A stretch of DNA of 64,000 nucleotides, taken from the NCBI GenBank assembly GCA_903859205.1, contig CAIOLM010000042.1, positions 62,001 to 126,000 of the forward strand. The letters are read 5' to 3'. This document shows positions 1 to 64,000 of this stretch, piece by piece. The stretch comes from an uncultured Microbacteriaceae bacterium (lineage in GTDB: Bacteria > Actinomycetota > Actinomycetes > Actinomycetales > Microbacteriaceae). Every line of letters starts with the position of its first letter. The stretch's first letter is position 1. The notes under the pieces were generated by a model that saw only the letters and a list, made by a program, of their open reading frames with translations, did no database searches and had not been told where the DNA came from. Position numbers and translations under genes: made by a program.

Positions 1-1
1 A

Positions 2-718
2 GACCTCGGCATTGCGATGGGCCATGGCTCGGCGGCGACCAAAGCTGTTTCGCGGCTCGTGCTTCTCGATAGTGCCTTCGGCAGTCTGCCGGGCGTTGTC
101 GCTGCGGGTCGGCGGGTTATTGCCAACGTCGAGCGCGTCTCCCGGCTCTTCTTGACGAAGACAGTCTGGGCCATGCTGCTCGCGGTGGTGTTTGGCGTTC
201 TGCTCTGGTCCTTCCCCTTCCTGCCCCGTCAACTGTCAGCAGTCGACGGTTACACCATCGGAATCGCTTCGTTCTTCTTAGCCCTGCTGCCCAATAAGCG
301 CCGTTATGTTCCAGGCTTCTTGAAGCGCGCTCTCATGTTTTGCATTCCTGCGGGTCTGGTTACCGGCGCTCTTGTGATTAGCGCGGACGCGTACATGCGT
401 TCTCTGGGCATCTATCAACCCGCACAAACTCAAACCGTGATTGCCGTCGTACTCTCGCTGAGTGGCCTCTGGGTGCTCGTTGCGCTCTCGCGCCCATTCG
501 ATCGCATCAAGCTCGCCATCGTGGCGGCGATGTACCTCATGCTCGCTGCCGTGTTTGGAATCCCGTGGGTGCGCGACTTCTTCGGCTTCGTCGTCTTGCC
601 GACGGAATTGATATGGCTGGGGCTCGGCGTCGGAACGGTCGCCTGCTTGGGCATCGAAATTATCGATCGTGTCATCGCCAAAGTTCTGGCGAAAGAAAAT
701 CCAGTTCTAGCGCGTTAG
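2..718 (+). CDS. P-type cation-transporting ATPase, C-terminal part
   Basis: The reading frame is already open at the window edge, so the gene starts outside. The first visible residues, DLGIAMGHGSAATKAVS, match the end of the HAD phosphatase domain just after the GDGxND hinge of P-type ATPases. They are followed by about six hydrophobic segments forming the C-terminal membrane domain, which would carry the ion path. The segment resembles the CtpE-like group of actinobacterial cation ATPases, but the ion cannot be assigned because the metal-site helices and phosphorylation motif lie outside. The stop overlaps the convergent HEAT-like gene by 4 bases. Confidence 0.85.
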   Translation, partial: DLGIAMGHGSAATKAVSRLVLLDSAFGSLPGVVAAGRRVIANVERVSRLFLTKTVWAMLLAVVFGVLLWSFPFLPRQLSAVDGYTIGIASFFLALLPNKRRYVPGFLKRALMFCIPAGLVTGALVISADAYMRSLGIYQPAQTQTVIAVVLSLSGLWVLVALSRPFDRIKLAIVAAMYLMLAAVFGIPWVRDFFGFVVLPTELIWLGLGVGTVACLGIEIIDRVIAKVLAKENPVLAR

Positions 719-1185
719 CCGGCGAGAGATTCAGCAGCGATAGATTCGGTGGCGAGCTTCGACTTCCAGTCGACCAACGCACGCACATCTGCGCTCGGGT
801 CATTGGCAAGGTCTTCCATCACGTCTGCCGGAACGAAGAAGTTGATTGCAACCCAGCTGCGCACCATCGACGACTTGTCTTTGGCCAAGGCGCGAAGGAC
901 GTCGCACGGTGTCGTTTCGTTTCGGGCAACGCAGATGCGAACGCTCTCGACCTTGTCTTTGGACAGGCGAATGAACTCTTCTTCGGGAAGGTGCGTGCTC
1001 AGCGCGGCACTCTCGCGAATCTTGGGGTTCTTGTCCTGAGCCATTGCGCGCAAGCGGGCAATTTTTGAGTCGGTGACCTCGGGAGACAAAAACTGGGCAA
1101 CGGCCTGATCTGCGAGGGCCTTGTCTTGGCGCAAAAGGTCCAACTGGCGACGTTGCGCGGGCGTATTGAATCGGATGCACGACAT
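715..1185 (-). CDS. HEAT/LRV-like repeat protein, function unknown
   Basis: This 156-residue soluble protein has no signal peptide. From about residue 35 to 140 it contains three to four repeats of roughly 23-25 residues with the pattern ARNETTPCDVLRALAKDKS, in which a helix ending in LAxDx is followed by VR. Such repeats are typical of HEAT or variant leucine-rich repeat (LRV) proteins, which usually act as binding scaffolds. A TACCCT -10 box ends 7 bases before the ATG, which supports this start and a leaderless mRNA. No enzyme motif is visible, and the partner is unknown. Confidence 0.7.
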   Translation of the reverse strand: MSCIRFNTPAQRRQLDLLRQDKALADQAVAQFLSPEVTDSKIARLRAMAQDKNPKIRESAALSTHLPEEEFIRLSKDKVESVRICVARNETTPCDVLRALAKDKSSMVRSWVAINFFVPADVMEDLANDPSADVRALVDWKSKLATESIAAESLAG

Positions 1186-1192
1186 GTTTATC

Positions 1193-1198
1193 AGGGTA
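1193..1198 (-). promoter_or_regulatory. -10 box TACCCT of leaderless HEAT-like gene
   Basis: TACCCT on the minus strand is separated by 7 bases from the ATG at 1185. The predicted transcript would therefore start at or next to the start codon. No clear -35 element was seen. Confidence 0.45.
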
Positions 1199-1242
1199 AC
1201 CCCGAGATGTCGTATTGACGTGAATCGACGCGTTGTGTCGCG

Positions 1243-2052
1243 CTAGTTTCCAGTTAGTGCGTACAGGGCCACGGCGGATGCTGCCGCCACGTTGAGGGAG
1301 TCGACACCGTGTTGCATCGGGATGCGCACGACAGAGTCAGCTGAGCTGATGGCGGCACTGCTGAGGCCATCACCCTCGGTGCCAAGCACAATGGCAACTT
1401 TGTCGGGCCGGTTCGCGGCAAATCTGCGCAGGTCGATGGAGTCATCAGACAGCGCGAGCGCAACGATGTGAAAACCCGCCGCGTGCAAGACGTCACGTGA
1501 CTCGCTCCAGCCGCCCAGCCTGGCCCAAGGAACCTGAAGCACTGTTCCCATGGAGACCCGAATGCTTCTGCGATAGAGCGGATCCGCGCATGACGGTGTC
1601 ACGAGCACTGCGTCGGCGCCAAGACCCGCGACCGAGCGGAAGACCGCCCCGACGTTGGTGTGATCAACGATGTCTTCGAGAATCACAACCGTTTTCGCAT
1701 CCACGAGCAATTGTCCGGGATCGAGTGGCTGCGGCCGGTGCATTGAGGCTAACGCTCCGCGGTGCAGGTGGTACCCGGTGATCTCCTCGAGAACCTCACT
1801 CTCGGCAACAAAGACAGGGCAATCATCAAAGTTGGCAACCAACTCGAGCACCGAGTCAAGCCAGTCATGCGGACACAAGACAGCGCGCGGTCGATGCCCG
1901 GCGGCGAGTGCTCGACCGATGACCTTGCGCGACTCTGCAATATAGAGGCCCTCAGAGGGCTCACGAACCTTGCGGAGTGCGACATCGGTCAGCTTGGAGA
2001 AGTCGTCGAGTCTGGAATCGTGAATGTCGGTCACCTGAATGACTACGGGCAT
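1243..2052 (-). CDS. TrmH/SpoU family RNA 2'-O-methyltransferase
   Basis: The 269-residue protein has an N-terminal substrate-binding part (about 1-105) and a C-terminal SPOUT domain. The SPOUT domain shows motif 1 (NVGAVFRSVAGLGADAVL), motif 2 (IVLGTEGDGLS) and motif 3 (VRIPMQHGVDSLNVAAASA), which form the knotted S-adenosylmethionine site. It likely methylates a ribose in rRNA or tRNA; the exact nucleotide cannot be told from sequence. An in-frame start lies 12 codons upstream, but the ATG at 2052 has a good AAAGG ribosome site 7 bases ahead and begins with the usual MPVV-type end, so it is preferred. The gene is divergent from the sirtuin gene. Confidence 0.88.
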   Translation of the reverse strand: MPVVIQVTDIHDSRLDDFSKLTDVALRKVREPSEGLYIAESRKVIGRALAAGHRPRAVLCPHDWLDSVLELVANFDDCPVFVAESEVLEEITGYHLHRGALASMHRPQPLDPGQLLVDAKTVVILEDIVDHTNVGAVFRSVAGLGADAVLVTPSCADPLYRRSIRVSMGTVLQVPWARLGGWSESRDVLHAAGFHIVALALSDDSIDLRRFAANRPDKVAIVLGTEGDGLSSAAISSADSVVRIPMQHGVDSLNVAAASAVALYALTGN

Positions 2053-2114
2053 GACCAACCTTTCATCGGTTGACCCCGATTCTGTCACGAAACATTGCTG
2101 AAACGAGCGTGCCG

Positions 2115-2120
2115 TATGGT
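2115..2120 (+). promoter_or_regulatory. -10 box TATGGT of leaderless sirtuin gene
   Basis: TATGGT is followed by 6 bases and then the ATG at 2127. There is no Shine-Dalgarno sequence better than a weak GAGG, which fits a leaderless start. Confidence 0.5.
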
Positions 2121-2126
2121 CGAGGC

Positions 2127-2990
2127 ATGGTCACGGCGACTGCACTTTCGAGTAATGCGCCCGATATCGACAGGCTCCTCGATATCGTCGGTTCGCGTCG
2201 CATCGCCGTGCTTACCGGAGCCGGTGTGAGTACCGATTCGGGCATCCCCGACTATCGGGGCCAAGGCGCTTCGAAGCGCACGCCGATGAACATCTCTGAT
2301 TTCCTGAGTTCCGAGTCTGCGCGGCAGCGTTACTGGGCGGGTGCCCACGTCGGGTGGCGTTCGTTCTCGGCCGCGTCGCCCAATGAAGGTCACCTTGCCC
2401 TTGCGGCGATGGAGCAGGCCGGAATCATCGAGGGGATTGTGAGTCAGAACGTCGACGGACTGCACCGTCGCGCGGGTAGCTCGCACGTCATCGACCTGCA
2501 CGGATCACTCGATCGTGTCGTATGTCTGGAATGTTCGCAGGCCTACGACCGCAGCGCCATCGAGACGCGACTGGGCGGTCTCAACCCATGGCTCGACACC
2601 GTAGCTGAGATTGTGTTGGCGCCCGATGGTGATGTCAACGTCACCGACTTCGACCGAGTTGTTGTTCCCGAGTGCACCGTCTGCGGTGGCATTCTCAAGC
2701 CCGATGTTGTCTTTTTCGGTGAGTTTGTGCCGCTCAAGGTGTATCAGGCCGCGACTTCACACGTGAAGCGCGCCGATTGCCTGCTGGTCGCGGGTTCGTC
2801 ATTGGCCGTGAATTCTGGCATTCGTCTCATCGAGATTGCGCGAAAGAAGCGCATGCCGATCATCATCGTGAACCGCGGCGAGACCAAGGGTGACAAGCAT
2901 GCAACTCTCAAGATCAATGGTGGAACCACGGAAGTGTTGAGTGCTCTAGCGAATGGGCTCGGCGCCAACCTTTACGAGGACATCGAGTAG
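2127..2990 (+). CDS. cobB: NAD-dependent protein deacylase, sirtuin family
   Basis: The 287-residue protein carries the sirtuin signatures in order: GAGVSTDSGIPDYRG (NAD binding), QNVDGLHRRAGS (catalytic core), an HGS catalytic histidine, a four-cysteine zinc site (CLEC, then CTVCGG after an acidic insert of about 50 residues), and VAGSSLAVNSG. It removes acyl groups from lysines using NAD. The long insert between the two zinc half-sites is larger than in E. coli CobB. The ATG at 2127 is chosen because of the -10 box just before it; a frame-extending start at 2070 lies upstream of that promoter. The last 45 bases overlap the convergent glycosyltransferase gene. Confidence 0.9.
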   Translation: MVTATALSSNAPDIDRLLDIVGSRRIAVLTGAGVSTDSGIPDYRGQGASKRTPMNISDFLSSESARQRYWAGAHVGWRSFSAASPNEGHLALAAMEQAGIIEGIVSQNVDGLHRRAGSSHVIDLHGSLDRVVCLECSQAYDRSAIETRLGGLNPWLDTVAEIVLAPDGDVNVTDFDRVVVPECTVCGGILKPDVVFFGEFVPLKVYQAATSHVKRADCLLVAGSSLAVNSGIRLIEIARKKRMPIIIVNRGETKGDKHATLKINGGTTEVLSALANGLGANLYEDIE

Positions 2991-4046
2991 CGCCTTCGCC
3001 GATGCTTCCCAGCTGAAGGTCTCAGCCTGACGCAGTCCCGCCTGGCGTCGTTGTGCAAAGACGGTCGGATCCTCGAGCGAGGTGATCGCGCTAGCGAAGC
3101 CGCGTGCATCCATTGCGTCGACAAAGATTGCGGCATCGCCGCCGATCTCTCGAAAAATGGCAATATCGGAACACACCACGGGGGTTCCCAACGCCATAGC
3201 CTCGATGACGGGTATGCCAAAGCCTTCGTCGAGCGAGGCGGTAACCAAGGCCTGGGCTCGAGAAACAAGCTCTGCATACAACGCGTCAGAGACACCGTCG
3301 TGGAATACAACGTTTCGCGACCCCGTCAACTGGCTCAGTCGCGCTCGATCTTTCGGGTGAATCCGACTGAGCAGATGCAGCTCGTAGCCGGGTAGGTCAT
3401 CGAGCGAAGCGATGAGAGTCTCAACGTTCTTGTATGGCATGAATGAACCCATATAGACGATGCTTCGAGAACGTTCATCCCCCACATTTGGGCTCAGCGC
3501 GGGCACGTCGGCCGCGTTGGAGACAACGTAGACGGGACGCCGTGTGAGGTGGTTGTCGGCAATCAACGCAGCAGTTGTTCGAGACACTGACACGATCGCG
3601 TCAGCGCCGTTGAGCAGCCAGCGTTGTGGCCACCATGAGAGGTGATAGAGACGCCAGAGCGCGCGCAGTGCGAAGTTGAACTGCCGCGGGGGCATGGGGT
3701 GGCGGTAGTAGATGAGGTCATGGACCGTGAGAACGAGCTTGTATCGGCGACCGCGTGAGCCCATCGTTTGCATGGGCGAAAAGACGATGTCGAGACCGAA
3801 CTCGTTGACGGTCCGGGCGATCAAAGGCTCTGCCGGACTAGTGGGCGCACTGATCACGTGAGTGGATGCGCCCTCTGGTAGGAAGACTGCCTGAGCCTCG
3901 GAATTTATAAGAAACGTGAGAGCGAGGTCGTCACGAGCGGTCACAAGCTTGGCTAGTTCGAACGCGAGTCGAGCACTGAAGCGCGAGATGCCGTCGTGGT
4001 GGTCCGTGCGAATGTAGCGTGCATCAAAACCGATAGACAGGGTCAT
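2946..4046 (-). CDS. Glycosyltransferase family 4 protein
   Basis: This 366-residue protein has a GT-B fold. The C-terminal half carries the typical IVYMGSFMPYKNVETLI start of the donor domain and the E-x7-E nucleotide-sugar motif in DEGFGIPVIEAMALG, which marks a retaining GT4 enzyme. The N-terminal part holds the VLTVHDLIYYRHP acceptor-domain strand. The enzyme likely builds a cell-surface glycan or glycolipid, but donor and acceptor are not predictable. Its start overlaps the stop of the hydrolase gene by 4 bases (ATGA), so the two are translated as a pair. Its 3' end overlaps the sirtuin gene by 45 bases on the opposite strand. Confidence 0.85.
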   Translation of the reverse strand: MTLSIGFDARYIRTDHHDGISRFSARLAFELAKLVTARDDLALTFLINSEAQAVFLPEGASTHVISAPTSPAEPLIARTVNEFGLDIVFSPMQTMGSRGRRYKLVLTVHDLIYYRHPMPPRQFNFALRALWRLYHLSWWPQRWLLNGADAIVSVSRTTAALIADNHLTRRPVYVVSNAADVPALSPNVGDERSRSIVYMGSFMPYKNVETLIASLDDLPGYELHLLSRIHPKDRARLSQLTGSRNVVFHDGVSDALYAELVSRAQALVTASLDEGFGIPVIEAMALGTPVVCSDIAIFREIGGDAAIFVDAMDARGFASAITSLEDPTVFAQRRQAGLRQAETFSWEASAKALLDVLVKVGAEPIR

Positions 4047-4945
4047 GATGGCGGTACCTCGTGAATGAACCGAGCGATGTGCTCAGCGGCCCATTCGGGC
4101 GCCTCGTAATGGATGAGGTGTCCGACGTTGTCGATAACTTCGAGCCGCGCCTGCGGCAACGAGGCCGCAAACTGACGCTGAGTTGAGAGGTCAGTGATGT
4201 CGTCTTTGTCGGCAACCAAGAGCAAAGTAGCGAGTGTTAGCGCCTCGGCGTACTCGCTGACATCGTGACTGACTGAGGTCTCGAATGCCTGCAGCACCGC
4301 CTTCCGGGTGCCGAAGTGGCTGAAATAGCGGTCATGTTGGTCGTGGATGAAGGCGCGCAGTGACGCCTGCTTCGTCTTGGCCATCGTGACGCTCATTACC
4401 CGCACAATCAGGCTGTTGCGAAGGAGGGCGAAGCCGAGTCGCTCTGGCAACCGGGCAGCGAGTTGGTAATACCAAATGGCTAATCTCGTCATGAACGCAC
4501 GCGATCCCTCGAGGGCATTCGCGGCGATTGGGTTGATAAGCACGACCTTGGGTGGCGTGAGCCCGCTCGCGATGGCTGCGCTGACAACGATTGAACCAAA
4601 AGAGTGACCGATAACGACGGTGTGATTGCTTCGACCGACCTGCGACACGAACGCAGTCAGCCACGATGCGTAGGCCGAAATAGATGCCTCAAGGGGAAAA
4701 TCGCCGGTCTCACCGAAACCGGGGAGGTCGGGAATGACACACTTCACGTCGGTAGGCATGAACGCAACGATGGGCTCCAGGCCGTGGTGGTCGCCCCGAA
4801 AGCCGTGGACGAAGATAACGGTCGTCTCGGCACCTTCCGGCCCATATTCCCAGTAGGCCGTATCCACGCCGTCTACACGGATCCGAGAATTTCGGGTCTC
4901 GAGCGCGTCGAGGCGAAGAGCGAAGGGCGAGGTGACTTTTGACAT
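4043..4945 (-). CDS. Alpha/beta hydrolase
   Basis: The 300-residue protein shows the alpha/beta hydrolase fold: an oxyanion strand VIFVHGFRGDHHG, the nucleophile elbow GHSFGS (serine at about residue 116), a late aspartate in LLVADKDDITD, and the catalytic histidine in NVGHLIHYEAPEW. No signal peptide is seen, so it should act in the cytoplasm or at the membrane face. The substrate is unknown. It is the first gene of a two-gene unit with the glycosyltransferase. A TAAACT element 8 bases before the ATG may be the promoter. Confidence 0.85.
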   Translation of the reverse strand: MSKVTSPFALRLDALETRNSRIRVDGVDTAYWEYGPEGAETTVIFVHGFRGDHHGLEPIVAFMPTDVKCVIPDLPGFGETGDFPLEASISAYASWLTAFVSQVGRSNHTVVIGHSFGSIVVSAAIASGLTPPKVVLINPIAANALEGSRAFMTRLAIWYYQLAARLPERLGFALLRNSLIVRVMSVTMAKTKQASLRAFIHDQHDRYFSHFGTRKAVLQAFETSVSHDVSEYAEALTLATLLLVADKDDITDLSTQRQFAASLPQARLEVIDNVGHLIHYEAPEWAAEHIARFIHEVPPS

Positions 4946-4953
4946 ACGGCTTC

Positions 4954-4959
4954 AGTTTA
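4954..4959 (-). promoter_or_regulatory. -10 box TAAACT of the hydrolase-glycosyltransferase unit
   Basis: TAAACT on the minus strand lies 8 bases before the ATG at 4945. The start would be leaderless or have a leader of one or two bases. There is no ribosome site between them. Confidence 0.4.
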
Positions 4960-5013
4960 GGTTGACCCGCCAAACATCGGTGGTTCATCCGACTCGTCGT
5001 CAGATGTTCGCCG

Positions 5014-5019
5014 TAGAGT
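5014..5019 (+). promoter_or_regulatory. -10 box TAGAGT of leaderless exonuclease gene
   Basis: TAGAGT is followed by 7 bases and the GTG at 5027. The same hexamer precedes glgA at 8104-8109. Confidence 0.5.
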
Positions 5020-5026
5020 TGCCAGC

Positions 5027-5734
5027 GTGAATGATTCTCTTCTTCCCCTGCCCGAGTGGGCTCAGGTTCTTGCCGTCTTTGATACCGAAACGACCGGGAT
5101 TGCTTACGACACCACGCGTATTGTCACAGCGAACATCAGCGTTCTCCGCGCCGACGGAAGTGTCGAATCCTCACTGGACTGGCTCATCAACCCGGGTATC
5201 GAAATACCTGAGCAGGCGACAGCTGTGCACGGCATTACCACGGCGCATGCGCGTGAACACGGCGAAGACGCCGCCGGAGCTGTTTACGACATCGTTCAAG
5301 AGCTTCAGGCCCTGTTTGATTCCGGGATTGCTGTCGTCGCTTATAACGCCGCCTATGACTTCAGCATTCTTCAGCGCGAGGCCGTGCGGTACTCTCACGA
5401 CCCGCTGAGTAATCCCAGCCCCATCGTTGACCCGCTCGTCATCGATAAGCAGCTTGATCGATATCGCAAGGGCAAGCGCACCCTTGAGGCGGTCTCTGCT
5501 CACTACGGAGTTTCGCTTACGAGTGCGCACACTGCTGCGGCTGATGCGGTCGCGGCTGGCCATGTCGCCCAAGCTATCGCCGCCAAGTACGCCTCGGAGC
5601 TTTCTCTGAGTGCCCTAGAGCTCCACAATTCGCAGATTGACTGGGCGGCTGCGCAGGCTGAGAGCTTCAACAAATACCTCAAAGACAGTGGCAAGCCTTA
5701 CCAGCCAACAAGTGGCCAATGGCCAGTGCGCTAG
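5027..5734 (+). CDS. 3'-5' exonuclease, DEDDh (DnaQ/epsilon-like) family
   Basis: This 235-residue protein has the DEDDh exonuclease motifs: ExoI FDTETTG (Asp19, Glu21), ExoII around VAYNAAYDFSIL, and ExoIII HTAAADAVAAG with the catalytic histidine and aspartate. It removes nucleotides from 3' ends and resembles the epsilon subunit of DNA polymerase III. It is encoded alone and not beside a polymerase, so it may be a proofreading subunit or a stand-alone exonuclease; actinobacterial genomes often carry several such paralogs. It starts with GTG directly behind a -10 box. A perfect 14-bp hairpin follows its stop. Confidence 0.85.
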   Translation: MNDSLLPLPEWAQVLAVFDTETTGIAYDTTRIVTANISVLRADGSVESSLDWLINPGIEIPEQATAVHGITTAHAREHGEDAAGAVYDIVQELQALFDSGIAVVAYNAAYDFSILQREAVRYSHDPLSNPSPIVDPLVIDKQLDRYRKGKRTLEAVSAHYGVSLTSAHTAAADAVAAGHVAQAIAAKYASELSLSALELHNSQIDWAAAQAESFNKYLKDSGKPYQPTSGQWPVR

Positions 5735-5751
5735 TCACACACCAGGCAAAA

Positions 5752-5786
5752 AAGAATGGCCACCCAATGGGTGGCCATTCTTGTTT
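5752..5786. terminator. Bidirectional hairpin terminator
   Basis: A perfect 14-bp inverted repeat (AAGAATGGCCACCC, loop AAT) lies between the convergent exonuclease and L31 genes. It is followed by TTGTTT on the plus strand, and preceded by an A-rich run that reads as T on the minus strand. It can end transcription from both sides. Confidence 0.85.
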
Positions 5787-5793
5787 CGAAGTT

Positions 5794-6045
5794 CTACTTC
5801 GAGAAGTTCTTGAAGCGCTGGTTGAACTTTTCGACGCGTCCGGCCGAGTCCATGATGCGCTGCTTGCCCGTGTAGAACGGGTGCGACTCGTTCGAAATTT
5901 CAACGTCGACGAGGGGGTACTCGTTGCCGTCTTCCCATGTCACAGTCTTGGAACTCGTGACGGTGGAACGGGTCAAGAACGAAGTACCGCTGGCCAGGTC
6001 GTGGAACACGACGGGCGCGTATGTGGGGTGAATTTCAGCCTTCAT
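5794..6045 (-). CDS. rpmE2: 50S ribosomal protein L31 type B
   Basis: The 83-residue protein begins [14 protein letters not shown] and contains the type B core [20 protein letters not shown]. It has no cysteine at all, so it is the zinc-free paralog that can replace zinc-binding L31 in the ribosome. In many Actinobacteria such genes are induced by zinc shortage through Zur. I could not identify a convincing Zur box here, but a perfect palindrome lies at 6065-6080 in the leader. The ATG at 6045 has an AAGGA ribosome site; a 9-codon upstream extension is not supported. Confidence 0.95.
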
Positions 6046-6064
6046 GATTTTCCTTGAATAGATT

Positions 6065-6080
6065 GCCGACATCTGTCGGC
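6065..6080. repeat. Perfect palindrome upstream of rpmE2
   Basis: GCCGACA-TC-TGTCGGC is a perfect 7-2-7 inverted repeat 20-35 bases upstream of the rpmE2 start codon. It could be an operator or a leader hairpin. It does not match the TGAAAATGATTTTCA-type Zur site. Confidence 0.55.
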
Positions 6081-6100
6081 GAAGTCAGTCTCTAACGATA

Positions 6101-6892
6101 TCAGAGATTGAGGCGGGCACGTGCCGAGTAGCGACCCTCGCTGGCGGTCACATCGATCGGGATGCCGTAGGCACCCGAAATCGTCTCGCTGGTGAGTACA
6201 TCAGCGATAGGCCCGGCTGCGAAAACGCGCCCCCTAGTGAGAACGAGCGCGTGCGTGAAACCTGCCGGAATCTCTTCCAAGTGGTGGGTCACCATGATGA
6301 TTGCCGGTGAGGAGGTGGAGCCGGCAAAGGCCCCGAGCATAGCCAGGAGCTCTTCGCGGGCACCGAGGTCGAGCCCAGCGGTGGGCTCGTCGAGCAGCAA
6401 GAGCTCTGGGTCGGTCATAATCGCACGAGCCAGCTGCATTCGCTTGGCTTCGCCCTCAGAGAGGGTCCCGACGGTCTGGGCAACCCTCTCACCCAGGCCC
6501 CACTCCCCAAGAACGCGGGTCGCGCGTCGAATGTCAATGTCATCGTAGGTCTCGCCGCGACGTTCGGCGGCTGCGTATGCCGCGGTAACGACGGCGTCGA
6601 GCACACTCTCACTCGCCGGGATGCGCTTTGCCATGCCCGAAGACGCGATACCGACCCGCGGGCGAATCCAGTCTGAATCCTCGTTGCTGGTGTTGTCACC
6701 GAGCACAACGACGGAACCCGTCGTGGGGGTTTCCCAGTCGGCGGCGAGTTCGAGCAGCGTAGTTTTACCAGCACCGTTGGGACCGACCACGATCCAACGC
6801 TGGTCGGAGGTGACGTTCCAGTCGATGTTCTCGAGAATACGCTTGCCGTCGCGCTCGACCGAGGTGCTGTGAAGACTGAGAACTGAAGACAT
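6101..6892 (-). CDS. ABC transporter ATP-binding protein without a neighbouring permease
   Basis: The 263-residue single ABC domain has Walker A GPNGAGKTTLLELA, a signature loop variant TLSEGEAKRMQLARAI (LSEGE rather than LSGGQ), Walker B LLLLDEPTAGLD, and the switch histidine in MVTHHLEEI. The LSEGE-type signature and the lack of a permease gene resemble the stand-alone YlmA-like group found near glycogen genes in Actinobacteria. Whether it energises a transporter encoded elsewhere or acts in another way is unknown. The ATG at 6892 is supported by a -10 box 7 bases upstream. Confidence 0.85.
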   Translation of the reverse strand: MSSVLSLHSTSVERDGKRILENIDWNVTSDQRWIVVGPNGAGKTTLLELAADWETPTTGSVVVLGDNTSNEDSDWIRPRVGIASSGMAKRIPASESVLDAVVTAAYAAAERRGETYDDIDIRRATRVLGEWGLGERVAQTVGTLSEGEAKRMQLARAIMTDPELLLLDEPTAGLDLGAREELLAMLGAFAGSTSSPAIIMVTHHLEEIPAGFTHALVLTRGRVFAAGPIADVLTSETISGAYGIPIDVTASEGRYSARARLNL

Positions 6893-6899
6893 GTACCTA

Positions 6900-6905
6900 A
6901 TGCTA
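6900..6905 (-). promoter_or_regulatory. -10 box TAGCAT of the ABC ATPase gene
   Basis: TAGCAT on the minus strand is 7 bases before the ATG at 6892 and only 7 bases after the glgA stop. It suggests separate, leaderless transcription of the ATPase gene. Confidence 0.5.
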
Positions 6906-6912
6906 GTGAACG

Positions 6913-8097
6913 CTAGATGGTGACGGAGTCGTACACCGCGAGGGTCGCAGCGGCGATACTCTCCCATGAGAAGTGCGTGATGGCCCGTTGGCGAGCCGCC
7001 TGTCCCATTGTGGCCGCGCGAGTCTCATCGCTGAGGGCGTGCAGCAAGGTAGAGCTCAAGTCGCCGACGAACTTGGCAGGGTCTACGGGTGTACCGGTGC
7101 CATCCTGCACTTGGTTGATAGGAACGAGCCAGCCGGTCGTGCCATCGTCAACCACTTCAGGGATGCCCCCTGTTGCGGTTCCCACGACGGGGAGTCCACA
7201 GGCCATGGCTTCGAGATTCACGATTCCCAGAGGCTCGTAAACACTCGGACACACAAAGACCGTGCTTGCGGTAAGCACGGCACAAAGGTCGTGTTTGGGA
7301 AGGTGCTCCTCGATCCAAATCACGCCTTCGCGATCCTGCTGCAGCGCAGCAACCGCCGTCTGAACTTCGAGCATGATCTCGGGCGTATCAGGCGCACCTG
7401 CACACAAGATGATCTGCACGTTTGTTGGCAGGGTGGCTACTGCTTGAAGGAGGTACGGCAAACCCTTTTGGCGTGTGATTCGACCCACGAAGACCACTGC
7501 GGGACGAGATGCGTCGATCCCCCAGCGATCGAGAACGGTCGCGTCGTGTGTCGGCTTCCATGCGTCGCAGTCGATTCCGTTGTGGACCACGTGGACGCGC
7601 GAGGGATCAATGTCTGGGTAGCTTCGCAAGATGTCGGCGCGCATGCCCGCGCTGACAGCGATAACCGCGTCGGCACTTTCGAAGGCATTTTTCTCAATCT
7701 CACTTGAAATGCGGTAACCACCGCCGAGCTGCTCCGCTTTCCAGGGGCGCAGTGGCTCGAGGCTGTGAGCGGTAACCACATGGGGAATGCCGTGCAGTTG
7801 CTGGGAGAGACGACCGGCTTCGTTCGCGTACCACGTGTGCGAGTGCACGAGGGTTGCTCCGGCTGTATCTTGGGCCATCTGCAGGTCAACGCCCAGGGTC
7901 GACAAAACCGAGTTGGCTTGCACGAGTTCCGCCGGAACGGCGTACGCAGTGACATCAGCCTCGTCGCGAGGGGCTCCGAAACAGCGAACCTGCACCTCTG
8001 TGTTGACACGAAGGGCTCGCACGAGTTCTGCCACGTGAACACCTGCTCCCCCGTAGATTTCGGGCGGGTACTCCTTGGTCAGTAAATCAATGCGCAC
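6913..8097 (-). CDS. glgA: Glycogen synthase / ADP-glucose-dependent glucosyltransferase, actinobacterial type
   Basis: The 394-residue GT4-type protein starts RIDLLTKEYPPEIYGGAGVH, the hallmark of the actinobacterial GlgA family. It also has the donor motif VGRITRQKGLPYLLQA and the E-x7-E motif in PSVYEPLGIVNLEAMACG. The family uses ADP-glucose to extend alpha-1,4-glucan. In mycobacteria the ortholog (GlgM) is known to make maltose-1-phosphate from ADP-glucose and glucose-1-phosphate for the GlgE route, so either reaction is possible. It is divergent from glgC, which makes its donor. The start is GTG, with TAGAGT ending 6 bases before it. Confidence 0.93.
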   Translation of the reverse strand: MRIDLLTKEYPPEIYGGAGVHVAELVRALRVNTEVQVRCFGAPRDEADVTAYAVPAELVQANSVLSTLGVDLQMAQDTAGATLVHSHTWYANEAGRLSQQLHGIPHVVTAHSLEPLRPWKAEQLGGGYRISSEIEKNAFESADAVIAVSAGMRADILRSYPDIDPSRVHVVHNGIDCDAWKPTHDATVLDRWGIDASRPAVVFVGRITRQKGLPYLLQAVATLPTNVQIILCAGAPDTPEIMLEVQTAVAALQQDREGVIWIEEHLPKHDLCAVLTASTVFVCPSVYEPLGIVNLEAMACGLPVVGTATGGIPEVVDDGTTGWLVPINQVQDGTGTPVDPAKFVGDLSSTLLHALSDETRAATMGQAARQRAITHFSWESIAAATLAVYDSVTI

Positions 8098-8103
8098 GTG
8101 GGC

Positions 8104-8109
8104 ACTCTA
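8104..8109 (-). promoter_or_regulatory. -10 box TAGAGT of leaderless glgA
   Basis: The minus-strand TAGAGT ends 6 bases from the glgA GTG. It is separated by only 3 bp from the oppositely directed glgC -10 box. Confidence 0.55.
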
Positions 8110-8112
8110 GCG

Positions 8113-8118
8113 TAGGGT
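8113..8118 (+). promoter_or_regulatory. -10 box TAGGGT of leaderless glgC
   Basis: TAGGGT is 7 bases before the glgC ATG at 8126. Its -35 region would fall inside the glgA coding start. Confidence 0.55.
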
Positions 8119-8125
8119 AAAGCGC

Positions 8126-9367
8126 ATGGTGGGCAAGAAAGTCTTCGGTATCGTTCTCGCGGGTGGCGAAGGAAAGCGCCTCATGCCCCTGACTGAGGAC
8201 CGGGCAAAACCGGCCGTGCCTTTTGGGGGTCAGTACCGCCTCGTCGACTTTGCAATATCGAATCTGATCAACTCGAACCTGCGCCAAATTGTTGTGCTCA
8301 CTCAGTACAAGTCGCACAGCCTCGACCGGCACGTGTCCCAAACGTGGCGCATGTCAAGCTTGTTGGGCGCCTACGTGGCTTCTGTTCCCGCCCAACAGCG
8401 TTTGGGCAAGCGATGGTTTACCGGATCAGCCGATGCAATTCTGCAAAGTTTGAACCTCATTCGAGACGAAAAGCCCGACATCGTTGTCGTTGTTGGCGCT
8501 GACCACGTCTACCGTATGGACTTCGACCAGATGATTCAGGCTCACATTGACTCGGGGCGTCGGGCCACTGTGGCTGCTATCCGTCAACCGATCTCGATGG
8601 CCGACCAGTTCGGGGTCATCGAAATCGACGCGAGCGACCCGACCAAGATTGCGCGATTCCGCGAGAAGCCCAAGGATGCCGTTGGTCTGCCCGATAGCCC
8701 CAACGAAGTGCTTGTTTCTATGGGAAATTACGTCTTCGACGCTGACGCCCTGATTGAGGCCGTTGAGCTCGATGGCGCGCGCGCAGAGTCTTCGCACGAT
8801 ATGGGTGGCGACATCATCCCGCATTTCGTTGACCTTGACGAGGCGGGCGTTTACGACTTCAACCGCAACGTCGTGCCAGGTTCGACCGAGCGCGACCGCT
8901 ATTACTGGCGTGATGTTGGAACGATCGACTCGTTCTACGACGCGCACCTCGATCTCATCGCGGCGCTTCCGGTTTTCAATCTCTACAACATGGACTGGCC
9001 GATTTACTCGATGCTGGTCAACTCTCCCCCGGCAAAGTTTGTGCGAGATGACAGCGGCAACGTTGGCGAGGCAATCGATTCAATTGTTTCCCTGGGTTCG
9101 CTCATTCAAGGGGCGCACGTCGAGCGCTCGGTGTTAGGCCCGTGGATTCGAATTGAGTCCGGCGCTCGTGTTGCCGACTCGGTGGTCTTTGAGAACTGCG
9201 CTATCGGACGCAACGCGGAAATTCGTCGAGCCATTCTCGACAAGCAGGTCATCGTCGAAGAGGGCGCGCAGATCGGCGTCGATCATGACCGCGACCGCGC
9301 ACGAGGTTTTACGGTCACCGAATCCGGCATCACCGTTGTCGGCAAGGGAGTTCGCGTCACGCCATGA
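8126..9367 (+). CDS. glgC: Glucose-1-phosphate adenylyltransferase
   Basis: GlgC (413 residues) joins ATP and glucose-1-phosphate to give ADP-glucose, the committed step of glycogen synthesis. Visible features are the nucleotidyl-transfer loop [19 protein letters not shown], the sugar-phosphate region [10 protein letters not shown], the conserved [19 protein letters not shown], and a C-terminal left-handed beta-helix with hexapeptide-like repeats (from about residue 290). Length is normal for the family. The stop overlaps the serB start by 4 bases (ATGA), so serB is translationally coupled. Confidence 0.96.
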
Positions 9368-9996
9368 GTCGTCGTCTGGTGGTTCTCGATGTCGACAGCA
9401 CTCTCATTGAAAACGAGGTCATCGAGCTGTTGGCTGAAGTTGCAGGAACTCGTGCGCTCGTTGCCGAGGTGACAGAGCGAGCGATGCGCGGGGAATTGGA
9501 TTTCGCGCAAAGCCTTCGCGAGCGTGTGGCGACTCTTTCCGGCGTTCCTGTTGCGGCATTTGATGAGGTTCGCGCCCAGGTCAGAGTGACCTCGGGAGTG
9601 CCCGAGCTCATTGCTGCAGTTCACGCCGCCGGGGGTAAGGTCTGCGTGGTGTCGGGCGGATTCCACGAGATTCTTGACCCGCTCGCGCGGGAGCTCGGCC
9701 TGGACGACTGGAGAGCTAACCGACTTGAGGTGGAAAACGGTCTCTTGACCGGACGTGTTGACGGTCCGATTATTGACTCTCAGGCAAAGGCTGACTGGCT
9801 GCTGACCTGGGCTCGTGAAGGCGACTTTGACATCGACGCAACGGTTGCCATCGGCGACGGCGCAAATGACCTCAAAATGATGGAGGTAGCGGCCTTGTCA
9901 ATTGCTTTCGACGCTAAGCCCGTTGTCTCTGCGCAGGCCGACCACAGCATCACTACGCGCGAAATGCGCGAAGCAATTGCCCTGATTGGGCTTTAG
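9364..9996 (+). CDS. serB: Phosphoserine phosphatase
   Basis: The 210-residue HAD-family protein has motif [20 protein letters not shown] (DxDST, nucleophile Asp9), motif II around VVSGGFHEI, and motif [15 protein letters not shown]. These are all diagnostic for SerB, which makes serine from phosphoserine in the last step of the phosphorylated pathway. It lacks the N-terminal ACT domains of the longer SerB type. It is coupled to glgC by a 4-base overlap, and its end overlaps the convergent fabG by 4 bases. Confidence 0.93.
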
Positions 9997-10700
9997 TGGC
10001 CCATTCCTAGACCGCCGTCGACGGGGATAACTGCGCCGCTGATGTACCCGGCGTCATCTCCGGCAAGCCAAGCAACTACTTTTGCAACTTCGCTGGGCGC
10101 AGCGAAGCGGCCGGCCGGAATGTTGGCCTTGTACTGAGCTTGCTGCTCCTCTGGAAGCGCCGCGGTCATGTCTGTCTCGATGAATCCGGGGGCGACGACG
10201 TTTGCGGTGATGCCACGGGACCCGAGTTCGCGTGTCAGTGAACGCGCCATTCCGACCAAAGCGCTCTTTGAAGACGAGTAGTTGACCTGGCCGGCCGAGC
10301 CGTAAAGGCCAACGACTGAGCTAATCAGAATGATGCGCCCGAATTTGGCCTTGAGCATGCCTTTGGCGGCACGCTTGACGACCTTGAAAGCACCTCCCAG
10401 GTTGGTGTCGACGACGGAATCGAAGTCTTCGTCGCTCATCCGAAGGATCAGTGTGTCTTTAGTGATGCCCGCGTTTGCCACGAGCACCTCAACAGGGCCG
10501 AGTTGCGCTTCCACCTGCTCGAAAGCGCGGTCGAGACTCTCGCCATCGGTGACGTCGGCAATCACGGTCAACGAACCCTCGGGACCTTTGCCGGAACGGG
10601 CAGTCACGGCTACGCGATGCCCCTGTGAAATGAACTCCTCAGCTAGCGAATAGCCGATTCCGCGGTTTCCGCCGGTAATGAGAACGGTGCGTGCGGTCAT
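9993..10700 (-). CDS. fabG: 3-oxoacyl-ACP reductase, short-chain dehydrogenase
   Basis: The 235-residue Rossmann protein has the cofactor loop TGGNRGIGYSLAEEF, the NAG motif VANAGITKDTL, the catalytic Ser-Tyr-Lys (ISSVVGLYGSAGQVNYSSSK), and the C-terminal [10 protein letters not shown] that is typical of FabG/MabA proteins. It likely reduces beta-ketoacyl-ACP in fatty acid synthesis using NADPH. The start at 10700 has a strong GGAGGAACC ribosome site, and a 12-codon upstream extension is not favoured. It is not next to other fab genes, so a different ketone substrate cannot be excluded. Confidence 0.85.
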   Translation of the reverse strand: MTARTVLITGGNRGIGYSLAEEFISQGHRVAVTARSGKGPEGSLTVIADVTDGESLDRAFEQVEAQLGPVEVLVANAGITKDTLILRMSDEDFDSVVDTNLGGAFKVVKRAAKGMLKAKFGRIILISSVVGLYGSAGQVNYSSSKSALVGMARSLTRELGSRGITANVVAPGFIETDMTAALPEEQQAQYKANIPAGRFAAPSEVAKVVAWLAGDDAGYISGAVIPVDGGLGMGH

Positions 10701-10757
10701 GGTTCCTCCACGGGTCTGTGCCCACCTAGAAAGCAAGAGCGGGCCTCTGTCTGAAGA

Positions 10758-10763
10758 AGTTTA
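10758..10763 (-). promoter_or_regulatory. -10 box TAAACT for fabG
   Basis: TAAACT on the minus strand would give a leader of about 50 bases ending at the GGAGG ribosome site of fabG. It stands 4 bp from an opposite -10 box for the DUF3099 gene. Confidence 0.4.
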
Positions 10764-10767
10764 GCCG

Positions 10768-10773
10768 TAGGCT
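10768..10773 (+). promoter_or_regulatory. -10 box TAGGCT for the DUF3099-SURF1 unit
   Basis: TAGGCT on the plus strand would give a leader of about 37 bases containing the AAGGG ribosome site before the ATG at 10817. Confidence 0.4.
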
Positions 10774-10816
10774 TGGAATCCCACTGAAGGTTCTCCGTTG
10801 CACTGCAAGGGTCCAG

Positions 10817-11110
10817 ATGAAAAAGACAGTTCAGAACGCCACGTCGCTTCCCGCGGCCCCCATGGACGAGCGTCGTGTCCGGGTAATCAAGTACTCGGTA
10901 GCAATGGCCGTTCGAATGGTCTGCATCATTCTCATGCTCTTTGTCCAGGGTTGGTGGCTTCTCATCTTCGCCGCCGGTGCGATTTTCTTGCCCTACTTCG
11001 CGGTGATCATCGCAAACGCCAGCGTCAACCCGCCCGGCAACGACGTTGCGCGCCCGGGAGGTCTCGTTCCCCTCGTGGTAGGCGACCCGAAGTCGGACTC
11101 CGCCGCGTAG
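10817..11110 (+). CDS. DUF3099 family small membrane protein
   Basis: The 97-residue protein has a short basic N-terminus (DERRVRVIKYSVAMAVR) and two adjacent membrane helices (about residues 28-45 and 47-65), then a soluble tail. This matches DUF3099, a small actinobacterial family of unknown function that often sits beside fabG-like and SURF1 genes. An AAGGG ribosome site lies 5 bases before the ATG. Its stop is one base from the SURF1 start, so the two are probably cotranscribed. Confidence 0.8.
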   Translation: MKKTVQNATSLPAAPMDERRVRVIKYSVAMAVRMVCIILMLFVQGWWLLIFAAGAIFLPYFAVIIANASVNPPGNDVARPGGLVPLVVGDPKSDSAA

Positions 11111-11111
11111 C

Positions 11112-11942
11112 GTGACCAAAGTTCCATCGCCGGGCGTGTCCGGGAAGCCAGCGTCAGCGGCCCCTCAGGGGCGTCGCTGGATCGGCTACGTGGTGCTCGT
11201 CGTCGTATTTGCTCTCGCTTGTATCGCCCTGAGCCAGTGGCAGTTTGCTCGTCGCGAGGAGGCGGCCGCGAACATTGCCCGCGTTGAGAAGAACTATGAC
11301 GCTCCCGCGGTTGCGTTGAGTGGACTGCTCGCACCCGACGAGGCGCTTCCGAATGACGAGAAGTGGCGTCCCGTGACGGTCACAGGTTCGTACCTCGCCG
11401 ACAAGCAACTTCTTGTACGCAATCGGTCCCTCGACGGTGAACCAGGGTTCGACATCCTGACGCCTTTTGTCACCCTTTCCGGAGATGTCTTCGTCATTGA
11501 CCGCGGTTGGGTGGCAGGCCCCCTCAAACCGCTGTCTCAAGTCGTTGCAGCCCCGACGGGTGTTGAGACGGTGACCGCCCGTCTGGTGCCGTCTGAGCCC
11601 GCACTTGCCGGGCAGTCAGACACGACGGAGTCGGTAGCGACGGTGAACCTACCCAACGTCTCGAAGCGATGGTCGCAAGCGACCTACACGGGCGCCTATG
11701 GCCTGCTGGTGAGCGAAGTGCCCGAGGCTCCGGCTGGTCGTTCGGCGATTAAGCCAGACCTCACTGAGGGAAATCATCTGAGCTACGCCCTGCAGTGGAT
11801 CGCGTTCGCTCTGTTAGGTTTCGTGGGCCTCTTCTGGGCGATTAGGAACGAGCGTCGCGCACGTAGCGGAAAACAACCAAGACGAGCTCGCATTGACGCT
11901 GATGCCCAGGCCGAAGATGCCCTCCTGGATGCCGACTCCTAG
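11112..11942 (+). CDS. SURF1 family cytochrome oxidase assembly protein
   Basis: The 276-residue protein has two membrane helices, one near the N-terminus (about 19-37, WIGYVVLVVVFALACIALS) and one near the C-terminus (about 225-245), flanking an extracytoplasmic domain. The family pattern is visible in LSQWQFARREE, WRPVTVTGSYLADKQLLVRN, GFDILTPFV and FVIDRGWVAG. SURF1 helps insert heme A into cytochrome c oxidase, which fits the heme A genes ctaA and ctaB further right. It starts with GTG one base after the DUF3099 stop. Confidence 0.88.
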   Translation: MTKVPSPGVSGKPASAAPQGRRWIGYVVLVVVFALACIALSQWQFARREEAAANIARVEKNYDAPAVALSGLLAPDEALPNDEKWRPVTVTGSYLADKQLLVRNRSLDGEPGFDILTPFVTLSGDVFVIDRGWVAGPLKPLSQVVAAPTGVETVTARLVPSEPALAGQSDTTESVATVNLPNVSKRWSQATYTGAYGLLVSEVPEAPAGRSAIKPDLTEGNHLSYALQWIAFALLGFVGLFWAIRNERRARSGKQPRRARIDADAQAEDALLDADS

Positions 11943-11944
11943 GT

Positions 11945-13543
11945 CTACGCCAGCGAAATAAGTTCCAAGTACTCGGGGTTCCAGATGTCTTCTTGCCCCT
12001 CGGGCATAATGAGCACGCGCTCGGGGTTGAGCGCTTCGACCGCTCCCTCATCATGGCTCACCAAGACAACGGCTCCTTTGTACTCGGCAAGCGCGCCGAG
12101 AATTTCTGCACGGCTAACCGGGTCGAGGTTGTTTGTGGGCTCGTCAAGGAGCAACAAGTTTGCACTGCTGACCACGAGCATCGCGAGAGCGAGGCGGGTC
12201 TTTTCGCCACCGGAAAGCACGCCCGCGGGCTTCGTAACGTCGTCGCCCGAGAACAAAAAGCTGCCGAGCACCTTGCGCGCCTCGGTTTCGGTCAGGTGCG
12301 ACGAAACCGAGACCATGTTTTCTAGCACGGAGCGCTTGACGTCGAGCGTCTCGTGTTCCTGGGCGTAGTAGCCAATCTTGAGACCGTGGCCTGGTTCGAG
12401 TAAACCGGTGTCGGGCTGGTCGACTCCCCCAAGGATGCGAAGAAGCGTTGTCTTGCCGGCACCGTTCAGCCCGAGGATGACCACGCGTGACCCCCGGTCG
12501 ATGGCCAAATCGACGGCGGTAAAGATCTCGAGCGACCCGTATGACTTGGAAAGGTTGCTCGCCATGAGAGGAGTCTTGCCACAGGCTGCAGGCTCCGGAA
12601 ACCGCAACTTGGCAACGCGGTCACTCATGCGCACCTCTTCAAGGCCCGAGAGCAATGCCTCGGCGCGCTTGGCCATTTGCTTTGCGGCAACGGCGCCAGA
12701 TGCCCGCGCACCCATCTTGGCGGCTTGCAGTTGCAGTGTGCTTGCCTTCTGCTCGGCATTAGCGCGCTCGCGCTTTCGGCGTTCCTCGTCTGTCTCGCGC
12801 TGGCGCAAGTAGTGTTTCCAGCCCATGTTGTAAATATCGATGACCTGACGATTCGCGTCGAGGTAAAAAACGCGATTGACGGTCTCTTCAACGAGGTCAA
12901 CATCGTGGCTGATGATGATGAGCCCCCCGGAGTACCCCTTGAGAAACTCCCGAAGCCATCCGACGCTGTCTGCGTCGAGGTGGTTTGTGGGCTCGTCAAG
13001 GAGCATTGTGTCGGCGCCCGAGAACAGAATTCGTGCGAGTTCAATGCGGCGACGCTGACCGCCGGAAAGCGTCTTCAACGGCTGGTCAAGAATGCGGTCG
13101 GGAAGCTTGAGATTGCTGGCGATGACGGCCGCTTCGGCTTCGGCCGCGTATCCGCCGAGCGCCAAAAAGCGGTCTTCGAATGTTGAGTAAGACTTCATGG
13201 CTGCTTCACTGACTGCGGGGTCAGGGTCGGCCATGTTCTCGGTAGCCTCGCGCATTCCGATGGCAATAGAGCCGAGGCCACGGGCATCGAGGATGCGAGT
13301 GCGAGCGAGCATCTCAGGGTCACCGGTTCGCGGATCCTGAGGCAGATAGCCAATCTCGCCGCCGCGTTCGACCTTGCCCCCAGAAGCCTGACCATCACCG
13401 GCGAGGATTTTAGTCAGTGTCGTTTTGCCTGCACCATTGCGACCGACAAACCCGATTTTGTCGCCCGGCGAGACTCGAAACGTAACCTCGCTCATGAGCA
13501 GCCGGGCGCCGACGCGCAGCTCTAAATCAGTAACGGCAAGCAC
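11945..13543 (-). CDS. ABC-F family ATPase
   Basis: The 532-residue protein has two ABC domains on one chain joined by a charged linker of about 80 residues and no membrane segments, as in ABC-F proteins that act on ribosomes. Domain 1 has GRNGAGKTTLTKIL, LSGGQRRRIELARIL and LLDEPTNHLD; domain 2 has GLNGAGKTTLLRIL, LSGGEKTRLALAML and LLDEPTNNLD. The linker (EEVRMSDRVAKLRFPEP) matches the actinobacterial housekeeping group. The GTG at 13543 is chosen because family members start with xLAVTDLELRVGARLL; an in-frame ATG at 13648 would add 35 unusual residues. The end is close to the convergent SURF1 gene. Confidence 0.88.
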   Translation of the reverse strand: MLAVTDLELRVGARLLMSEVTFRVSPGDKIGFVGRNGAGKTTLTKILAGDGQASGGKVERGGEIGYLPQDPRTGDPEMLARTRILDARGLGSIAIGMREATENMADPDPAVSEAAMKSYSTFEDRFLALGGYAAEAEAAVIASNLKLPDRILDQPLKTLSGGQRRRIELARILFSGADTMLLDEPTNHLDADSVGWLREFLKGYSGGLIIISHDVDLVEETVNRVFYLDANRQVIDIYNMGWKHYLRQRETDEERRKRERANAEQKASTLQLQAAKMGARASGAVAAKQMAKRAEALLSGLEEVRMSDRVAKLRFPEPAACGKTPLMASNLSKSYGSLEIFTAVDLAIDRGSRVVILGLNGAGKTTLLRILGGVDQPDTGLLEPGHGLKIGYYAQEHETLDVKRSVLENMVSVSSHLTETEARKVLGSFLFSGDDVTKPAGVLSGGEKTRLALAMLVVSSANLLLLDEPTNNLDPVSRAEILGALAEYKGAVVLVSHDEGAVEALNPERVLIMPEGQEDIWNPEYLELISLA

Positions 13544-13656
13544 GCGAGATATCCAGACATAAGGGGCCGAACCAAACGCGACCGGGGGTACTTGAATAGT
13601 ATATTTGGCATACCGGCGTGAGATTCGCGGCCGGTCCACTTCTCTCAAGGAGACAC

Positions 13657-14286
13657 GTGTCTACTGCCATCTCTGCACCTCGTCCGGTCCTCGTAGACCG
13701 ACTCGGTGCCACCTCGGTTCTCACGAACGCCGCATACGTTGTTGGTGGTGTTGCCCTTATCGCTGGCGCCGCACAAATTCAGATTCCCATGTGGCCAGTG
13801 CCCATGACCGGTCAGACGTTCGCCATTCTGCTGGTCGGTGCGTCGCTTGGTCTCGTTCGCGCTGTCATCACTTCGGTTCTGTACGTTGCTCTTGCAGTTG
13901 CCGGTCTGCCGATTCTCGCTGCTCAGACGGCCGAGAACGGAACTTCGTTCCACACCACCGGTTGGGCTGTCTTTGGTCTTCCGACGTTCGGCTACCTCGT
14001 CGGTTTCATCCTGGCTTCGGTTGCTTTGGGTTGGCTTGCTGAGCGCCAGTGGGACCGCAAGGTCCTCAAGGCCGTTGTGAGTTTCCTCATTGCTGAGGTC
14101 ATCATTTACGCCGTGGGTCTTCCGTGGCTGGGTTCGTACCTCGCTCAGGTTGGCGACCCCCAGCCCGTCGCTGACGCGTTCAAGTTCGGTCTGACCCCGT
14201 TCATCATCGGCGACCTGGTCAAGGCCGTAGCTGCTGGTGCGCTGCTCCCCCTCGCGTGGAAGCTCGTGAACCGCAAGCAGTCCTAA
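13657..14286 (+). CDS. bioY: Biotin ECF transporter S component BioY
   Basis: The 209-residue protein has about six membrane helices and the BioY hallmarks AQIQIPMWPVPMTGQTFAIL and FGLPTFGYLVGFILA. It binds biotin and works with an energy-coupling module (EcfA/EcfT) encoded elsewhere. No biotin synthesis gene is nearby, so uptake may be the main source. The GTG at 13657 has an ideal AAGGAG ribosome site 6 bases upstream; an earlier ATG at 13618 lacks one and is rejected. A strong hairpin terminator follows. Confidence 0.92.
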   Translation: MSTAISAPRPVLVDRLGATSVLTNAAYVVGGVALIAGAAQIQIPMWPVPMTGQTFAILLVGASLGLVRAVITSVLYVALAVAGLPILAAQTAENGTSFHTTGWAVFGLPTFGYLVGFILASVALGWLAERQWDRKVLKAVVSFLIAEVIIYAVGLPWLGSYLAQVGDPQPVADAFKFGLTPFIIGDLVKAVAAGALLPLAWKLVNRKQS

Positions 14287-14299
14287 CTACTGCTCAAGC

Positions 14300-14331
14300 A
14301 AATGGCCCCTCGAAAGAGGGGCCATTTCTTT
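14300..14331 (+). terminator. Rho-independent terminator of bioY
   Basis: A perfect 12-bp stem (AAATGGCCCCTC) closes on a GAAA tetraloop and is followed by CTTTT. It lies between the convergent bioY and sufT genes. Confidence 0.88.
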
Positions 14332-14344
14332 TGCTCAGAATCAG

Positions 14345-14677
14345 TTAGATGCTGAAACCGAGTGCGCGCATCATTTCGCGCCCATCATCGGTAATCTTCT
14401 CTGGGCCCCACGGTGGCATCCAGATCCAGTTGATTCGGAATTTGTCAGCGTGCCCATCGAGACACTGCCCAATTTGTTCTTCGATTACGTCGGTAAGGGG
14501 GCAGCCGGCGCTGGTGAGCGTCATTTCAACGATGAGGGCGTCATTGTCGACATCCCAGAGCAGGTTGTAGATCAAGCCAAGGTCGACGATGTTTACACCG
14601 AGTTCGGGGTCGACGACCTCTTTGAGTGCCTCGATGAACTCGTTATAGCGCTCGTCGCTCAGAGAGGTGGTGTTCAC
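14345..14677 (-). CDS. sufT: SufT-like metal-sulfur cluster biosynthesis protein (DUF59/MIP18)
   Basis: This 110-residue single-domain protein has the MIP18 signature VVDPELGVNIVDLGLIYNL and the TSAGCPLTD cysteine motif. SufT-type proteins help mature Fe-S proteins together with the SUF machinery. It is the last gene of the suf operon; its GTG start shares one base with the sufC stop (TAGTG), which shows tight coupling. No other domain is fused to it. Confidence 0.9.
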   Translation of the reverse strand: MNTTSLSDERYNEFIEALKEVVDPELGVNIVDLGLIYNLLWDVDNDALIVEMTLTSAGCPLTDVIEEQIGQCLDGHADKFRINWIWMPPWGPEKITDDGREMMRALGFSI

Positions 14678-15435
14678 TACGCGGTGGCCTCTACGTAACG
14701 GTCGTACCCCTCAGCTTCCAGGCGGTCAGCGAGCTCTGGCCCGCCTTGCTCGGCTACCTTGCCAGCGACGAACACGTGCACGAAGTCAGGCTTGATGTAG
14801 CGAAGGATGCGTGTGTAGTGCGTGATCAGCAGGACGCCCAGGCCAGTGTTCTCTTTCGCGCGATTGACGCCCTCAGACACAATCTTGAGTGCGTCAACGT
14901 CGAGTCCTGAGTCGGTCTCGTCGAGGACGGCAATCTGGGGCTTCAAGAGTTCCAGCTGCAGAATCTCGTGGCGCTTCTTTTCTCCACCCGAGAAGCCCTC
15001 GTTGACGTTGCGCTCGGTGAAAGACGAGTCCATCTTGAGGTTTGTCATAGCAGTTTTGACGTCGCCGACCCACTGGCGCAATGCCGGAGCAGTTCCTTCG
15101 ATGGCGGTCTTCGCGGTCCTCAAGAAGTTGGAGACGGTCACACCGGGAATTTCAACCGGGTACTGCATAGCTAAGAAAAGGCCGGCTTTCGCGCGCTCGT
15201 CGACTGACATTTCAAGGACATCTGCGCCGTCAAGCGTGATGGAGCCAGAGTCGACCGTGTAGCGCGGGTGGCCAGCAATTGTGTAAGCCAGCGTTGACTT
15301 GCCAGAACCATTCGGCCCCATGATGGCGTGGGTTTCACCCGAGCAGATGGTCAGGTCGACGCCGCGGAGGATCTGGCGAGTCCCCTGGTCGGTCTCAACG
15401 CTGACGTGCAAATCGCGGATTTCAAGAACAGCCAT
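14677..15435 (-). CDS. sufC: Fe-S assembly ATPase SufC
   Basis: The 252-residue cytosolic ABC ATPase has Walker A MGPNGSGKSTLAYTIAG, the SufC-specific signature FSGGEKKRHEILQLELLKP, and Walker B IAVLDETDSGLDVDAL. It powers the SufBCD scaffold that builds Fe-S clusters. The ribosome start is 2 bases after the upstream Rieske gene. Order and spacing place it in the sufB-sufD-Rieske-sufC-sufT operon. Confidence 0.97.
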   Translation of the reverse strand: MAVLEIRDLHVSVETDQGTRQILRGVDLTICSGETHAIMGPNGSGKSTLAYTIAGHPRYTVDSGSITLDGADVLEMSVDERAKAGLFLAMQYPVEIPGVTVSNFLRTAKTAIEGTAPALRQWVGDVKTAMTNLKMDSSFTERNVNEGFSGGEKKRHEILQLELLKPQIAVLDETDSGLDVDALKIVSEGVNRAKENTGLGVLLITHYTRILRYIKPDFVHVFVAGKVAEQGGPELADRLEAEGYDRYVEATA

Positions 15436-15437
15436 GT

Positions 15438-15764
15438 CTAGATCTCTTTCGTAACGGTCGGGTCGATAAAGATGTTTCCGTCGCGTTCGGCGACGACGAA
15501 TACGGGAACGGGCTCGTAAGCAGGAAGCGTGAGCGGCTTGCCCGTGGTGAGCTCAAATTTGGATCCGTGTGCCCAACACTCGAGCGTGCCGTCTTCGACG
15601 AAACCTTCGGCCAGCGAGATGTCGCCGTGCGTGCAGGTGTCGCCAATAGCGTGCACAGCTCCGGTCGAGTCGAGCACAAGTGCAATGGGAATTCCGCCCA
15701 CGACAGCTCGATGTGCCTGGTCTTGCACGAGCTGGTCGCGACCAACAACGAGTTCTTCAGCCAT
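15438..15764 (-). CDS. Rieske [2Fe-2S] ferredoxin-like protein of the suf operon
   Basis: The 108-residue protein consists of one Rieske domain. The cluster ligands appear as CTHGDISL and CWAHGSKF, each giving Cys-x-His, as in dioxygenase-type ferredoxins. Actinobacterial suf operons often carry such a gene between sufD and sufC; it may deliver electrons during cluster assembly, but this is inferred from context. Its ATG shares a base with the sufD stop (TAATG). Confidence 0.9.
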   Translation of the reverse strand: MAEELVVGRDQLVQDQAHRAVVGGIPIALVLDSTGAVHAIGDTCTHGDISLAEGFVEDGTLECWAHGSKFELTTGKPLTLPAYEPVPVFVVAERDGNIFIDPTVTKEI

Positions 15765-16939
15765 TAGGCGATTCCCTCCAGCTCGCGGTCGAGGGCGAGC
15801 TCAATGCGCTGCGCAATGGATGCCACGGGTATCTGCTGAACAATCTCGTTCAAGAAGCCTCGAACGACCAACTGACGGGCGGTTGCCTCGTCGATGCCGC
15901 GAGCCTGCAAGTAGAACAACTGCTCGTCGTCGAAGCGACCGGTTGCACTGGCGTGACCTGCTCCGGCGATGTCGCCCGTCTTGATTTCGAGGTTAGGGAT
16001 GGAGTCGGCGCGCGTGCCCTCGGTGAGAACCAGGTTGCGGTTCTGTTCGTAGCTGTCGGTTCCGACGGCGTGTGGCCCAATCAGAACGTCGCCAATCCAG
16101 ACGGTGCGGGCACCCTGGCCTTGGAGCGCTCCCTTGTAGTTAACGCGACTCTTGGTTTGCGCGGCTTCGTGGTTCACGAAGACCTGTTGCTCAAGGTGCT
16201 CCCCCGAGTCAGCAAAGTACAGCCCGAGCATGTTGACGCTGGAGCCTTCACCGGCGAGGCGAGTCTGCGGGTTTACGCGAACAATTGCCCCCGAAAGTGA
16301 AACGACCGTGTGCGTCACGCTGGCGTTTTTATCGGCGCGGATGAAGTGGGTCGCCAGGTGGCGAGAATCAGAAGCCCATTCCTGCAAGCTGATAACCGTC
16401 ACCTGTGACGACTCTCCCGCAATAATCTCAACGTTCTCGCTGAGTGAGGCCTGTCCTTCGGATGTCAAGACAACGGTGGTCTTGGCAAAGGGAGCGACGC
16501 GAATGACGGTGTGTGCGGCACGAGGAGCGAGTCCCAGGCCCGAACGATTCACCGACACTTCGCTCACGTCGTCAGCGCTGACATCGATAAGCAGGGCGTT
16601 CTCAGTCGAAGACCAAGCAATGGACGACGCGCGGTCTTCAGGGACGCCAGCGAGGCCGACAGCATCGTTGCTCATGCTTACCCATGACACGCTCGCTGAG
16701 CCGTTGCTGGTTGAGTCAATCGTCAGCTCTGCACCGTCGATAGTGGCATCAAGCAGGTCTGCAAGCGCCGCGACGGGCGTCAACTTCCAATCAACTTCGC
16801 GCCCGGTGACAGGCTCGAAGTCTGAAAGATTGAAAGACGCGGGCCTTTCGTTGCGTGTCTGGACGTGAATTGTGCTCCCGGGTCCGTGCAGGTTCTTATT
16901 CGCTCCGGCTTGCGCGGGAGCAGTTGTCGCAGAACTCAT
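15764..16939 (-). CDS. sufD: Fe-S cluster assembly protein SufD
   Basis: The 391-residue protein belongs to the SufB/SufD family. Its C-terminal half has the family blocks NYKGALQGQGARTVWIGD, ADSIPNLEIKTGDI and AGHASATGRFDDEQLFYLQA, followed by GIDEATARQLVVRGF. The last two give the conserved His in GHAS and the LQARGI motif. The N-terminal half is variable, as is usual for SufD. It forms the scaffold complex with SufB and SufC. It starts directly after the sufB stop with no gap. Confidence 0.96.
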   Translation of the reverse strand: MSSATTAPAQAGANKNLHGPGSTIHVQTRNERPASFNLSDFEPVTGREVDWKLTPVAALADLLDATIDGAELTIDSTSNGSASVSWVSMSNDAVGLAGVPEDRASSIAWSSTENALLIDVSADDVSEVSVNRSGLGLAPRAAHTVIRVAPFAKTTVVLTSEGQASLSENVEIIAGESSQVTVISLQEWASDSRHLATHFIRADKNASVTHTVVSLSGAIVRVNPQTRLAGEGSSVNMLGLYFADSGEHLEQQVFVNHEAAQTKSRVNYKGALQGQGARTVWIGDVLIGPHAVGTDSYEQNRNLVLTEGTRADSIPNLEIKTGDIAGAGHASATGRFDDEQLFYLQARGIDEATARQLVVRGFLNEIVQQIPVASIAQRIELALDRELEGIA

Positions 16940-18364
16940 TTAGCCGACGGACCCTTCCATGCCGAGCTCGATGAGCTTGTTCAGTTCAAGCGCGTATTCC
17001 ATGGGCAGTTCACGAGCGATCGGCTCGATGAAGCCACGCACGATCATGGCCATTGCTTCGTCTTCTTCGAGGCCGCGCGACATGAGGTAGAACAACTGCT
17101 CCTCGCTGACACGAGAGACCGTAGCCTCGTGACCCAGCTGCACGTCATCAACTCGAATGTCGATGGCCGGGTATGTGTCTGAACGCGAAATCGTGTCGAC
17201 CAACAGGGCATCGCATCGAACGGTGTTTGCGCTGTGGTGCGCGTTCGCATCCACGCGAATCTCGCCGCGATATCCGGCGCGACCGCCACCACGGGCAATC
17301 GACTTCGAGACGATTGATGACTGAGTGTAGGGGGCCATGTGCACCATCTTTGCGCCGGCATCCTGATGCTGACCGGGGCCTGCAAATGCAACCGAGAGCG
17401 TTTCACCCTTGGCGTGCTCACCCACCAGGTAGACGCTGGGGTACTTCATGGTGACCTTCGAGCCGATGTTTCCGTCGATCCACTCCATGGTTGCCCCTTC
17501 GTGCGCAATCGCACGCTTGGTCACCAGGTTGTAGACGTTGTTCGACCAGTTCTGAATCGTGGTGTAACGAACCCGTGCGTTCTTCTTGACGATGATTTCA
17601 ACCACGGCCGAGTGCAAAGAGTCGCTCTTGTAGATGGGCGCCGTACACCCCTCGATGTAGTGAACGTAGGAGCCCTCGTCGGCGATGATGAGCGTGCGCT
17701 CAAACTGACCCATGTTCTCGGTGTTGATTCGGAAGTAAGCCTGAAGCGGGATTTCGACGTGAACGCCCTTGGGAACGTAGACGAACGACCCACCCGACCA
17801 GACTGCCGTGTTCAGCGCAGCGAACTTGTTGTCACCGGTCGGGATGACGGTGCCGAAGTACTCCTCGAAGAACTCAGGGTGCTCTTTAAGTGCCGTGTCG
17901 GTGTCCATGAAGATGACACCCTGACGTTCGAGCTCTTCGTTGATTTGGTGGTAAACCACCTCGGATTCGTACTGAGCTGCGACACCAGCAACCAGGCGCT
18001 GACGCTCTGCCTCGGGAATTCCCAACTTCTCGTAAGTGTTCTTGATTTCTTCGGGGAGGTCTTCCCAGGTCTGTGCTTGCCGTTCTGTGGAACGAACGAA
18101 GTACTTAATGTTGTCGAAGTCGATCTCCGAAAGGTCGGCTCCCCACGTCGGCATGGGCTTGCGCTCGAACAGCTGCAGACCCTTGAGGCGGCGCTTGAGC
18201 ATCCACTCTGGTTCGCTCTTGAGCCCCGAAATGTCGGTAACGACCTTCTCGTTGATGCCACGAGTGGCGGATGCACCGGCCGCGTCAGCGTCGTGCCAAC
18301 CGAACTCGTATACGCCGAGGCCATCGAGTTCGGGCCGATTGATCAGAATGTCTGACACTGGCAA
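16940..18364 (-). CDS. sufB: Fe-S cluster assembly protein SufB
   Basis: The 474-residue protein is a standard-length SufB without an intein (many mycobacterial SufBs carry one). Family blocks include [49 protein letters not shown] with the conserved cysteine, and [20 protein letters not shown]. SufB is the platform where the cluster forms. It is the first gene of the operon. The usual neighbours sufR, sufS and sufU are not present on either side, so the cysteine desulfurase must be encoded elsewhere. Confidence 0.97.
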
Positions 18365-18401
18365 TCCTTTGCTGGTGGGGTGAGTGAGCTACATAGAATG
18401 T

Positions 18402-18452
18402 GAGGGCACGAACCGACCTGCCACGACGTGGCAATAAACCTATGGTGCCCTC
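18402..18452. promoter_or_regulatory. Nested inverted repeats in the sufB/ctaA divergent region
   Basis: GAGGGCAC (18402-18409) and GTGCCCTC (18445-18452) form a perfect 8-bp inverted repeat. They enclose a second perfect palindrome, TGCCACG-A-CGTGGCA (18419-18433). The structure lies 38-88 bases upstream of sufB and about 110 bases upstream of ctaA. It could be an operator pair or a folded sufB leader. The responsible regulator is not known; no sufR is adjacent. Confidence 0.55.
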
Positions 18453-18564
18453 GTCGTTGAGTATTCCGTCAGCAGCACTGTGCTGGTAATGAAAGTGTAC
18501 CGGTTGTCAGTGCTAACGCACAGAGCTCGAGCGTTCTTCCCACCCTCTCGAAAGGTTTACGAAC

Positions 18565-19455
18565 ATGAAGCGAATCGCGTCGTGGTTACCCACAGAGGTC
18601 AATGCGTTCGTTCGCTCCATGACGTGGGTCACGCTGGTGGTTCAAATTCTCATCGTCGTCACGGGTGGCGCCGTTCGACTCACCGCAAGCGGGCTCGGGT
18701 GTCCTGATTGGCCCACCTGCGATGGCTCCTCGGTAGTTGTCACTCCAGAAATGGGAATTCACGGGGTTATTGAATTCGCCAATCGCCTTCTCACCTTCTT
18801 GCTCGTTCTGGTCGCCATCGTCGCATTTGCCTCGGTTGTGCGCATGCGAAAGCAGCGCCGCGACCTATTTTGGCTCTCGATTGGGATTGGACTGGGCATC
18901 CCGGCTCAGGCTGTCATTGGCGGAGTAAGCGTATGGGTCAAACTCAACCCTTACGTTGTCGGGCTGCACTTTGTTGTGTCTATTGCACTTGTTGTTCTCT
19001 CGACGATTTTTGTGTTGCGAGCACGCCCGACCGAGCCGCCGGCTCTGATTGGTCTTGCGCCGGTTTTTCGAGTCGCCGCTGTGGTCGTAGCCACACTGCA
19101 GTTCGTCACGATTGTGATGGGTATTTTGACCACGGGCTCTGGGCCGCACGCCGGTGACGCACAGGCTCCCCGCAACGGATTGAACTCAGAACTGCTGCAG
19201 CACCTGCACAGCTATCCGGCATACGCAGCGCTGATTGTGACGATCGCGTTTATCGTTTTGACCCAGATTGGGCACTTGCGTTTGGTTCGAAACGCCGCCA
19301 TCGGCTTGATCGTCGTTAACGTTGCTCAAGCCGTCGTGGGCATCGCTCAATCGCGTCTGGGGCTTCCGCCGCTGCTCGTGGGCACACACATGCTGTTGGC
19401 CTGCGTCGTGGCCGCCAGCACTACGGTCGTCGTGTACCGGCTGCGCAAGCCCTAG
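18565..19455 (+). CDS. ctaA: Heme A synthase, COX15/CtaA family
   Basis: The 296-residue membrane protein has about eight helices and the CtaA signatures VTGGAVRLTASGLGCPDWP, HGVIEFANRLLTF (heme-ligand His with ExxNR), and late histidines in LQHLHSYPAYAAL and VGTHMLLACVV. It oxidises heme O to heme A for the aa3-type terminal oxidase. An AAAGG ribosome site sits 10 bases before the ATG. The gene converges on ctaB with a 4-base overlap, and ctaB supplies its substrate. Confidence 0.95.
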   Translation: MKRIASWLPTEVNAFVRSMTWVTLVVQILIVVTGGAVRLTASGLGCPDWPTCDGSSVVVTPEMGIHGVIEFANRLLTFLLVLVAIVAFASVVRMRKQRRDLFWLSIGIGLGIPAQAVIGGVSVWVKLNPYVVGLHFVVSIALVVLSTIFVLRARPTEPPALIGLAPVFRVAAVVVATLQFVTIVMGILTTGSGPHAGDAQAPRNGLNSELLQHLHSYPAYAALIVTIAFIVLTQIGHLRLVRNAAIGLIVVNVAQAVVGIAQSRLGLPPLLVGTHMLLACVVAASTTVVVYRLRKP

Positions 19456-20378
19456 CGGGCAAAAGGCAGCAGGGCGTCCACCGCTATTGCCAAGAAAATG
19501 AGCGTGAGATAAGCGTTCGACAAGTGAAAGAGCTTCATCGGTGCCGGGTCGCTGTGACGAATCGCACGCGAGTACAGGCGGTGGCTCTCGATGAGGAACC
19601 AGACGCCGGCCGCGAGAGCAATGAGCGCGTAGACCGGCGACATAGGGGCAACGATGATGAGTAGCAGAGTGGTGAGTACCGTCGCCCAGGCGTACAAAAC
19701 AATCTGCAATCCGACCGTCACGCGCCCTCTCACGACCGTGAGCATCGGGATTCCCGCTTCACGGTAGTCCTGGCGGTAGCGCCACGAGAGCGGCCAGTAG
19801 TGCGGAGGCGTCCAGAAAAAGATGATCAGGAATAGCACCACCGGAGTCCACGTCAGACCCCCGGTCACGACGGCCCAGCCAATGAGCACGGGGAATCCTC
19901 CGGCGGCGCCACCCCAGACGATGTTCTGCGGGGTGCGGCGCTTCAGGATGAGGCTATAGATAACTACGTAGAAGGCAATCGCGGCGACGGAAAGGCCTGC
20001 GGCAAGCCAGTTGGTGAAGACGGCGAAAAGTGCAGTGCTCACCACGGCAAGCGCGCTCGCAAAAATCAGGGCAGATCGATCAGAAATTTCGCCGGTGACA
20101 AGGGGGCGACCCTTGGTGCGATTCATTACACGGTCAATGTCTCGATCGATATAGCAGTTGAAAGCCCCGGCGGAACCGGCACTCAGCGCCCCGCCAACCA
20201 GGGTCACAAGAACGAGCCACAACGAGGGAACTCCGCGCTGCGCCAGAAACATGGTCGGGATGGTCACCGCGAGAAGCAGTTCCATCACACGGGGCTTGGT
20301 CAACGCGACATAGGCCTTGAAAGTCCGTGCGAACCCAATGCGCTCGCCCACTGCGTGGGGGGCACTGGTTGACGTCAT
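19452..20378 (-). CDS. ctaB: Protoheme IX farnesyltransferase (heme O synthase)
   Basis: The 308-residue UbiA-family prenyltransferase has about nine membrane helices. The first aspartate-rich motif is DRDIDRVMNRTKGRP (the N-x-x-D-x-x-x-D type), and the second conserved loop is WTPPHYWPLSWRYRQDYREAG, here shortened to its key residues HYW and YREAG. It attaches farnesyl to heme B. Its neighbours, ctaA on the left and the tkt operon on the right, follow the common actinobacterial order. A GAAGG ribosome site and a TAGACT -10 box lie upstream. Confidence 0.96.
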   Translation of the reverse strand: MTSTSAPHAVGERIGFARTFKAYVALTKPRVMELLLAVTIPTMFLAQRGVPSLWLVLVTLVGGALSAGSAGAFNCYIDRDIDRVMNRTKGRPLVTGEISDRSALIFASALAVVSTALFAVFTNWLAAGLSVAAIAFYVVIYSLILKRRTPQNIVWGGAAGGFPVLIGWAVVTGGLTWTPVVLFLIIFFWTPPHYWPLSWRYRQDYREAGIPMLTVVRGRVTVGLQIVLYAWATVLTTLLLIIVAPMSPVYALIALAAGVWFLIESHRLYSRAIRHSDPAPMKLFHLSNAYLTLIFLAIAVDALLPFAR

Positions 20379-20408
20379 GAAAAAAGCCTTCGGTAGGGGT
20401 GTGCGACA

Positions 20409-20414
20409 AGTCTA
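20409..20414 (-). promoter_or_regulatory. -10 box TAGACT for ctaB
   Basis: TAGACT on the minus strand would give a short leader of about 24 bases that includes the GAAGG ribosome site of ctaB. Confidence 0.4.
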
Positions 20415-20463
20415 AGTGTTGCGCCCAACCGACTGTCGCCTCGGGATGAGACGCCGGGCGGTC

Positions 20464-20469
20464 TATGAT
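20464..20469 (+). promoter_or_regulatory. -10 box TATGAT for the pentose phosphate operon
   Basis: TATGAT closely matches the TATAAT consensus and would give a leader of about 88 bases before tkt. That leader includes the palindrome at 20526-20539. Confidence 0.45.
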
Positions 20470-20525
20470 TGAAGTGCGCCTAGATGGTGCATCTGAGACC
20501 TTTGCAACACTGCCGAGACAGCGGT

Positions 20526-20539
20526 GATGTGAGCACATC
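20526..20539. repeat. Palindrome GATGTG-AG-CACATC in the tkt leader
   Basis: This is a perfect 6-2-6 inverted repeat 25 bases before the tkt ATG, just upstream of GAAAGG. It may be an operator or a small hairpin affecting translation. The spacer is too short for a CRP/GlxR site. Confidence 0.4.
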
Positions 20540-20563
20540 TGACCGAAAGGCCGCCCTTTAAAC

Positions 20564-22657
20564 ATGTCTTCGCTTGACTGGAATTCACTGGATGACAAGG
20601 CGGTCGACACCGCCCGCGTGCTCGCTGCAGACGCTGTAGAGAAGGTGGGCAACGGTCACCCCGGAACGGCCATTAGCCTGGCTCCCCTGGCCTACCTGCT
20701 GTTCCAGAAAGTAATGCGTCGTGACCCGCGTGACGATCAGTGGATTGGTCGCGATCGCTTCATTCTCTCGGTCGGACACTCCTCACTGACTCAATACGTT
20801 CAGCTCTACCTCGGCGGATACGGCCTTGAGCTTGACGACATCAAGGCCCTGCGTACTTGGGGCTCTCTTACCCCGGGCCACCCCGAGTACGGCCACACCA
20901 AGGGCGTAGAAATTACCACCGGACCACTCGGCCAAGGTCTTGCCTCAGCGGTCGGGTTCGCTTACGCGCAGCGGTTCGAGCGTGGATTGTTCGATCCCCA
21001 GGCCGCTGCTGGAACCAGCCCATTTGATCACCACATTTACGTCATCGCCGGTGATGGCGACTTGCAAGAGGGCGTCACCGCTGAAGCCTCATCGCTCGCG
21101 GGGCACCAGCAACTCGGCAATCTCATCGCCATTTATGACTCGAACCAGATTTCAATCGAGGACGACACCAACATCGCCTTTACCGAAGACGTCAAGGCTC
21201 GTTACGAGGCATACGGCTGGGACGTTCAGGTTGTCGACTGGAAGAAGACCGGCGCCTACGTTGAAGACGTTGCCGAGCTCAACGCGAGCATCGAGCGCGC
21301 TAAGTCGGTTACCGACAAGCCATCGCTAATCATCCTGCGCACGATCATCGGATGGCCCAGCCCCAAGAAGCAGAACAGCGGAAAGATTCACGGATCTGCT
21401 CTGGGCGCTGAAGAACTCGCAGCTCTTAAGTCGGTCTTGGGTTTCGACCCCGAAAAGACTTTCGAGGTCGGCGATGAGGTTATCGCTCACACGAGAAAGG
21501 CCGTCGAGCGAGGCGCAGAAGCCCGTGCGGCCTGGCAAGTCGGTTTTGAGGCATGGGCTTCAGCTAATCCCGAGAAAAAGGCTCTCTTCGATCGCCTCGA
21601 GGCTGGAGAAGCGCCAGCCGGACTCGAGAGCGCTCTGCCCGTGTTTGAAGGCGGCACCGAGCTCTCGACCCGAGCGGCTTCTGGCAAGGTTCTCAATGCC
21701 ATCGGCGCCGTTATGCCCGAACTGTGGGGTGGGTCAGCTGACTTGGCTGAATCTAACCTCACCACGCTCAATGGCGAAAAGTCTTTCGTTCCCGCCCAGT
21801 GGTCAACCCACGAATGGACAGGCAACGAGTATGGCCGGGTGCTTCACTTTGGTATTCGCGAGCACGCTATGGGTGCCATCCTCAACGGAATCGTTTTGCA
21901 CGGAAAGACCCGCGCATATGGCGGAACCTTCCTTATCTTTAGCGACTACATGCGCCCCGCGGTTCGTCTTGCTGCCCTGATGGGTGTCCCTTCGATTTTC
22001 GTCTGGACACATGACTCGGTTGCCTTGGGCGAAGACGGCCCAACGCACCAGCCAATTGAGCAACTCGCAACCCTGCGCGCCATCCCTAATCTCGACGTGG
22101 TGCGACCGGCCGATGCCAATGAGACTGCCTACGCCTGGAAAGCAATTCTCGAGCGTCGCGGCGGACCGGCAGGAATCGCACTGACCCGTCAGAACGTTCC
22201 CGTTTTTGTTCGCGGTGATGGCGCCGCATCGGGCGACACTTTTGCTCACGCTCGTGAGACCGCCAAGGGTGCCTATGTCCTTGCGGATGCCGCCAATGGC
22301 AAGCCTGATGTGCTGTTGATCGCAACGGGTAGTGAGGTATCTCTGGCCGTTGAAGCGCGTACGCAACTGGCGGCCGAGGGCGTTCACGCCCGTGTGATCT
22401 CTGCTCCGTGTATGGAGTGGTTCTACGAACAGAGTGCCGCCTATCAAGAGAGCGTCATTCCTAATTCTGTCGCGGCACGTGTTTCGGTTGAGGCAGGTGT
22501 GAGCCTGACCTGGGACAAGATCGTTGGTACCGCTGGCCGCAGTGTCTCGATTGAGCACTTCGGAGCATCCGCCGATTACAAGACCCTGTTCCGTGAGTTT
22601 GGCATGACCGTTGAAAACGTCGTCGCAGCTGCTCGCGCATCCATCGCCCACAAGTAA
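20564..22657 (+). CDS. tkt: Transketolase
   Basis: The 697-residue thiamine diphosphate enzyme moves two-carbon units between sugar phosphates. Visible are the N-terminal substrate histidine region [33 protein letters not shown], the TPP motif [19 protein letters not shown], and the pyrimidine domain with [14 protein letters not shown], then [20 protein letters not shown]. Length is normal. It is the first gene of tkt-tal-pgi-zwf-opcA-pgl. The GAAAGG ribosome site is unusually far (about 14 bases) from the ATG. Confidence 0.97.
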
Positions 22658-22685
22658 CACAAGCCACCTAAGGAATACACACAAC

Positions 22686-23795
22686 ATGGCACAGTCCCCC
22701 ACCGCGGATCTTTCGGCTGCCGGCGTCAGCATCTGGCTGGATGACCTCTCGCGTGAGCGCATCACCTCGGGAAACCTCGCCGAGCTCATTGAGGCCATTG
22801 ACGTTGTTGGTGTGACCACAAACCCTTCGATTTTTGCAGGCGCGCTGACAAACGGCGCCTCGTACGCGGCGCAGGTAGCGGAGCTTGCCGCGGCAGGGCT
22901 CGATGCAGAAGCCGCGGTTTTCGAGATCACCACAGACGACGTCGCCGCTGCCAGCAAGATTTTTCGTCCGATTTACGACCGCACCAACGGAGTCGACGGG
23001 CGCGTCTCGATTGAGGTCTCACCAACCCTTGCCCACGACACGGTTGCCACCATTGATGAGGCCAAGCGCTTGTGGGCCAAGGTCAACGAACCCAACGCGC
23101 TCATTAAGATTCCAGCGACTCTTGCAGGTCTTCCCGCGATCACGGAGGTCATCGCCGCTGGCATCAGTGTAAACGTCACTCTGATCTTCTCTCTCGAGCG
23201 CTACGAGGCAGTCATCGAAGCCTTTCTGGCTGGGCTCGAGAAGGCTCAGGCGGCGGGACACGACCTCACTCAGATTCATTCCGTTGCTTCGTTCTTTGTT
23301 TCTCGTGTCGACACCGAGGTTGACAAGCGTTTAGCTGCCATCGGTTCGACTGAGGCGTTGGCGTTGACGAGCAAGGCCGGTCTGGCCAACGCCCGTCTTG
23401 CCTATGAGCTGTTTGAGCAGAAGTTCTCGACCGAACGAGCCAAGGCACTAGTGGCAGCCGGGGCAAACCCCCAGCGCCCGCTGTGGGCTTCGACCGGAGT
23501 AAAAGACCCCGCTCTGCCCGACACTCTCTACGTGACTGAGCTTGTCGCGGCCGGAGTCGTAAACACCATGCCGGAGAAAACACTTCTGGCTACCGCAGAT
23601 CATGGCGTTATCACCGGTGACACCATCACCGGCAACTATGACGAAGCCAAAGCTGTCTTCGCTGCTCTGGCTGGGGTAGGCATCGACTTGACTGATGTCA
23701 CGAACCTGCTCGAACGCGAAGGCGTCGACAAATTCATCGTCTCCTGGGGCGAACTGCTCGAAACCGTAACTACCGCATTGGAGTCCTCACGATGA
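22686..23795 (+). CDS. tal: Transaldolase
   Basis: The 369-residue protein starts [20 protein letters not shown], typical of the long actinobacterial (type 2) transaldolase. It has [13 protein letters not shown], the Schiff-base lysine in NALIKIPAT, and [19 protein letters not shown]. It exchanges a three-carbon unit in the non-oxidative pentose phosphate pathway. The ATG at 22686 is preferred over an in-frame ATG at 22611, which lies inside tkt. Its end overlaps pgi by 4 bases. Confidence 0.96.
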
Positions 23796-25402
23796 GCGTT
23801 CGAATTCACGTTTCTGGCGCAGCTGCGGCTGCCGTCGAAGCCCACCTACCCGCGCTTGTCGCAGACTTGGTGGCATCGCGAATCACCGATCAAGACCCGA
23901 CGTTGTGGGGTCCTGCTGCCGAGGCAGAGGCGAGCATTCGCCTTGGCTGGGTTGAATCTGTCAACTCTTCCCGACCGTTGGTCGAGGAAATTGTCGCTCT
24001 GCGTTCGCAGCTTCACTCACAGGGCGTGACACGGGTTGTGCTCGCCGGTATGGGCGGGAGCTCACTCGCACCAGAGGTGATTTGCCAGACCACCGGAGCC
24101 GAGCTGACCATTCTTGACTCGACCGAACCCGGTCAGGTTCTTTCCGCTCTCAACGAAGACATCGCTCGAACTGTGCTCGTCGTCTCAAGCAAGTCGGGCT
24201 CGACCGTAGAAACCGACAGCCAGCGTCGCGTGTTCCATGCCGCCTTCCAGGCAGCTGGTCTCGATCCCTCGTCGCGCATCGTGATTGTGACCGACCCCGG
24301 CTCACCCCTCGACGTGTCGGCTCGCGAGGTTGGTTACCGCGTGTTCAACGCTGACCCGAACGTAGGCGGACGCTTCTCCGCCCTGACTGCTTTCGGTCTC
24401 GTTCCGTCGGGGCTGGCCGGAGTCGATATCGCAGAGATTCTTGACGAGGCGGCCGCAGCTTCACTCGAGTGTGCGATTGATCATCCTGATAACCCCGGGC
24501 TCATTCTTGGTGCCGCTATGGCGAAGTCGATCTCGCACAACCCCAAGCTCGGTCTGGTTTCCGATGGAACACACTTGGTTGGATTCCCTGACTGGGTCGA
24601 GCAGCTCGTCGCCGAATCAACGGGCAAAGAGGGTACGGGTGTTCTCCCGGTTGTTCTTGATGTCGTCAGCCCCGAGCTGACCGAAAAGCTCGCCGATGTT
24701 CAGGTCGTTCGCCTCGTTGATGATGCCCACGCACATCACTTGCTCGCGCATGACCGTCACGAGGGCGAAATCCTCATGAGTGGAACGCTCGGCGCGATGT
24801 TTCTGGTCTGGGAGTATGCAACGAGCGTCGCCGGTCGCCTCCTCGGAATCAACCCCTTTGACCAGCCCGACGTAGAGTCGGCCAAGGTCGCAGCGCGCGC
24901 GCTGCTGGATGCGCGTCCCGCACCGACAGCCGCCCTCTTCACCGCGGATGGTATTGAAGTGCGCACTCATGGCTCGTTCCTCGGTGACGTGAGCACTATT
25001 CGCGAGGCTGTCACCGCTGTGCTCAAAACGGTGCCCGCTGATGGCTATGTTTCAGTTCAGGCCTACATCGACCGAGTGGAACTGCCCCAGGTTGCTGGCC
25101 TTCGTGAGCTCGTCGCTGCGCGTGCCGGCCGCCCGGTTACGTTTGGTTGGGGTCCGCGTTTCTTGCACTCGACAGGACAATTCCACAAGGGTGGTCCCGC
25201 GGTCGGAGCTTTCATCCAGGTGTTGCAGGGTGTCGACACCGACCTTGCGATTCCGGAGCGCCCGTTCACGTTCGGTCAGCTCATCGCCGCCCAGGCCGCT
25301 GGTGACGCTCAGGTCTTGGCTGACCATGGTCGACCGGTGTTGACGCTCACGATTCCGGCCGGCAACCCCGACCTGCTCGCGCTGTTCGAAGCGTTCAACT
25401 AA
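23792..25402 (+). CDS. pgi: Glucose-6-phosphate isomerase
   Basis: The 536-residue protein contains two SIS domains: an N-terminal one with [15 protein letters not shown] and [14 protein letters not shown], and the conserved late block [21 protein letters not shown]. It interconverts glucose-6-phosphate and fructose-6-phosphate. It belongs to the divergent Pgi type that Actinobacteria carry within the pentose phosphate operon; some annotations call it a bifunctional transaldolase/isomerase relative. The ATGA overlap with tal shows coupling. It links glycolysis with the zwf shunt encoded next. Confidence 0.93.
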
Positions 25403-25422
25403 AACTCGAACTGAAGAGGACC

Positions 25423-26964
25423 ATGTCTCCCGCTGACATTACCCAGGGCAGCAACCCGCTGCGTGTGGCCGAGGATCGTCGACTCAACCGTATTGCCGGT
25501 CCGTGTTCGCTTGTCATCTTCGGTGTCACTGGTGACCTTGCCCGCAAGAAGCTCATGCCGGCGGTGTATGACCTAGCGAACCGCGGTCTACTGCCACCGG
25601 GTTTCGCTCTCGTTGGTTTTGCCCGACGTGAGTGGGAGCATGAAGACTTCGCCAAAGAGGTACATGACTCTGTGCGGGAGTATGCCCGCACAGAATTCCG
25701 TGAGGATGTTTGGGAGCAGCTCGCCAAGGGTATCCGTTTCGTCCAGGGAACCTTCGATGATGATGCGGCTTTTGACCGCCTGAAGGAGACAATCCGGGAT
25801 CTCGACGAGAAGCGTGGAACCATGGGGAATCACGCGTTCTACCTGTCGATTCCGCCTCGTTCGTTCCCCGAGGTAACCAAGCAACTTCGTCGAGCAGGTC
25901 TCGCTGACCCCGCTCACGATCAATGGCGTCGAGTTGTCATCGAAAAGCCGTTTGGATCTGACCTGAAGACGGCGCGCGAACTCAACGATGTTGTCGAGTC
26001 GGTCTTTCCGGCGGACTCCATCTTTCGCATTGACCACTACTTGGGCAAAGAGACGGTTCAGAACATCTTGGCGTTGCGCTTTGCCAACCAGCTGTTTGAG
26101 CCGCTCTGGAATTCCGAGCACGTCGATCACGTGCAGATCACGATGGCGGAAGACATCGGAGTTGGTGGTCGGGCGGGCTATTACGACGGTATCGGAGCAG
26201 CGCGAGACGTCATCCAGAACCACCTGTTGCAGTTGTTGGCTCTGACCGCGATGGAGGAACCCATCTCGTTCCACGCTGACGACTTGCGTGCCGAGAAAGA
26301 AAAGATTCTCGCCGCTGTTCGCCTTCCCGCCGACCTTGGCGCGGCGACAGCACGCGGGCAGTACGCAGGCGGATGGCAAGGTGGGCAAAACGTTGTGGGC
26401 TTCCTCGACGAAGATGGAATGAACCCGGAGTCTCTGACTGAGACCTACGCGGCCATGCGCCTAGACATTGCTACTCGCCGTTGGGCTGGTGTTCCCTTCT
26501 ACCTTCGAGCCGGTAAACGTTTGGGCCGCCGCGTGACTGAAATCGCAGTTGTCTTCAAGCGCGCCCCTCAGTATCTTTTCGCTGAGCACCAAACTTCGGC
26601 CGTGGGACAGAACGCACTCGTGATTCGCGTTCAACCAGATGAGGGCGTCACGATTCGATTCGGATCGAAAGTTCCGGGCGCGGGCATGCAGGTGCGTGAC
26701 GTGACGATGGATTTTGGCTATGGACACGCTTTTACGGAACAAAGCCCTGAGGCATACGAACGACTGATTCTTGACGTGTTGCTGGGCGATCCGCCCCTAT
26801 TCCCCCGTCACGAAGAGGTTGAGCTCAGCTGGAAGATTCTTGACCCGATTGAGGAGTTCTGGGAGACCCAGGGTCAGCCTGAACAGTATCGACCCGGCAC
26901 ATGGGGGCCGGCTTCTGCTGACGAGCTCATGGCCCGCGACGGCCGTGTTTGGAGGCGTCCGTGA
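25423..26964 (+). CDS. zwf: Glucose-6-phosphate 1-dehydrogenase
   Basis: The 513-residue protein has the dinucleotide loop FGVTGDLARKKLMPAVYDL and the active-site signature RIDHYLGKETVQNIL, where the lysine binds glucose-6-phosphate. It performs the NADP-dependent first oxidative step and feeds NADPH to biosynthesis. An AGAGG ribosome site precedes the ATG. Its stop overlaps the opcA GTG start (GTGA), fitting the known need of actinobacterial Zwf for OpcA. Confidence 0.97.
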   Translation: MSPADITQGSNPLRVAEDRRLNRIAGPCSLVIFGVTGDLARKKLMPAVYDLANRGLLPPGFALVGFARREWEHEDFAKEVHDSVREYARTEFREDVWEQLAKGIRFVQGTFDDDAAFDRLKETIRDLDEKRGTMGNHAFYLSIPPRSFPEVTKQLRRAGLADPAHDQWRRVVIEKPFGSDLKTARELNDVVESVFPADSIFRIDHYLGKETVQNILALRFANQLFEPLWNSEHVDHVQITMAEDIGVGGRAGYYDGIGAARDVIQNHLLQLLALTAMEEPISFHADDLRAEKEKILAAVRLPADLGAATARGQYAGGWQGGQNVVGFLDEDGMNPESLTETYAAMRLDIATRRWAGVPFYLRAGKRLGRRVTEIAVVFKRAPQYLFAEHQTSAVGQNALVIRVQPDEGVTIRFGSKVPGAGMQVRDVTMDFGYGHAFTEQSPEAYERLILDVLLGDPPLFPRHEEVELSWKILDPIEEFWETQGQPEQYRPGTWGPASADELMARDGRVWRRP

Positions 26965-27893
26965 TTGTTGAAATGCCTGACACTACAACTGCCAAGGTGT
27001 CTAAGAATCTTGTCAACCTTCGCGAAGAAGGTGGAGCAGTCGCTCTTGGCCGTGTGCTTACCCTCGTTATCTCAACGACACCCGGAGAAGAAGAAGACGC
27101 CATCACGGCGGCCAATGAGGCCAGCCGTGAGCACCCCATGCGCGTGATTGTGCTGTCAATTCCCGAGGTTTCTACTCACATCACGAATCGCCTCGATGCC
27201 GAAATTCGAGTGGGCGGAGACGCTGGGGCCAGTGAGGTCATCGTTCTTCGTGCGTACGGTGAGGTTGGTTCTGACGAGCAGGGTTTGGTCACCAGCCTGC
27301 TGTTGCCTGACGCCCCGGTAGTTGTTTGGTGGCCGAAGTCATCGCCTGCAGTAGCCTCTCAGTCGCCACTGGGCGCCATTGCTCAATGCCGCATTACTGA
27401 TGCCGCTGCTAAAGAAGACACTGTGGCCGCACTGAAACACCTGAGTTCGAGCTACGCCCCCGGCGATGCTGACTTTGCATGGACGCGGCTTACCTCGTGG
27501 CGCACCCAGTTGGCGGCTGTTCTCGATCAGCCCCCTTACGAACCAATCACGAGTGGGTACGTCAAGGCCGCTTCAGGCTCGCCATCGGCACGCCTGCTCG
27601 CAGCCTGGTTGCAGCTCCAGCTGCAGACTCCCATTGAGTATCGAGAGAGTGATCGCGGTGTTCATGACGGAAGCATCCACGAGGTTGTTCTGTCGCGCGC
27701 ATCCGGTGATATCAAAATTGAGCGATTGAGCGAGAACACTGCGCGTCTGGAGCAGCCTGGTCAGCCCCGCCATGACATCACGCTTATGCGTCGTAGCCTG
27801 CGCGATTGTCTTGCCGAGGAACTGCGTCGGCTTGATCCCGACGTTGTTTACGGGTCGGTCGTAACCAATGGTGTCTCAGCACTTGGGCTCTGA
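26961..27893 (+). CDS. opcA: Glucose-6-phosphate dehydrogenase assembly protein OpcA
   Basis: This 310-residue protein matches OpcA, with the family blocks RVLTLVIS and LLLPDAPVVVWWPKSSPA. OpcA is needed to activate or assemble Zwf in cyanobacteria and Actinobacteria. The GTG at 26961 overlaps the zwf stop; an alternative TTG at 26949 would lie inside zwf and lacks support. The next gene, pgl, starts directly after the stop (TGAATGA). Confidence 0.95.
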   Translation: MIVEMPDTTTAKVSKNLVNLREEGGAVALGRVLTLVISTTPGEEEDAITAANEASREHPMRVIVLSIPEVSTHITNRLDAEIRVGGDAGASEVIVLRAYGEVGSDEQGLVTSLLLPDAPVVVWWPKSSPAVASQSPLGAIAQCRITDAAAKEDTVAALKHLSSSYAPGDADFAWTRLTSWRTQLAAVLDQPPYEPITSGYVKAASGSPSARLLAAWLQLQLQTPIEYRESDRGVHDGSIHEVVLSRASGDIKIERLSENTARLEQPGQPRHDITLMRRSLRDCLAEELRRLDPDVVYGSVVTNGVSALGL

Positions 27894-28622
27894 ATGACCC
27901 GCGAGCTGACTATTCTTCCGGACCGCGAGACATTCATCGCAACGGTCGCTTCATCCGCCGAGGCTGTTATCGCCGAGGCGGTTGCCGAACGAAGTGTGGC
28001 ACATATTGCGCTGACGGGTGGAACCATCGGCGTTGCCGTTCTCTCGGGCATTGCCCGCCACGGTGGCCAGTCGATCGATTGGTCGTGCGTTCACTTTTGG
28101 TGGGGCGACGAGAGGTTTGTTGAGCGGGACAGCTCTGATCGCAACGCGAGGCAAGCTCGTGAGGCGCTACTGACCCGGCTCGATATCGCCGACACGAATG
28201 TGCACGAGATGCCCGCGTCCAACGATGGATTCTCGCTCGAGGAGGGTGCTCAGCTGTACTCTGCAGAGTTAGCGGCCTTCTCGAGCGATGGTGAACAACC
28301 AGCGTTTGATCTCACATTCTTGGGGATTGGCCCAGACTCTCACGTCGCGTCACTCTTTCCTGATCACGTTGATGCGCGCAGCTTTGGGTCGGTGCTTCCT
28401 GTGCGCAACTCCCCCAAGCCACCACCCGAGCGCCTCTCGCTCTCCTTCGGAGCTATCAACGCAAGCAAGCGCGTGTGGATCGTCGCCTTTGGCGCAGACA
28501 AGGCGCAGGCCGTATCTGCGATGTTTGCGAGCGAGAATGACTATTCAGTTCCTAGCTCCTGCGTTCGCGGCAGTCTTGAGACGAGGCTTTGGGCGGACGA
28601 AGCCGCTGCCGCCAGTCTTTAG
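27894..28622 (+). CDS. pgl: 6-phosphogluconolactonase
   Basis: The 242-residue protein of the SugarP-isomerase-like fold has HIALTGGTIGVAVLSGI, the FWWGDERFVERDSSDRNAR signature, and LTFLGIGPDSHVASLFPDH. It hydrolyses the lactone made by Zwf. It is the last gene of the operon. The third oxidative enzyme, 6-phosphogluconate dehydrogenase (gnd), is not in the operon or the window. A weak bidirectional hairpin follows. Confidence 0.95.
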   Translation: MTRELTILPDRETFIATVASSAEAVIAEAVAERSVAHIALTGGTIGVAVLSGIARHGGQSIDWSCVHFWWGDERFVERDSSDRNARQAREALLTRLDIADTNVHEMPASNDGFSLEEGAQLYSAELAAFSSDGEQPAFDLTFLGIGPDSHVASLFPDHVDARSFGSVLPVRNSPKPPPERLSLSFGAINASKRVWIVAFGADKAQAVSAMFASENDYSVPSSCVRGSLETRLWADEAAAASL

Positions 28623-28634
28623 GAGTTAAAGGCA

Positions 28635-28664
28635 TCGGCCCCCGCTGTAATCAGCAAGGGCCGA
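28635..28664. terminator. Possible terminator between pgl and rbpA
   Basis: TCGGCCC and GGGCCGA form a 7-bp outer stem, with an inner GCTG-TAAT-CAGC stem, in the gap between convergent genes. It has no good T run on either side, so its strength is uncertain. Confidence 0.5.
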
Positions 28665-28694
28665 AACTCTTGAGAGTAAGCCTCGGGAGCGAAG

Positions 28695-29060
28695 CTACGA
28701 GGGCTTGACTGTTCCGCGCCGGATGCGCAGCTGGAGAAGTGCATCCTCAAGGATTTGCTCTGCCTCTTCGGGAGTACGGCGCTCTTTCACGTACGCTAAG
28801 TGCGTCTTGTAAGGTTCGAGCTTGGCAACCTGAGGTGGGTTGTTCTTATCTCGCCCGGCAGGTAAGCCAGACTGCGGGCAGTCGATCGTCTCGGGAATCT
28901 CTTCTTCAGGAAGGTTTGCAGCAAAGTACCGCACGGTCTCATTGCCAAGTGCATCCCAGTATGAAATGGCTACGCGCTCGGCGTGGATGCCGTGATCTTG
29001 CTCTCCCATCGGGCCTGCGCCGACTCGCGACCCGCGAATTGCGCTACCGCCGGAGGACAT
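28695..29060 (-). CDS. rbpA: RNA polymerase-binding protein RbpA
   Basis: The 121-residue protein begins SSGGSAIRGSRVGAGPMGE, the conserved N-terminal tail and sigma-contacting region. It then has the core AERVAISYWDALGNETVRYF and the C-terminal sigma-interaction domain KTHLAYVKERRTPEEAE. RbpA is essential in mycobacteria; it binds RNA polymerase and the main sigma factor and helps open promoters. The ATG at 29060 shares bases with the secG stop (TGATG); an upstream in-frame extension is inside secG and rejected. Its presence firmly marks Actinobacteria. Confidence 0.96.
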   Translation of the reverse strand: MSSGGSAIRGSRVGAGPMGEQDHGIHAERVAISYWDALGNETVRYFAANLPEEEIPETIDCPQSGLPAGRDKNNPPQVAKLEPYKTHLAYVKERRTPEEAEQILEDALLQLRIRRGTVKPS

Positions 29061-29308
29061 CAGGCAACACCGAACTTGGTCAGCAGACCGAGAACCACGA
29101 TGCAGGCGATCCACACCAGTCCGAGAATCACGGTGATGCGGTTGAGATTTCGCTCAGCCACGCCAGACGAACCGAGGCTCGAAGTAACGCCACCACCAAA
29201 CATGTCGGAAACGCCGCCGCCACGACCCTTGTGAAGAAGGATGAGTAGCGTCAGCAGGAGGCTGGTGATGGCCAGGATGACCTGGAGGATGACTTGCAGG
29301 ATAAACAC
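29060..29308 (-). CDS. secG: Preprotein translocase subunit SecG
   Basis: The 82-residue protein has two hydrophobic helices (about 1-21 and 58-78) joined by the loop LHKGRGGGVSDMFGGG, which is the SecG signature. It helps protein export through SecYEG. It sits between tpiA and rbpA in the conserved actinobacterial order. Confidence 0.95.
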   Translation of the reverse strand: MFILQVILQVILAITSLLLTLLILLHKGRGGGVSDMFGGGVTSSLGSSGVAERNLNRITVILGLVWIACIVVLGLLTKFGVA

Positions 29309-29361
29309 GAAGGGGCCTTTCTTAGGCGGTAGCTCGCGCGAGCCTCACTAATTCTAACGAA

Positions 29362-30147
29362 CTAGATGACGTGTTGCTTGAATCGGGCGATTGTAGAAAA
29401 TTCGGTAACGTCGAGGCTTGCTCCCCCGACGAGGGCGCCGTCAATGTTGGGTTGGCGCATAAGGCCGGCAATATTGCCTCCCTTGACCGACCCGCCATAA
29501 AGAATGCGAGTGCGATCGGCAGCTTCGTCGCCAAGTTCTTCGCGAAGTGTGGCGCGAAGTGCTGCGCACACCTGCTCGGCTTGCTCATCGGTGGCGACCT
29601 TGCCGGTGCCAATGGCCCAGACCGGTTCGTAGGCGACGACGAACTCGGCATTCTTGTCAAACTCCGACACGGTCACACGAAGCTGAGCGACGGGTACTGC
29701 GGACGGACCGAATTGCTCGAGCTCGGACTCCGTCTCACCAACGCAAATCAGCGGGGTGACGCCGTGCTTGAGTGCCGCGAGTGATTTGGCCTTGACCACG
29801 TCATCGTTCTCTCCGTGGTACTGCCGACGCTCGGAGTGCCCGATAATTGCGTAAGAAGCGCCAAGCCCCTTGAGGAAAACGCCCGAAATTTCGCCAGTGA
29901 ACGCGCCTGTGTCGTGTGCAGAGATGTCTTGGGAGCCGTACTTAAGTTCGAGCTTGTCAGCCTCGACAAGGTTCTGCACGGAACGAATGTCGGTAAATGG
30001 CGGAAAGACAGCGACCTCTACTTCGTCGTATTTGTGGTTCGTGTCTTTGAGGGTCCAGGCGAGCTTTTGCACGAACGCAATGGCCTGCAAGTGGTCGAGG
30101 TTCATCTTCCAGTTGCCTGCGATGAACGGAGTGCGTGAAGTTACCAA
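29362..30147 (-). CDS. tpiA: Triosephosphate isomerase
   Basis: The 261-residue TIM-barrel has [28 protein letters not shown] with the catalytic histidine, [13 protein letters not shown] with the catalytic glutamate and mobile loop, and [11 protein letters not shown]. The only start giving the full N-terminus is TTG at 30147, which overlaps the pgk stop by 7 bases and has GGAAG upstream. A TTG start may lower its translation relative to pgk. It is part of gap-pgk-tpiA. Confidence 0.95.
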
Positions 30148-31352
30148 CCGAGTACTTCCAATCCAGGCAACTTCTTGCCCTCTAAGAATTCCAGCGATGC
30201 GCCACCGCCAGTAGAAATGTGCCCGAACTGATCGTCTGAGAACCCGAGGATTCGCACGGCAGCAGCGGAGTCTCCCCCGCCGACGACGCTCAATCCGTCA
30301 ACCCTGGTCAGAGCTTCTGCGATGGCTCGCGTTCCGTGAGCAAAAGCAGGGAACTCAAACACACCAGCCGGACCGTTCCAAAAGACCGTCTTTGAGTTCG
30401 AAATTTTGGTCGCAAAAGCTGCGGCGGTAGCGGGGCCGATGTCGAGGCCAAGCCCGGATGATCCAAAAGCTGTGTCTTCGATGCCGTCGATACTCGTGAT
30501 CACGTGACTGGCATCTGCAGCGAACTTTTCGGCTACAACAACATCCGTCGGAAGGATGATTTCGACCCCTCTGGCCTGTGCGTCTGCGAGGTAGCCACGA
30601 CAGGTATCGAGTTGATCGACCTCGAGCAGGCTCGATCCGACCTTGAAGCCTTGAGCTGCGAGGAAGGTGAACAGCATGCCGCCACCGATAAGAATCGTGT
30701 CTACGCGCGGCAGCAGGTGCGAAATGACGCCAAGCTTGTCGCTGACCTTCGAGCCGCCCAGAACGACCGTGTATGGCCTCTCGGGAGTCTCGGTGAGGCG
30801 GTCGAGCACTTGTAATTCGGTTTCGATGAGAAGGCCGGCTGCGCTGGGCAGAAGCTGCGCCAGTTCATAAACACTCGCTTGTTTGCGGTGAACGACGCCG
30901 AAGCCGTCGGAAACGTAGAGGTCTGCTTCGTCTGCCAGGACTTGGGCAAACTTTTCGCGCTCGTTGGCGTCTTTGCTCGTCTCTGCGGCGTTGAAGCGCA
31001 CATTCTCAAGCACCAGAATCTGGCCGTCGTCAAGCGCACGGATTCCAGCCAGCGCGGACGCGCCCACGGTATCGGTGGCGAATCCCACTGCCTTGCCCAG
31101 CAGCTCACTCATTCGAGTGGCCGCCGGGGCAAGGCTGTACTTGGAATCAGGCGCACCATCAGGGCGTCCCAGGTGACTCAACACGATGACTCGTGCACCC
31201 TGATCGAGGAGCGCGTTCAGTGTGGGCAGTGAAGCTCGAATGCGTCCGTCGTCGGTGATGACACCGTCTTTGAGCGGAACATTCAAGTCGCAGCGAACAA
31301 TGACGCGCTTTCCGGACACATTGCCCAGAGATGCCAGAGTGCGAAGTGCCAT
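30141..31352 (-). CDS. pgk: Phosphoglycerate kinase
   Basis: The 403-residue two-domain kinase has the substrate-binding [14 protein letters not shown] and [12 protein letters not shown] in the N-domain. In the C-domain it has the nucleotide part [27 protein letters not shown] and [11 protein letters not shown]. It makes ATP from 1,3-bisphosphoglycerate. It lies 5 bases after gap in the same direction and is probably cotranscribed with it and tpiA. Confidence 0.97.
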
Positions 31353-31357
31353 CGTGG

Positions 31358-32383
<1,026 letters not shown>

Positions 32384-32387
32384 TTAG

Positions 32388-32402
32388 GGCACGTCTCGTG
32401 CC
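32388..32402. repeat. Palindrome GGCACG-TCT-CGTGCC upstream of gap
   Basis: This is a perfect 6-3-6 inverted repeat 23-37 bases before the gap GTG, just ahead of its ribosome site. It is a candidate operator or leader hairpin. Confidence 0.5.
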
Positions 32403-32440
32403 GTTGTTGCTTGGCGGTGCAGAAAGGGTGGAACTCAGAG

Positions 32441-32473
32441 AAAACGGGTGTCCCAATTACTTAGGACACCCGT
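32441..32473 (-). terminator. Rho-independent terminator of sodA
   Basis: A 10-bp perfect stem (ACGGGTGTCC on the plus strand) with a 10-base loop is followed on the minus strand by TTTT. It lies 11 bases after the sodA stop. Confidence 0.8.
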
Positions 32474-32483
32474 CGTCAACTAC

Positions 32484-33110
32484 CTACGAGAATAGCAGGA
32501 CACCAGCGGTTCCGGCGCGAGCAGCGTCAAAACGGGCAGCCACGTCGTCCCAGTTAATGATGTTCCAGAATGCCTTGACGTAGTCGCCCTTGACGTTCTT
32601 GTAATCGAGGTAGAAAGCGTGCTCCCACATGTCAAGCATCAGCAGTGGCACGGTCGCAACCGGAACGTTGCCCTGCTGGTCGTACAGCTGCTCGATGATG
32701 AGGCGTGAGCCAATTGCATCCCATGCCAGGAAGGCCCAACCGGAACCCTGAAGTCCGAGCGCAGCTGCGTTGAAGTGAGCCTGGAACTTCTCGAAACCGC
32801 CGAAGAACTCCTCGATTGCCGCGGCGAGCTCGCCGGCGGGACGCTCCTGGCTGTTGGGGGTCAGGTTCTTCCAGAAAATGCTGTGGTTGGTGTGACCGCC
32901 GAGGTGAAAAGCCAAGTCCTTCTGAAGGCGATTGATGTTTGCGTAGTCACCTGACTCGCGAACTTCTGCGAGCTTCTCGATGGCGGCATTGGCGCCAGCT
33001 ACGTAGGCGGCATGGTGTTTGCTGTGGTGGAGCTCCATGATGGTGGCGCTGATGTGCGGCTCAAGAGCTGCGTAGTCGTAGGTCAGTTCGGGCAGTACGT
33101 AGTTCGACAC
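32484..33110 (-). CDS. sodA: Superoxide dismutase, Fe/Mn family
   Basis: The 208-residue protein has the ligand histidines in MELHHSKHHAAYVAG and GGHTNHSIFW and the late motif LDMWEHAFYLDYKN with Asp and His ligands. It lacks a signal peptide and is cytoplasmic. Metal choice (Mn or Fe) is not certain from sequence; the GSGWAFLAWD region is compatible with either. It starts with GTG and has an AAGGAG ribosome site. Its position between gap and whiA interrupts the usual gap-whiA neighbourhood, and it has its own terminator. Confidence 0.95.
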   Translation of the reverse strand: MSNYVLPELTYDYAALEPHISATIMELHHSKHHAAYVAGANAAIEKLAEVRESGDYANINRLQKDLAFHLGGHTNHSIFWKNLTPNSQERPAGELAAAIEEFFGGFEKFQAHFNAAALGLQGSGWAFLAWDAIGSRLIIEQLYDQQGNVPVATVPLLMLDMWEHAFYLDYKNVKGDYVKAFWNIINWDDVAARFDAARAGTAGVLLFS

Positions 33111-33149
33111 GAGTTACTCCTTGGTTGATGTTGTGGCGGATTTAGGTTT

Positions 33150-34130
33150 TTAGTCGACGTCTAGATCGTCAGGCAGGTTAGCGTCGGTTCCGGGGATGCC
33201 TTTTTCAGACGCGACCTTGTCGGCCAGGGCTAACAGGCGACGGATGCGGCCGGCGACGGCGTCTTTTGTCATGGGCGGAGTCGCGTGGTGCCCCAGTTCG
33301 TCGAGTGAAGCATCGCGGTGGTCAAGGCGGAGCTTGCCAGCGTATGCAAGATGGTCGGGAATATCGGAACCAAGAATCTCGAGCGCACGCTCTACCCGGG
33401 CGCACGCGGCAACGGCAGCCTGTGCCGAGCGTCGCAGGTTTGCATCGTCGAAATTGACCAAGCGGTTTGCGGTGGCGCGAACTTCACGACGCTGGCGCAT
33501 TTCTTCCCAGGCGGTGACGGTGTGGGTCGCGCCCATAACCGTGAGCATGCGACCGATTGCCTCGTCCTCGCGGATGACGACGCGATGCGCTCCACGGACT
33601 TCACGGGCCTTGGCGCTAATGCCAAGTCGCGATGCGGCGCCGACGAGAGCCATAGCGGCCTCATTTGTGGGACACAGAACTTCGAGAGATGCCGATCGAC
33701 CCGGGTCGGTGACGACGCCGGCGGCGAGGAAAGCACCGCGCCAAATGGCAGCGAGGTCTTCTACGTTGCCCGTTGTGAGTTTGTTGGGAAGCCCACGAAT
33801 GGGTCGACGACGAGTGTCGAGGAGACCAGTTTGACGAGCGAGGGTCTCCCCTGCGTCAATCACTCGAACAAGATATGTGGGCTCGGTTTGCGGGTTGGGT
33901 GCAGGGGCAACGCGTCCTTCACTGCGAGCGCCGTACAGCTCGGCCATATCTTTGCGAATCTTGGTCGCCAGCTCGACCGTATGCACTTCAGCTTCAACAG
34001 CGATGCGACCAGAGATGGTGTGGAGTCCCCCGGCGAAACGAAGCAGCGAGGACAGCTCGGCTTGACGCACTGTTGTCTTGGGAGCAACGACGGATGTCAA
34101 CTCCGCCTTTGCCTGTGACGTCAAACTCAC
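33150..34130 (-). CDS. whiA: DNA-binding protein WhiA
   Basis: The 326-residue protein has an N-terminal LAGLIDADG-like fold ([15 protein letters not shown], LRGAFLxxG-type block [15 protein letters not shown]) and a C-terminal helix-turn-helix ([19 protein letters not shown] followed by [11 protein letters not shown]). In Streptomyces, WhiA controls sporulation septation genes; in non-sporulating relatives it is linked to cell division. It starts with GTG after AAAGGGG. rapZ lies 80 bases upstream; the gene yvcK, usually found between them, is absent. Confidence 0.95.
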
Positions 34131-34210
34131 GAATTACCCCTTTAGAAATGCTCGGTCTAGTCTCTCACTTCTGCAGGATTGCAGGAAACGAGTTACAGCT
34201 TGTGAAATGC

Positions 34211-35089
34211 CTATTCGCGCCCGAGATCGCGATGTTTGATTCGAACATCCAGGCCCGATTGGCTGCTCAATCGGGCAGCCAATTCCATGACGAGAGCAAC
34301 CGAGCGATGCTTGCCGCCTGTGCAGCCAATCGCGATGGTTGCATAACGCTTGTTCTCACGCTGGTAGCCCTCGAGCACGGGTCTCAGAAGCGCCTCGTAT
34401 GCGTCGAGAAACTCACCTGCTCCGGTTTGAGAAAGAACGTAGTCGCTGACCGGCTTATCCAAGCCAGTGAGGGCTTTGAGGTCTTGGCTCCAGAAGGGGT
34501 TGGGCAAGAATCGAGCATCGGCCACAAGGTCAACGTCGGTGGGTAAGCCGTACTTGAAGCCGAAGCTTTGAACCGTGATGTGTATGTTCGAGTCGTCTTC
34601 TCCACTGAAGGTTTCGACGATGCGCGTAGACAGTTGGTGGACATTGAGTTCTGAGGTGTCGATGACGATATCGCTCATTTCGCGAATTTCAGCCATGCGC
34701 GAGCGCTCGGCCGCGATGCCGTCGCTGATGGTGCCATCGTCTTGGAGTGGATGTGGGCGCCGAACCGACTCGAATCGACGCACGAGCGTGTCGTCGGTTG
34801 CGTCGAGAAAAAGTACGCGAACGAAGGAGACGTTGCGAATATCGGCCACAATCTCACGGAAATTCTTGAAGAAGTTTCGACCGCGAACGTCGACAAGCGC
34901 GGCGATCCGTGGCAGTTCTGCTCCGTCGGTGGTCACCAGATCGACCAAGGGGCGCAGCATTTGCGGTGGGAGGTTATCGACGACGTACCACCCAATGTCT
35001 TCGAGGGCGTTGCCTGCCGTGGACCGCCCGGCACCAGACATTCCAGTGACAATCAGGATCTCGCGCTCTGCGCTGGTGCCTGTTGTCAT
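34211..35089 (-). CDS. rapZ: RNase adapter protein RapZ / nucleotide-binding YvcJ
   Basis: The 292-residue protein has an N-terminal P-loop [18 protein letters not shown], a Walker B-like [19 protein letters not shown], and the C-terminal signature [21 protein letters not shown]. In enterobacteria RapZ guides RNase E to small RNAs of amino-sugar metabolism; in Gram-positives the YvcJ ortholog is a GTP/ATP-binding protein of less clear role. It overlaps uvrC by 4 bases and is coupled to it. Confidence 0.94.
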
Positions 35090-37020
35090 GACGGATCCTT
35101 TTCCTGCTGGGGTTCAAGACTATCGGCTTGAGCGCCACAGCTCAGGGCGGCAAAAACGACCTCAGCGAGGCTGGCACTGATCCCTGGCGCGTCCTGAATC
35201 TGGGCAACGGTGGCAGACCGAATCTTGGCAACGGAGCCAAAATGTTTGAGAAGCGTCGATACTCGACTCGGCCCGAGCCCGGGTATGTCACTCAGCACAG
35301 ACCGGATGTCGTTTTTACGCTTGGCTCGCTGGAACGTGATGGCGAAGCGGTGGGCTTCGTCTCGAAGTTGTTGCATCAAGAAAAGGGCGTCCGAGCCGCG
35401 CGGAAGGATGATGGGGAAAGGGTCGTTGGGGAACCAGATCTCCTCTAAACGCTTGGCCAGGCCGACCAGGGGAATGCTGAGTCCAGCGGCCTTGAGCGCC
35501 TTCGCTGCCGCGTTAACCTGCGGTTGGCCGCCGTCAACGATGAGGAGTCCGGGCGGGTACTCGAAGGACTTCTTGTCGTTTTTGACTCCCGCCTCGGTCG
35601 AACCTTCAGCCCCGGAACCATACCCCAAATACGCGAGACGCCGGGTCAGTACCTGTCTCATGGCCTCGGTATCGTCGGCGGCCTCTGTAATCGCGAACTT
35701 TCGGTAGTGGTTCTTCTTCGGCAAGCCGTCCTCGAAGACAACCATGGAGGCGACAATATTCGTGCCGGCAAGGTGACTGACATCAAAACACTCAATACGA
35801 AGGGGCGCGTGCTCGAGGCCAAGGGCCCCTTGAAGTTGTCCTAATGCGTTGGTCCGAGAGACGTAATCGTTTGTTCGCTGAGACTTGTACAGCATGAGGG
35901 CATGTCCGGCGTTTTGTTGAACAGTCTGACTGAGTCGCAGCATGTCACCGCGTTGAGGTTTGCGTAGTTCTACTCCCCCAGCACGTTTGTCTACGCTACG
36001 TTCTCGACGACGCTCCGATAGCCATTGCTCGAGTGGGCTTTCGTCGTCTGGGAGGTGCGGAACGACAACCAGCTTTGCTGGCACGTCCTCGTCTTCGAAA
36101 GCAGACCGTAGGAGTCCGTCGATGAGCTCGCCGTCTGACACTCCGTCGTCGGCGTCGACTGTCCACGTTCGTGCCCCGCGCACTCGACCGGCACGAATCA
36201 AGAAAAGCGCGACGGCTGCGCTCACGCTGTCGCGTGCAACGCCGAAGACGTCAGCGTCGACCTCTGCGGGCAACACTACGACCGATTTCGCCGCAACGGT
36301 CTCGAGCGCATTAATGTTGTCGCGCAGACGAGCTGCCCGCTCGTAGTCCTGATTCGCGCTGGCGGCCAGCATCCGCTCCCTGACGATGTCAACGAGATCG
36401 TCATCCTTGCCTTGTAGAAAGCGTCCCATGTCTTGCGCGAGGGAACGATGCTCGTCGGGCGAAACGCGACCGACGCACGGGGCGGCACACTTGCCGATGT
36501 CTCCGAGCAAGCATGGGCGGCGTTCTTTGGTGGCCTTTGCGAGGGTCGAATCTGAACAGGTACGCACGGGGAACGGTTTGAGCAGAGTGTCGAGGGTGTC
36601 GCGAATCGCCCAGGTCTTTGTGTATGGCCCGAAGTAGACAACGCCCTTACCCCCTCGACGTCTTGTGATGAAGGCACGCGGAAACTCGTCGCCCATCGAG
36701 ATGGCGAGATAAGGGTAGGACTTGTCGTCGCGGAACTGCACGTTGAACGGGGGCTCGAACTGCTTGATCCACGTGAATTCAAGCTGCAGCGCTTCGAATT
36801 CCGAGTCCACGATGACCCATTCGACACGGTTTGCGGTGGTCACCATGCGACGTGTGCGTTCGTGCAGCGTGTCGAGCGGTGCGAAGTAACTGGTCAGTCG
36901 AGCGCGAAGATTCTTTGCTTTGCCCACGTAGAGCACGCGATCAGCGTTGAAAAAGCGGTACACGCCGGGCTCGGTGGGAATCTCCCCCGTTTGTGGCCGG
37001 TACGGCAGGTCGTCCGCCAT
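35086..37020 (-). CDS. uvrC: Excinuclease ABC subunit C
   Basis: The 644-residue nuclease has an N-terminal GIY-YIG domain ([20 protein letters not shown]), a cysteine cluster [13 protein letters not shown] fitting a structural Fe-S cluster, a UVR motif (about 200-240), the RNase H-like endonuclease domain with [13 protein letters not shown], and C-terminal helix-hairpin-helix motifs ([20 protein letters not shown]). It cuts on both sides of bulky DNA lesions. It follows uvrA by 5 bases and is coupled to rapZ. Confidence 0.97.
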
Positions 37021-37025
37021 GGGAT

Positions 37026-39878
37026 CTACGCCAGAATCTCTGCCAAGAACGCGCCGGTGTGGCTTTGAGCGACCTTGCTCACGGCCTCGGGTGTTCCCGT
37101 GGCCACGACAGTTCCGCCCCCGTTGCCGCCTTCAGGGCCCATATCGATGACCCAGTCGGCACACTTGACGACGTCTAGGTTGTGTTCAATGACGATGACG
37201 GTATTCCCCTTCTCGACGAGCCCGTTGAGAACGAGAAGCAATTTGCGAACATCCTCGAAGTGAAGCCCTGTTGTGGGCTCGTCGAGCACGTAGATCGACC
37301 GACCGTTGGAACGCTTTTGAAGCTCAGTTGCGAGCTTGACTCGCTGTGCCTCACCGCCCGACAGAGTCGTCGCGCTCTGACCGAGGCGCACGTAGCCAAG
37401 CCCGACTTCGACCAGGGTTTGAAGGAAGCGATAGATGGCAGAGATGGGCTCGAAGAAATCAGCAGCCTCTGAGATGGGCATATCGAGAACCTCGGCAATA
37501 TTCTTGCCCTTGTAGCGAACCTGCAAGGTTTCGCGGTTGTAGCGTTGCCCGTGACACACCTCGCAGTCCACGTAGACGTCGGGCAAGAAATTCATCTCAA
37601 TTTTGAGCGTTCCGTCGCCGGAACAAGCTTCACAACGACCGCCCTTAACGTTGAAGCTGAATCGTCCGGGCAGATAACCTCGCGTCTTTGATTCCGTCGT
37701 TTCGCTGAAGAGCGTGCGGATTCGGTCGAAAACGCCGGTGTACGTAGCCGGGTTCGAACGAGGGGTTCGCCCAATGGGATTTTGGTCGACGTGCACCACC
37801 TTGTCGAGGTGCTCGAGGCCGAGAACGCGGGTGTGCTTGCCGGCCACAGAGCGGGCGCCGTTGAGTTGATTGGCGAGGACCTTGTAGAGGATGTCGTTGA
37901 CGAGGGTCGATTTACCAGACCCGCTCACTCCGGTGACAGCGGTAAAGGTGCCCAGGGGGAAAGTGACACTCACATCTTTGAGGTTGTTGGCGCGGGCGCC
38001 CTGGACCTCGATGACGCGCTTCTTGTCGATCGGCCGTCTCTTCTTGGGCGTTTCAATGACGGTGCGCCCCGAGAGGTAGTCGGCGGTGACCGAGCGAGTG
38101 TTCGTGAGTAGGTCGGCGTAGGTTCCCGAGTGCACAACCTCACCGCCCTCGACGCCTGCCCTCGGTCCGATATCGACGAGCCAGTCGGCTGTGCGAATTG
38201 TCTCCTCGTCGTGTTCAACCACGATGAGCGTGTTCCCCAAGTCGCGAAGCTTGATGAGCGTCTCAATCAAGCGGCGATTGTCGCGCTGGTGAAGCCCAAT
38301 GCTTGGCTCGTCGAGAACATAAAGGACCCCAGTCAATCCGGAGCCGATTTGAGTTGCCAAACGGATGCGCTGCGCCTCTCCGCCTGAAAGCGAACCGGCT
38401 GCGCGGGCTAGGTTGAGATAGCCCAAGCCGACCTCGATCAAGAAAGTGAGTCGTGCTCGAATCTCGCGAAGCACCTGAGCGCCAATCATGGCTTGTCGAT
38501 CACTCAGTGTGAGACCGTCCATGAACGCTTGCGTCTCGACGAGCGGCATCTCGGTGATGTCGCTGATCGACTTGTCGTTGATGGTGACGGCCAGAACTTC
38601 GGGCTTGAGGCGCTTGCCTTCACAGACCGGGCAGGGTACCTCGCGAAGGTATTCGGCCCAACGTGCCCGTTGCACATCGGTCTCTGCCTGCATGTACTGT
38701 CGCTCGATGTATGGAATCACTCCCTCAAAGCCGCTGTTGTATGAGACCTCGCGACCGTAGCGGTTCTTCCACTTCACTTTCACTGAGAAATTATTGCCGG
38801 TGAGAACGGCCTCTTGAATGCCGGCAGGGAGCTTGTTCCACGGTGTATCCAGGCTGAAATCGAGGTCGTCTGACAAGCCTTGTAAGAGCTTGTCGTAGTA
38901 CTGGTAGAGACCTTTGCCCTGAGAGGTCCAGGGAATGATGACGCCGTCGGTCAGCGAAAGAGAAGGGTCGCCAATGAGGAGGTCTTCGTCGACAGACATG
39001 CGCGTGCCCAAGCCAGAACAACTGGGGCAAGCGCCAAAGGGTGAATTGAACGAAAAGGTTCTCGGTTCGATCTCGGCCAGTTGAACATCGTGGCCGTTTG
39101 GGCAGCTGAGCTTTTCGCTAAAACTGGTCCAGGCTTCTGGTCCCTCGGCGTCGACGAAGTTCACGTGAACGGTACCGCCGGTGAGTTTGAGGGTCGTTTC
39201 GAGACTGTCAGTCAGTCGTTCTAGGAGCTCATCGCCAGCGACCAGTCGGTCGACGATAACTGAAATGTCGTGCTTGTAGCTTTTCTTGAGCTCGGGTGGC
39301 TCCGTGAGGCTGACCTGCTCCCCGTCGACAAGCGCGCGTGCATAACCGGCCGCAGCGAGTTCCGCAAAAAGATCAACGAATTCGCCCTTTTTCTGCGTCA
39401 CAATCGGTGCAACGACGAGAAAACGCGTACCTTCGGCAAGCTCCATAAGCTTGTCGGCAATCTGCTGAACGGTTTGTGACTGGATGACGCCACCACACTC
39501 CGGGCAGTGAGCAGTGCCTATACGAGCCCAGAGTAGACGCATGTAGTCGTATATCTCGGTGATCGTTCCTACGGTGGAACGAGGGTTTCGGTTTGTCGAT
39601 TTCTGATCGATGGAGACAGCCGGCGAAAGTCCTTCAATGAAGTCGACGTCGGGCCGATCGACCTGGCCCAAGAACTGTCGCGCATATGCCGAAAGTGACT
39701 CGACGTAGCGGCGCTGACCCTCAGCAAAAATTGTGTCAAAGGCTAGCGAAGACTTACCCGAACCGGACAAGCCAGTAAAGACGACAAGGCTGTCGCGAGG
39801 GATTTCGACATCTACATTCTTGAGGTTGTGAACCCTCGCGCCCCGAACGCTCAGGTGTGAATGTGAGTTTGCCGACAT
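37026..39878 (-). CDS. uvrA: Excinuclease ABC subunit A
   Basis: The 950-residue DNA damage sensor has two ABC ATPase halves: Walker [19 protein letters not shown] and [15 protein letters not shown], signatures [19 protein letters not shown] and [16 protein letters not shown]. Zinc-binding cysteine pairs appear in [23 protein letters not shown] and CEACSGDG with CEVCHGQRY. Length is normal. A TAGACT -10 box that begins with the uvrB stop codon lies 6 bases before the ATG, pointing to its own leaderless promoter. Confidence 0.98.
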
Positions 39879-39884
39879 GGCTCA

Positions 39885-39890
39885 AGTCTA
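39885..39890 (-). promoter_or_regulatory. -10 box TAGACT of leaderless uvrA, overlapping the uvrB stop
   Basis: On the minus strand the TAG stop of uvrB (39890-39888) is the first half of TAGACT. Six bases later comes the uvrA ATG. Confidence 0.55.
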
Positions 39891-41945
39891 GGCGTGGCCC
39901 GCCTTGTGAATCTGTCGAAGCTCCCGCTTCAATTCGCCCAGTTCATCGCGGATTCGGGCGGCCAACTCGAACTTGAGCTCAGCAGCCGCTTCGAGCATTT
40001 GCGTGTTGAGGTCGGCAATGATTTCTTCAAGAGCGTCGACTCCCTCTGAGCCGATTCCCGTGCCCCGTGAACGCTTCTTGTCGTTTCTGTTTTCCAGTTC
40101 GTGCATGAGCTCGGCAGTGTCGGCCTCTTCGCGCGCGAGCATGTCGGTAATGTCTGCAATCTTCTTACGCAGCGGGGTTGGATCGATTCCGTGTTCGAGG
40201 TTGTAGGCCACCTGGCGCTCTCGGCGACGGTTCGTCTCGTCGATTGCCTGTTTCATTGATCGAGTGACCGTCCGGGCGTACATGTGGACCTCGCCGGAAA
40301 CGTTTCGAGCTGCGCGGCCGATGGTCTGAATGAGGGATGTCGACGAGCGCAGGAAGCCTTCCTTGTCGGCATCGAGAATGGCCACGAGAGAGACCTCCGG
40401 AAGGTCTAGACCTTCCCGCAGGAGGTTGATACCAACCAAAACGTCGTAGACGCCCTGCCGAAGCTCGGTCAACAGCTCGACGCGACGCAGTGTGTCGACA
40501 TCCGAGTGCAGATAGCGAACTTTGACCCCAGCTTCGGTAAGAAAGTCGGTGAGCTCTTCGGACATCTTTTTCGTCAGTGTCGTGACCAGGACGCGCTCGT
40601 CTTTAGCAGTGCGAATTCGAATCTGTTCAAGAAGATCATCGATCTGGCCTTCGGCATCTTTCACAATCACCTGAGGGTCGACCAGTCCGGTTGGACGGAT
40701 GATCTGTTCGACCACCCCGTCGGCGATCTCGAGTTCATATTTTGCCGGCGTCGCAGACAAGTAGACCGTTTGTCCGACACGCTCTTTGAACTCGTCGAAG
40801 CGCAGTGGGCGGTTGTCGAGTGCGCTGGGAAGGCGGAAGCCATGCTCGACGAGGGTGCGTTTACGCGATGCGTCGCCCTCGTGCATCGCACCGAGTTGAG
40901 GGACAGTGACGTGGGACTCATCAATCACGCACAAGAAGTCGTCGGGGAAATAGTCGAGCAAACACTTTGGTGCTTCACCTGGCTCGCGCACGTCAATGTG
41001 TCGCGAGTAATTCTCGATGCCGGAACAAAAGCCGATTTGTTGCATCATTTCGAGGTCGAATGTGGTGCGCATGCGCAACCGCTGCGCTTCGAGTAGCTTG
41101 CCCGCCTTTTCGAACTCGGTAACCCGAGCTTCCATCTCGTCGCGAATCGTGATGATCGCACGAGCCATAATGTCAGCACTAGCGACGTAGTGCGAGGCCG
41201 GAAAAATCGCGATGGTGGCGAGCTTCTCGACGACCTCGCCAGTGAGTGGATGCAAGCTGTAGAGAGCATCTACTTCGTCACCAAACATCTCAATGCGAAC
41301 CGCGAGCTCTTCATACATAGGAATGATTTCGATGGTGTCTCCACGCACGCGAAAGTTTCCACGAGAGAAGTCGACGTCGTTGCGCGAATACTGCATGTCG
41401 ACGAACTTGCGAAGCAGCTGAGGTCGAGAAATCTTGTCACCGACCGCAAGGCTCACGCTCGCCTCGAGATACTGCTCGGGCGCGCCAAGGCCGTAGATGC
41501 TCGAAACGGTGGCAACCACTAGCACATCGCGGCGACTGAGCAGCGAGGTTGTTGTCGAGTGGCGTAAGCGCTCAACCTCCGCGTTAACCGAGCTGTCCTT
41601 CTCGATGAAGGTATCGGTTTGTGGCACGTAGGCTTCGGGCTGGTAGTAGTCGTAGTACGAGACGAAGTACTCAACGGCGTTCTCGGGGAATAGTTCTCTG
41701 AACTCGGTGGCCAACTGGGCGGCGAGCGTCTTGTTGTGGGCCAGCACCAGAGTCGGGCGATTGAGCTCCTCAACCAACCAGGCCGTCGTTGCGGACTTTC
41801 CTGTTCCGGTCGCTCCCAGCAGTACGACGTCTGTCTCGCCTGCCCGCAATCTGGACGCGAGTTCGGCGATGGCCTTTGGCTGGTCCCCCGAGGGCGTGTA
41901 GTCGCTGACAACGCGAAATGGCTTTGCGCTGCGCGAATCATGCAT
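39888..41945 (-). CDS. uvrB: Excinuclease ABC subunit B
   Basis: The 685-residue helicase-like protein has Walker [21 protein letters not shown], the beta-hairpin region [20 protein letters not shown], the DEAD-box-like [13 protein letters not shown], helicase motifs [17 protein letters not shown] and QTIGRAARN, and a C-terminal UVR domain. It loads on damage found by UvrA and recruits UvrC. The ATG at 41945 is chosen because a TAGACT box stands 7 bases upstream; an in-frame ATG at 42035 would add 30 residues inside coaE. Confidence 0.98.
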
Positions 41946-41952
41946 GTGAAGA

Positions 41953-41958
41953 AGTCTA
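41953..41958 (-). promoter_or_regulatory. -10 box TAGACT of leaderless uvrB, overlapping the coaE stop
   Basis: The coaE stop TAG (41958-41956) is the first half of TAGACT, and the uvrB ATG follows after 7 bases. The arrangement is the same as at uvrA. Confidence 0.55.
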
Positions 41959-42561
41959 CGGTCGGGTGTGCGTGAGCAACGCCCAGAGTGCATCGACCTG
42001 TTCGATGGTGTTCGCCAGCGATCCCGAAGTGTCAATCACATCAGTCGCTATTGCGAGTCGCGAGGCGTCGTCAGCCTGCGAGTTCACCCTGTTCTCGGCT
42101 TCTTTAGCGCTCATGCCGCGTATATTCACGAGTCGGTCGATCCGAATTTGGGCGGGGGCTTGGGCAACGACTACCCGCGAGAATGAATATGTATTGGAGG
42201 TCTCGGCTAGCAACGGGACGTCGTAGACGATCACGCTGTCGGGATGTTCTGTTCCCAGGCGCTCGAACTCGGCGTGAGTCAGTGCTTGAACTGCGGGGTG
42301 CACGATCGCCTCAAGCTTCTTTCGGGCTGCAGGGTCGGAGAACACTATGGCGCCAAGAGCGGGTCTATTCAGAGCACCCGAGACCTCTAAGACGCCTTCA
42401 CCAAAGAGCGAACGAATGTGTTCAAGTGCCGGAGTGCCAGGTTCGACTGCCTTGCGAGCCATCGCGTCGGCATCAACGACCAGAGCACCGAGTTCTCGAA
42501 GACGGGCTGCAATCGTAGATTTTCCAGCACCAATGCCACCGGTAAGCCCAATCAATTGCAT
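41956..42561 (-). CDS. coaE: Dephospho-CoA kinase
   Basis: The 201-residue P-loop kinase begins [21 protein letters not shown] and has the [13 protein letters not shown] substrate loop and the [10 protein letters not shown] strand. It performs the last step of coenzyme A synthesis. It lies between rpsA and uvrB, the common actinobacterial order. TAGCAT 6 bases before the ATG suggests a promoter inside the gap after the rpsA terminator. Confidence 0.95.
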
Positions 42562-42567
42562 GCCCTC

Positions 42568-42573
42568 ATGCTA
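42568..42573 (-). promoter_or_regulatory. -10 box TAGCAT of coaE
   Basis: TAGCAT on the minus strand is followed by GAGGGC and the ATG. The spacer itself resembles a ribosome site, so a short leader from another promoter is also possible. Confidence 0.45.
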
Positions 42574-42610
42574 GCTGGATGCCTGGGCTATGAGCAGGCA
42601 ACGATGGCGT

Positions 42611-42654
42611 AAAAAAACGAGCGGCCCCTCTCGCCAGGAGAAGGGCCGCTCGTT
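42611..42654 (-). terminator. Rho-independent terminator of rpsA
   Basis: A 12-bp stem (AACGAGCGGCCC paired with GGGCCGCTCGTT) is followed on the minus strand by a run of seven T. It lies directly after the rpsA stop. Confidence 0.9.
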
Positions 42655-42664
42655 ATGGAACTTG

Positions 42665-44134
42665 TTAGTCCTGCGAGAGCTGATCGCGCAGTGCGGCGAG
42701 GGACTCGTCGTCTGCGAGAGTTCCAGCCGAGGCAACATCTTCGCTGGCGAAGGTGGTTGCTGCAGAGTCAGCCGAACCGGCGGCCGGTGCGGTGGGAAGG
42801 TTGGCTTCACGCTCGAGGGCTGCCTTGACCTGGGTCTTGTGAAGCTCCCAGCGAGCTTGGGCTGCAGAGTAGTCCTGCTCCCACTTCTCGCGCTGTGAGT
42901 CGAATCCGTCACGCCATTCGTTAGTAGCCGGGTCGAAACCGTCTGGGTACTTGTAGTTACCGTTCTCGTCGTACTCAGTGAGCATGCCGTAGAGAGCCGG
43001 GTCGAACTCGGTGCCTTCGGGGTCGACGTTCTCGTTGGCCTGCTTCAGGCTCAGCGAAATGCGGCGACGCTCGAGGTCGATGTCGATGACCTTGACGAAT
43101 ACGTCATCGCTAACCGAAACAACCTGCTCTGCGAGTTCCACGTGCTTGCCAGAAAGTTCAGAGATGTGAACGAGACCCTCGATGCCGTCAGCAACGCGAA
43201 CGAATGCGCCGAAGGGAACGAGCTTGGTGACCTTACCGGGCGCAACCTGACCGATTGCGTGTGTGCGGGCAAATACCTGCCAGGGGTCTTCCTGAGTTGC
43301 CTTGAGCGACAGTGAAACGCGCTCGCGCTCCATGTCGACCTCCAGAATCTCAACGGTGACTTCTTGGCCAACTTCAACAACCTCAGAGGCGTGCTCGATG
43401 TGCTTCCAGCTGAGCTCAGAAACGTGGACGAGACCGTCTACGCCGCCGAGGTCAACGAATGCACCGAAGTTGACGATTGAAGAAACGACACCCTTGCGGA
43501 CCTGTCCCTTCTGAAGGTTTGTGAGGAACGTGCTGCGGCTCTCGGACTGGCTCTGAACGAGCAGTGCCCGACGCGACAGAACGACGTTATTGCGGTTCTT
43601 GTCGAGCTCGAGAATCTTGGCCTCGACCTCCTGGCCCAGGTAAGGCGTGAGGTCGCGAACGCGACGCAGCTCGATGAGCGATGCGGGGAGGAATCCACGA
43701 AGTCCGATGTCAACGATGAGTCCACCCTTGACAACCTCGATGACGGTACCGGTGACAACACCGTCGGTGTCACGGATCTTCTCAACGTCGCCCCAGGCAC
43801 GCTCGTACTGCGCGCGCTTCTTGGAGAGAATGAGGCGGCCTTCCTTGTCTTCTTTTTGAAGAACAAGGGCCTCAACCTCGTCGCCGACCTTGACGACCTC
43901 TGAGGGGTCTACGTCGTGGCGAATGGAAAGTTCACGGGAGGGAATAACACCCTCGGTCTTGTATCCGACGTCGAGGAGAACCTCGTCGCGGTCGATCTTT
44001 ACGACGGTTCCAGCGATGAGGTCGCCGTCGTTGAAGAACTTGAGAGTCTTTTCGACTGCAGCAAGGAAATCCTCAGCAGATCCGATGTCGTTGATGGCAA
44101 TCTGCTTAGCTGCCTTAGTCGGTGTGGTGGTCAT
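42665..44134 (-). CDS. rpsA: 30S ribosomal protein S1
   Basis: The 489-residue protein holds four S1 RNA-binding domains. Domains start near GDLIAGTVVKIDRDEVLLDV, GVVTGTVIEVVKGGLIVDI, GQVRKGVVSSIVNFGAFVDL and GQVAPGKVTKLVPFGAFVRV, and are followed by an acidic tail. Four domains are typical for Actinobacteria, against six in E. coli. S1 helps load structured mRNAs with leaders, which is relevant here since many genes in this window look leaderless. The ATG at 44134 has an AGGAG site; an upstream extension to 44227 is not supported. Confidence 0.96.
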   Translation of the reverse strand: MTTTPTKAAKQIAINDIGSAEDFLAAVEKTLKFFNDGDLIAGTVVKIDRDEVLLDVGYKTEGVIPSRELSIRHDVDPSEVVKVGDEVEALVLQKEDKEGRLILSKKRAQYERAWGDVEKIRDTDGVVTGTVIEVVKGGLIVDIGLRGFLPASLIELRRVRDLTPYLGQEVEAKILELDKNRNNVVLSRRALLVQSQSESRSTFLTNLQKGQVRKGVVSSIVNFGAFVDLGGVDGLVHVSELSWKHIEHASEVVEVGQEVTVEILEVDMERERVSLSLKATQEDPWQVFARTHAIGQVAPGKVTKLVPFGAFVRVADGIEGLVHISELSGKHVELAEQVVSVSDDVFVKVIDIDLERRRISLSLKQANENVDPEGTEFDPALYGMLTEYDENGNYKYPDGFDPATNEWRDGFDSQREKWEQDYSAAQARWELHKTQVKAALEREANLPTAPAAGSADSAATTFASEDVASAGTLADDESLAALRDQLSQD

Positions 44135-44247
44135 TAAGTGATGCTCCTGATGTTGGACATAAATAGAGCCTCGACGCAAAGCGTGCTTCGCATCAAGGCA
44201 TGCGGATATGGATGCACAAATGTGCACTTCTTAGAGTACCTCAGTTT

Positions 44248-47025
44248 TTAGTGGGCAGCGTCGTTCCATGTGCGACCGACGCCCACCTGAACTTCGAGCG
44301 GGACCAGGAGGTTTGCCGCCTGCGACATGTGCTGTTCCAATATGTTCGTGACTTCATCTACCTCGTTCGAAACAGCTTCGAGCACGAGCTCATCATGAAC
44401 CTGTAGAAGCAATCGGGAGCTGAGTTGCCGTGACTTCAGCTCCTGCTCGACTCCGAACATTGCAAGCTTCATAATGTCTGCCGCAGTGCCTTGAATGGGG
44501 GCGTTCAAGGCTTGTCGCTCGGCGGCATCGCGCAATATGCGGTTGGGGCTCGCCAGATCGGGGAACGGGCGGCGACGGCCGAAAAGTGTTTCGGTGTAGC
44601 CATTGATACGCGCCGTCTCGACGACACTGCGCAGGTAGTCGCGCACTCCCCCGAATCGTTGAAAATAGTCGGTCATGAGCTGTTTCGCCTCTTTGTTTTC
44701 AATGCCGAGTTGTTTGGCTAGTCCAAAGGCGCTCAACCCGTAAGCTAGCCCGTAGCTCATCGCCTTTACCTTCGAGCGCATCTCACCGGTGACGTCTTCT
44801 GGGGCGACGCCGAACACTCGTGCACCGACAAAGCGGTGAAGGTCTTCACCCGTATTGAAAGCCTCAATGAGACCAGCGTCTTCAGAGAAGTGAGCCATGA
44901 TTCGCATTTCAATTTGCGAGTAATCGGCCGTAATGAGGGTGTCGAAGCCCTCGCCAACTTGGAACGCATCACGTATTCGCCGGCCGTCCTCGGTGCGAAT
45001 AGGAATGTTCTGAAGATTCGGGTTGAGTGAAGATAGTCGCCCCGTCGATGTTCCCGTTTGTAGATACGTGGTGTGCACGCGCTTGTCTGTGCCGATGGAT
45101 GACGACAGAGTCTCGACGATCTGACCGAGCTTGGTGACGTCGCGGTGGTCGAGGAGATGCTGCAAGAACGGATGGGGGTTGGTGGACTGAAGGTCGGCTA
45201 GGGCCGCGGCGTCCGTGGTGTATCCGGTCTTGGTCGCGCGAGTCTTGGGCATCTGTAGCTGGTCGAAGAGCACCTCTTGCAGCTGTTTCGGGCTTGCCAG
45301 GTTGACTTCGCGACCGATTTCAGCAAATGCGGCGGTGGCCGACGCCTGGGCGCGCGACGAGAGTTCGTTCGCGAGAGAGTCGAGCACGTCGGCGCTGACC
45401 GTGATTCCACGTGATTCCATTGCGGCCAAGGTCAGTAGCGACGGCAACTCAATGTCGAATAAGAGGCCAAGTTCGAGTGGCGTTAAGTCGGAATGCACTT
45501 CATGTGAGACCTGACCGATTACCCAGGCGCGACCGGCTGAACCGATGTCTTCGGTCTCGGGAATGAGCTGAGAGCGATCGACCTCGGGGAGGGTCAATCC
45601 AAGGTAGAGGCGTGCCAATGATTCAAGATCACGCTTAGATACATCTGACCTTGCGATCCAGTCGGCGAGTTCAGCATCGAAAGCGAGCGACGCCACGTGG
45701 ACTCCTTGATTCTGGAGAGCCTTGATCTGTGTCTTTGCGTCGCTCATCAGTTTGGGAGTTGAGCCTTCAAGCCAGTCAATGAGTGGTTGAATGTCTGGGC
45801 GATGCGGCGACCATGGCACGATAATGACGTCACCACCGTGACTGAGACCGACCGATGAAATAGACACTCCATCGGTTTCGACGAAGACTGCGACGCCGAG
45901 GCTTGCGCTGTGGTCAATGCGAGAGAGCCACGACTTGAGATCTTCATCTAGGAGCGTTTTCGTGGCAGGAATCTTCGCCTCAGAAAGGGACGCTGGCTCT
46001 ACGCGAGCTCGCTGGGTTGGTGCGCCATCTTGAGGCACCGGATTTTTTGCGACGCTGCCATCGGCCTTGGCCGACTCAGCGCCACATGCTGCCTGGGCAT
46101 TGTCAGATGTTGGCGCCGGAACGCCATCGGCCGAGTGCCCGTTGGCTTTGAGCACTCGCTCCAGTAGGGAGCGGAACTCGAGTTTGGCAAAAATCTCTTT
46201 GACGGCTGTCGCGTCGATATCGCCTCGAACTAAGTCCTTGGGTCCGACGGGGAGTTCCACATCATTCACCAGTCGATTCAGGCGGCGGTTGCGCACTGCA
46301 TTAGGGGCGAACTCACGCAGCGACTCTCCTACCTTGCCTCCGATTTCGTCTTGGCGACGGAGAATTTCGTCGAGTCCGCCGAATTCGTTTATCCACTTGA
46401 CGGCAGTTTTCTCGCCCACCTTGGGCACACCGGGCAGATTGTCACTTGTTTCGCCGACGAGGGCGGCGACCTCGGGGTATTGATGAGGTTGGATGCCGTA
46501 GCGCTCAAAAACCTTTGCGGCGTCGTATCGCGTCAATTCTGAAACGCCCTGCTTTGATGGGTACAGCAGCGTTACGTTGTCATTGACCAGTTGGATGGTG
46601 TCGCGGTCGCCCGAAACGACGAGAACCCGAAAACCCTCAGTCGATCCTTCGTTGGCGAGCGTTGCGAGCACGTCGTCTGCCTCGAAGTCTTCTTTCATGA
46701 TGGTGACGATGTTCATTGCGTGCAGAGCTTCTTGGAGAAGTGGAATCTGCCCAATGAATTCAGGGGGTGTCTCTCCGCGGGTGGCTTTGTAGTCGGGGTA
46801 CTCGCGCGTGCGGAAGCTGTAGCGCGAAATATCAAATGCAACCGCGAGGTGTGTTGGCTTCTCTTTGGCAAGAAGGTTCAGGAGCATCGAGATAAAGCCG
46901 TGAATGGCGTTTGTGTGCTGACCGTCGCGGGTCTGAAAATTGTCTACGGGTAGAGCGTAAAACGCCCGAAACGCCAAGGAGTGGCCGTCAATGATCAGGA
47001 GGGTAGGCTGTGACTCGTTGGACAT
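44248..47025 (-). CDS. polA: DNA polymerase I
   Basis: The 925-residue protein has an N-terminal 5'-3' nuclease (LLIIDGHSLAFRAFYALP, VSGDRDTIQLV), a central exonuclease-like domain and a C-terminal polymerase with motif A ITADYSQIEMRIMAHFSED, the O-helix RSKVKAMSYGLAYGLSAFG and motif C LLQVHDELVLE. In the central domain the ExoI DxE pair is not recognisable (AVFVETDGVSISS), so proofreading is probably lost, as in other actinobacterial PolA. A low-complexity linker (about residues 295-355) joins the domains. A TAGGCT box 6 bases before the ATG supports leaderless transcription. Confidence 0.97.
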   Translation of the reverse strand: MSNESQPTLLIIDGHSLAFRAFYALPVDNFQTRDGQHTNAIHGFISMLLNLLAKEKPTHLAVAFDISRYSFRTREYPDYKATRGETPPEFIGQIPLLQEALHAMNIVTIMKEDFEADDVLATLANEGSTEGFRVLVVSGDRDTIQLVNDNVTLLYPSKQGVSELTRYDAAKVFERYGIQPHQYPEVAALVGETSDNLPGVPKVGEKTAVKWINEFGGLDEILRRQDEIGGKVGESLREFAPNAVRNRRLNRLVNDVELPVGPKDLVRGDIDATAVKEIFAKLEFRSLLERVLKANGHSADGVPAPTSDNAQAACGAESAKADGSVAKNPVPQDGAPTQRARVEPASLSEAKIPATKTLLDEDLKSWLSRIDHSASLGVAVFVETDGVSISSVGLSHGGDVIIVPWSPHRPDIQPLIDWLEGSTPKLMSDAKTQIKALQNQGVHVASLAFDAELADWIARSDVSKRDLESLARLYLGLTLPEVDRSQLIPETEDIGSAGRAWVIGQVSHEVHSDLTPLELGLLFDIELPSLLTLAAMESRGITVSADVLDSLANELSSRAQASATAAFAEIGREVNLASPKQLQEVLFDQLQMPKTRATKTGYTTDAAALADLQSTNPHPFLQHLLDHRDVTKLGQIVETLSSSIGTDKRVHTTYLQTGTSTGRLSSLNPNLQNIPIRTEDGRRIRDAFQVGEGFDTLITADYSQIEMRIMAHFSEDAGLIEAFNTGEDLHRFVGARVFGVAPEDVTGEMRSKVKAMSYGLAYGLSAFGLAKQLGIENKEAKQLMTDYFQRFGGVRDYLRSVVETARINGYTETLFGRRRPFPDLASPNRILRDAAERQALNAPIQGTAADIMKLAMFGVEQELKSRQLSSRLLLQVHDELVLEAVSNEVDEVTNILEQHMSQAANLLVPLEVQVGVGRTWNDAAH

Positions 47026-47031
47026 GTCACC

Positions 47032-47037
47032 AGCCTA
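47032..47037 (-). promoter_or_regulatory. -10 box TAGGCT of leaderless polA
   Basis: TAGGCT on the minus strand is followed by GGTGAC and the polA ATG (6-base spacer). The same hexamer precedes the ANTAR regulator gene. Confidence 0.55.
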
Positions 47038-47087
47038 GTTGTCAGTTCTGACGTTGCATCCGAGCCCGTCACCACCAGGGAATTCAC

Positions 47088-47522
47088 ATGACTACCTTCG
47101 AAACACGCCCTCCCGCGCTCGACCTCGAGAAACTTCTAGGCGTCGATGCCGGAGCGTTGGCCATGAAAATGGACATGCAGTTCCACGAGCTCTCAGCTGA
47201 GTACTCGGTCGCTTCGATTCCCGTTGAGGGGAACACGCAGTCGTATGGAATCATGCACGGCGGTGCATACGTCGTGCTGGGCGAGAGCATGGGGTCGATT
47301 GCGGCGAACATACACCGTCACAACCTCGGCATAGCCGGCCACGCAGTGGGAATTGAAGTCAATGCAACCCACACGGGAAGTGGCAAATCAGGCTTCGTCG
47401 TTGGCGTCTGTCGCGCGGTGCATCTCGGTCGCACCCTGACGACGCATGAGGTTGCAATTTCTGACCAGAACGGCAAGCGTCTGTCGACTGTGCGCATTAC
47501 CAACCTCATCAAGGCCGGCTAA
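47088..47522 (+). CDS. Hotdog-fold thioesterase, PaaI/YbgC-like
   Basis: The 144-residue protein has the hotdog-thioesterase core MHGGAYVVLGESMGSIAAN, in which HGG and the later glutamate form the active site, then VGIEVNATHTGSGKSGFV. It probably hydrolyses acyl-CoA thioesters such as aromatic or menaquinone-pathway CoA esters; the substrate is not certain. An AGGGAATTC ribosome site precedes the ATG. The position between polA and the ANTAR regulator is conserved in Actinobacteria. Confidence 0.88.
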   Translation: MTTFETRPPALDLEKLLGVDAGALAMKMDMQFHELSAEYSVASIPVEGNTQSYGIMHGGAYVVLGESMGSIAANIHRHNLGIAGHAVGIEVNATHTGSGKSGFVVGVCRAVHLGRTLTTHEVAISDQNGKRLSTVRITNLIKAG

Positions 47523-47528
47523 GCCAGA

Positions 47529-48140
47529 TTACTCCTTGGGCGTCGGGCCAAGCTGGTCGATGATGGTGACCGCGACATCTTTCATCGTGAGACGGCGATC
47601 CATCGAGGCCTTTTGAATCCACCTGAATGCCTCAGGTTCGGTCAGTCCCATCTTTTCGTTCAGGATGCCTTTTGCGATGTCAACAATTTTGCGCGTCTCG
47701 AAGCGTTCTGTCAGATCTGAAATTTCTTCTTCAAGAGTCTTGATTTGGCTAAAACGAGAAAGTGCAATTTCAATCGCGGGCAGAAGGTCGTTCGGTGTGA
47801 ATGGTTTGACGACATAGGCAAGGGCACCAGCTTTAGCAGCTTGCTCAACGAGCTCTTTTTGACTGAACGCCGTGAGTAGAACTACTGGTGCAATGTTGTC
47901 TTTGCTCAGGCGCTCTGCTGCAGAGATGCCATCAAGCTTGGGCATCTTGACGTCCATCACGACCAGGTCGGGGCGAAGTTCGAGCGCCAACTCAATGGCC
48001 CGCTCGCCATCTCCGGCTTCACCAACCACATCAAAACCGTTATCCCGAAGTGTTTCGACGATATCCATTCGGATAAGAGCTTCGTCTTCGGCTACTACTA
48101 CGCGGCGGGTGGTCGGGGTCTCGTCTGGCTGGTCAGTCAC
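47529..48140 (-). CDS. pdtaR: Response regulator with ANTAR RNA-binding domain
   Basis: The 203-residue protein has an N-terminal receiver domain (VVVAEDEALIRMDIVETL, phospho-acceptor in DLVVMDVKMPKLDG, VVLLTAF, YVVKPF) and a C-terminal ANTAR domain (about 130-195; VDIAKGILNEKMGLTEPEAF). It corresponds to mycobacterial PdtaR, which binds paired RNA hairpins to relieve transcription termination. The sensor kinase PdtaS is not in the window. Two consecutive GTG codons (48143, 48140) can start it; the second is 6 bases from TAGGCT and is preferred. Confidence 0.92.
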   Translation of the reverse strand: MTDQPDETPTTRRVVVAEDEALIRMDIVETLRDNGFDVVGEAGDGERAIELALELRPDLVVMDVKMPKLDGISAAERLSKDNIAPVVLLTAFSQKELVEQAAKAGALAYVVKPFTPNDLLPAIEIALSRFSQIKTLEEEISDLTERFETRKIVDIAKGILNEKMGLTEPEAFRWIQKASMDRRLTMKDVAVTIIDQLGPTPKE

Positions 48141-48146
48141 CACTAC

Positions 48147-48152
48147 AGCCTA
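48147..48152 (-). promoter_or_regulatory. -10 box TAGGCT of the ANTAR regulator
   Basis: TAGGCT on the minus strand lies 6 bases before the GTG at 48140. It overlaps or abuts possible tRNA promoter elements on the plus strand. Confidence 0.5.
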
Positions 48153-48155
48153 GGA

Positions 48156-48161
48156 TATTCT
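48156..48161 (+). promoter_or_regulatory. -10 box TATTCT of the tRNA-Leu gene
   Basis: TATTCT ends 10 bases before the mature tRNA 5' end, which allows transcription to begin just upstream of it. TAGGAT at 48151-48156 is an alternative. Confidence 0.4.
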
Positions 48162-48171
48162 GGAGCAGTTG

Positions 48172-48257
48172 GCCGGATTGGCGGAATGGCAGACGCGGAG
48201 CACTCAAAATGCTTTGTTCGAAAGGACGTGTGGGTTCAAGTCCCACATCCGGCACCA
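48172..48257 (+). tRNA. tRNA-Leu (anticodon CAA)
   Basis: The acceptor stem GCCGGAT (48172-48178) pairs with ATCCGGC (48247-48253). The anticodon stem GAGCA/TGCTT frames the loop CTCAAAA with anticodon CAA (48205-48207), which reads UUG. A long variable arm marks a class II tRNA. The T arm GTGGG-TTCAAGT-CCCAC is perfect, and the CCA end is encoded (48255-48257). It stands alone between the regulator and pyk. Confidence 0.96.
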
Positions 48258-48259
48258 AC

Positions 48260-48300
48260 AAAAATGTGGCCCCACGATGATGTGGGACCACATTTTTGTT
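48260..48300. terminator. Bidirectional terminator between tRNA-Leu and pyk
   Basis: AAAAATGTGG and CCACATTTTT enclose an inner CCCAC/GTGGG stem with one mismatch. The A and T runs sit at the base of the stem, so it can serve both the tRNA and the convergent pyk. Confidence 0.88.
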
Positions 48301-48305
48301 TACTT

Positions 48306-49748
48306 CTAGCGCTTGTAGGCCGGTGCGGCTTGGGCGTGCGCGTCGCCGACGCGGTGCACGCGGAGGTCGTTGGTCGAGCCCGCAATTCCGGGTGGAGTGC
48401 CGGCGATCACGACGACTTTGTCGCCTTCGCTGGCCAGTCCGTTGCCAAGAAGGATGTCGTCAACCTGGCCAAACATGTCGTCTGTGTGGGTGACAGGATC
48501 AACCAAGTACGACTCCACACCCCAGGAAAGTGCCATGCGACGACGAATGGACTCATGCGGCGTCAGGATGATCATGGGAATCTCGGTGCGAAGGCGAGCC
48601 ATGCGACGAGCAGAGTCGCCTGACTCCGTGAAGACGCAGAGGTACTTCGCGCCAACAAACTCAGCCACCTCAGCGGCGGCGAGCGTGATGGCACCGCCCT
48701 GCGTGCGCGGCTTCGTTCCTAGGGCGGGAATGCGGTCGAGACCGTGTTCCTCGGTTGACTCGATAATGCGAGCCATAGTCTGAACGGTGACGACCGGGTA
48801 CTCTCCAACGCTGGTTTCACCGGAAAGCATGACCGCGTCTGTGCCGTCAAGCACGGCGTTGGCGCAGTCAGAGGCCTCGGCACGCGTGGGACGCGGACTT
48901 GAGATCATCGACTCGAGAACCTGGGTGGCAACGATAACGGGCTTTGCCCAGCGGCGGGCAAGCTCGACGGCACGCTTCTGAACAATAGGTACCGCTTCGA
49001 GCGGGAGTTCGACTCCGAGGTCGCCGCGGGCGACCATGATGCCATCGAACGCGTCGACGATCTCTTCGAGGTTCTCGACGGCCTGTGGTTTCTCGACCTT
49101 TGCGATGACGGGAAGGCGAACGCCCTCTTCATCCATGATTTCATGAACGCGGTTGATGTCTGCCGCGTCGCGAACGAAGCTCAGTGCGATGAAATCTGCA
49201 CCGAGACGAAGGCCCCAGCGAAGGTCTGCTTCGTCTTTATCGGACATCGCGGGAACGTTTACGGCAACACCGGGAAGGTTGATTCCCTTGTTGTTACTGA
49301 TGGGACCAGCGACTTCAACCGTGGTTACGACTCGCGTACCGTCTGTCGATACGACACGAAGACCAACTTTGCCGTCGTCGATGAGCAACGGGTCACCGGG
49401 CTTTACATCGCCAGGCAAGCCCTTGTATGTCGTGCTGGAAAGGTCTTTTGTGCCAACGACGTCGTCAATGGTGATGGTGAACGTGTCGCCCTCAGCCAGG
49501 TCGTACGGACCGCCTTCGAACTTGCCAAGGCGAATCTTTGGACCTTGGAGGTCAACCAGTACCGCTACGGCTTTGCCTGCGTCGGCCGCCGCCTGACGCA
49601 CATTGCGATAAACATCTTCGTGCACCTCATATGAACCGTGGCTCAGGTTCATGCGACACACGTCAACACCGGCGTCGATGATGGCGCGGATGTTTTCATA
49701 GGAAGCGGTTGCCGGCCCGAGGGTGGCAACAATCTTGGCTCGTCTCAT
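48306..49748 (-). CDS. pyk: Pyruvate kinase
   Basis: The 480-residue protein starts RRAKIVATLGPATASYENI and has DLQGPKIRLGKFEG, the catalytic IAKVEKPQAVENL lysine region, GIMVARGDLGVELPLEAVP, and VATQVLESMISSPRPTRAE. It makes pyruvate and ATP from phosphoenolpyruvate. It lies 36 bases after gltD in the same direction and may share its transcript. Its own GAGACGGA ribosome site is present. Confidence 0.97.
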   Translation of the reverse strand: MRRAKIVATLGPATASYENIRAIIDAGVDVCRMNLSHGSYEVHEDVYRNVRQAAADAGKAVAVLVDLQGPKIRLGKFEGGPYDLAEGDTFTITIDDVVGTKDLSSTTYKGLPGDVKPGDPLLIDDGKVGLRVVSTDGTRVVTTVEVAGPISNNKGINLPGVAVNVPAMSDKDEADLRWGLRLGADFIALSFVRDAADINRVHEIMDEEGVRLPVIAKVEKPQAVENLEEIVDAFDGIMVARGDLGVELPLEAVPIVQKRAVELARRWAKPVIVATQVLESMISSPRPTRAEASDCANAVLDGTDAVMLSGETSVGEYPVVTVQTMARIIESTEEHGLDRIPALGTKPRTQGGAITLAAAEVAEFVGAKYLCVFTESGDSARRMARLRTEIPMIILTPHESIRRRMALSWGVESYLVDPVTHTDDMFGQVDDILLGNGLASEGDKVVVIAGTPPGIAGSTNDLRVHRVGDAHAQAAPAYKR

Positions 49749-49784
49749 TTTTTCCGTCTCTGTTGGTGGTGCAGTTGTAACTCG

Positions 49785-51245
49785 CTAGGAGAGTGAAATG
49801 GGTTGTGCGTGTGCCGTGACGGGTTTGGGGAGAATGGTGCTTCCCTCCAAGTACTCGTCAACGGCTGCTGCTGCTGCTCGTCCTTCAGCAATTGCCCAAA
49901 CGATGAGTGATGCTCCGCGACCAGCGTCTCCGGCAACGAATACACCCGCCTCGTTTGTCGTGTAATCGTTGGTGCGCTTGAGGTTTCCACGTTCGTCGAA
50001 CGCGAGTTCAGTTTGAACCCCAATTTCATCGTTGTCCCCGCCAATAAATCCAAGCGCCAAGAACACGAAATCAGCTGGAATCTCTCGCTCGGTGCCCGCC
50101 TTGGGAATTCGGTGTCCGTCTACGAACTCTGTCTCGGCTACCTTGAGTGCCCGAAGCTTTCCGCTCTGGTCGCCTACGAATTCAACCGTAGACACGGTGT
50201 AAACCCGACTGCCGCCCTCTTCGTGAGCGCTGGCAATCTCAAAAAGGTTTGGAGCCATGGGCCACGGCTGGTGCTCGGGGCGTTCCGTTGGTGGCTTCTT
50301 GCCGATGGCAAGGGTGGTCACGCTGGCGGCTCCCTGTCGGTGTGCCGTACCGAGGCAATCGGCGCCCGTGTCTCCACCGCCCAGAATGATGACGTTCTTG
50401 CCGGCTACGTCAATGACGTGTGCAGCAGGTTCACCCGAGACTGCCTTGTTCGCTGGTGTCAGGTACTCCATGGCGAAGTGCACGCCCTCGAGTTGGCGTC
50501 CGGGAATTGCTAGGTCTCGCGGTCGCAGCGCGCCCGTAGCTACTACGATTGCGTCATAGCGCTCCTTGAGTTGGTCCCAGGTGATGTCAACTCCGATGTT
50601 GACGCCAGCACGAAAACGTGTGCCCTCGGCTTCCATCTGCTCGATTCGACGATCGATGTGTTGCTTCTCCATCTTGAAGTCGGGGATGCCGTACCGCAGA
50701 AGTCCGCCAATTTTCTCATCACGCTCATAAACGGCGACGGTGTGGCCCGCGCGAGTCAATTGCTGCGCTGCGGCGAGGCCAGCAGGACCAGAACCGACAA
50801 CGGCGACAGTTTTTCCAGACAATCGTGTGGGCTCATGTGGCGTGACGAGCCCCTCGGCGAAAGCGCGATCGATGATGCTGACCTCGACCTGTTTGATGGT
50901 GACGGCGGGCTGATTGATGCCCAAAACGCATGCCTGCTCGCACGGAGCCGGGCACAGTCGACCGGTGAACTCAGGAAAGTTGTTGGTCGCGTGGAGGCGC
51001 TCAATCGCACCTTTGGGGTCGTCGCGCCAGACCAGATCGTTCCACTCTGGAATCAGGTTGCCTAGTGGGCAGCCTTGATGACAGAAAGGGATTCCGCAAT
51101 CCATGCAACGACCGGCCTGGGCAGAGAGAACCTCTTTAGAACCAGGTTCGTAAATTTCGCGCCAGTCTTTGAGGCGAATTGGCACCGGGCGGCGAGCTGG
51201 AAGTTCGCGCTCCGTTACCTTGAGAAATCCTTTGGGGTCAGCCAC
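49785..51245 (-). CDS. gltD: Glutamate synthase (NADPH) small subunit
   Basis: The 486-residue flavoprotein has an N-terminal Fe-S region ([20 protein letters not shown] and [13 protein letters not shown]), an FAD loop [15 protein letters not shown], and an NADPH loop [19 protein letters not shown]. It passes electrons to GltB for glutamate synthesis from glutamine and 2-oxoglutarate. Its start overlaps the gltB end by 8 bases, showing translational coupling. Confidence 0.97.
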
Positions 51246-54200
51246 GGGTCACCTCCAGAATCTTGTTCCAGGTCTCATCGCCGTCAGGGTCTACTCCACG
51301 ATTTACGGCGTCTTGACGCGTCTGAAGCACGGCTGCGTAATCGCGAGGAAGAACCTTCACGAAGTTTGCCGCTTCGACCTCGAAGTTCTCAAGGAGGAAC
51401 GCTCCTCGCGTTGATCCTGTCGAGCTCGTGTGAGTGTTGAGTACGTCACGCAGAATCTCACGATCGGCTTCACCCAGACTGCTCAAGATAAGTTCACCGC
51501 TAGCCAGTGCATCCGCGTTGACCTTGGCTGACGTGAGTCCATAGATGTAGGCAGTGCCGCCAGACATTCCAGCCCCAAGGTTTCGGCCAGTCTCTCCAAG
51601 AACAACGGCCAAGCCACCGGTCATGTACTCGAGGGCGTGGTCGCCGCAGCCCTCAACCACGGCCGTTGCTCCCGAGTTGCGAACGAGGAACCGCTCCCCC
51701 ACGCACCCGCGGATAAACATCGATCCGCTGGTCGCACCGTAACCGACGACGTTTCCAGCGATGACGTTCTCGTCTGCGAGGAAAGTAGATGCAGGGTGTG
51801 GCTTAACGACGATCCGGCCACCCGAGAGTCCCTTGCCGACATAGTCGTTGGAGTCGCCAATCAGCGTGAGCGCAATGCCACTTGGCATGAAAGCGCCCAA
51901 AGACTGGCCAGCAGATCCGCGCAGGGTGATGTCGATTGTTGCCTCGGGAAGCCCGTGCTCACCGAACTTTTTAGTGAGCTCGTGGCCAAGCATGGTGCCG
52001 ACAGCGCGCTCGGTGTTCTGGATAGGAACATCAATTGTCACGGGTGTCGAGTGATTAAGCGCGGGCTGCGCGAGCGCAATGAGCTGGCGATCAAAGTGGA
52101 GCTCGAGTTCATGGTTCTGCGCGCGAGCGTGACGGCGGGGAACATCGGCCGCGAATGCAGATCCGTCTAAAATTGGCTGGATGTTGAGGCCGTCGGCCTT
52201 CCAGTGCGAGACTGCGCGCGAAGTGTCAAGCATTTCGACACGTCCGATTGCCTCGTCGAGAGTGCGGAAGCCAAGCTCGGCAAGATACTCACGAACCTCT
52301 TGAGCGATGAATTCGAAGAAGTTGATAACGAACTCTGGCTTGCCCGTAAAGCGCGAGCGAAGAGTCGGGTTCTGTGTGGCCACACCAACGGGGCAGGTGT
52401 CAAGGTGGCACACACGCATCATGACGCATCCAGAAACAACCAGTGGAGCGGTTGCAAAGCCAAACTCTTCTGCTCCGAGGAGCGCAGCGATGATGACGTC
52501 GCGACCGGTCTTGAGCTGTCCGTCTACTTGCACTGATACTCGGTCACGCATGTCGTTGAGCATCAGTGTTTGCTGAGCCTCCGCCAGTCCGAGCTCCCAA
52601 GGTGTTCCCGCGTGCTTGAGAGAGTTCAGCGGGCTTGCGCCAGTTCCTCCGTCATGTCCTGAAATCAAGATGACGTCGGCCAAGGCCTTAGAAACACCCG
52701 CTGCGACCGCGCCAATTCCCGACTGTGAGACCAGTTTTACGTGGACGCGTGCGGAAGGGTTGGAGCGCTTGAGGTCGAAAATGAGCTGCTTGAGGTCTTC
52801 GATGGAGTAGATGTCGTGGTGTGGAGGCGGGCTGATGAGTCCAACTCCGGCTGTCGCGTGCCGCGTTCGAGCGATCCAGGGGTAGACCTTGTTGTTCGGA
52901 AGCTGGCCACCTTCGCCTGGCTTTGCACCCTGAGCCATCTTGATCTGGATGTCATCAGCGTGAGTCAAGTACATGCTCGTCACACCGAAGCGTCCTGAAG
53001 CTACCTGCTTGATCGCGCTCCTGCGCTCGGGGTCGAGCAGACGTGCGACATCTTCTCCACCTTCTCCGGTGTTTGATTTTGCGCCCAAGCGGTTCATGGC
53101 AATCGCTAGGGTCTCGTGAGCCTCGGGTGAAATAGAACCATAGCTCATTGCTCCGGTCGAGAATCGCTTAACGATTGACTCAACCGACTCAACTTCATCA
53201 AGTGCGACAGGCGGGCGAACGCCCTTTGCGAAACCGAAAAGGCCCCGGATTGTCATGAGGTTGGTGGCCTGGTCGTCAACCATATTCGTGTATTCACGGA
53301 AGATGTCGAAGCGGCGCGTCCGCGTCGCGTGCTGGAGCTTGAAGACGGTCTCTGGATTGAAGAGGTGAGGGGCGCCATCACGACGCCACTGAAACTCGCC
53401 ACCGCTGGTGAGTCGCTCGTGCACGAGCTCAGCACCTCCGCGGTCAGGATAGGCGCTGTCGTGTCGCGATGTGTTCTCGGCGGCGATAACGTCTAGGCCG
53501 ATGCCACCAAGCTTTGACTCGGTGCCGGTGAAGAATGCATCGACGAAGTCTTGGCTCAGGCCCACTGCCTCAAAAGTTTGGGCTCCCGAGTAAGACGAAA
53601 CCGTCGAGATACCCATCTTCGACATGATCTTGAGAACACCCTTGCCGAGTGCCTTGATGACGTTTTTGACTGCCTTTTCTGGAGTGATGTCGGTGATGAA
53701 TCCTGAGCGCACCATAGATTCGACGGATTCCATGGCCAAGTAAGGGTTGACCGAGCCAGCACCGTATCCCAGCAAAACTGCCACGTGATGAACCTCACGT
53801 ACGTCGCCGGCCTCGATGACGAGCCCTACGCGCATGCGGTTTTCGGTTCTGATGAGGTGGTGGTGAACGGCCGAAACCATCAGGAGCGACGGAATGGGAG
53901 CGTACTCATAGGTCGAGTCGCGATCAGACAGAACAATGAATTCGGCGCCGTTTGCGATTGCGTCGTCAACCTCGCTGCACATTTCGGCCAGGCGTTTCTC
54001 CATCGCTGACTCGCCGTGGTCTACGTGGTACAAACCCTTGAGCGTAACGGTGGCTTTTTCACCAGTGCGCGTTCTCAGATGCTGAATTTTGGACAGCTCG
54101 TCGTTATCGATGACGGGAAACTCCACGACGACTTGGCGTGCGTGATCGGGTGTAGCTTCAAGCAGATTGAGCTCCGGACCGAGCCCACGGCGCATGCTCG

Positions 54201-55803
54201 TGACGACCTCTTCGCGGATTGAGTCGAGGGGCGGATTCGTAACTTGGGCGAACTGCTGAACGAAGTAGTCGAAGATGACTCGGGGGCGCTCGCTCAGAAT
54301 GGCGATCGGGGTGTCCGAACCCATCGCGCCCAGGGGCTCAATGCCAGTCTTTGCCATTGGCGCGAGCATCACCCGAAGGTCTTCTTCTGAATATCCAAAA
54401 GTTCGTTGACGGCGAGCCACAGACGCTGGCGTGTGGATGATGTGCTCGCGCTCGGGCAGGCTTTCAAGCTCAATTCGGCTCGACTCAATCCAGTCTTGCC
54501 AGGGCGCACTTGCGGCTAAATCGGCCTTGATTTCGGAGTCATCGATGATTCGCCCTGCGACGGTGTCGACGAGCAGCATTTTGCCAGGCTGAAGGCGACC
54601 CTTGGCTACGACCTTCTCTGGCGCGACATCGTGAACACCGATTTCTGAAGCAACGACGATAAGGCCGTCGTCGGTCACCAAGTATCGTCCGGGGCGAAGG
54701 CCGTTTCTATCGAGTGTCGCACCCACAAGAGAGCCGTCGGTAAATGCGACAGCTGCGGGGCCGTCCCACGCTTCCATGATTGACGAGTGGTACTCGTAGA
54801 AGGCACGACGAGCGGGTTCCATGTCGGCCTGGTTCTCCCAAGCCTCGGGAATCATCATCATGATGGCATGGGGAAGGCTTCGTCCGGCGAGGGTCAATAA
54901 CTCAACAACCTCGTCGAAACTTGCCGAATCACTTGCTCCGGGCGTGCAGATAGGAAGCAGCGGTCTGATATCGCCAAGGACGTCGCTAGCAAGTTGGGAT
55001 TGGCGAGCCTGCATCCAGTTTCGGTTACCTTGAACCGTATTTATCTCTCCGTTATGAGCAATGAACCTAAACGGGTGCGCAAGCGGCCACGAGGGGAAAG
55101 TGTTTGTCGAGTAACGCGAGTGCACCAGGGCGAGCGTAGAAGTAAAACGTTCGTCCGAGAGATCTGGATAGAACGGCTCGAGCTGCAGAGTCGTCAGCAT
55201 TCCCTTGTAAACAATGGTGCGACTCGACAGCGAGGGGAAATAGATTTCTGATTCTTTCTCGGCACGCTTGCGAAGGCGGAAGACGAGTCGGTCAAGTTCG
55301 AGTCCAGCAAGGACTCCCGATGCTGAGGTCACAAAAACCTGCTCAATAGCGGGCATCGCGTCACGCGCGAGATTTCCTAGGTGCTCGGGATCAATGGGGA
55401 CGACGCGCCAACCCAAAACAGTGAGGCCTTCTTCTGAGGCTATGGCGGCAAAGCGAGTCTGAATCCCGGCGCGCTCGTTAGCATCCTGAGGAAGGAAAGC
55501 GTTACCGACAGCGTATGTGCCCGACGCGGGGAGATCGAAAGGTGTGACAGCTGAGAGAAACTCGTGAGGAATCTGCGTCAGAATTCCAGCGCCGTCACCC
55601 GTGCCTGCGTCTGAGCCGACGGCACCTCGGTGCTCGAGGTTGCGAAGTGACCCCAGAGCCACGTCGATGATGTCGTGACCGGCTTTCTGGCGCAACGTAG
55701 TGACCATGGCGAAGCCACAGGAGTCTTTTTCATTTGCTGGATTGAAAAGACCCTGGGCTGCAGGAACAGCGGAGAACCGCTGGTGTGGCAAAGTGACCGT
55801 CAC
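51238..55803 (-). CDS. gltB: Glutamate synthase large subunit
   Basis: The protein of 1521 residues has, in order, a class II glutamine amidotransferase domain, a central domain, an FMN-binding synthase domain ([39 protein letters not shown]), a 3Fe-4S site ([13 protein letters not shown]) and a C-terminal beta-helix with G-rich repeats. The catalytic cysteine is in [13 protein letters not shown], so a propeptide of about 29 residues must be removed. The GTG at 55803 has a near-perfect AGAGGAGG ribosome site; an ATG 12 codons upstream lacks one. Confidence 0.97.
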
Positions 55804-55884
55804 GCACGGCCTCCTCTCATGGTTGCGTAGGGACGGCACTGGCCCAAGAGCGAATGGAGTGTGGCTGCGCCACAGAAGAACAGG

Positions 55885-56874
55885 CTACGGCTTGGTGACT
55901 TTCGAACGACTTGTGGACGTCGAAGTCGACTGCGTAGATGCATCCAACGAGGCGACTTTGCCAACGTGGTAGCGGGCTGGTTCGCCCTGTGAAAATTCTA
56001 CTGCAGAGTCTTTCGGGTCACGTCCATTTCGATAAACGCTGAGCTCGAGTCCGGTGTGTGCTCGACGCGACCACAGAGCGATGACGATGCCCAATGCAAT
56101 TGCCGCGAAAGCTGCCCAAATGTTTGTTCGAATGCCCAAGAAGGTCTCGCTCGGATCGATGCGGATGGACTCGAGCCACGAGCGTCCAATGCCGTACCAA
56201 ATCAAATAGAAGGCAAGGGCTCGGCCCCAGCGAAGGTTGACGCGACGCTCCAGGATCAGAACGAGTGCAATCCCGGCAAGGTTCCAGAGGATTTCATAGA
56301 GGAACGTTGGCTGGAACAGTGTGTCGGCCGGAAGTCCAGCTGGAAATGCTGTGTTCGAGGCTTCAATCTCTAAGCCCCAGGGAAGTGTTGTCGGAAGTCC
56401 GAAGAGTTCGTGATTGAAATAATTACCGAGGCGTCCCGCGGCCTGAGCCAAAAGAAGCCCAGGGATGAGCGCGTCGGCGAAACTCAGAAACTTCACACCA
56501 GTGGTTCGGCTCGCGATGTAAACGCCCAGTGCGCCTCCGAGAAGGGCCCCGAAAATTGCGTTTCCACCCTCCCAAATGTAGAAAATGCGAAGGAAGTCAG
56601 CGCCCGGGTAGAAGTAATCCGCGGGGTGAGTAGCTACGTGGTACAGGCGCGCCACGATGATTCCTAGGGGAACAGCCCACAGGGCGAAGTCGAAGGTGGC
56701 TCCCTTGGGGCCACCCCGAGCGGTAAGGCGCGTGCTCGTAACCCAGATCGCAAGGACGATTCCCACCAGAATGCAAATGGCGTAGGTGTGCACGCGGAAT
56801 GGCCCAATTTCGAATGACTGCCAGGCGATGGGCGGGCTGGGGATGCTCGCAAGGACCGATGTGGTTACCGACAT
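55885..56874 (-). CDS. lgt: Prolipoprotein diacylglyceryl transferase
   Basis: The 329-residue membrane protein has about seven helices and the Lgt signature AAGRLGNYFNHELFGLPT, preceded by GNAIFGALLGGALGVYIA. It adds diacylglycerol to the lipobox cysteine of lipoproteins. The C-terminal 40 residues are a charged, Ser/Thr-rich tail (DASTQSTSTSTSRSK), common in Actinobacteria. It follows trpA and precedes gltB, a conserved order with no pathway link. Confidence 0.95.
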   Translation of the reverse strand: MSVTTSVLASIPSPPIAWQSFEIGPFRVHTYAICILVGIVLAIWVTSTRLTARGGPKGATFDFALWAVPLGIIVARLYHVATHPADYFYPGADFLRIFYIWEGGNAIFGALLGGALGVYIASRTTGVKFLSFADALIPGLLLAQAAGRLGNYFNHELFGLPTTLPWGLEIEASNTAFPAGLPADTLFQPTFLYEILWNLAGIALVLILERRVNLRWGRALAFYLIWYGIGRSWLESIRIDPSETFLGIRTNIWAAFAAIALGIVIALWSRRAHTGLELSVYRNGRDPKDSAVEFSQGEPARYHVGKVASLDASTQSTSTSTSRSKVTKP

Positions 56875-56899
56875 GTTAGGGATTCCTTAGGGCTAAGCG

Positions 56900-57694
56900 T
56901 TACGAACGCTGGAGAGGCTTACCAGAGGCGAGTTCAAGGGCCTTTTGAGCCAGGGCTTCGACTCCTCCGGCGGCAAGCGCCTGAACCAAGGCGCTGCCCA
57001 CGATAGCTCCGTCAGCGTAGGAAAGCACCTCAGAAACCTGAGCGGGTGTCGAAATTCCAAGCCCGACACCGACATGATCGGCTCCGAGGGCCCGAAGCCG
57101 CTCGACAAGTCCTAGGGCAGCTGTGTCAACGTCACTACGAGTGCCCGTGATGCCCATTGTCGAGACCGCGTATACGAATCCTCGACTCACTTCGATAGCT
57201 CTCTGCAGACGATCTTTTGAAGAGGAAGGTGCGGCGAGAAAAACGCGATCCAGATCGTATTCATTGGACGCGTCAAACCAGAGTTTGGCCTCGTCTGGAA
57301 TGAGGTCTGGAGTAATGAGCCCCGCTCCCCCTGCAGCCTTCAATTGCTGCGCAAACTTTTCTACGCCGTAGGCAAGCACGGGATTCCAGTAGGTCATCAC
57401 GAGCGTTGGTGTTTCTACATCCGCAGTGATCTGTTCCAGGGCAGAGAAGGCATCAGAGATTCGAAAGCCGTTCTCGAGTGCGACCGTGGTCGCCCGCTGG
57501 ATGACGAGCCCGTCCATAACCGGATCAGAGTACGGAAGTCCGAGCTCGAGAACATCGCATCCGTTACGAGCAATCGTGATCGCGGCCTCTACGCTCGCGT
57601 CCACCGTAGGGAAACCGAGCGGGAGGTAGCCGATAAGGGCACCTCCAGTTTTTACCTTGGCGGTGTCAATTCCGGTCTCAACGAGCGACGTCAC
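56900..57694 (-). CDS. trpA: Tryptophan synthase alpha chain
   Basis: The 264-residue TIM barrel has [19 protein letters not shown], the signature [15 protein letters not shown] with the catalytic glutamate region, and [15 protein letters not shown]. It splits indole-glycerol phosphate and passes indole to TrpB. Its start overlaps the trpB stop by 4 bases. Confidence 0.96.
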
Positions 57695-58896
57695 TTGACT
57701 GCTCCGTCCAGAATTCCGAAATACTCAGCGGCAGTCTGCATGTCTTTGTCGCCACGGCCGCTCAGGTTCACGAGAATGATTGCCTCAGGACCGAGCTCCT
57801 TGCCAAGTTCGAGCGCGCCGGCGAGTCCATGAGCGGTCTCAATCGCAGGGATAATTCCCTCGGTTCGGCTCAACAGGCGAAGAGCATCCATGGCTTCAAC
57901 GTCAGTGACAGGACGATATGTGGCACGACCGAGGTCTTTTAGCCAACTGTGTTCTGGTCCGACGCCTGGATAGTCGAGCCCCGCCGAAATGGAGTGGGAT
58001 TCCATGGTCTGCCCATCGCTGTCTTGGAGCATGTAGCTCCGAGCGCCATGCAAAACTCCTGGGCGCCCCAGTGTCAATGTTGCGGCGTGTTCAGGCGTAT
58101 CTATTCCACGCCCAGCGGCTTCGAAGCCGTAGAGGGCGACTGATGGGTCATCGAGAAACGCGTGAAAGATTCCGATAGCGTTCGACCCGCCACCGACGCA
58201 CGCAGCTACAGCATCCGGAAGCCGGCCTGTCAGTTCGAGTACCTGCGCCCGCGCCTCTTCGCCAATGATTTTGTGAAAGTCACGAACCATCACGGGGAAG
58301 GGATGCGGCCCAGCGACCGTGCCAAGTAAGTAGTGCGTCGTGTCGACGTTGGTAACCCAATCGCGCAGCGCCTCGTTGATTGCGTCCTTCAGCGTTCGCG
58401 AGCCGTTCGTTACAGGGATAACCTCGGCTCCGAGAAGACGCATTCGAGCCACATTGAGCGCCTGGCGCTCCGTATCAACCTCGCCCATGTAGACGACGCA
58501 CTCCAGGCCGAACAGGGCAGCTGCTGTCGCGGTTGCGACACCGTGCTGGCCCGCGCCCGTTTCTGCAATGACGCGTTTTTTGCCCAGTCGTTTAGCAAGA
58601 AGAGCCTGTCCCAGAACGTTGTTGATTTTGTGGCTGCCTGTGTGATTGAGATCTTCGCGCTTCAAAATGATGCGGGCGCCGCCTGCGTGCTGTGCGAAGC
58701 GCGGCACGTCGGTGATGATGGATGGTCTGCCGGTGTACGTCTTATGCAGGTGAGTGAGTTCCGCTGCAAAAGAAGGGTCAAGTTTGGTGGTCTCGTACGC
58801 AGCTGCCAGCTCATCGAGGGCCGCGATTAAGGATTCGGGAACAAAGCGTCCGCCAAATTCGCCAAAATAGGGGCCAAGTTCATCGCGCAGAGCCAT
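57691..58896 (-). CDS. trpB: Tryptophan synthase beta chain
   Basis: The 401-residue pyridoxal-phosphate enzyme has [20 protein letters not shown], the PLP lysine in [38 protein letters not shown], and the phosphate loop [15 protein letters not shown]. It condenses indole and serine to tryptophan. It is the TrpB1 type that works with TrpA. Its start shares one base with the trpC stop. Confidence 0.97.
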
Positions 58897-59669
58897 TAGA
58901 TCTCCAAAAAGGAAGTGAGGGTAACAACGGGATCGCTCGTGACGAGGGCCTCGCCCACAAGCACAGCGTCGGCCCCTGCACGACGATAGTGATCAACGTC
59001 AGACGCGGAGCGAACGGCCGACTCGGCAATGCGGACAGTCCCTGCCGGGATTTCTGCAGCGAGTTGTCCGAAGAGTTCACGGTCAAGTTCAAATGTGTTT
59101 AGGTCGCGCGCGTTGACGCCAATGAGTTCTGCACCCAGGTCGACCGCGCGACGAACTTCATCGGCTGAGTGGGCTTCGACGAGAGCAGTCATGCCGAGCG
59201 ATGAAATTAGCCCAAAAAGGTGGCGAAGCAGTGCGTCGTCCAGCGCTGCCACAATCAGCAGCACGAGGTCAGCTCCCGCGGCTCGAGCTTCGAAGACCTG
59301 GTAGTCAGTCGAGATGAAATCTTTTCGAAGAACGGGAATCGAAACGGCGGCGCGAACGGCGCGCAGGTCTTCGAGAGAGCCTTTGAAGCGACGCTGCTCA
59401 GTTAGTACTGAAATAACGGATGCTCCTGCGCTCTCGTAGAGAGCAGCTAGGGCTGCAGGGTCAGCAATTTCTGCCATATCTCCACGAGAAGGGCTCGCGC
59501 GCTTCACTTCGGCGATCACCTTGACGCTGTCGCCGGGCGCAAGGAAGTCGAGCGCGCGCAGCGAAACGGGAGCCGCGAGAGCCAACTCTCGAACGGCTTC
59601 TAGGGGGAGGGCCTGCTCACGAGTAAGAGCATCTTCGCGAGCTCCATCCGTGAGCTCAGTCAAAAGCAC
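58896..59669 (-). CDS. trpC: Indole-3-glycerol phosphate synthase
   Basis: The 257-residue barrel has the catalytic [40 protein letters not shown] and [14 protein letters not shown]. It closes the indole ring from CdRP. It starts with GTG one base after the small membrane-protein gene. trpD and a trpF gene are not present here; many Actinobacteria use the dual HisA/TrpF enzyme PriA instead. Confidence 0.96.
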
Positions 59670-59670
59670 T

Positions 59671-59904
59671 TTAGTGGTGCGCCTTCGGTGTGTACTTGGG
59701 GCCGTTTACTCCCCAGCCGGCCTTGGCCATGATGTAGCCGACAACGGGTCCGAGAACGAGGACGACAACACTCGCCCACACGAGCACGGGCATGTCGAGA
59801 GCAAAGAAAAGGGTGCCCGTCGTGATTGCGACGAGCATGATGACAACTGCGGTCCATGCTGCAGGCGAGTGTCCTTCACCGGGATCGCTGGCGTTGTTGC
59901 TCAT
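59671..59904 (-). CDS. Small membrane protein of the HGxxPAAW type
   Basis: The 77-residue protein has an N-terminal EGHSPAAWTAVVIM and two membrane helices (about 17-35 and 40-60), then a short basic tail KYTPKAHH. It resembles the actinobacterial HGxxPAAW family that sits between the trp-associated membrane protein and trpC. Here the first position of the motif is Glu instead of His. Function is unknown. An AAGGAG ribosome site precedes the ATG at 59904. Confidence 0.8.
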   Translation of the reverse strand: MSNNASDPGEGHSPAAWTAVVIMLVAITTGTLFFALDMPVLVWASVVVLVLGPVVGYIMAKAGWGVNGPKYTPKAHH

Positions 59905-59935
59905 GTTTCTCCTTGTTTTGAGGTCTCTAAATATC

Positions 59936-60532
59936 TTATGCGGTTGGGTCGGTGCCTCGAGTGAGGTCGTCCCAGGCATCGAGCGTCGACTGTTGTTTCT
60001 CTTGGTCTCTCGGGAGCGAGGACGATGGAGCATCATATCGGGAGCGAGACCAGTTCCAGCGGTGAGCGCTTGCGAACAGAACGACCGACGCCCCCAGAAC
60101 AAGCGCTCCCCCCAGCATGGTTACCCACAGACCAAATCCAAGGGACTGCTCCCCCACGAGTTCATGAAGAGCGCCGGCGTCGGATATCCCACTGAGTTTC
60201 GACAATTGGGCGATTTCGAAGTTAATCGGGTCTACGGCAAAAAGCGACACCAAAGTCATGAGTCCAAGCCCAACCGCGGCATTTATGCCTCCGATGACGT
60301 AGGTCAGCGAACGTCGCGAGGTAAGTAGAACAAGACCAGTAGCCAGGGAGACGAGCGCTAGGCCAGCCGGCAAAACTGTCGAGGCTTGACCGCTGGCGAC
60401 GAGTTCTTTGACCCTCACGTCGGTGGCGACTATGTGCAGCGTTACCCAGATTTGAGACCATCCGGCAAAGGTGAGAACAGCTCCAAGCACAAGCGTCAGG
60501 ACGACGTTGCGCTTTGTGGACAGCTTGCCCAT
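59936..60532 (-). CDS. Trp biosynthesis-associated membrane protein
   Basis: The 198-residue protein has four membrane helices (about 12-30, 55-75, 80-98 and 135-158) and a charged C-terminal tail of 40 residues. It matches the TIGR02234-type family encoded next to trpE in Actinobacteria. Its role is unknown; a link with tryptophan synthesis or uptake is only suggested by context. Its start shares a base with the trpE stop. Confidence 0.85.
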   Translation of the reverse strand: MGKLSTKRNVVLTLVLGAVLTFAGWSQIWVTLHIVATDVRVKELVASGQASTVLPAGLALVSLATGLVLLTSRRSLTYVIGGINAAVGLGLMTLVSLFAVDPINFEIAQLSKLSGISDAGALHELVGEQSLGFGLWVTMLGGALVLGASVVLFASAHRWNWSRSRYDAPSSSLPRDQEKQQSTLDAWDDLTRGTDPTA

Positions 60533-62052
60533 CAGTTAGTGATTCGAGACAGTGCGTTCGCGATTGCAATTGCACGCAAGGGAGCTGCTGATTTACTGAC
60601 CGTCTCCTGGTACTCAGTTTCTGGGTCGCTATCGGCAACCAGGCCAGCCCCAGCTTGAACGCTTGCGGTTGTGCCCGTGAGAACGGCCGTTCGAATTGCG
60701 ATGGCTAAGTCGGCGTCACCAGAGAAAGCAAAGTATCCAACGACTCCCCCGTAGACCCCACGTGCGCTTGGCTCAAGCTCGTCGATAATCTCGAGTGCCC
60801 GTGGTTTCGGTGCCCCTGAAAGAGTTCCGGCTGGAAAAGTGGCTCGAAAGACGTCAACGGCATCGTGGTCAGGAGCGAGGTCTCCTTCGACGCTCGACAC
60901 GATGTGCATGATGTGACTGAATCGCTCTATTTTCATGAACTCTGCGACTTCAACGGATCCGGCCTTGCAGACTCGCAAAAGGTCATTGCGAGCCAAGTCG
61001 ACAAGCATCAAGTGCTCGGCGCGTTCCTTGGCGTCGTTCAGAAGGTCTTGTCCCAATTCGACATCTTGCTCGGGTGTTTCACCCCGAGGTCGCGAACCGG
61101 CAATGGGCTTCGTGTACACGCGCGAGTTCTGAACCTTTACGAGGGCTTCGGGTGACGAACCCACGACATGCAGAAGCTCTCCGTCGTGTCCTCTCTGGCA
61201 GAGCAAATACATGTATGGACTCGGATTTAATGACCGGAGGACACGGTAAACATCGACGGGATCGGCGTGGTTTTCAACATCAAAGCGCTGTGAAATGACG
61301 ACCTGAAAGACGTCGCCGGCAACGATGTATTCCTTGCTTCGAACGACTGCGTCGAGAAAGTCGTTCTTTGCCATCCGAAGTTGTGGTGTGCCTGTGACCT
61401 TGAGGTCAATGGATGCCAAGCCCGTTTCCCCAGGGTGAGCAAGCCGTTCCTGCATTGAATCAAGTCGCGCCTGGGCCGCTTCCCAAGATGGGTCGCCAGG
61501 GAGCACGTTCGTTACTAAAAGGACTGTCCCCCATTTGTGGTCGAGCACGATGAGGTCACGAGCGAACGAAAGTGCTATCTCTGGAACCACAACATCTTCA
61601 ACGGGTGCGTGTGGAAGCCGCTCTAACTGCCGAACGGTGTCCCAGCCGAGATAACCGACGAGTCCAGATGCCAATGCGGGGAGCCCATTTACAGGCTTGG
61701 ATTTCCATCGCGAGTAAAGCGCTCTCAGAGCATCAAGGCTTTTCGACGGGATGGGACCGCCAAACGCATCGTCTGCACTGAGTCCAGTAGATGACCAGAA
61801 CGATGAACCATCACGCTCAGAAAGCACGCCATACGACTCGAGCCCCACAAAACTGAATCGAGACCAAATACCACCCTGTTCAGCGGACTCGAGTAGGAAG
61901 CTACCGGGCGTGCCGGCAGCCATCTTTCGGTAGATCGCAACCGGGGTCTCGCCGTCAGCGAAGACCTGCCGAATGACGGGAATGACTCCAAATCCTGCAC
62001 GATGCGCGGCGTCAAATTGCTCACGAGTCGTCGTCGTCGCTGAAGACGTCAT
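60532..62052 (-). CDS. trpE: Anthranilate synthase component I
   Basis: The 506-residue chorismate-binding protein has the N-terminal Trp feedback motif [18 protein letters not shown] and the C-terminal synthase core: [20 protein letters not shown]-type block, [23 protein letters not shown]-like region with SSPE, and [21 protein letters not shown]. It converts chorismate to anthranilate. It overlaps hisI by 4 bases, so no trp leader peptide or attenuator separates it from the his genes. The glutaminase subunit (trpG) is not in the window. Confidence 0.96.
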
Positions 62053-62411
62053 GAAGCTTCCTCTGCGGTCAGACTGGTTTGCGCGTCGATTCGCGCGGTG
62101 TCAAAGCAGGAGGTGGTGCCGTTATGACAAGCAGCCCCCACCTGTTCCACTTTCACCAGAATCGCATCGGAGTCGCAGTCAACTTCAACCGAGCGAACAA
62201 GTTGAATATGTCCACTCGTATCGCCTTTTCGCCACAGTTCTCGACGCGAACGCGACCAAAAAACGACGCGACCTGTTTCGACCGTGAGGCCGAGCGACTC
62301 GGCGTTCATGTAGCCCAGCATCAAGACACGCGATGAGGACACGTCTTGGATTATCGCGGGCACGAGACCGTCACCGTTGTAGGAAATCGACGTGAGAGAG
62401 ATGTTCGACAT
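62049..62411 (-). CDS. hisI: Phosphoribosyl-AMP cyclohydrolase
   Basis: The 120-residue protein has [37 protein letters not shown], the aspartates of [13 protein letters not shown], and the zinc cysteines CHNGTTSCF. It opens the purine ring in the third step of histidine synthesis. It lacks the HisE half, so hisE is a separate gene elsewhere. It starts 2 bases after hisF. Confidence 0.96.
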
Positions 62412-62413
62412 GA

Positions 62414-63175
62414 TTACCTAACAGCGTAACCGTCTTGACGAATGGCCGACTTGACCTCGGCAATGGAAACCTCACCGGAGTGAAAAATGCTGGCTGCTAA
62501 TACGGCATCAGCTCCCGCACGGATCGCCGGAGAAAAATCGCCTGATTTTCCGGCACCGCCGGAGGCGATGAGCGGAACACGGCTGATTGTTCTTACTTCT
62601 TCGATGAGCTGGAGGTCGAAACCGAGCTTGGTTCCATCTGCGTCAATTGAGTTCACGAGTAACTCCCCCACTCCTCGCTCAATGACCTCGGTTGTCCATG
62701 CAAGTGCGTCGAGATCCGTCGTTGTGCGGCCACCGTGGGTTGTCACTACGAATCCAGAAGGCGTGTGGTCTGCGCGCTTGATGTCAAGACTCATCACCAA
62801 AATCTGGGAACCGAACTTGTTGGAAATTTCATCAAGCAAAGCTGGTCGAGCGATTGCGGCGCTATTCACGCTGACTTTATCCGCGCCAACAGACAGAAGC
62901 ATCGAGACATCGTCGAGCGTTCGTACGCCCCCGCCAACCGTGAGCGGTATAAAAACTTTCTCAGCGGTTTCGCGAACAACGTCGAACATTGTGGAGCGAC
63001 CATCAACCGTTGCAGAAACATCAAGGAATGTGATCTCGTCGGCGCCCTCAAGGTAGTACTTCTCAGCGAGCGACACCGGATCGCCTGCATCTCGAAGGTT
63101 TTCAAAATTCACTCCCTTGACAACGCGACCCGCTGAGACGTCTAGACAGGGAATGACTCGATAGGAGACAGACAT
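62414..63175 (-). CDS. hisF: Imidazole glycerol phosphate synthase cyclase subunit
   Basis: The 253-residue barrel has [17 protein letters not shown] with the first catalytic aspartate, [28 protein letters not shown] with the second aspartate, and [12 protein letters not shown]. With HisH it forms the imidazole ring and releases AICAR. It lies 5 bases after hisG. Confidence 0.97.
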
Positions 63176-63180
63176 GACGA

Positions 63181-64000
63181 TTACAGGCGTGCTGCGTGAA
63201 TTGAGCTGACCAAGATGGCGCGCGCGCCGAGGTCGTGAAGGGCATCCATGACCTGATTGGTTTCATTTCGGGGAACCATGACGCGCACCGCAACCCACTC
63301 CGGGTCGTGGAGTGGTGAAACGGTCGGTGACTCGATTCCGGGAGCAATTGCGCAGGCGGCCTCGAGGAGAGCCTGGGGAACGTCGTAGTCCATCAGCACG
63401 TACTGACGAGCGACGAGAACTCCCTGTAAGCGCCGAAGGAGAGTTGACGCGGCGTCTCGCTTATCGTCCCGGCTAATCAGCACCGCCGTCGACTCAAGAA
63501 GGACCGGGCCGAAGATTTCTAGTCCTGCTTGGCGCAGTGTGCCTCCGGTAGAGACGACGTCAGCGACGGCATCGGCTACTCCAAGCCGAACGGCAGACTC
63601 GACGGCGCCGTCAAGGCGAACAACGTCGACATCAGCAACACCTTGAGCGTTGAGAAAGTCTGCAACGAGGTTTGGATAACTCGTTGCAACCCGCGCGCCA
63701 CGAAGTTCGCTCAGATTCGAAAAGCGACCAGCGGGCCCAGCGAAACGGAAAGTCGAGTCACCAAATCCCAGTTCTGCGATCTCGTGAGCGCTCGAGCCGG
63801 AGTCGAGAAGCAGGTCGCGGCCGGTAATACCAACATCGAGTGCACCAGAGCCTACGTAGGTAGCGATGTCGCGCGGCCGGAGGTAAAAAAACTCAACCTC
63901 GTTCCGGGCGTCGACAAAGTGCAAATCGCGAGGGTCGCGGCGCGAGCCATAGCCGGCCTCGACGAGCATTGCGGCCGCTGTGTCGGAGAGTGAGCCCTTG
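63181..64000 (-). CDS. hisG: ATP phosphoribosyltransferase, 5' end outside the window
   Basis: About 272 residues are visible. The frame stays open to the window edge, where [18 protein letters not shown] matches the N-terminal region of HisG, so only a few residues are missing; the ATG at 63969 is internal. The signature [14 protein letters not shown] and the C-terminal regulatory part ([19 protein letters not shown]) are present, making this the long, histidine-regulated form that does not need HisZ. It begins histidine synthesis and heads the visible his-trp train. Confidence 0.95.

Follow-up and report, generated by a model that had tools for sequence, protein, structure and literature searches.

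The glgA and glgC genes of an uncultured Microbacteriaceae bacterium are divergently transcribed from start codons with only 28 nt between them, and this region is, in our judgment, quite probably a pair of leaderless promoters of a known kind, ordinary apart from its compaction. We posit that this part of the window (the whole 64,000-nt stretch of DNA that was analyzed) would carry on each strand one housekeeping-σ promoter of the leaderless kind known from actinobacteria, consisting mainly of a TANNNT −10 box placed 6 or 7 nt before the start codon. Because of this placement, transcription should begin at A8126 for glgC and at G8097 for glgA, and both mRNAs would be translated without a leader. 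A polymerase on one box would probably block the other box, presumably at little cost at ordinary promoter strength, so that glgA and glgC would be expected to be expressed together, not in alternation. What had been proposed as a GlgC/GlgA switch thus becomes mostly an ordinary actinobacterial layout, whose back-to-back arrangement is normal among relatives and unusually tight in the window. The elements of the region are as follows:

8098 to 8125, no strand: divergent intergenic region between glgA and glgC, 28 nt
8104 to 8109, minus strand: −10 box of glgA, TAGAGT, ending 6 nt before the start codon
8113 to 8118, plus strand: −10 box of glgC, TAGGGT, ending 7 nt before the start codon
8097, minus strand: transcription start of glgA predicted from box spacing, the first base (G) of the start codon
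8126, plus strand: transcription start of glgC predicted from box spacing, the first base (A) of the start codon

The start codons are GTG for glgA (8097, minus) and ATG for glgC (8126, plus). A first-pass annotation of this DNA was exact in its coordinates and box sequences, in the 28 nt between the start codons, and in the gap of 3 bp between the nonoverlapping TAGAGT and TAGGGT; the 6- and 7-nt distances from box to start codon, absent from that annotation, are characteristic of leaderless promoters in actinobacteria, where TANNNT stands a few nucleotides before the start codon, as it does here on both sides. From the same spacing, the predicted starts of the two genes are 29 bp apart. Like leaderless promoters that lack a Shine-Dalgarno sequence, the two upstream stretches of the window contain, by reading, none of the listed Shine-Dalgarno-like 4-mers. 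Comparison with relatives supports both start codons: in all 110 loci of a first family set, the GlgA start codon lies 8 codons before an EYPP..GGAG motif and the GlgC start lies 9 to 11 codons before LAGG. A GTG immediately follows the ATG of glgC in the window, so the glgC start could also lie 3 nt further in. Promoters of this design have been described repeatedly. Leaderless genes, in Actinobacteria and elsewhere, are described as recognizable by TANNNT about 12 bp before the start codon (Zheng 2011, PMC3160421); in M. tuberculosis, TANNNT is reported centered 7 to 12 bp upstream of 73% of primary starts, with no −35 consensus (Cortes 2013, PMC3898074); and 33% of C. glutamicum mRNAs are reported to be leaderless, about 21% of these with GUG (PMC3890552).

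Conservation within Microbacteriaceae was followed in two sets of loci. A search of 299 family genomes found a match in 242; the first set (n = 110) combines 30 loci from this search, the window's included, with the best 80 named loci among the matches listed, mostly under Microbacteriaceae names, and the second set, taken from 30 further genomes of the 299-genome search, many of them small, gave 25 pairs. Two loci that proved to be other nucleotidyltransferases (L002 and L003) are left out of all family counts, and some organisms come from two collections. In the first set, where the rows include near relatives and counts are consequently not independent (103 of 110 sequences are distinct), all 110 loci have glgA and glgC in divergent orientation. 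TANNNT stands 6 to 8 nt before glgA in every locus of both sets (110/110 and 25/25, 135/135 together) and 6 to 7 nt before glgC in 105/110 and 24/25, or 129/135 together; the latter figure becomes 130 with the other start of L184, which lacks the glgC box at the start used but has it at an ATG two codons earlier. One locus (L192), with its glgC start 14 codons out, was read by eye. The five loci of the first set that have no TANNNT before glgC (L019 to L022 and L025) carry CATTCT or CATCCT in its place. At every other spacing up to 59, TANNNT is found in 0 to 6 of the 110 loci. The middle three bases of the boxes vary while TA...T is constant (TACTGT, TAGTGT, TATTGT, and others), a pattern that led us to reject the box as a Shine-Dalgarno sequence; Shine-Dalgarno-like 4-mers of the listed set are rare (8 and 4 of 110 loci). 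Two loci titled Planococcus sp. and Acidobacteria bacterium (L086 and L097) encode a GlgC with 73% identity to that of the window, in the same layout; their assemblies are probably mislabeled or contaminated.

The same signal recurs elsewhere in this genome more often than by chance. By simple and rather rough ORF calling in 384 kb of about 1.7 Mb, TANNNT 6 to 7 nt before an early ATG or GTG was found for 52 of 356 called genes, as against 12, 8, 7, 6, and 11 genes at five control spacings. Both boxes are present in 2 of the 47 divergent pairs in these 384 kb, and glgA/glgC is the tighter of the two (28 versus 120 nt).

The first-pass annotation had also placed the −35 region of each promoter inside the opposite gene. 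As geometry this stands, since a spacer of 16 to 18 bp leads to these sites:

8089 to 8096, plus strand: expected −35 site for glgC, within glgA codons; best match TGCGCA, 3/6
8126 to 8133, minus strand: expected −35 site for glgA, within glgC codons; best match CCACCA, 2/6

Neither site, however, holds a −35-like hexamer. At spacings of 15 to 19 bp we found nothing resembling TTGACA, the best scores of 3/6 for glgC and 2/6 for glgA being often reached by shuffled DNA, and classical −35/−10 promoters were rejected on this ground; a consensus promoter scan likewise listed nothing in the 28-nt region. We infer that a working −35 is lacking on both sides. Where the intergenic region is 45 to 48 nt long, AGTACA recurs 16 to 17 bp before the glgC box in 31 of 47 loci, where it might act as a weak −35 for glgC. 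A GTACA beside the glgA box recurs across genera in loci of this length (e.g., L014, L023, and L035), and is absent from the window's genus; it may extend a promoter, serve as a weak −35 for glgC, or bind a regulator. In the phylum, −35 elements are not absent, given that a weak one is reported at 704 of 2,522 promoters of C. glutamicum (PMC3890552).

The genes served by the two promoters are the following:

6913 to 8097, minus strand: glgA, TIGR02149 glgA_Coryne, 555 bits against a cut-off of 302.4
8126 to 9367, plus strand: glgC, glucose-1-phosphate adenylyltransferase; NF002023, 651.6 bits (cut-off 458), and TIGR02091, 433.1 bits (cut-off 424.9)
9364 to 9996, plus strand: serB, overlapping the glgC stop codon; TIGR00338, 239.5 bits
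6101 to 6892, minus strand: gene for the ATPase of an ABC transporter, 20 nt downstream of glgA

Each promoter probably serves a second gene as well: serB, found behind glgC and in the same orientation in 138 of the 140 family loci, is likely cotranscribed with glgC, and the ABC ATPase gene is likely cotranscribed with glgA. The persistence of the serB-glgC neighborhood, with an overlap at 9364 to 9367 in the window, amounts to a lasting link between a serine synthesis gene and a glycogen gene for which there is no obvious reason. The window GlgA passes the cut-off of the curated glgA_Coryne/GlgM family, TIGR02149, which we take to correspond to GT4. It is probably the maltose-1-phosphate synthase GlgM, an identity made more likely by the presence in its genus of the GlgE pathway: a GlgE domain and GlgB each score above cut-off in all three genomes of the genus. 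The reasoning from GlgE and GlgB to GlgM follows PMC11046441 and PMC4981310. Further along the minus strand, a likely terminator lies between convergent genes at 5752 to 5782, where a 14-bp hairpin precedes a T run.

The arrangement also occurs outside the family, and the divergent partner of glgC need not always be GlgA. At the class level, where 199 of 296 genomes matched and 60 loci were hand-selected among the listed matches so as to represent different families, glgA is adjacent to and divergent from glgC in 51 of 60. No glgA homolog lies within the fetched 1.6 kb in 8 of the 60, and another locus (L169) has a partial one about 1.3 kb away. Four loci (L143, L145, L147, and L148) offer no glgC start in the allowed range; of the remaining 47, whose glgC start can be assigned, the glgC box is present in 40, both boxes in 22, and the glgA box in 29, this last count being a lower bound because several of the scored glgA starts are not start codons. 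Two loci from other families of the class (L142 and L172) have 17-nt intergenic regions whose CTAG-centered boxes seem to overlap between the two strands, and these come closer to a true bidirectional promoter than does the window. In five genomes of genus g31 (L191, L193, L195, L198, and L199; 90 to 99% complete), no glgA was detected at an E value of 1e-20 with a query that had matched 135 of 140 family loci in a separate comparison, the search itself including no positive control. There, a gene for an ABC ATPase, with 53 to 55% identity to the one that follows glgA in the window, is divergent from glgC; TANNNT stands 7 to 10 nt before its ATG in 5/5 genomes, and the glgC box is kept in 5/5. 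The g31 loci look like a natural swap of the gene divergent from glgC, and, with the glgC box and a divergent promoter-like neighbor retained without glgA, they argue that the partner of glgC need not be GlgA.

What distinguishes the window is the spacing. Over 135 family pairs, the intergenic region measures 28 to 35 nt in 5, 45 to 48 nt in 67, and more in 63, and in the 130 pairs with both boxes the gap between them, which ranges from 3 to 94 bp, is 3 to 4 bp in 3, 8 and 11 bp once each, 21 to 23 bp in 62, and over 30 bp in 63. The gaps of 3, 3, and 4 bp belong to three genomes of the window's genus only, all of which keep both boxes. Short regions with both boxes also occur in two other genera (35 nt in L179 and 32 nt in L202), and the five short-region rows are scattered on the GlgC tree; for these reasons, the short spacing is probably derived and was probably reached more than once, as far as these sequences tell. 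A FastTree phylogeny of GlgC does not group the third genome of the genus (L013) with the window's, and we make no claim of one versus two origins within the genus. The 28 nt of the window would then reflect shortening, specific to this lineage, of an arrangement that most often measures 45 to 48 nt in the family. Relatives that carry the same gene pair with gaps of 3, 8, 11, 21 to 23, and over 30 bp offer a natural range of spacings over which to measure what polymerase exclusion costs.

Polymerase footprints are such that two polymerases can hardly fit at 3 bp, and the earlier view that the back-to-back −10 boxes are too close for two polymerases at once agrees with this geometry: enzymes on the two boxes probably cannot sit together. 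The same is expected at 21 to 23 bp, so exclusion would not be special to the window's genus. Whether it matters for expression would depend on promoter strength. Under strong one-sided activation, competition is possible; both outputs and their noise would be lowered only in that state, with no selection for a glgC/glgA balance, and we regard this incidental effect as a tentative but serious possibility. It is suggested by the 3-bp geometry and by five bidirectional promoters of E. coli (Warman 2026, PMC12825309), at which basal activity is reported as too low for competition and weakening one side barely affected the other, whereas a side that was strengthened or activated reduced its opposite, and interference cut noise at one promoter. 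Those promoters share a −10, however, while the boxes of the window do not overlap.

The stronger proposal of the first-pass annotation, that the overlap is a selected switch in which a polymerase at one box blocks the other, firing alternates, and ADP-glucose synthesis by GlgC is balanced against its use by GlgA, found no support, and we consider it unlikely. Boxes just 3 bp apart, both kept at gaps of 3, 3, and 4 bp in the genus, are what such a switch would need, and steric exclusion, with competition once one side is strong, is stated for the E. coli promoters (PMC12825309). Yet the 3-to-4-bp gap is not kept outside the genus, the g31 genomes retain the glgC box and a divergent neighbor with glgA undetected, second genes lie behind each promoter, and the same E. 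coli promoters do not compete at basal strength. Alternation would also be an odd way to balance two enzymes, since GlgC makes what GlgA uses.

In the family, the gap is often 21 to 23 bp. This gap is found in 10 of 20 representatives below 80% GlgC identity; among 11 representatives of the class, the middle 8 nt have 0.26 identity where composition alone gives 0.27, and the 6 nt beside the glgA box have 0.45. It is conceivable, if improbable, that the distance between the boxes is itself selected, about half of the examined family being held at 21 to 23 bp despite a randomized middle and the window's genus representing a second state in which the σ-binding boxes lie directly against each other and a single polymerase, in either orientation, takes up the whole site. 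If so, the glgC:glgA ratio and cell-to-cell noise would be tied to polymerase competition under strong storage induction. An operator for a regulator of both genes in the imperfect inverted repeat ACTCTA-gcg-TAGGGT is very unlikely, despite 5/6 symmetry around 8111 and the naming of RamA and RamB for C. glutamicum glycogen genes in a title cited by PMC6004087, because two TAG-type boxes on opposite strands create this symmetry by themselves and it is lost in one relative (G046) whose glgA box, TAATCT, is still TANNNT.

A compacted pair of leaderless promoters finds partial counterparts in three described systems; published start sites for glgA and glgC in Microbacteriaceae or mycobacteria were not seen in the literature listings and passages covered. 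As an example of closely set divergent leaderless promoters in M. tuberculosis, prpD (Rv1130) and its divergent regulator Rv1129c resemble the window in being divergent and both leaderless, with TANNNT and no −35 consensus, and both are induced on starvation (PMC3898074). Their starts (1254510 and 1254630) are 120 bp apart, versus 29 predicted in the window, so this pair is evidence that divergent leaderless genes can be co-expressed but has no bearing on tight overlaps. The bidirectional promoters of E. coli are alike in that divergent starts arise from one polymerase-sized stretch and binding one way should block the other, but they use a shared −10, and their starts are usually separated by 18, 10, or 23 bp (PMC12825309); the separate boxes of the window, at 8104 to 8109 and 8113 to 8118, with predicted starts 29 bp apart, led us to reject a bidirectional promoter of that kind. 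In C. glutamicum, finally, the same two genes, glgA and glgC, are adjacent and divergently transcribed, with 153 bp between them in place of the 28 nt of the window (PMC6004087).
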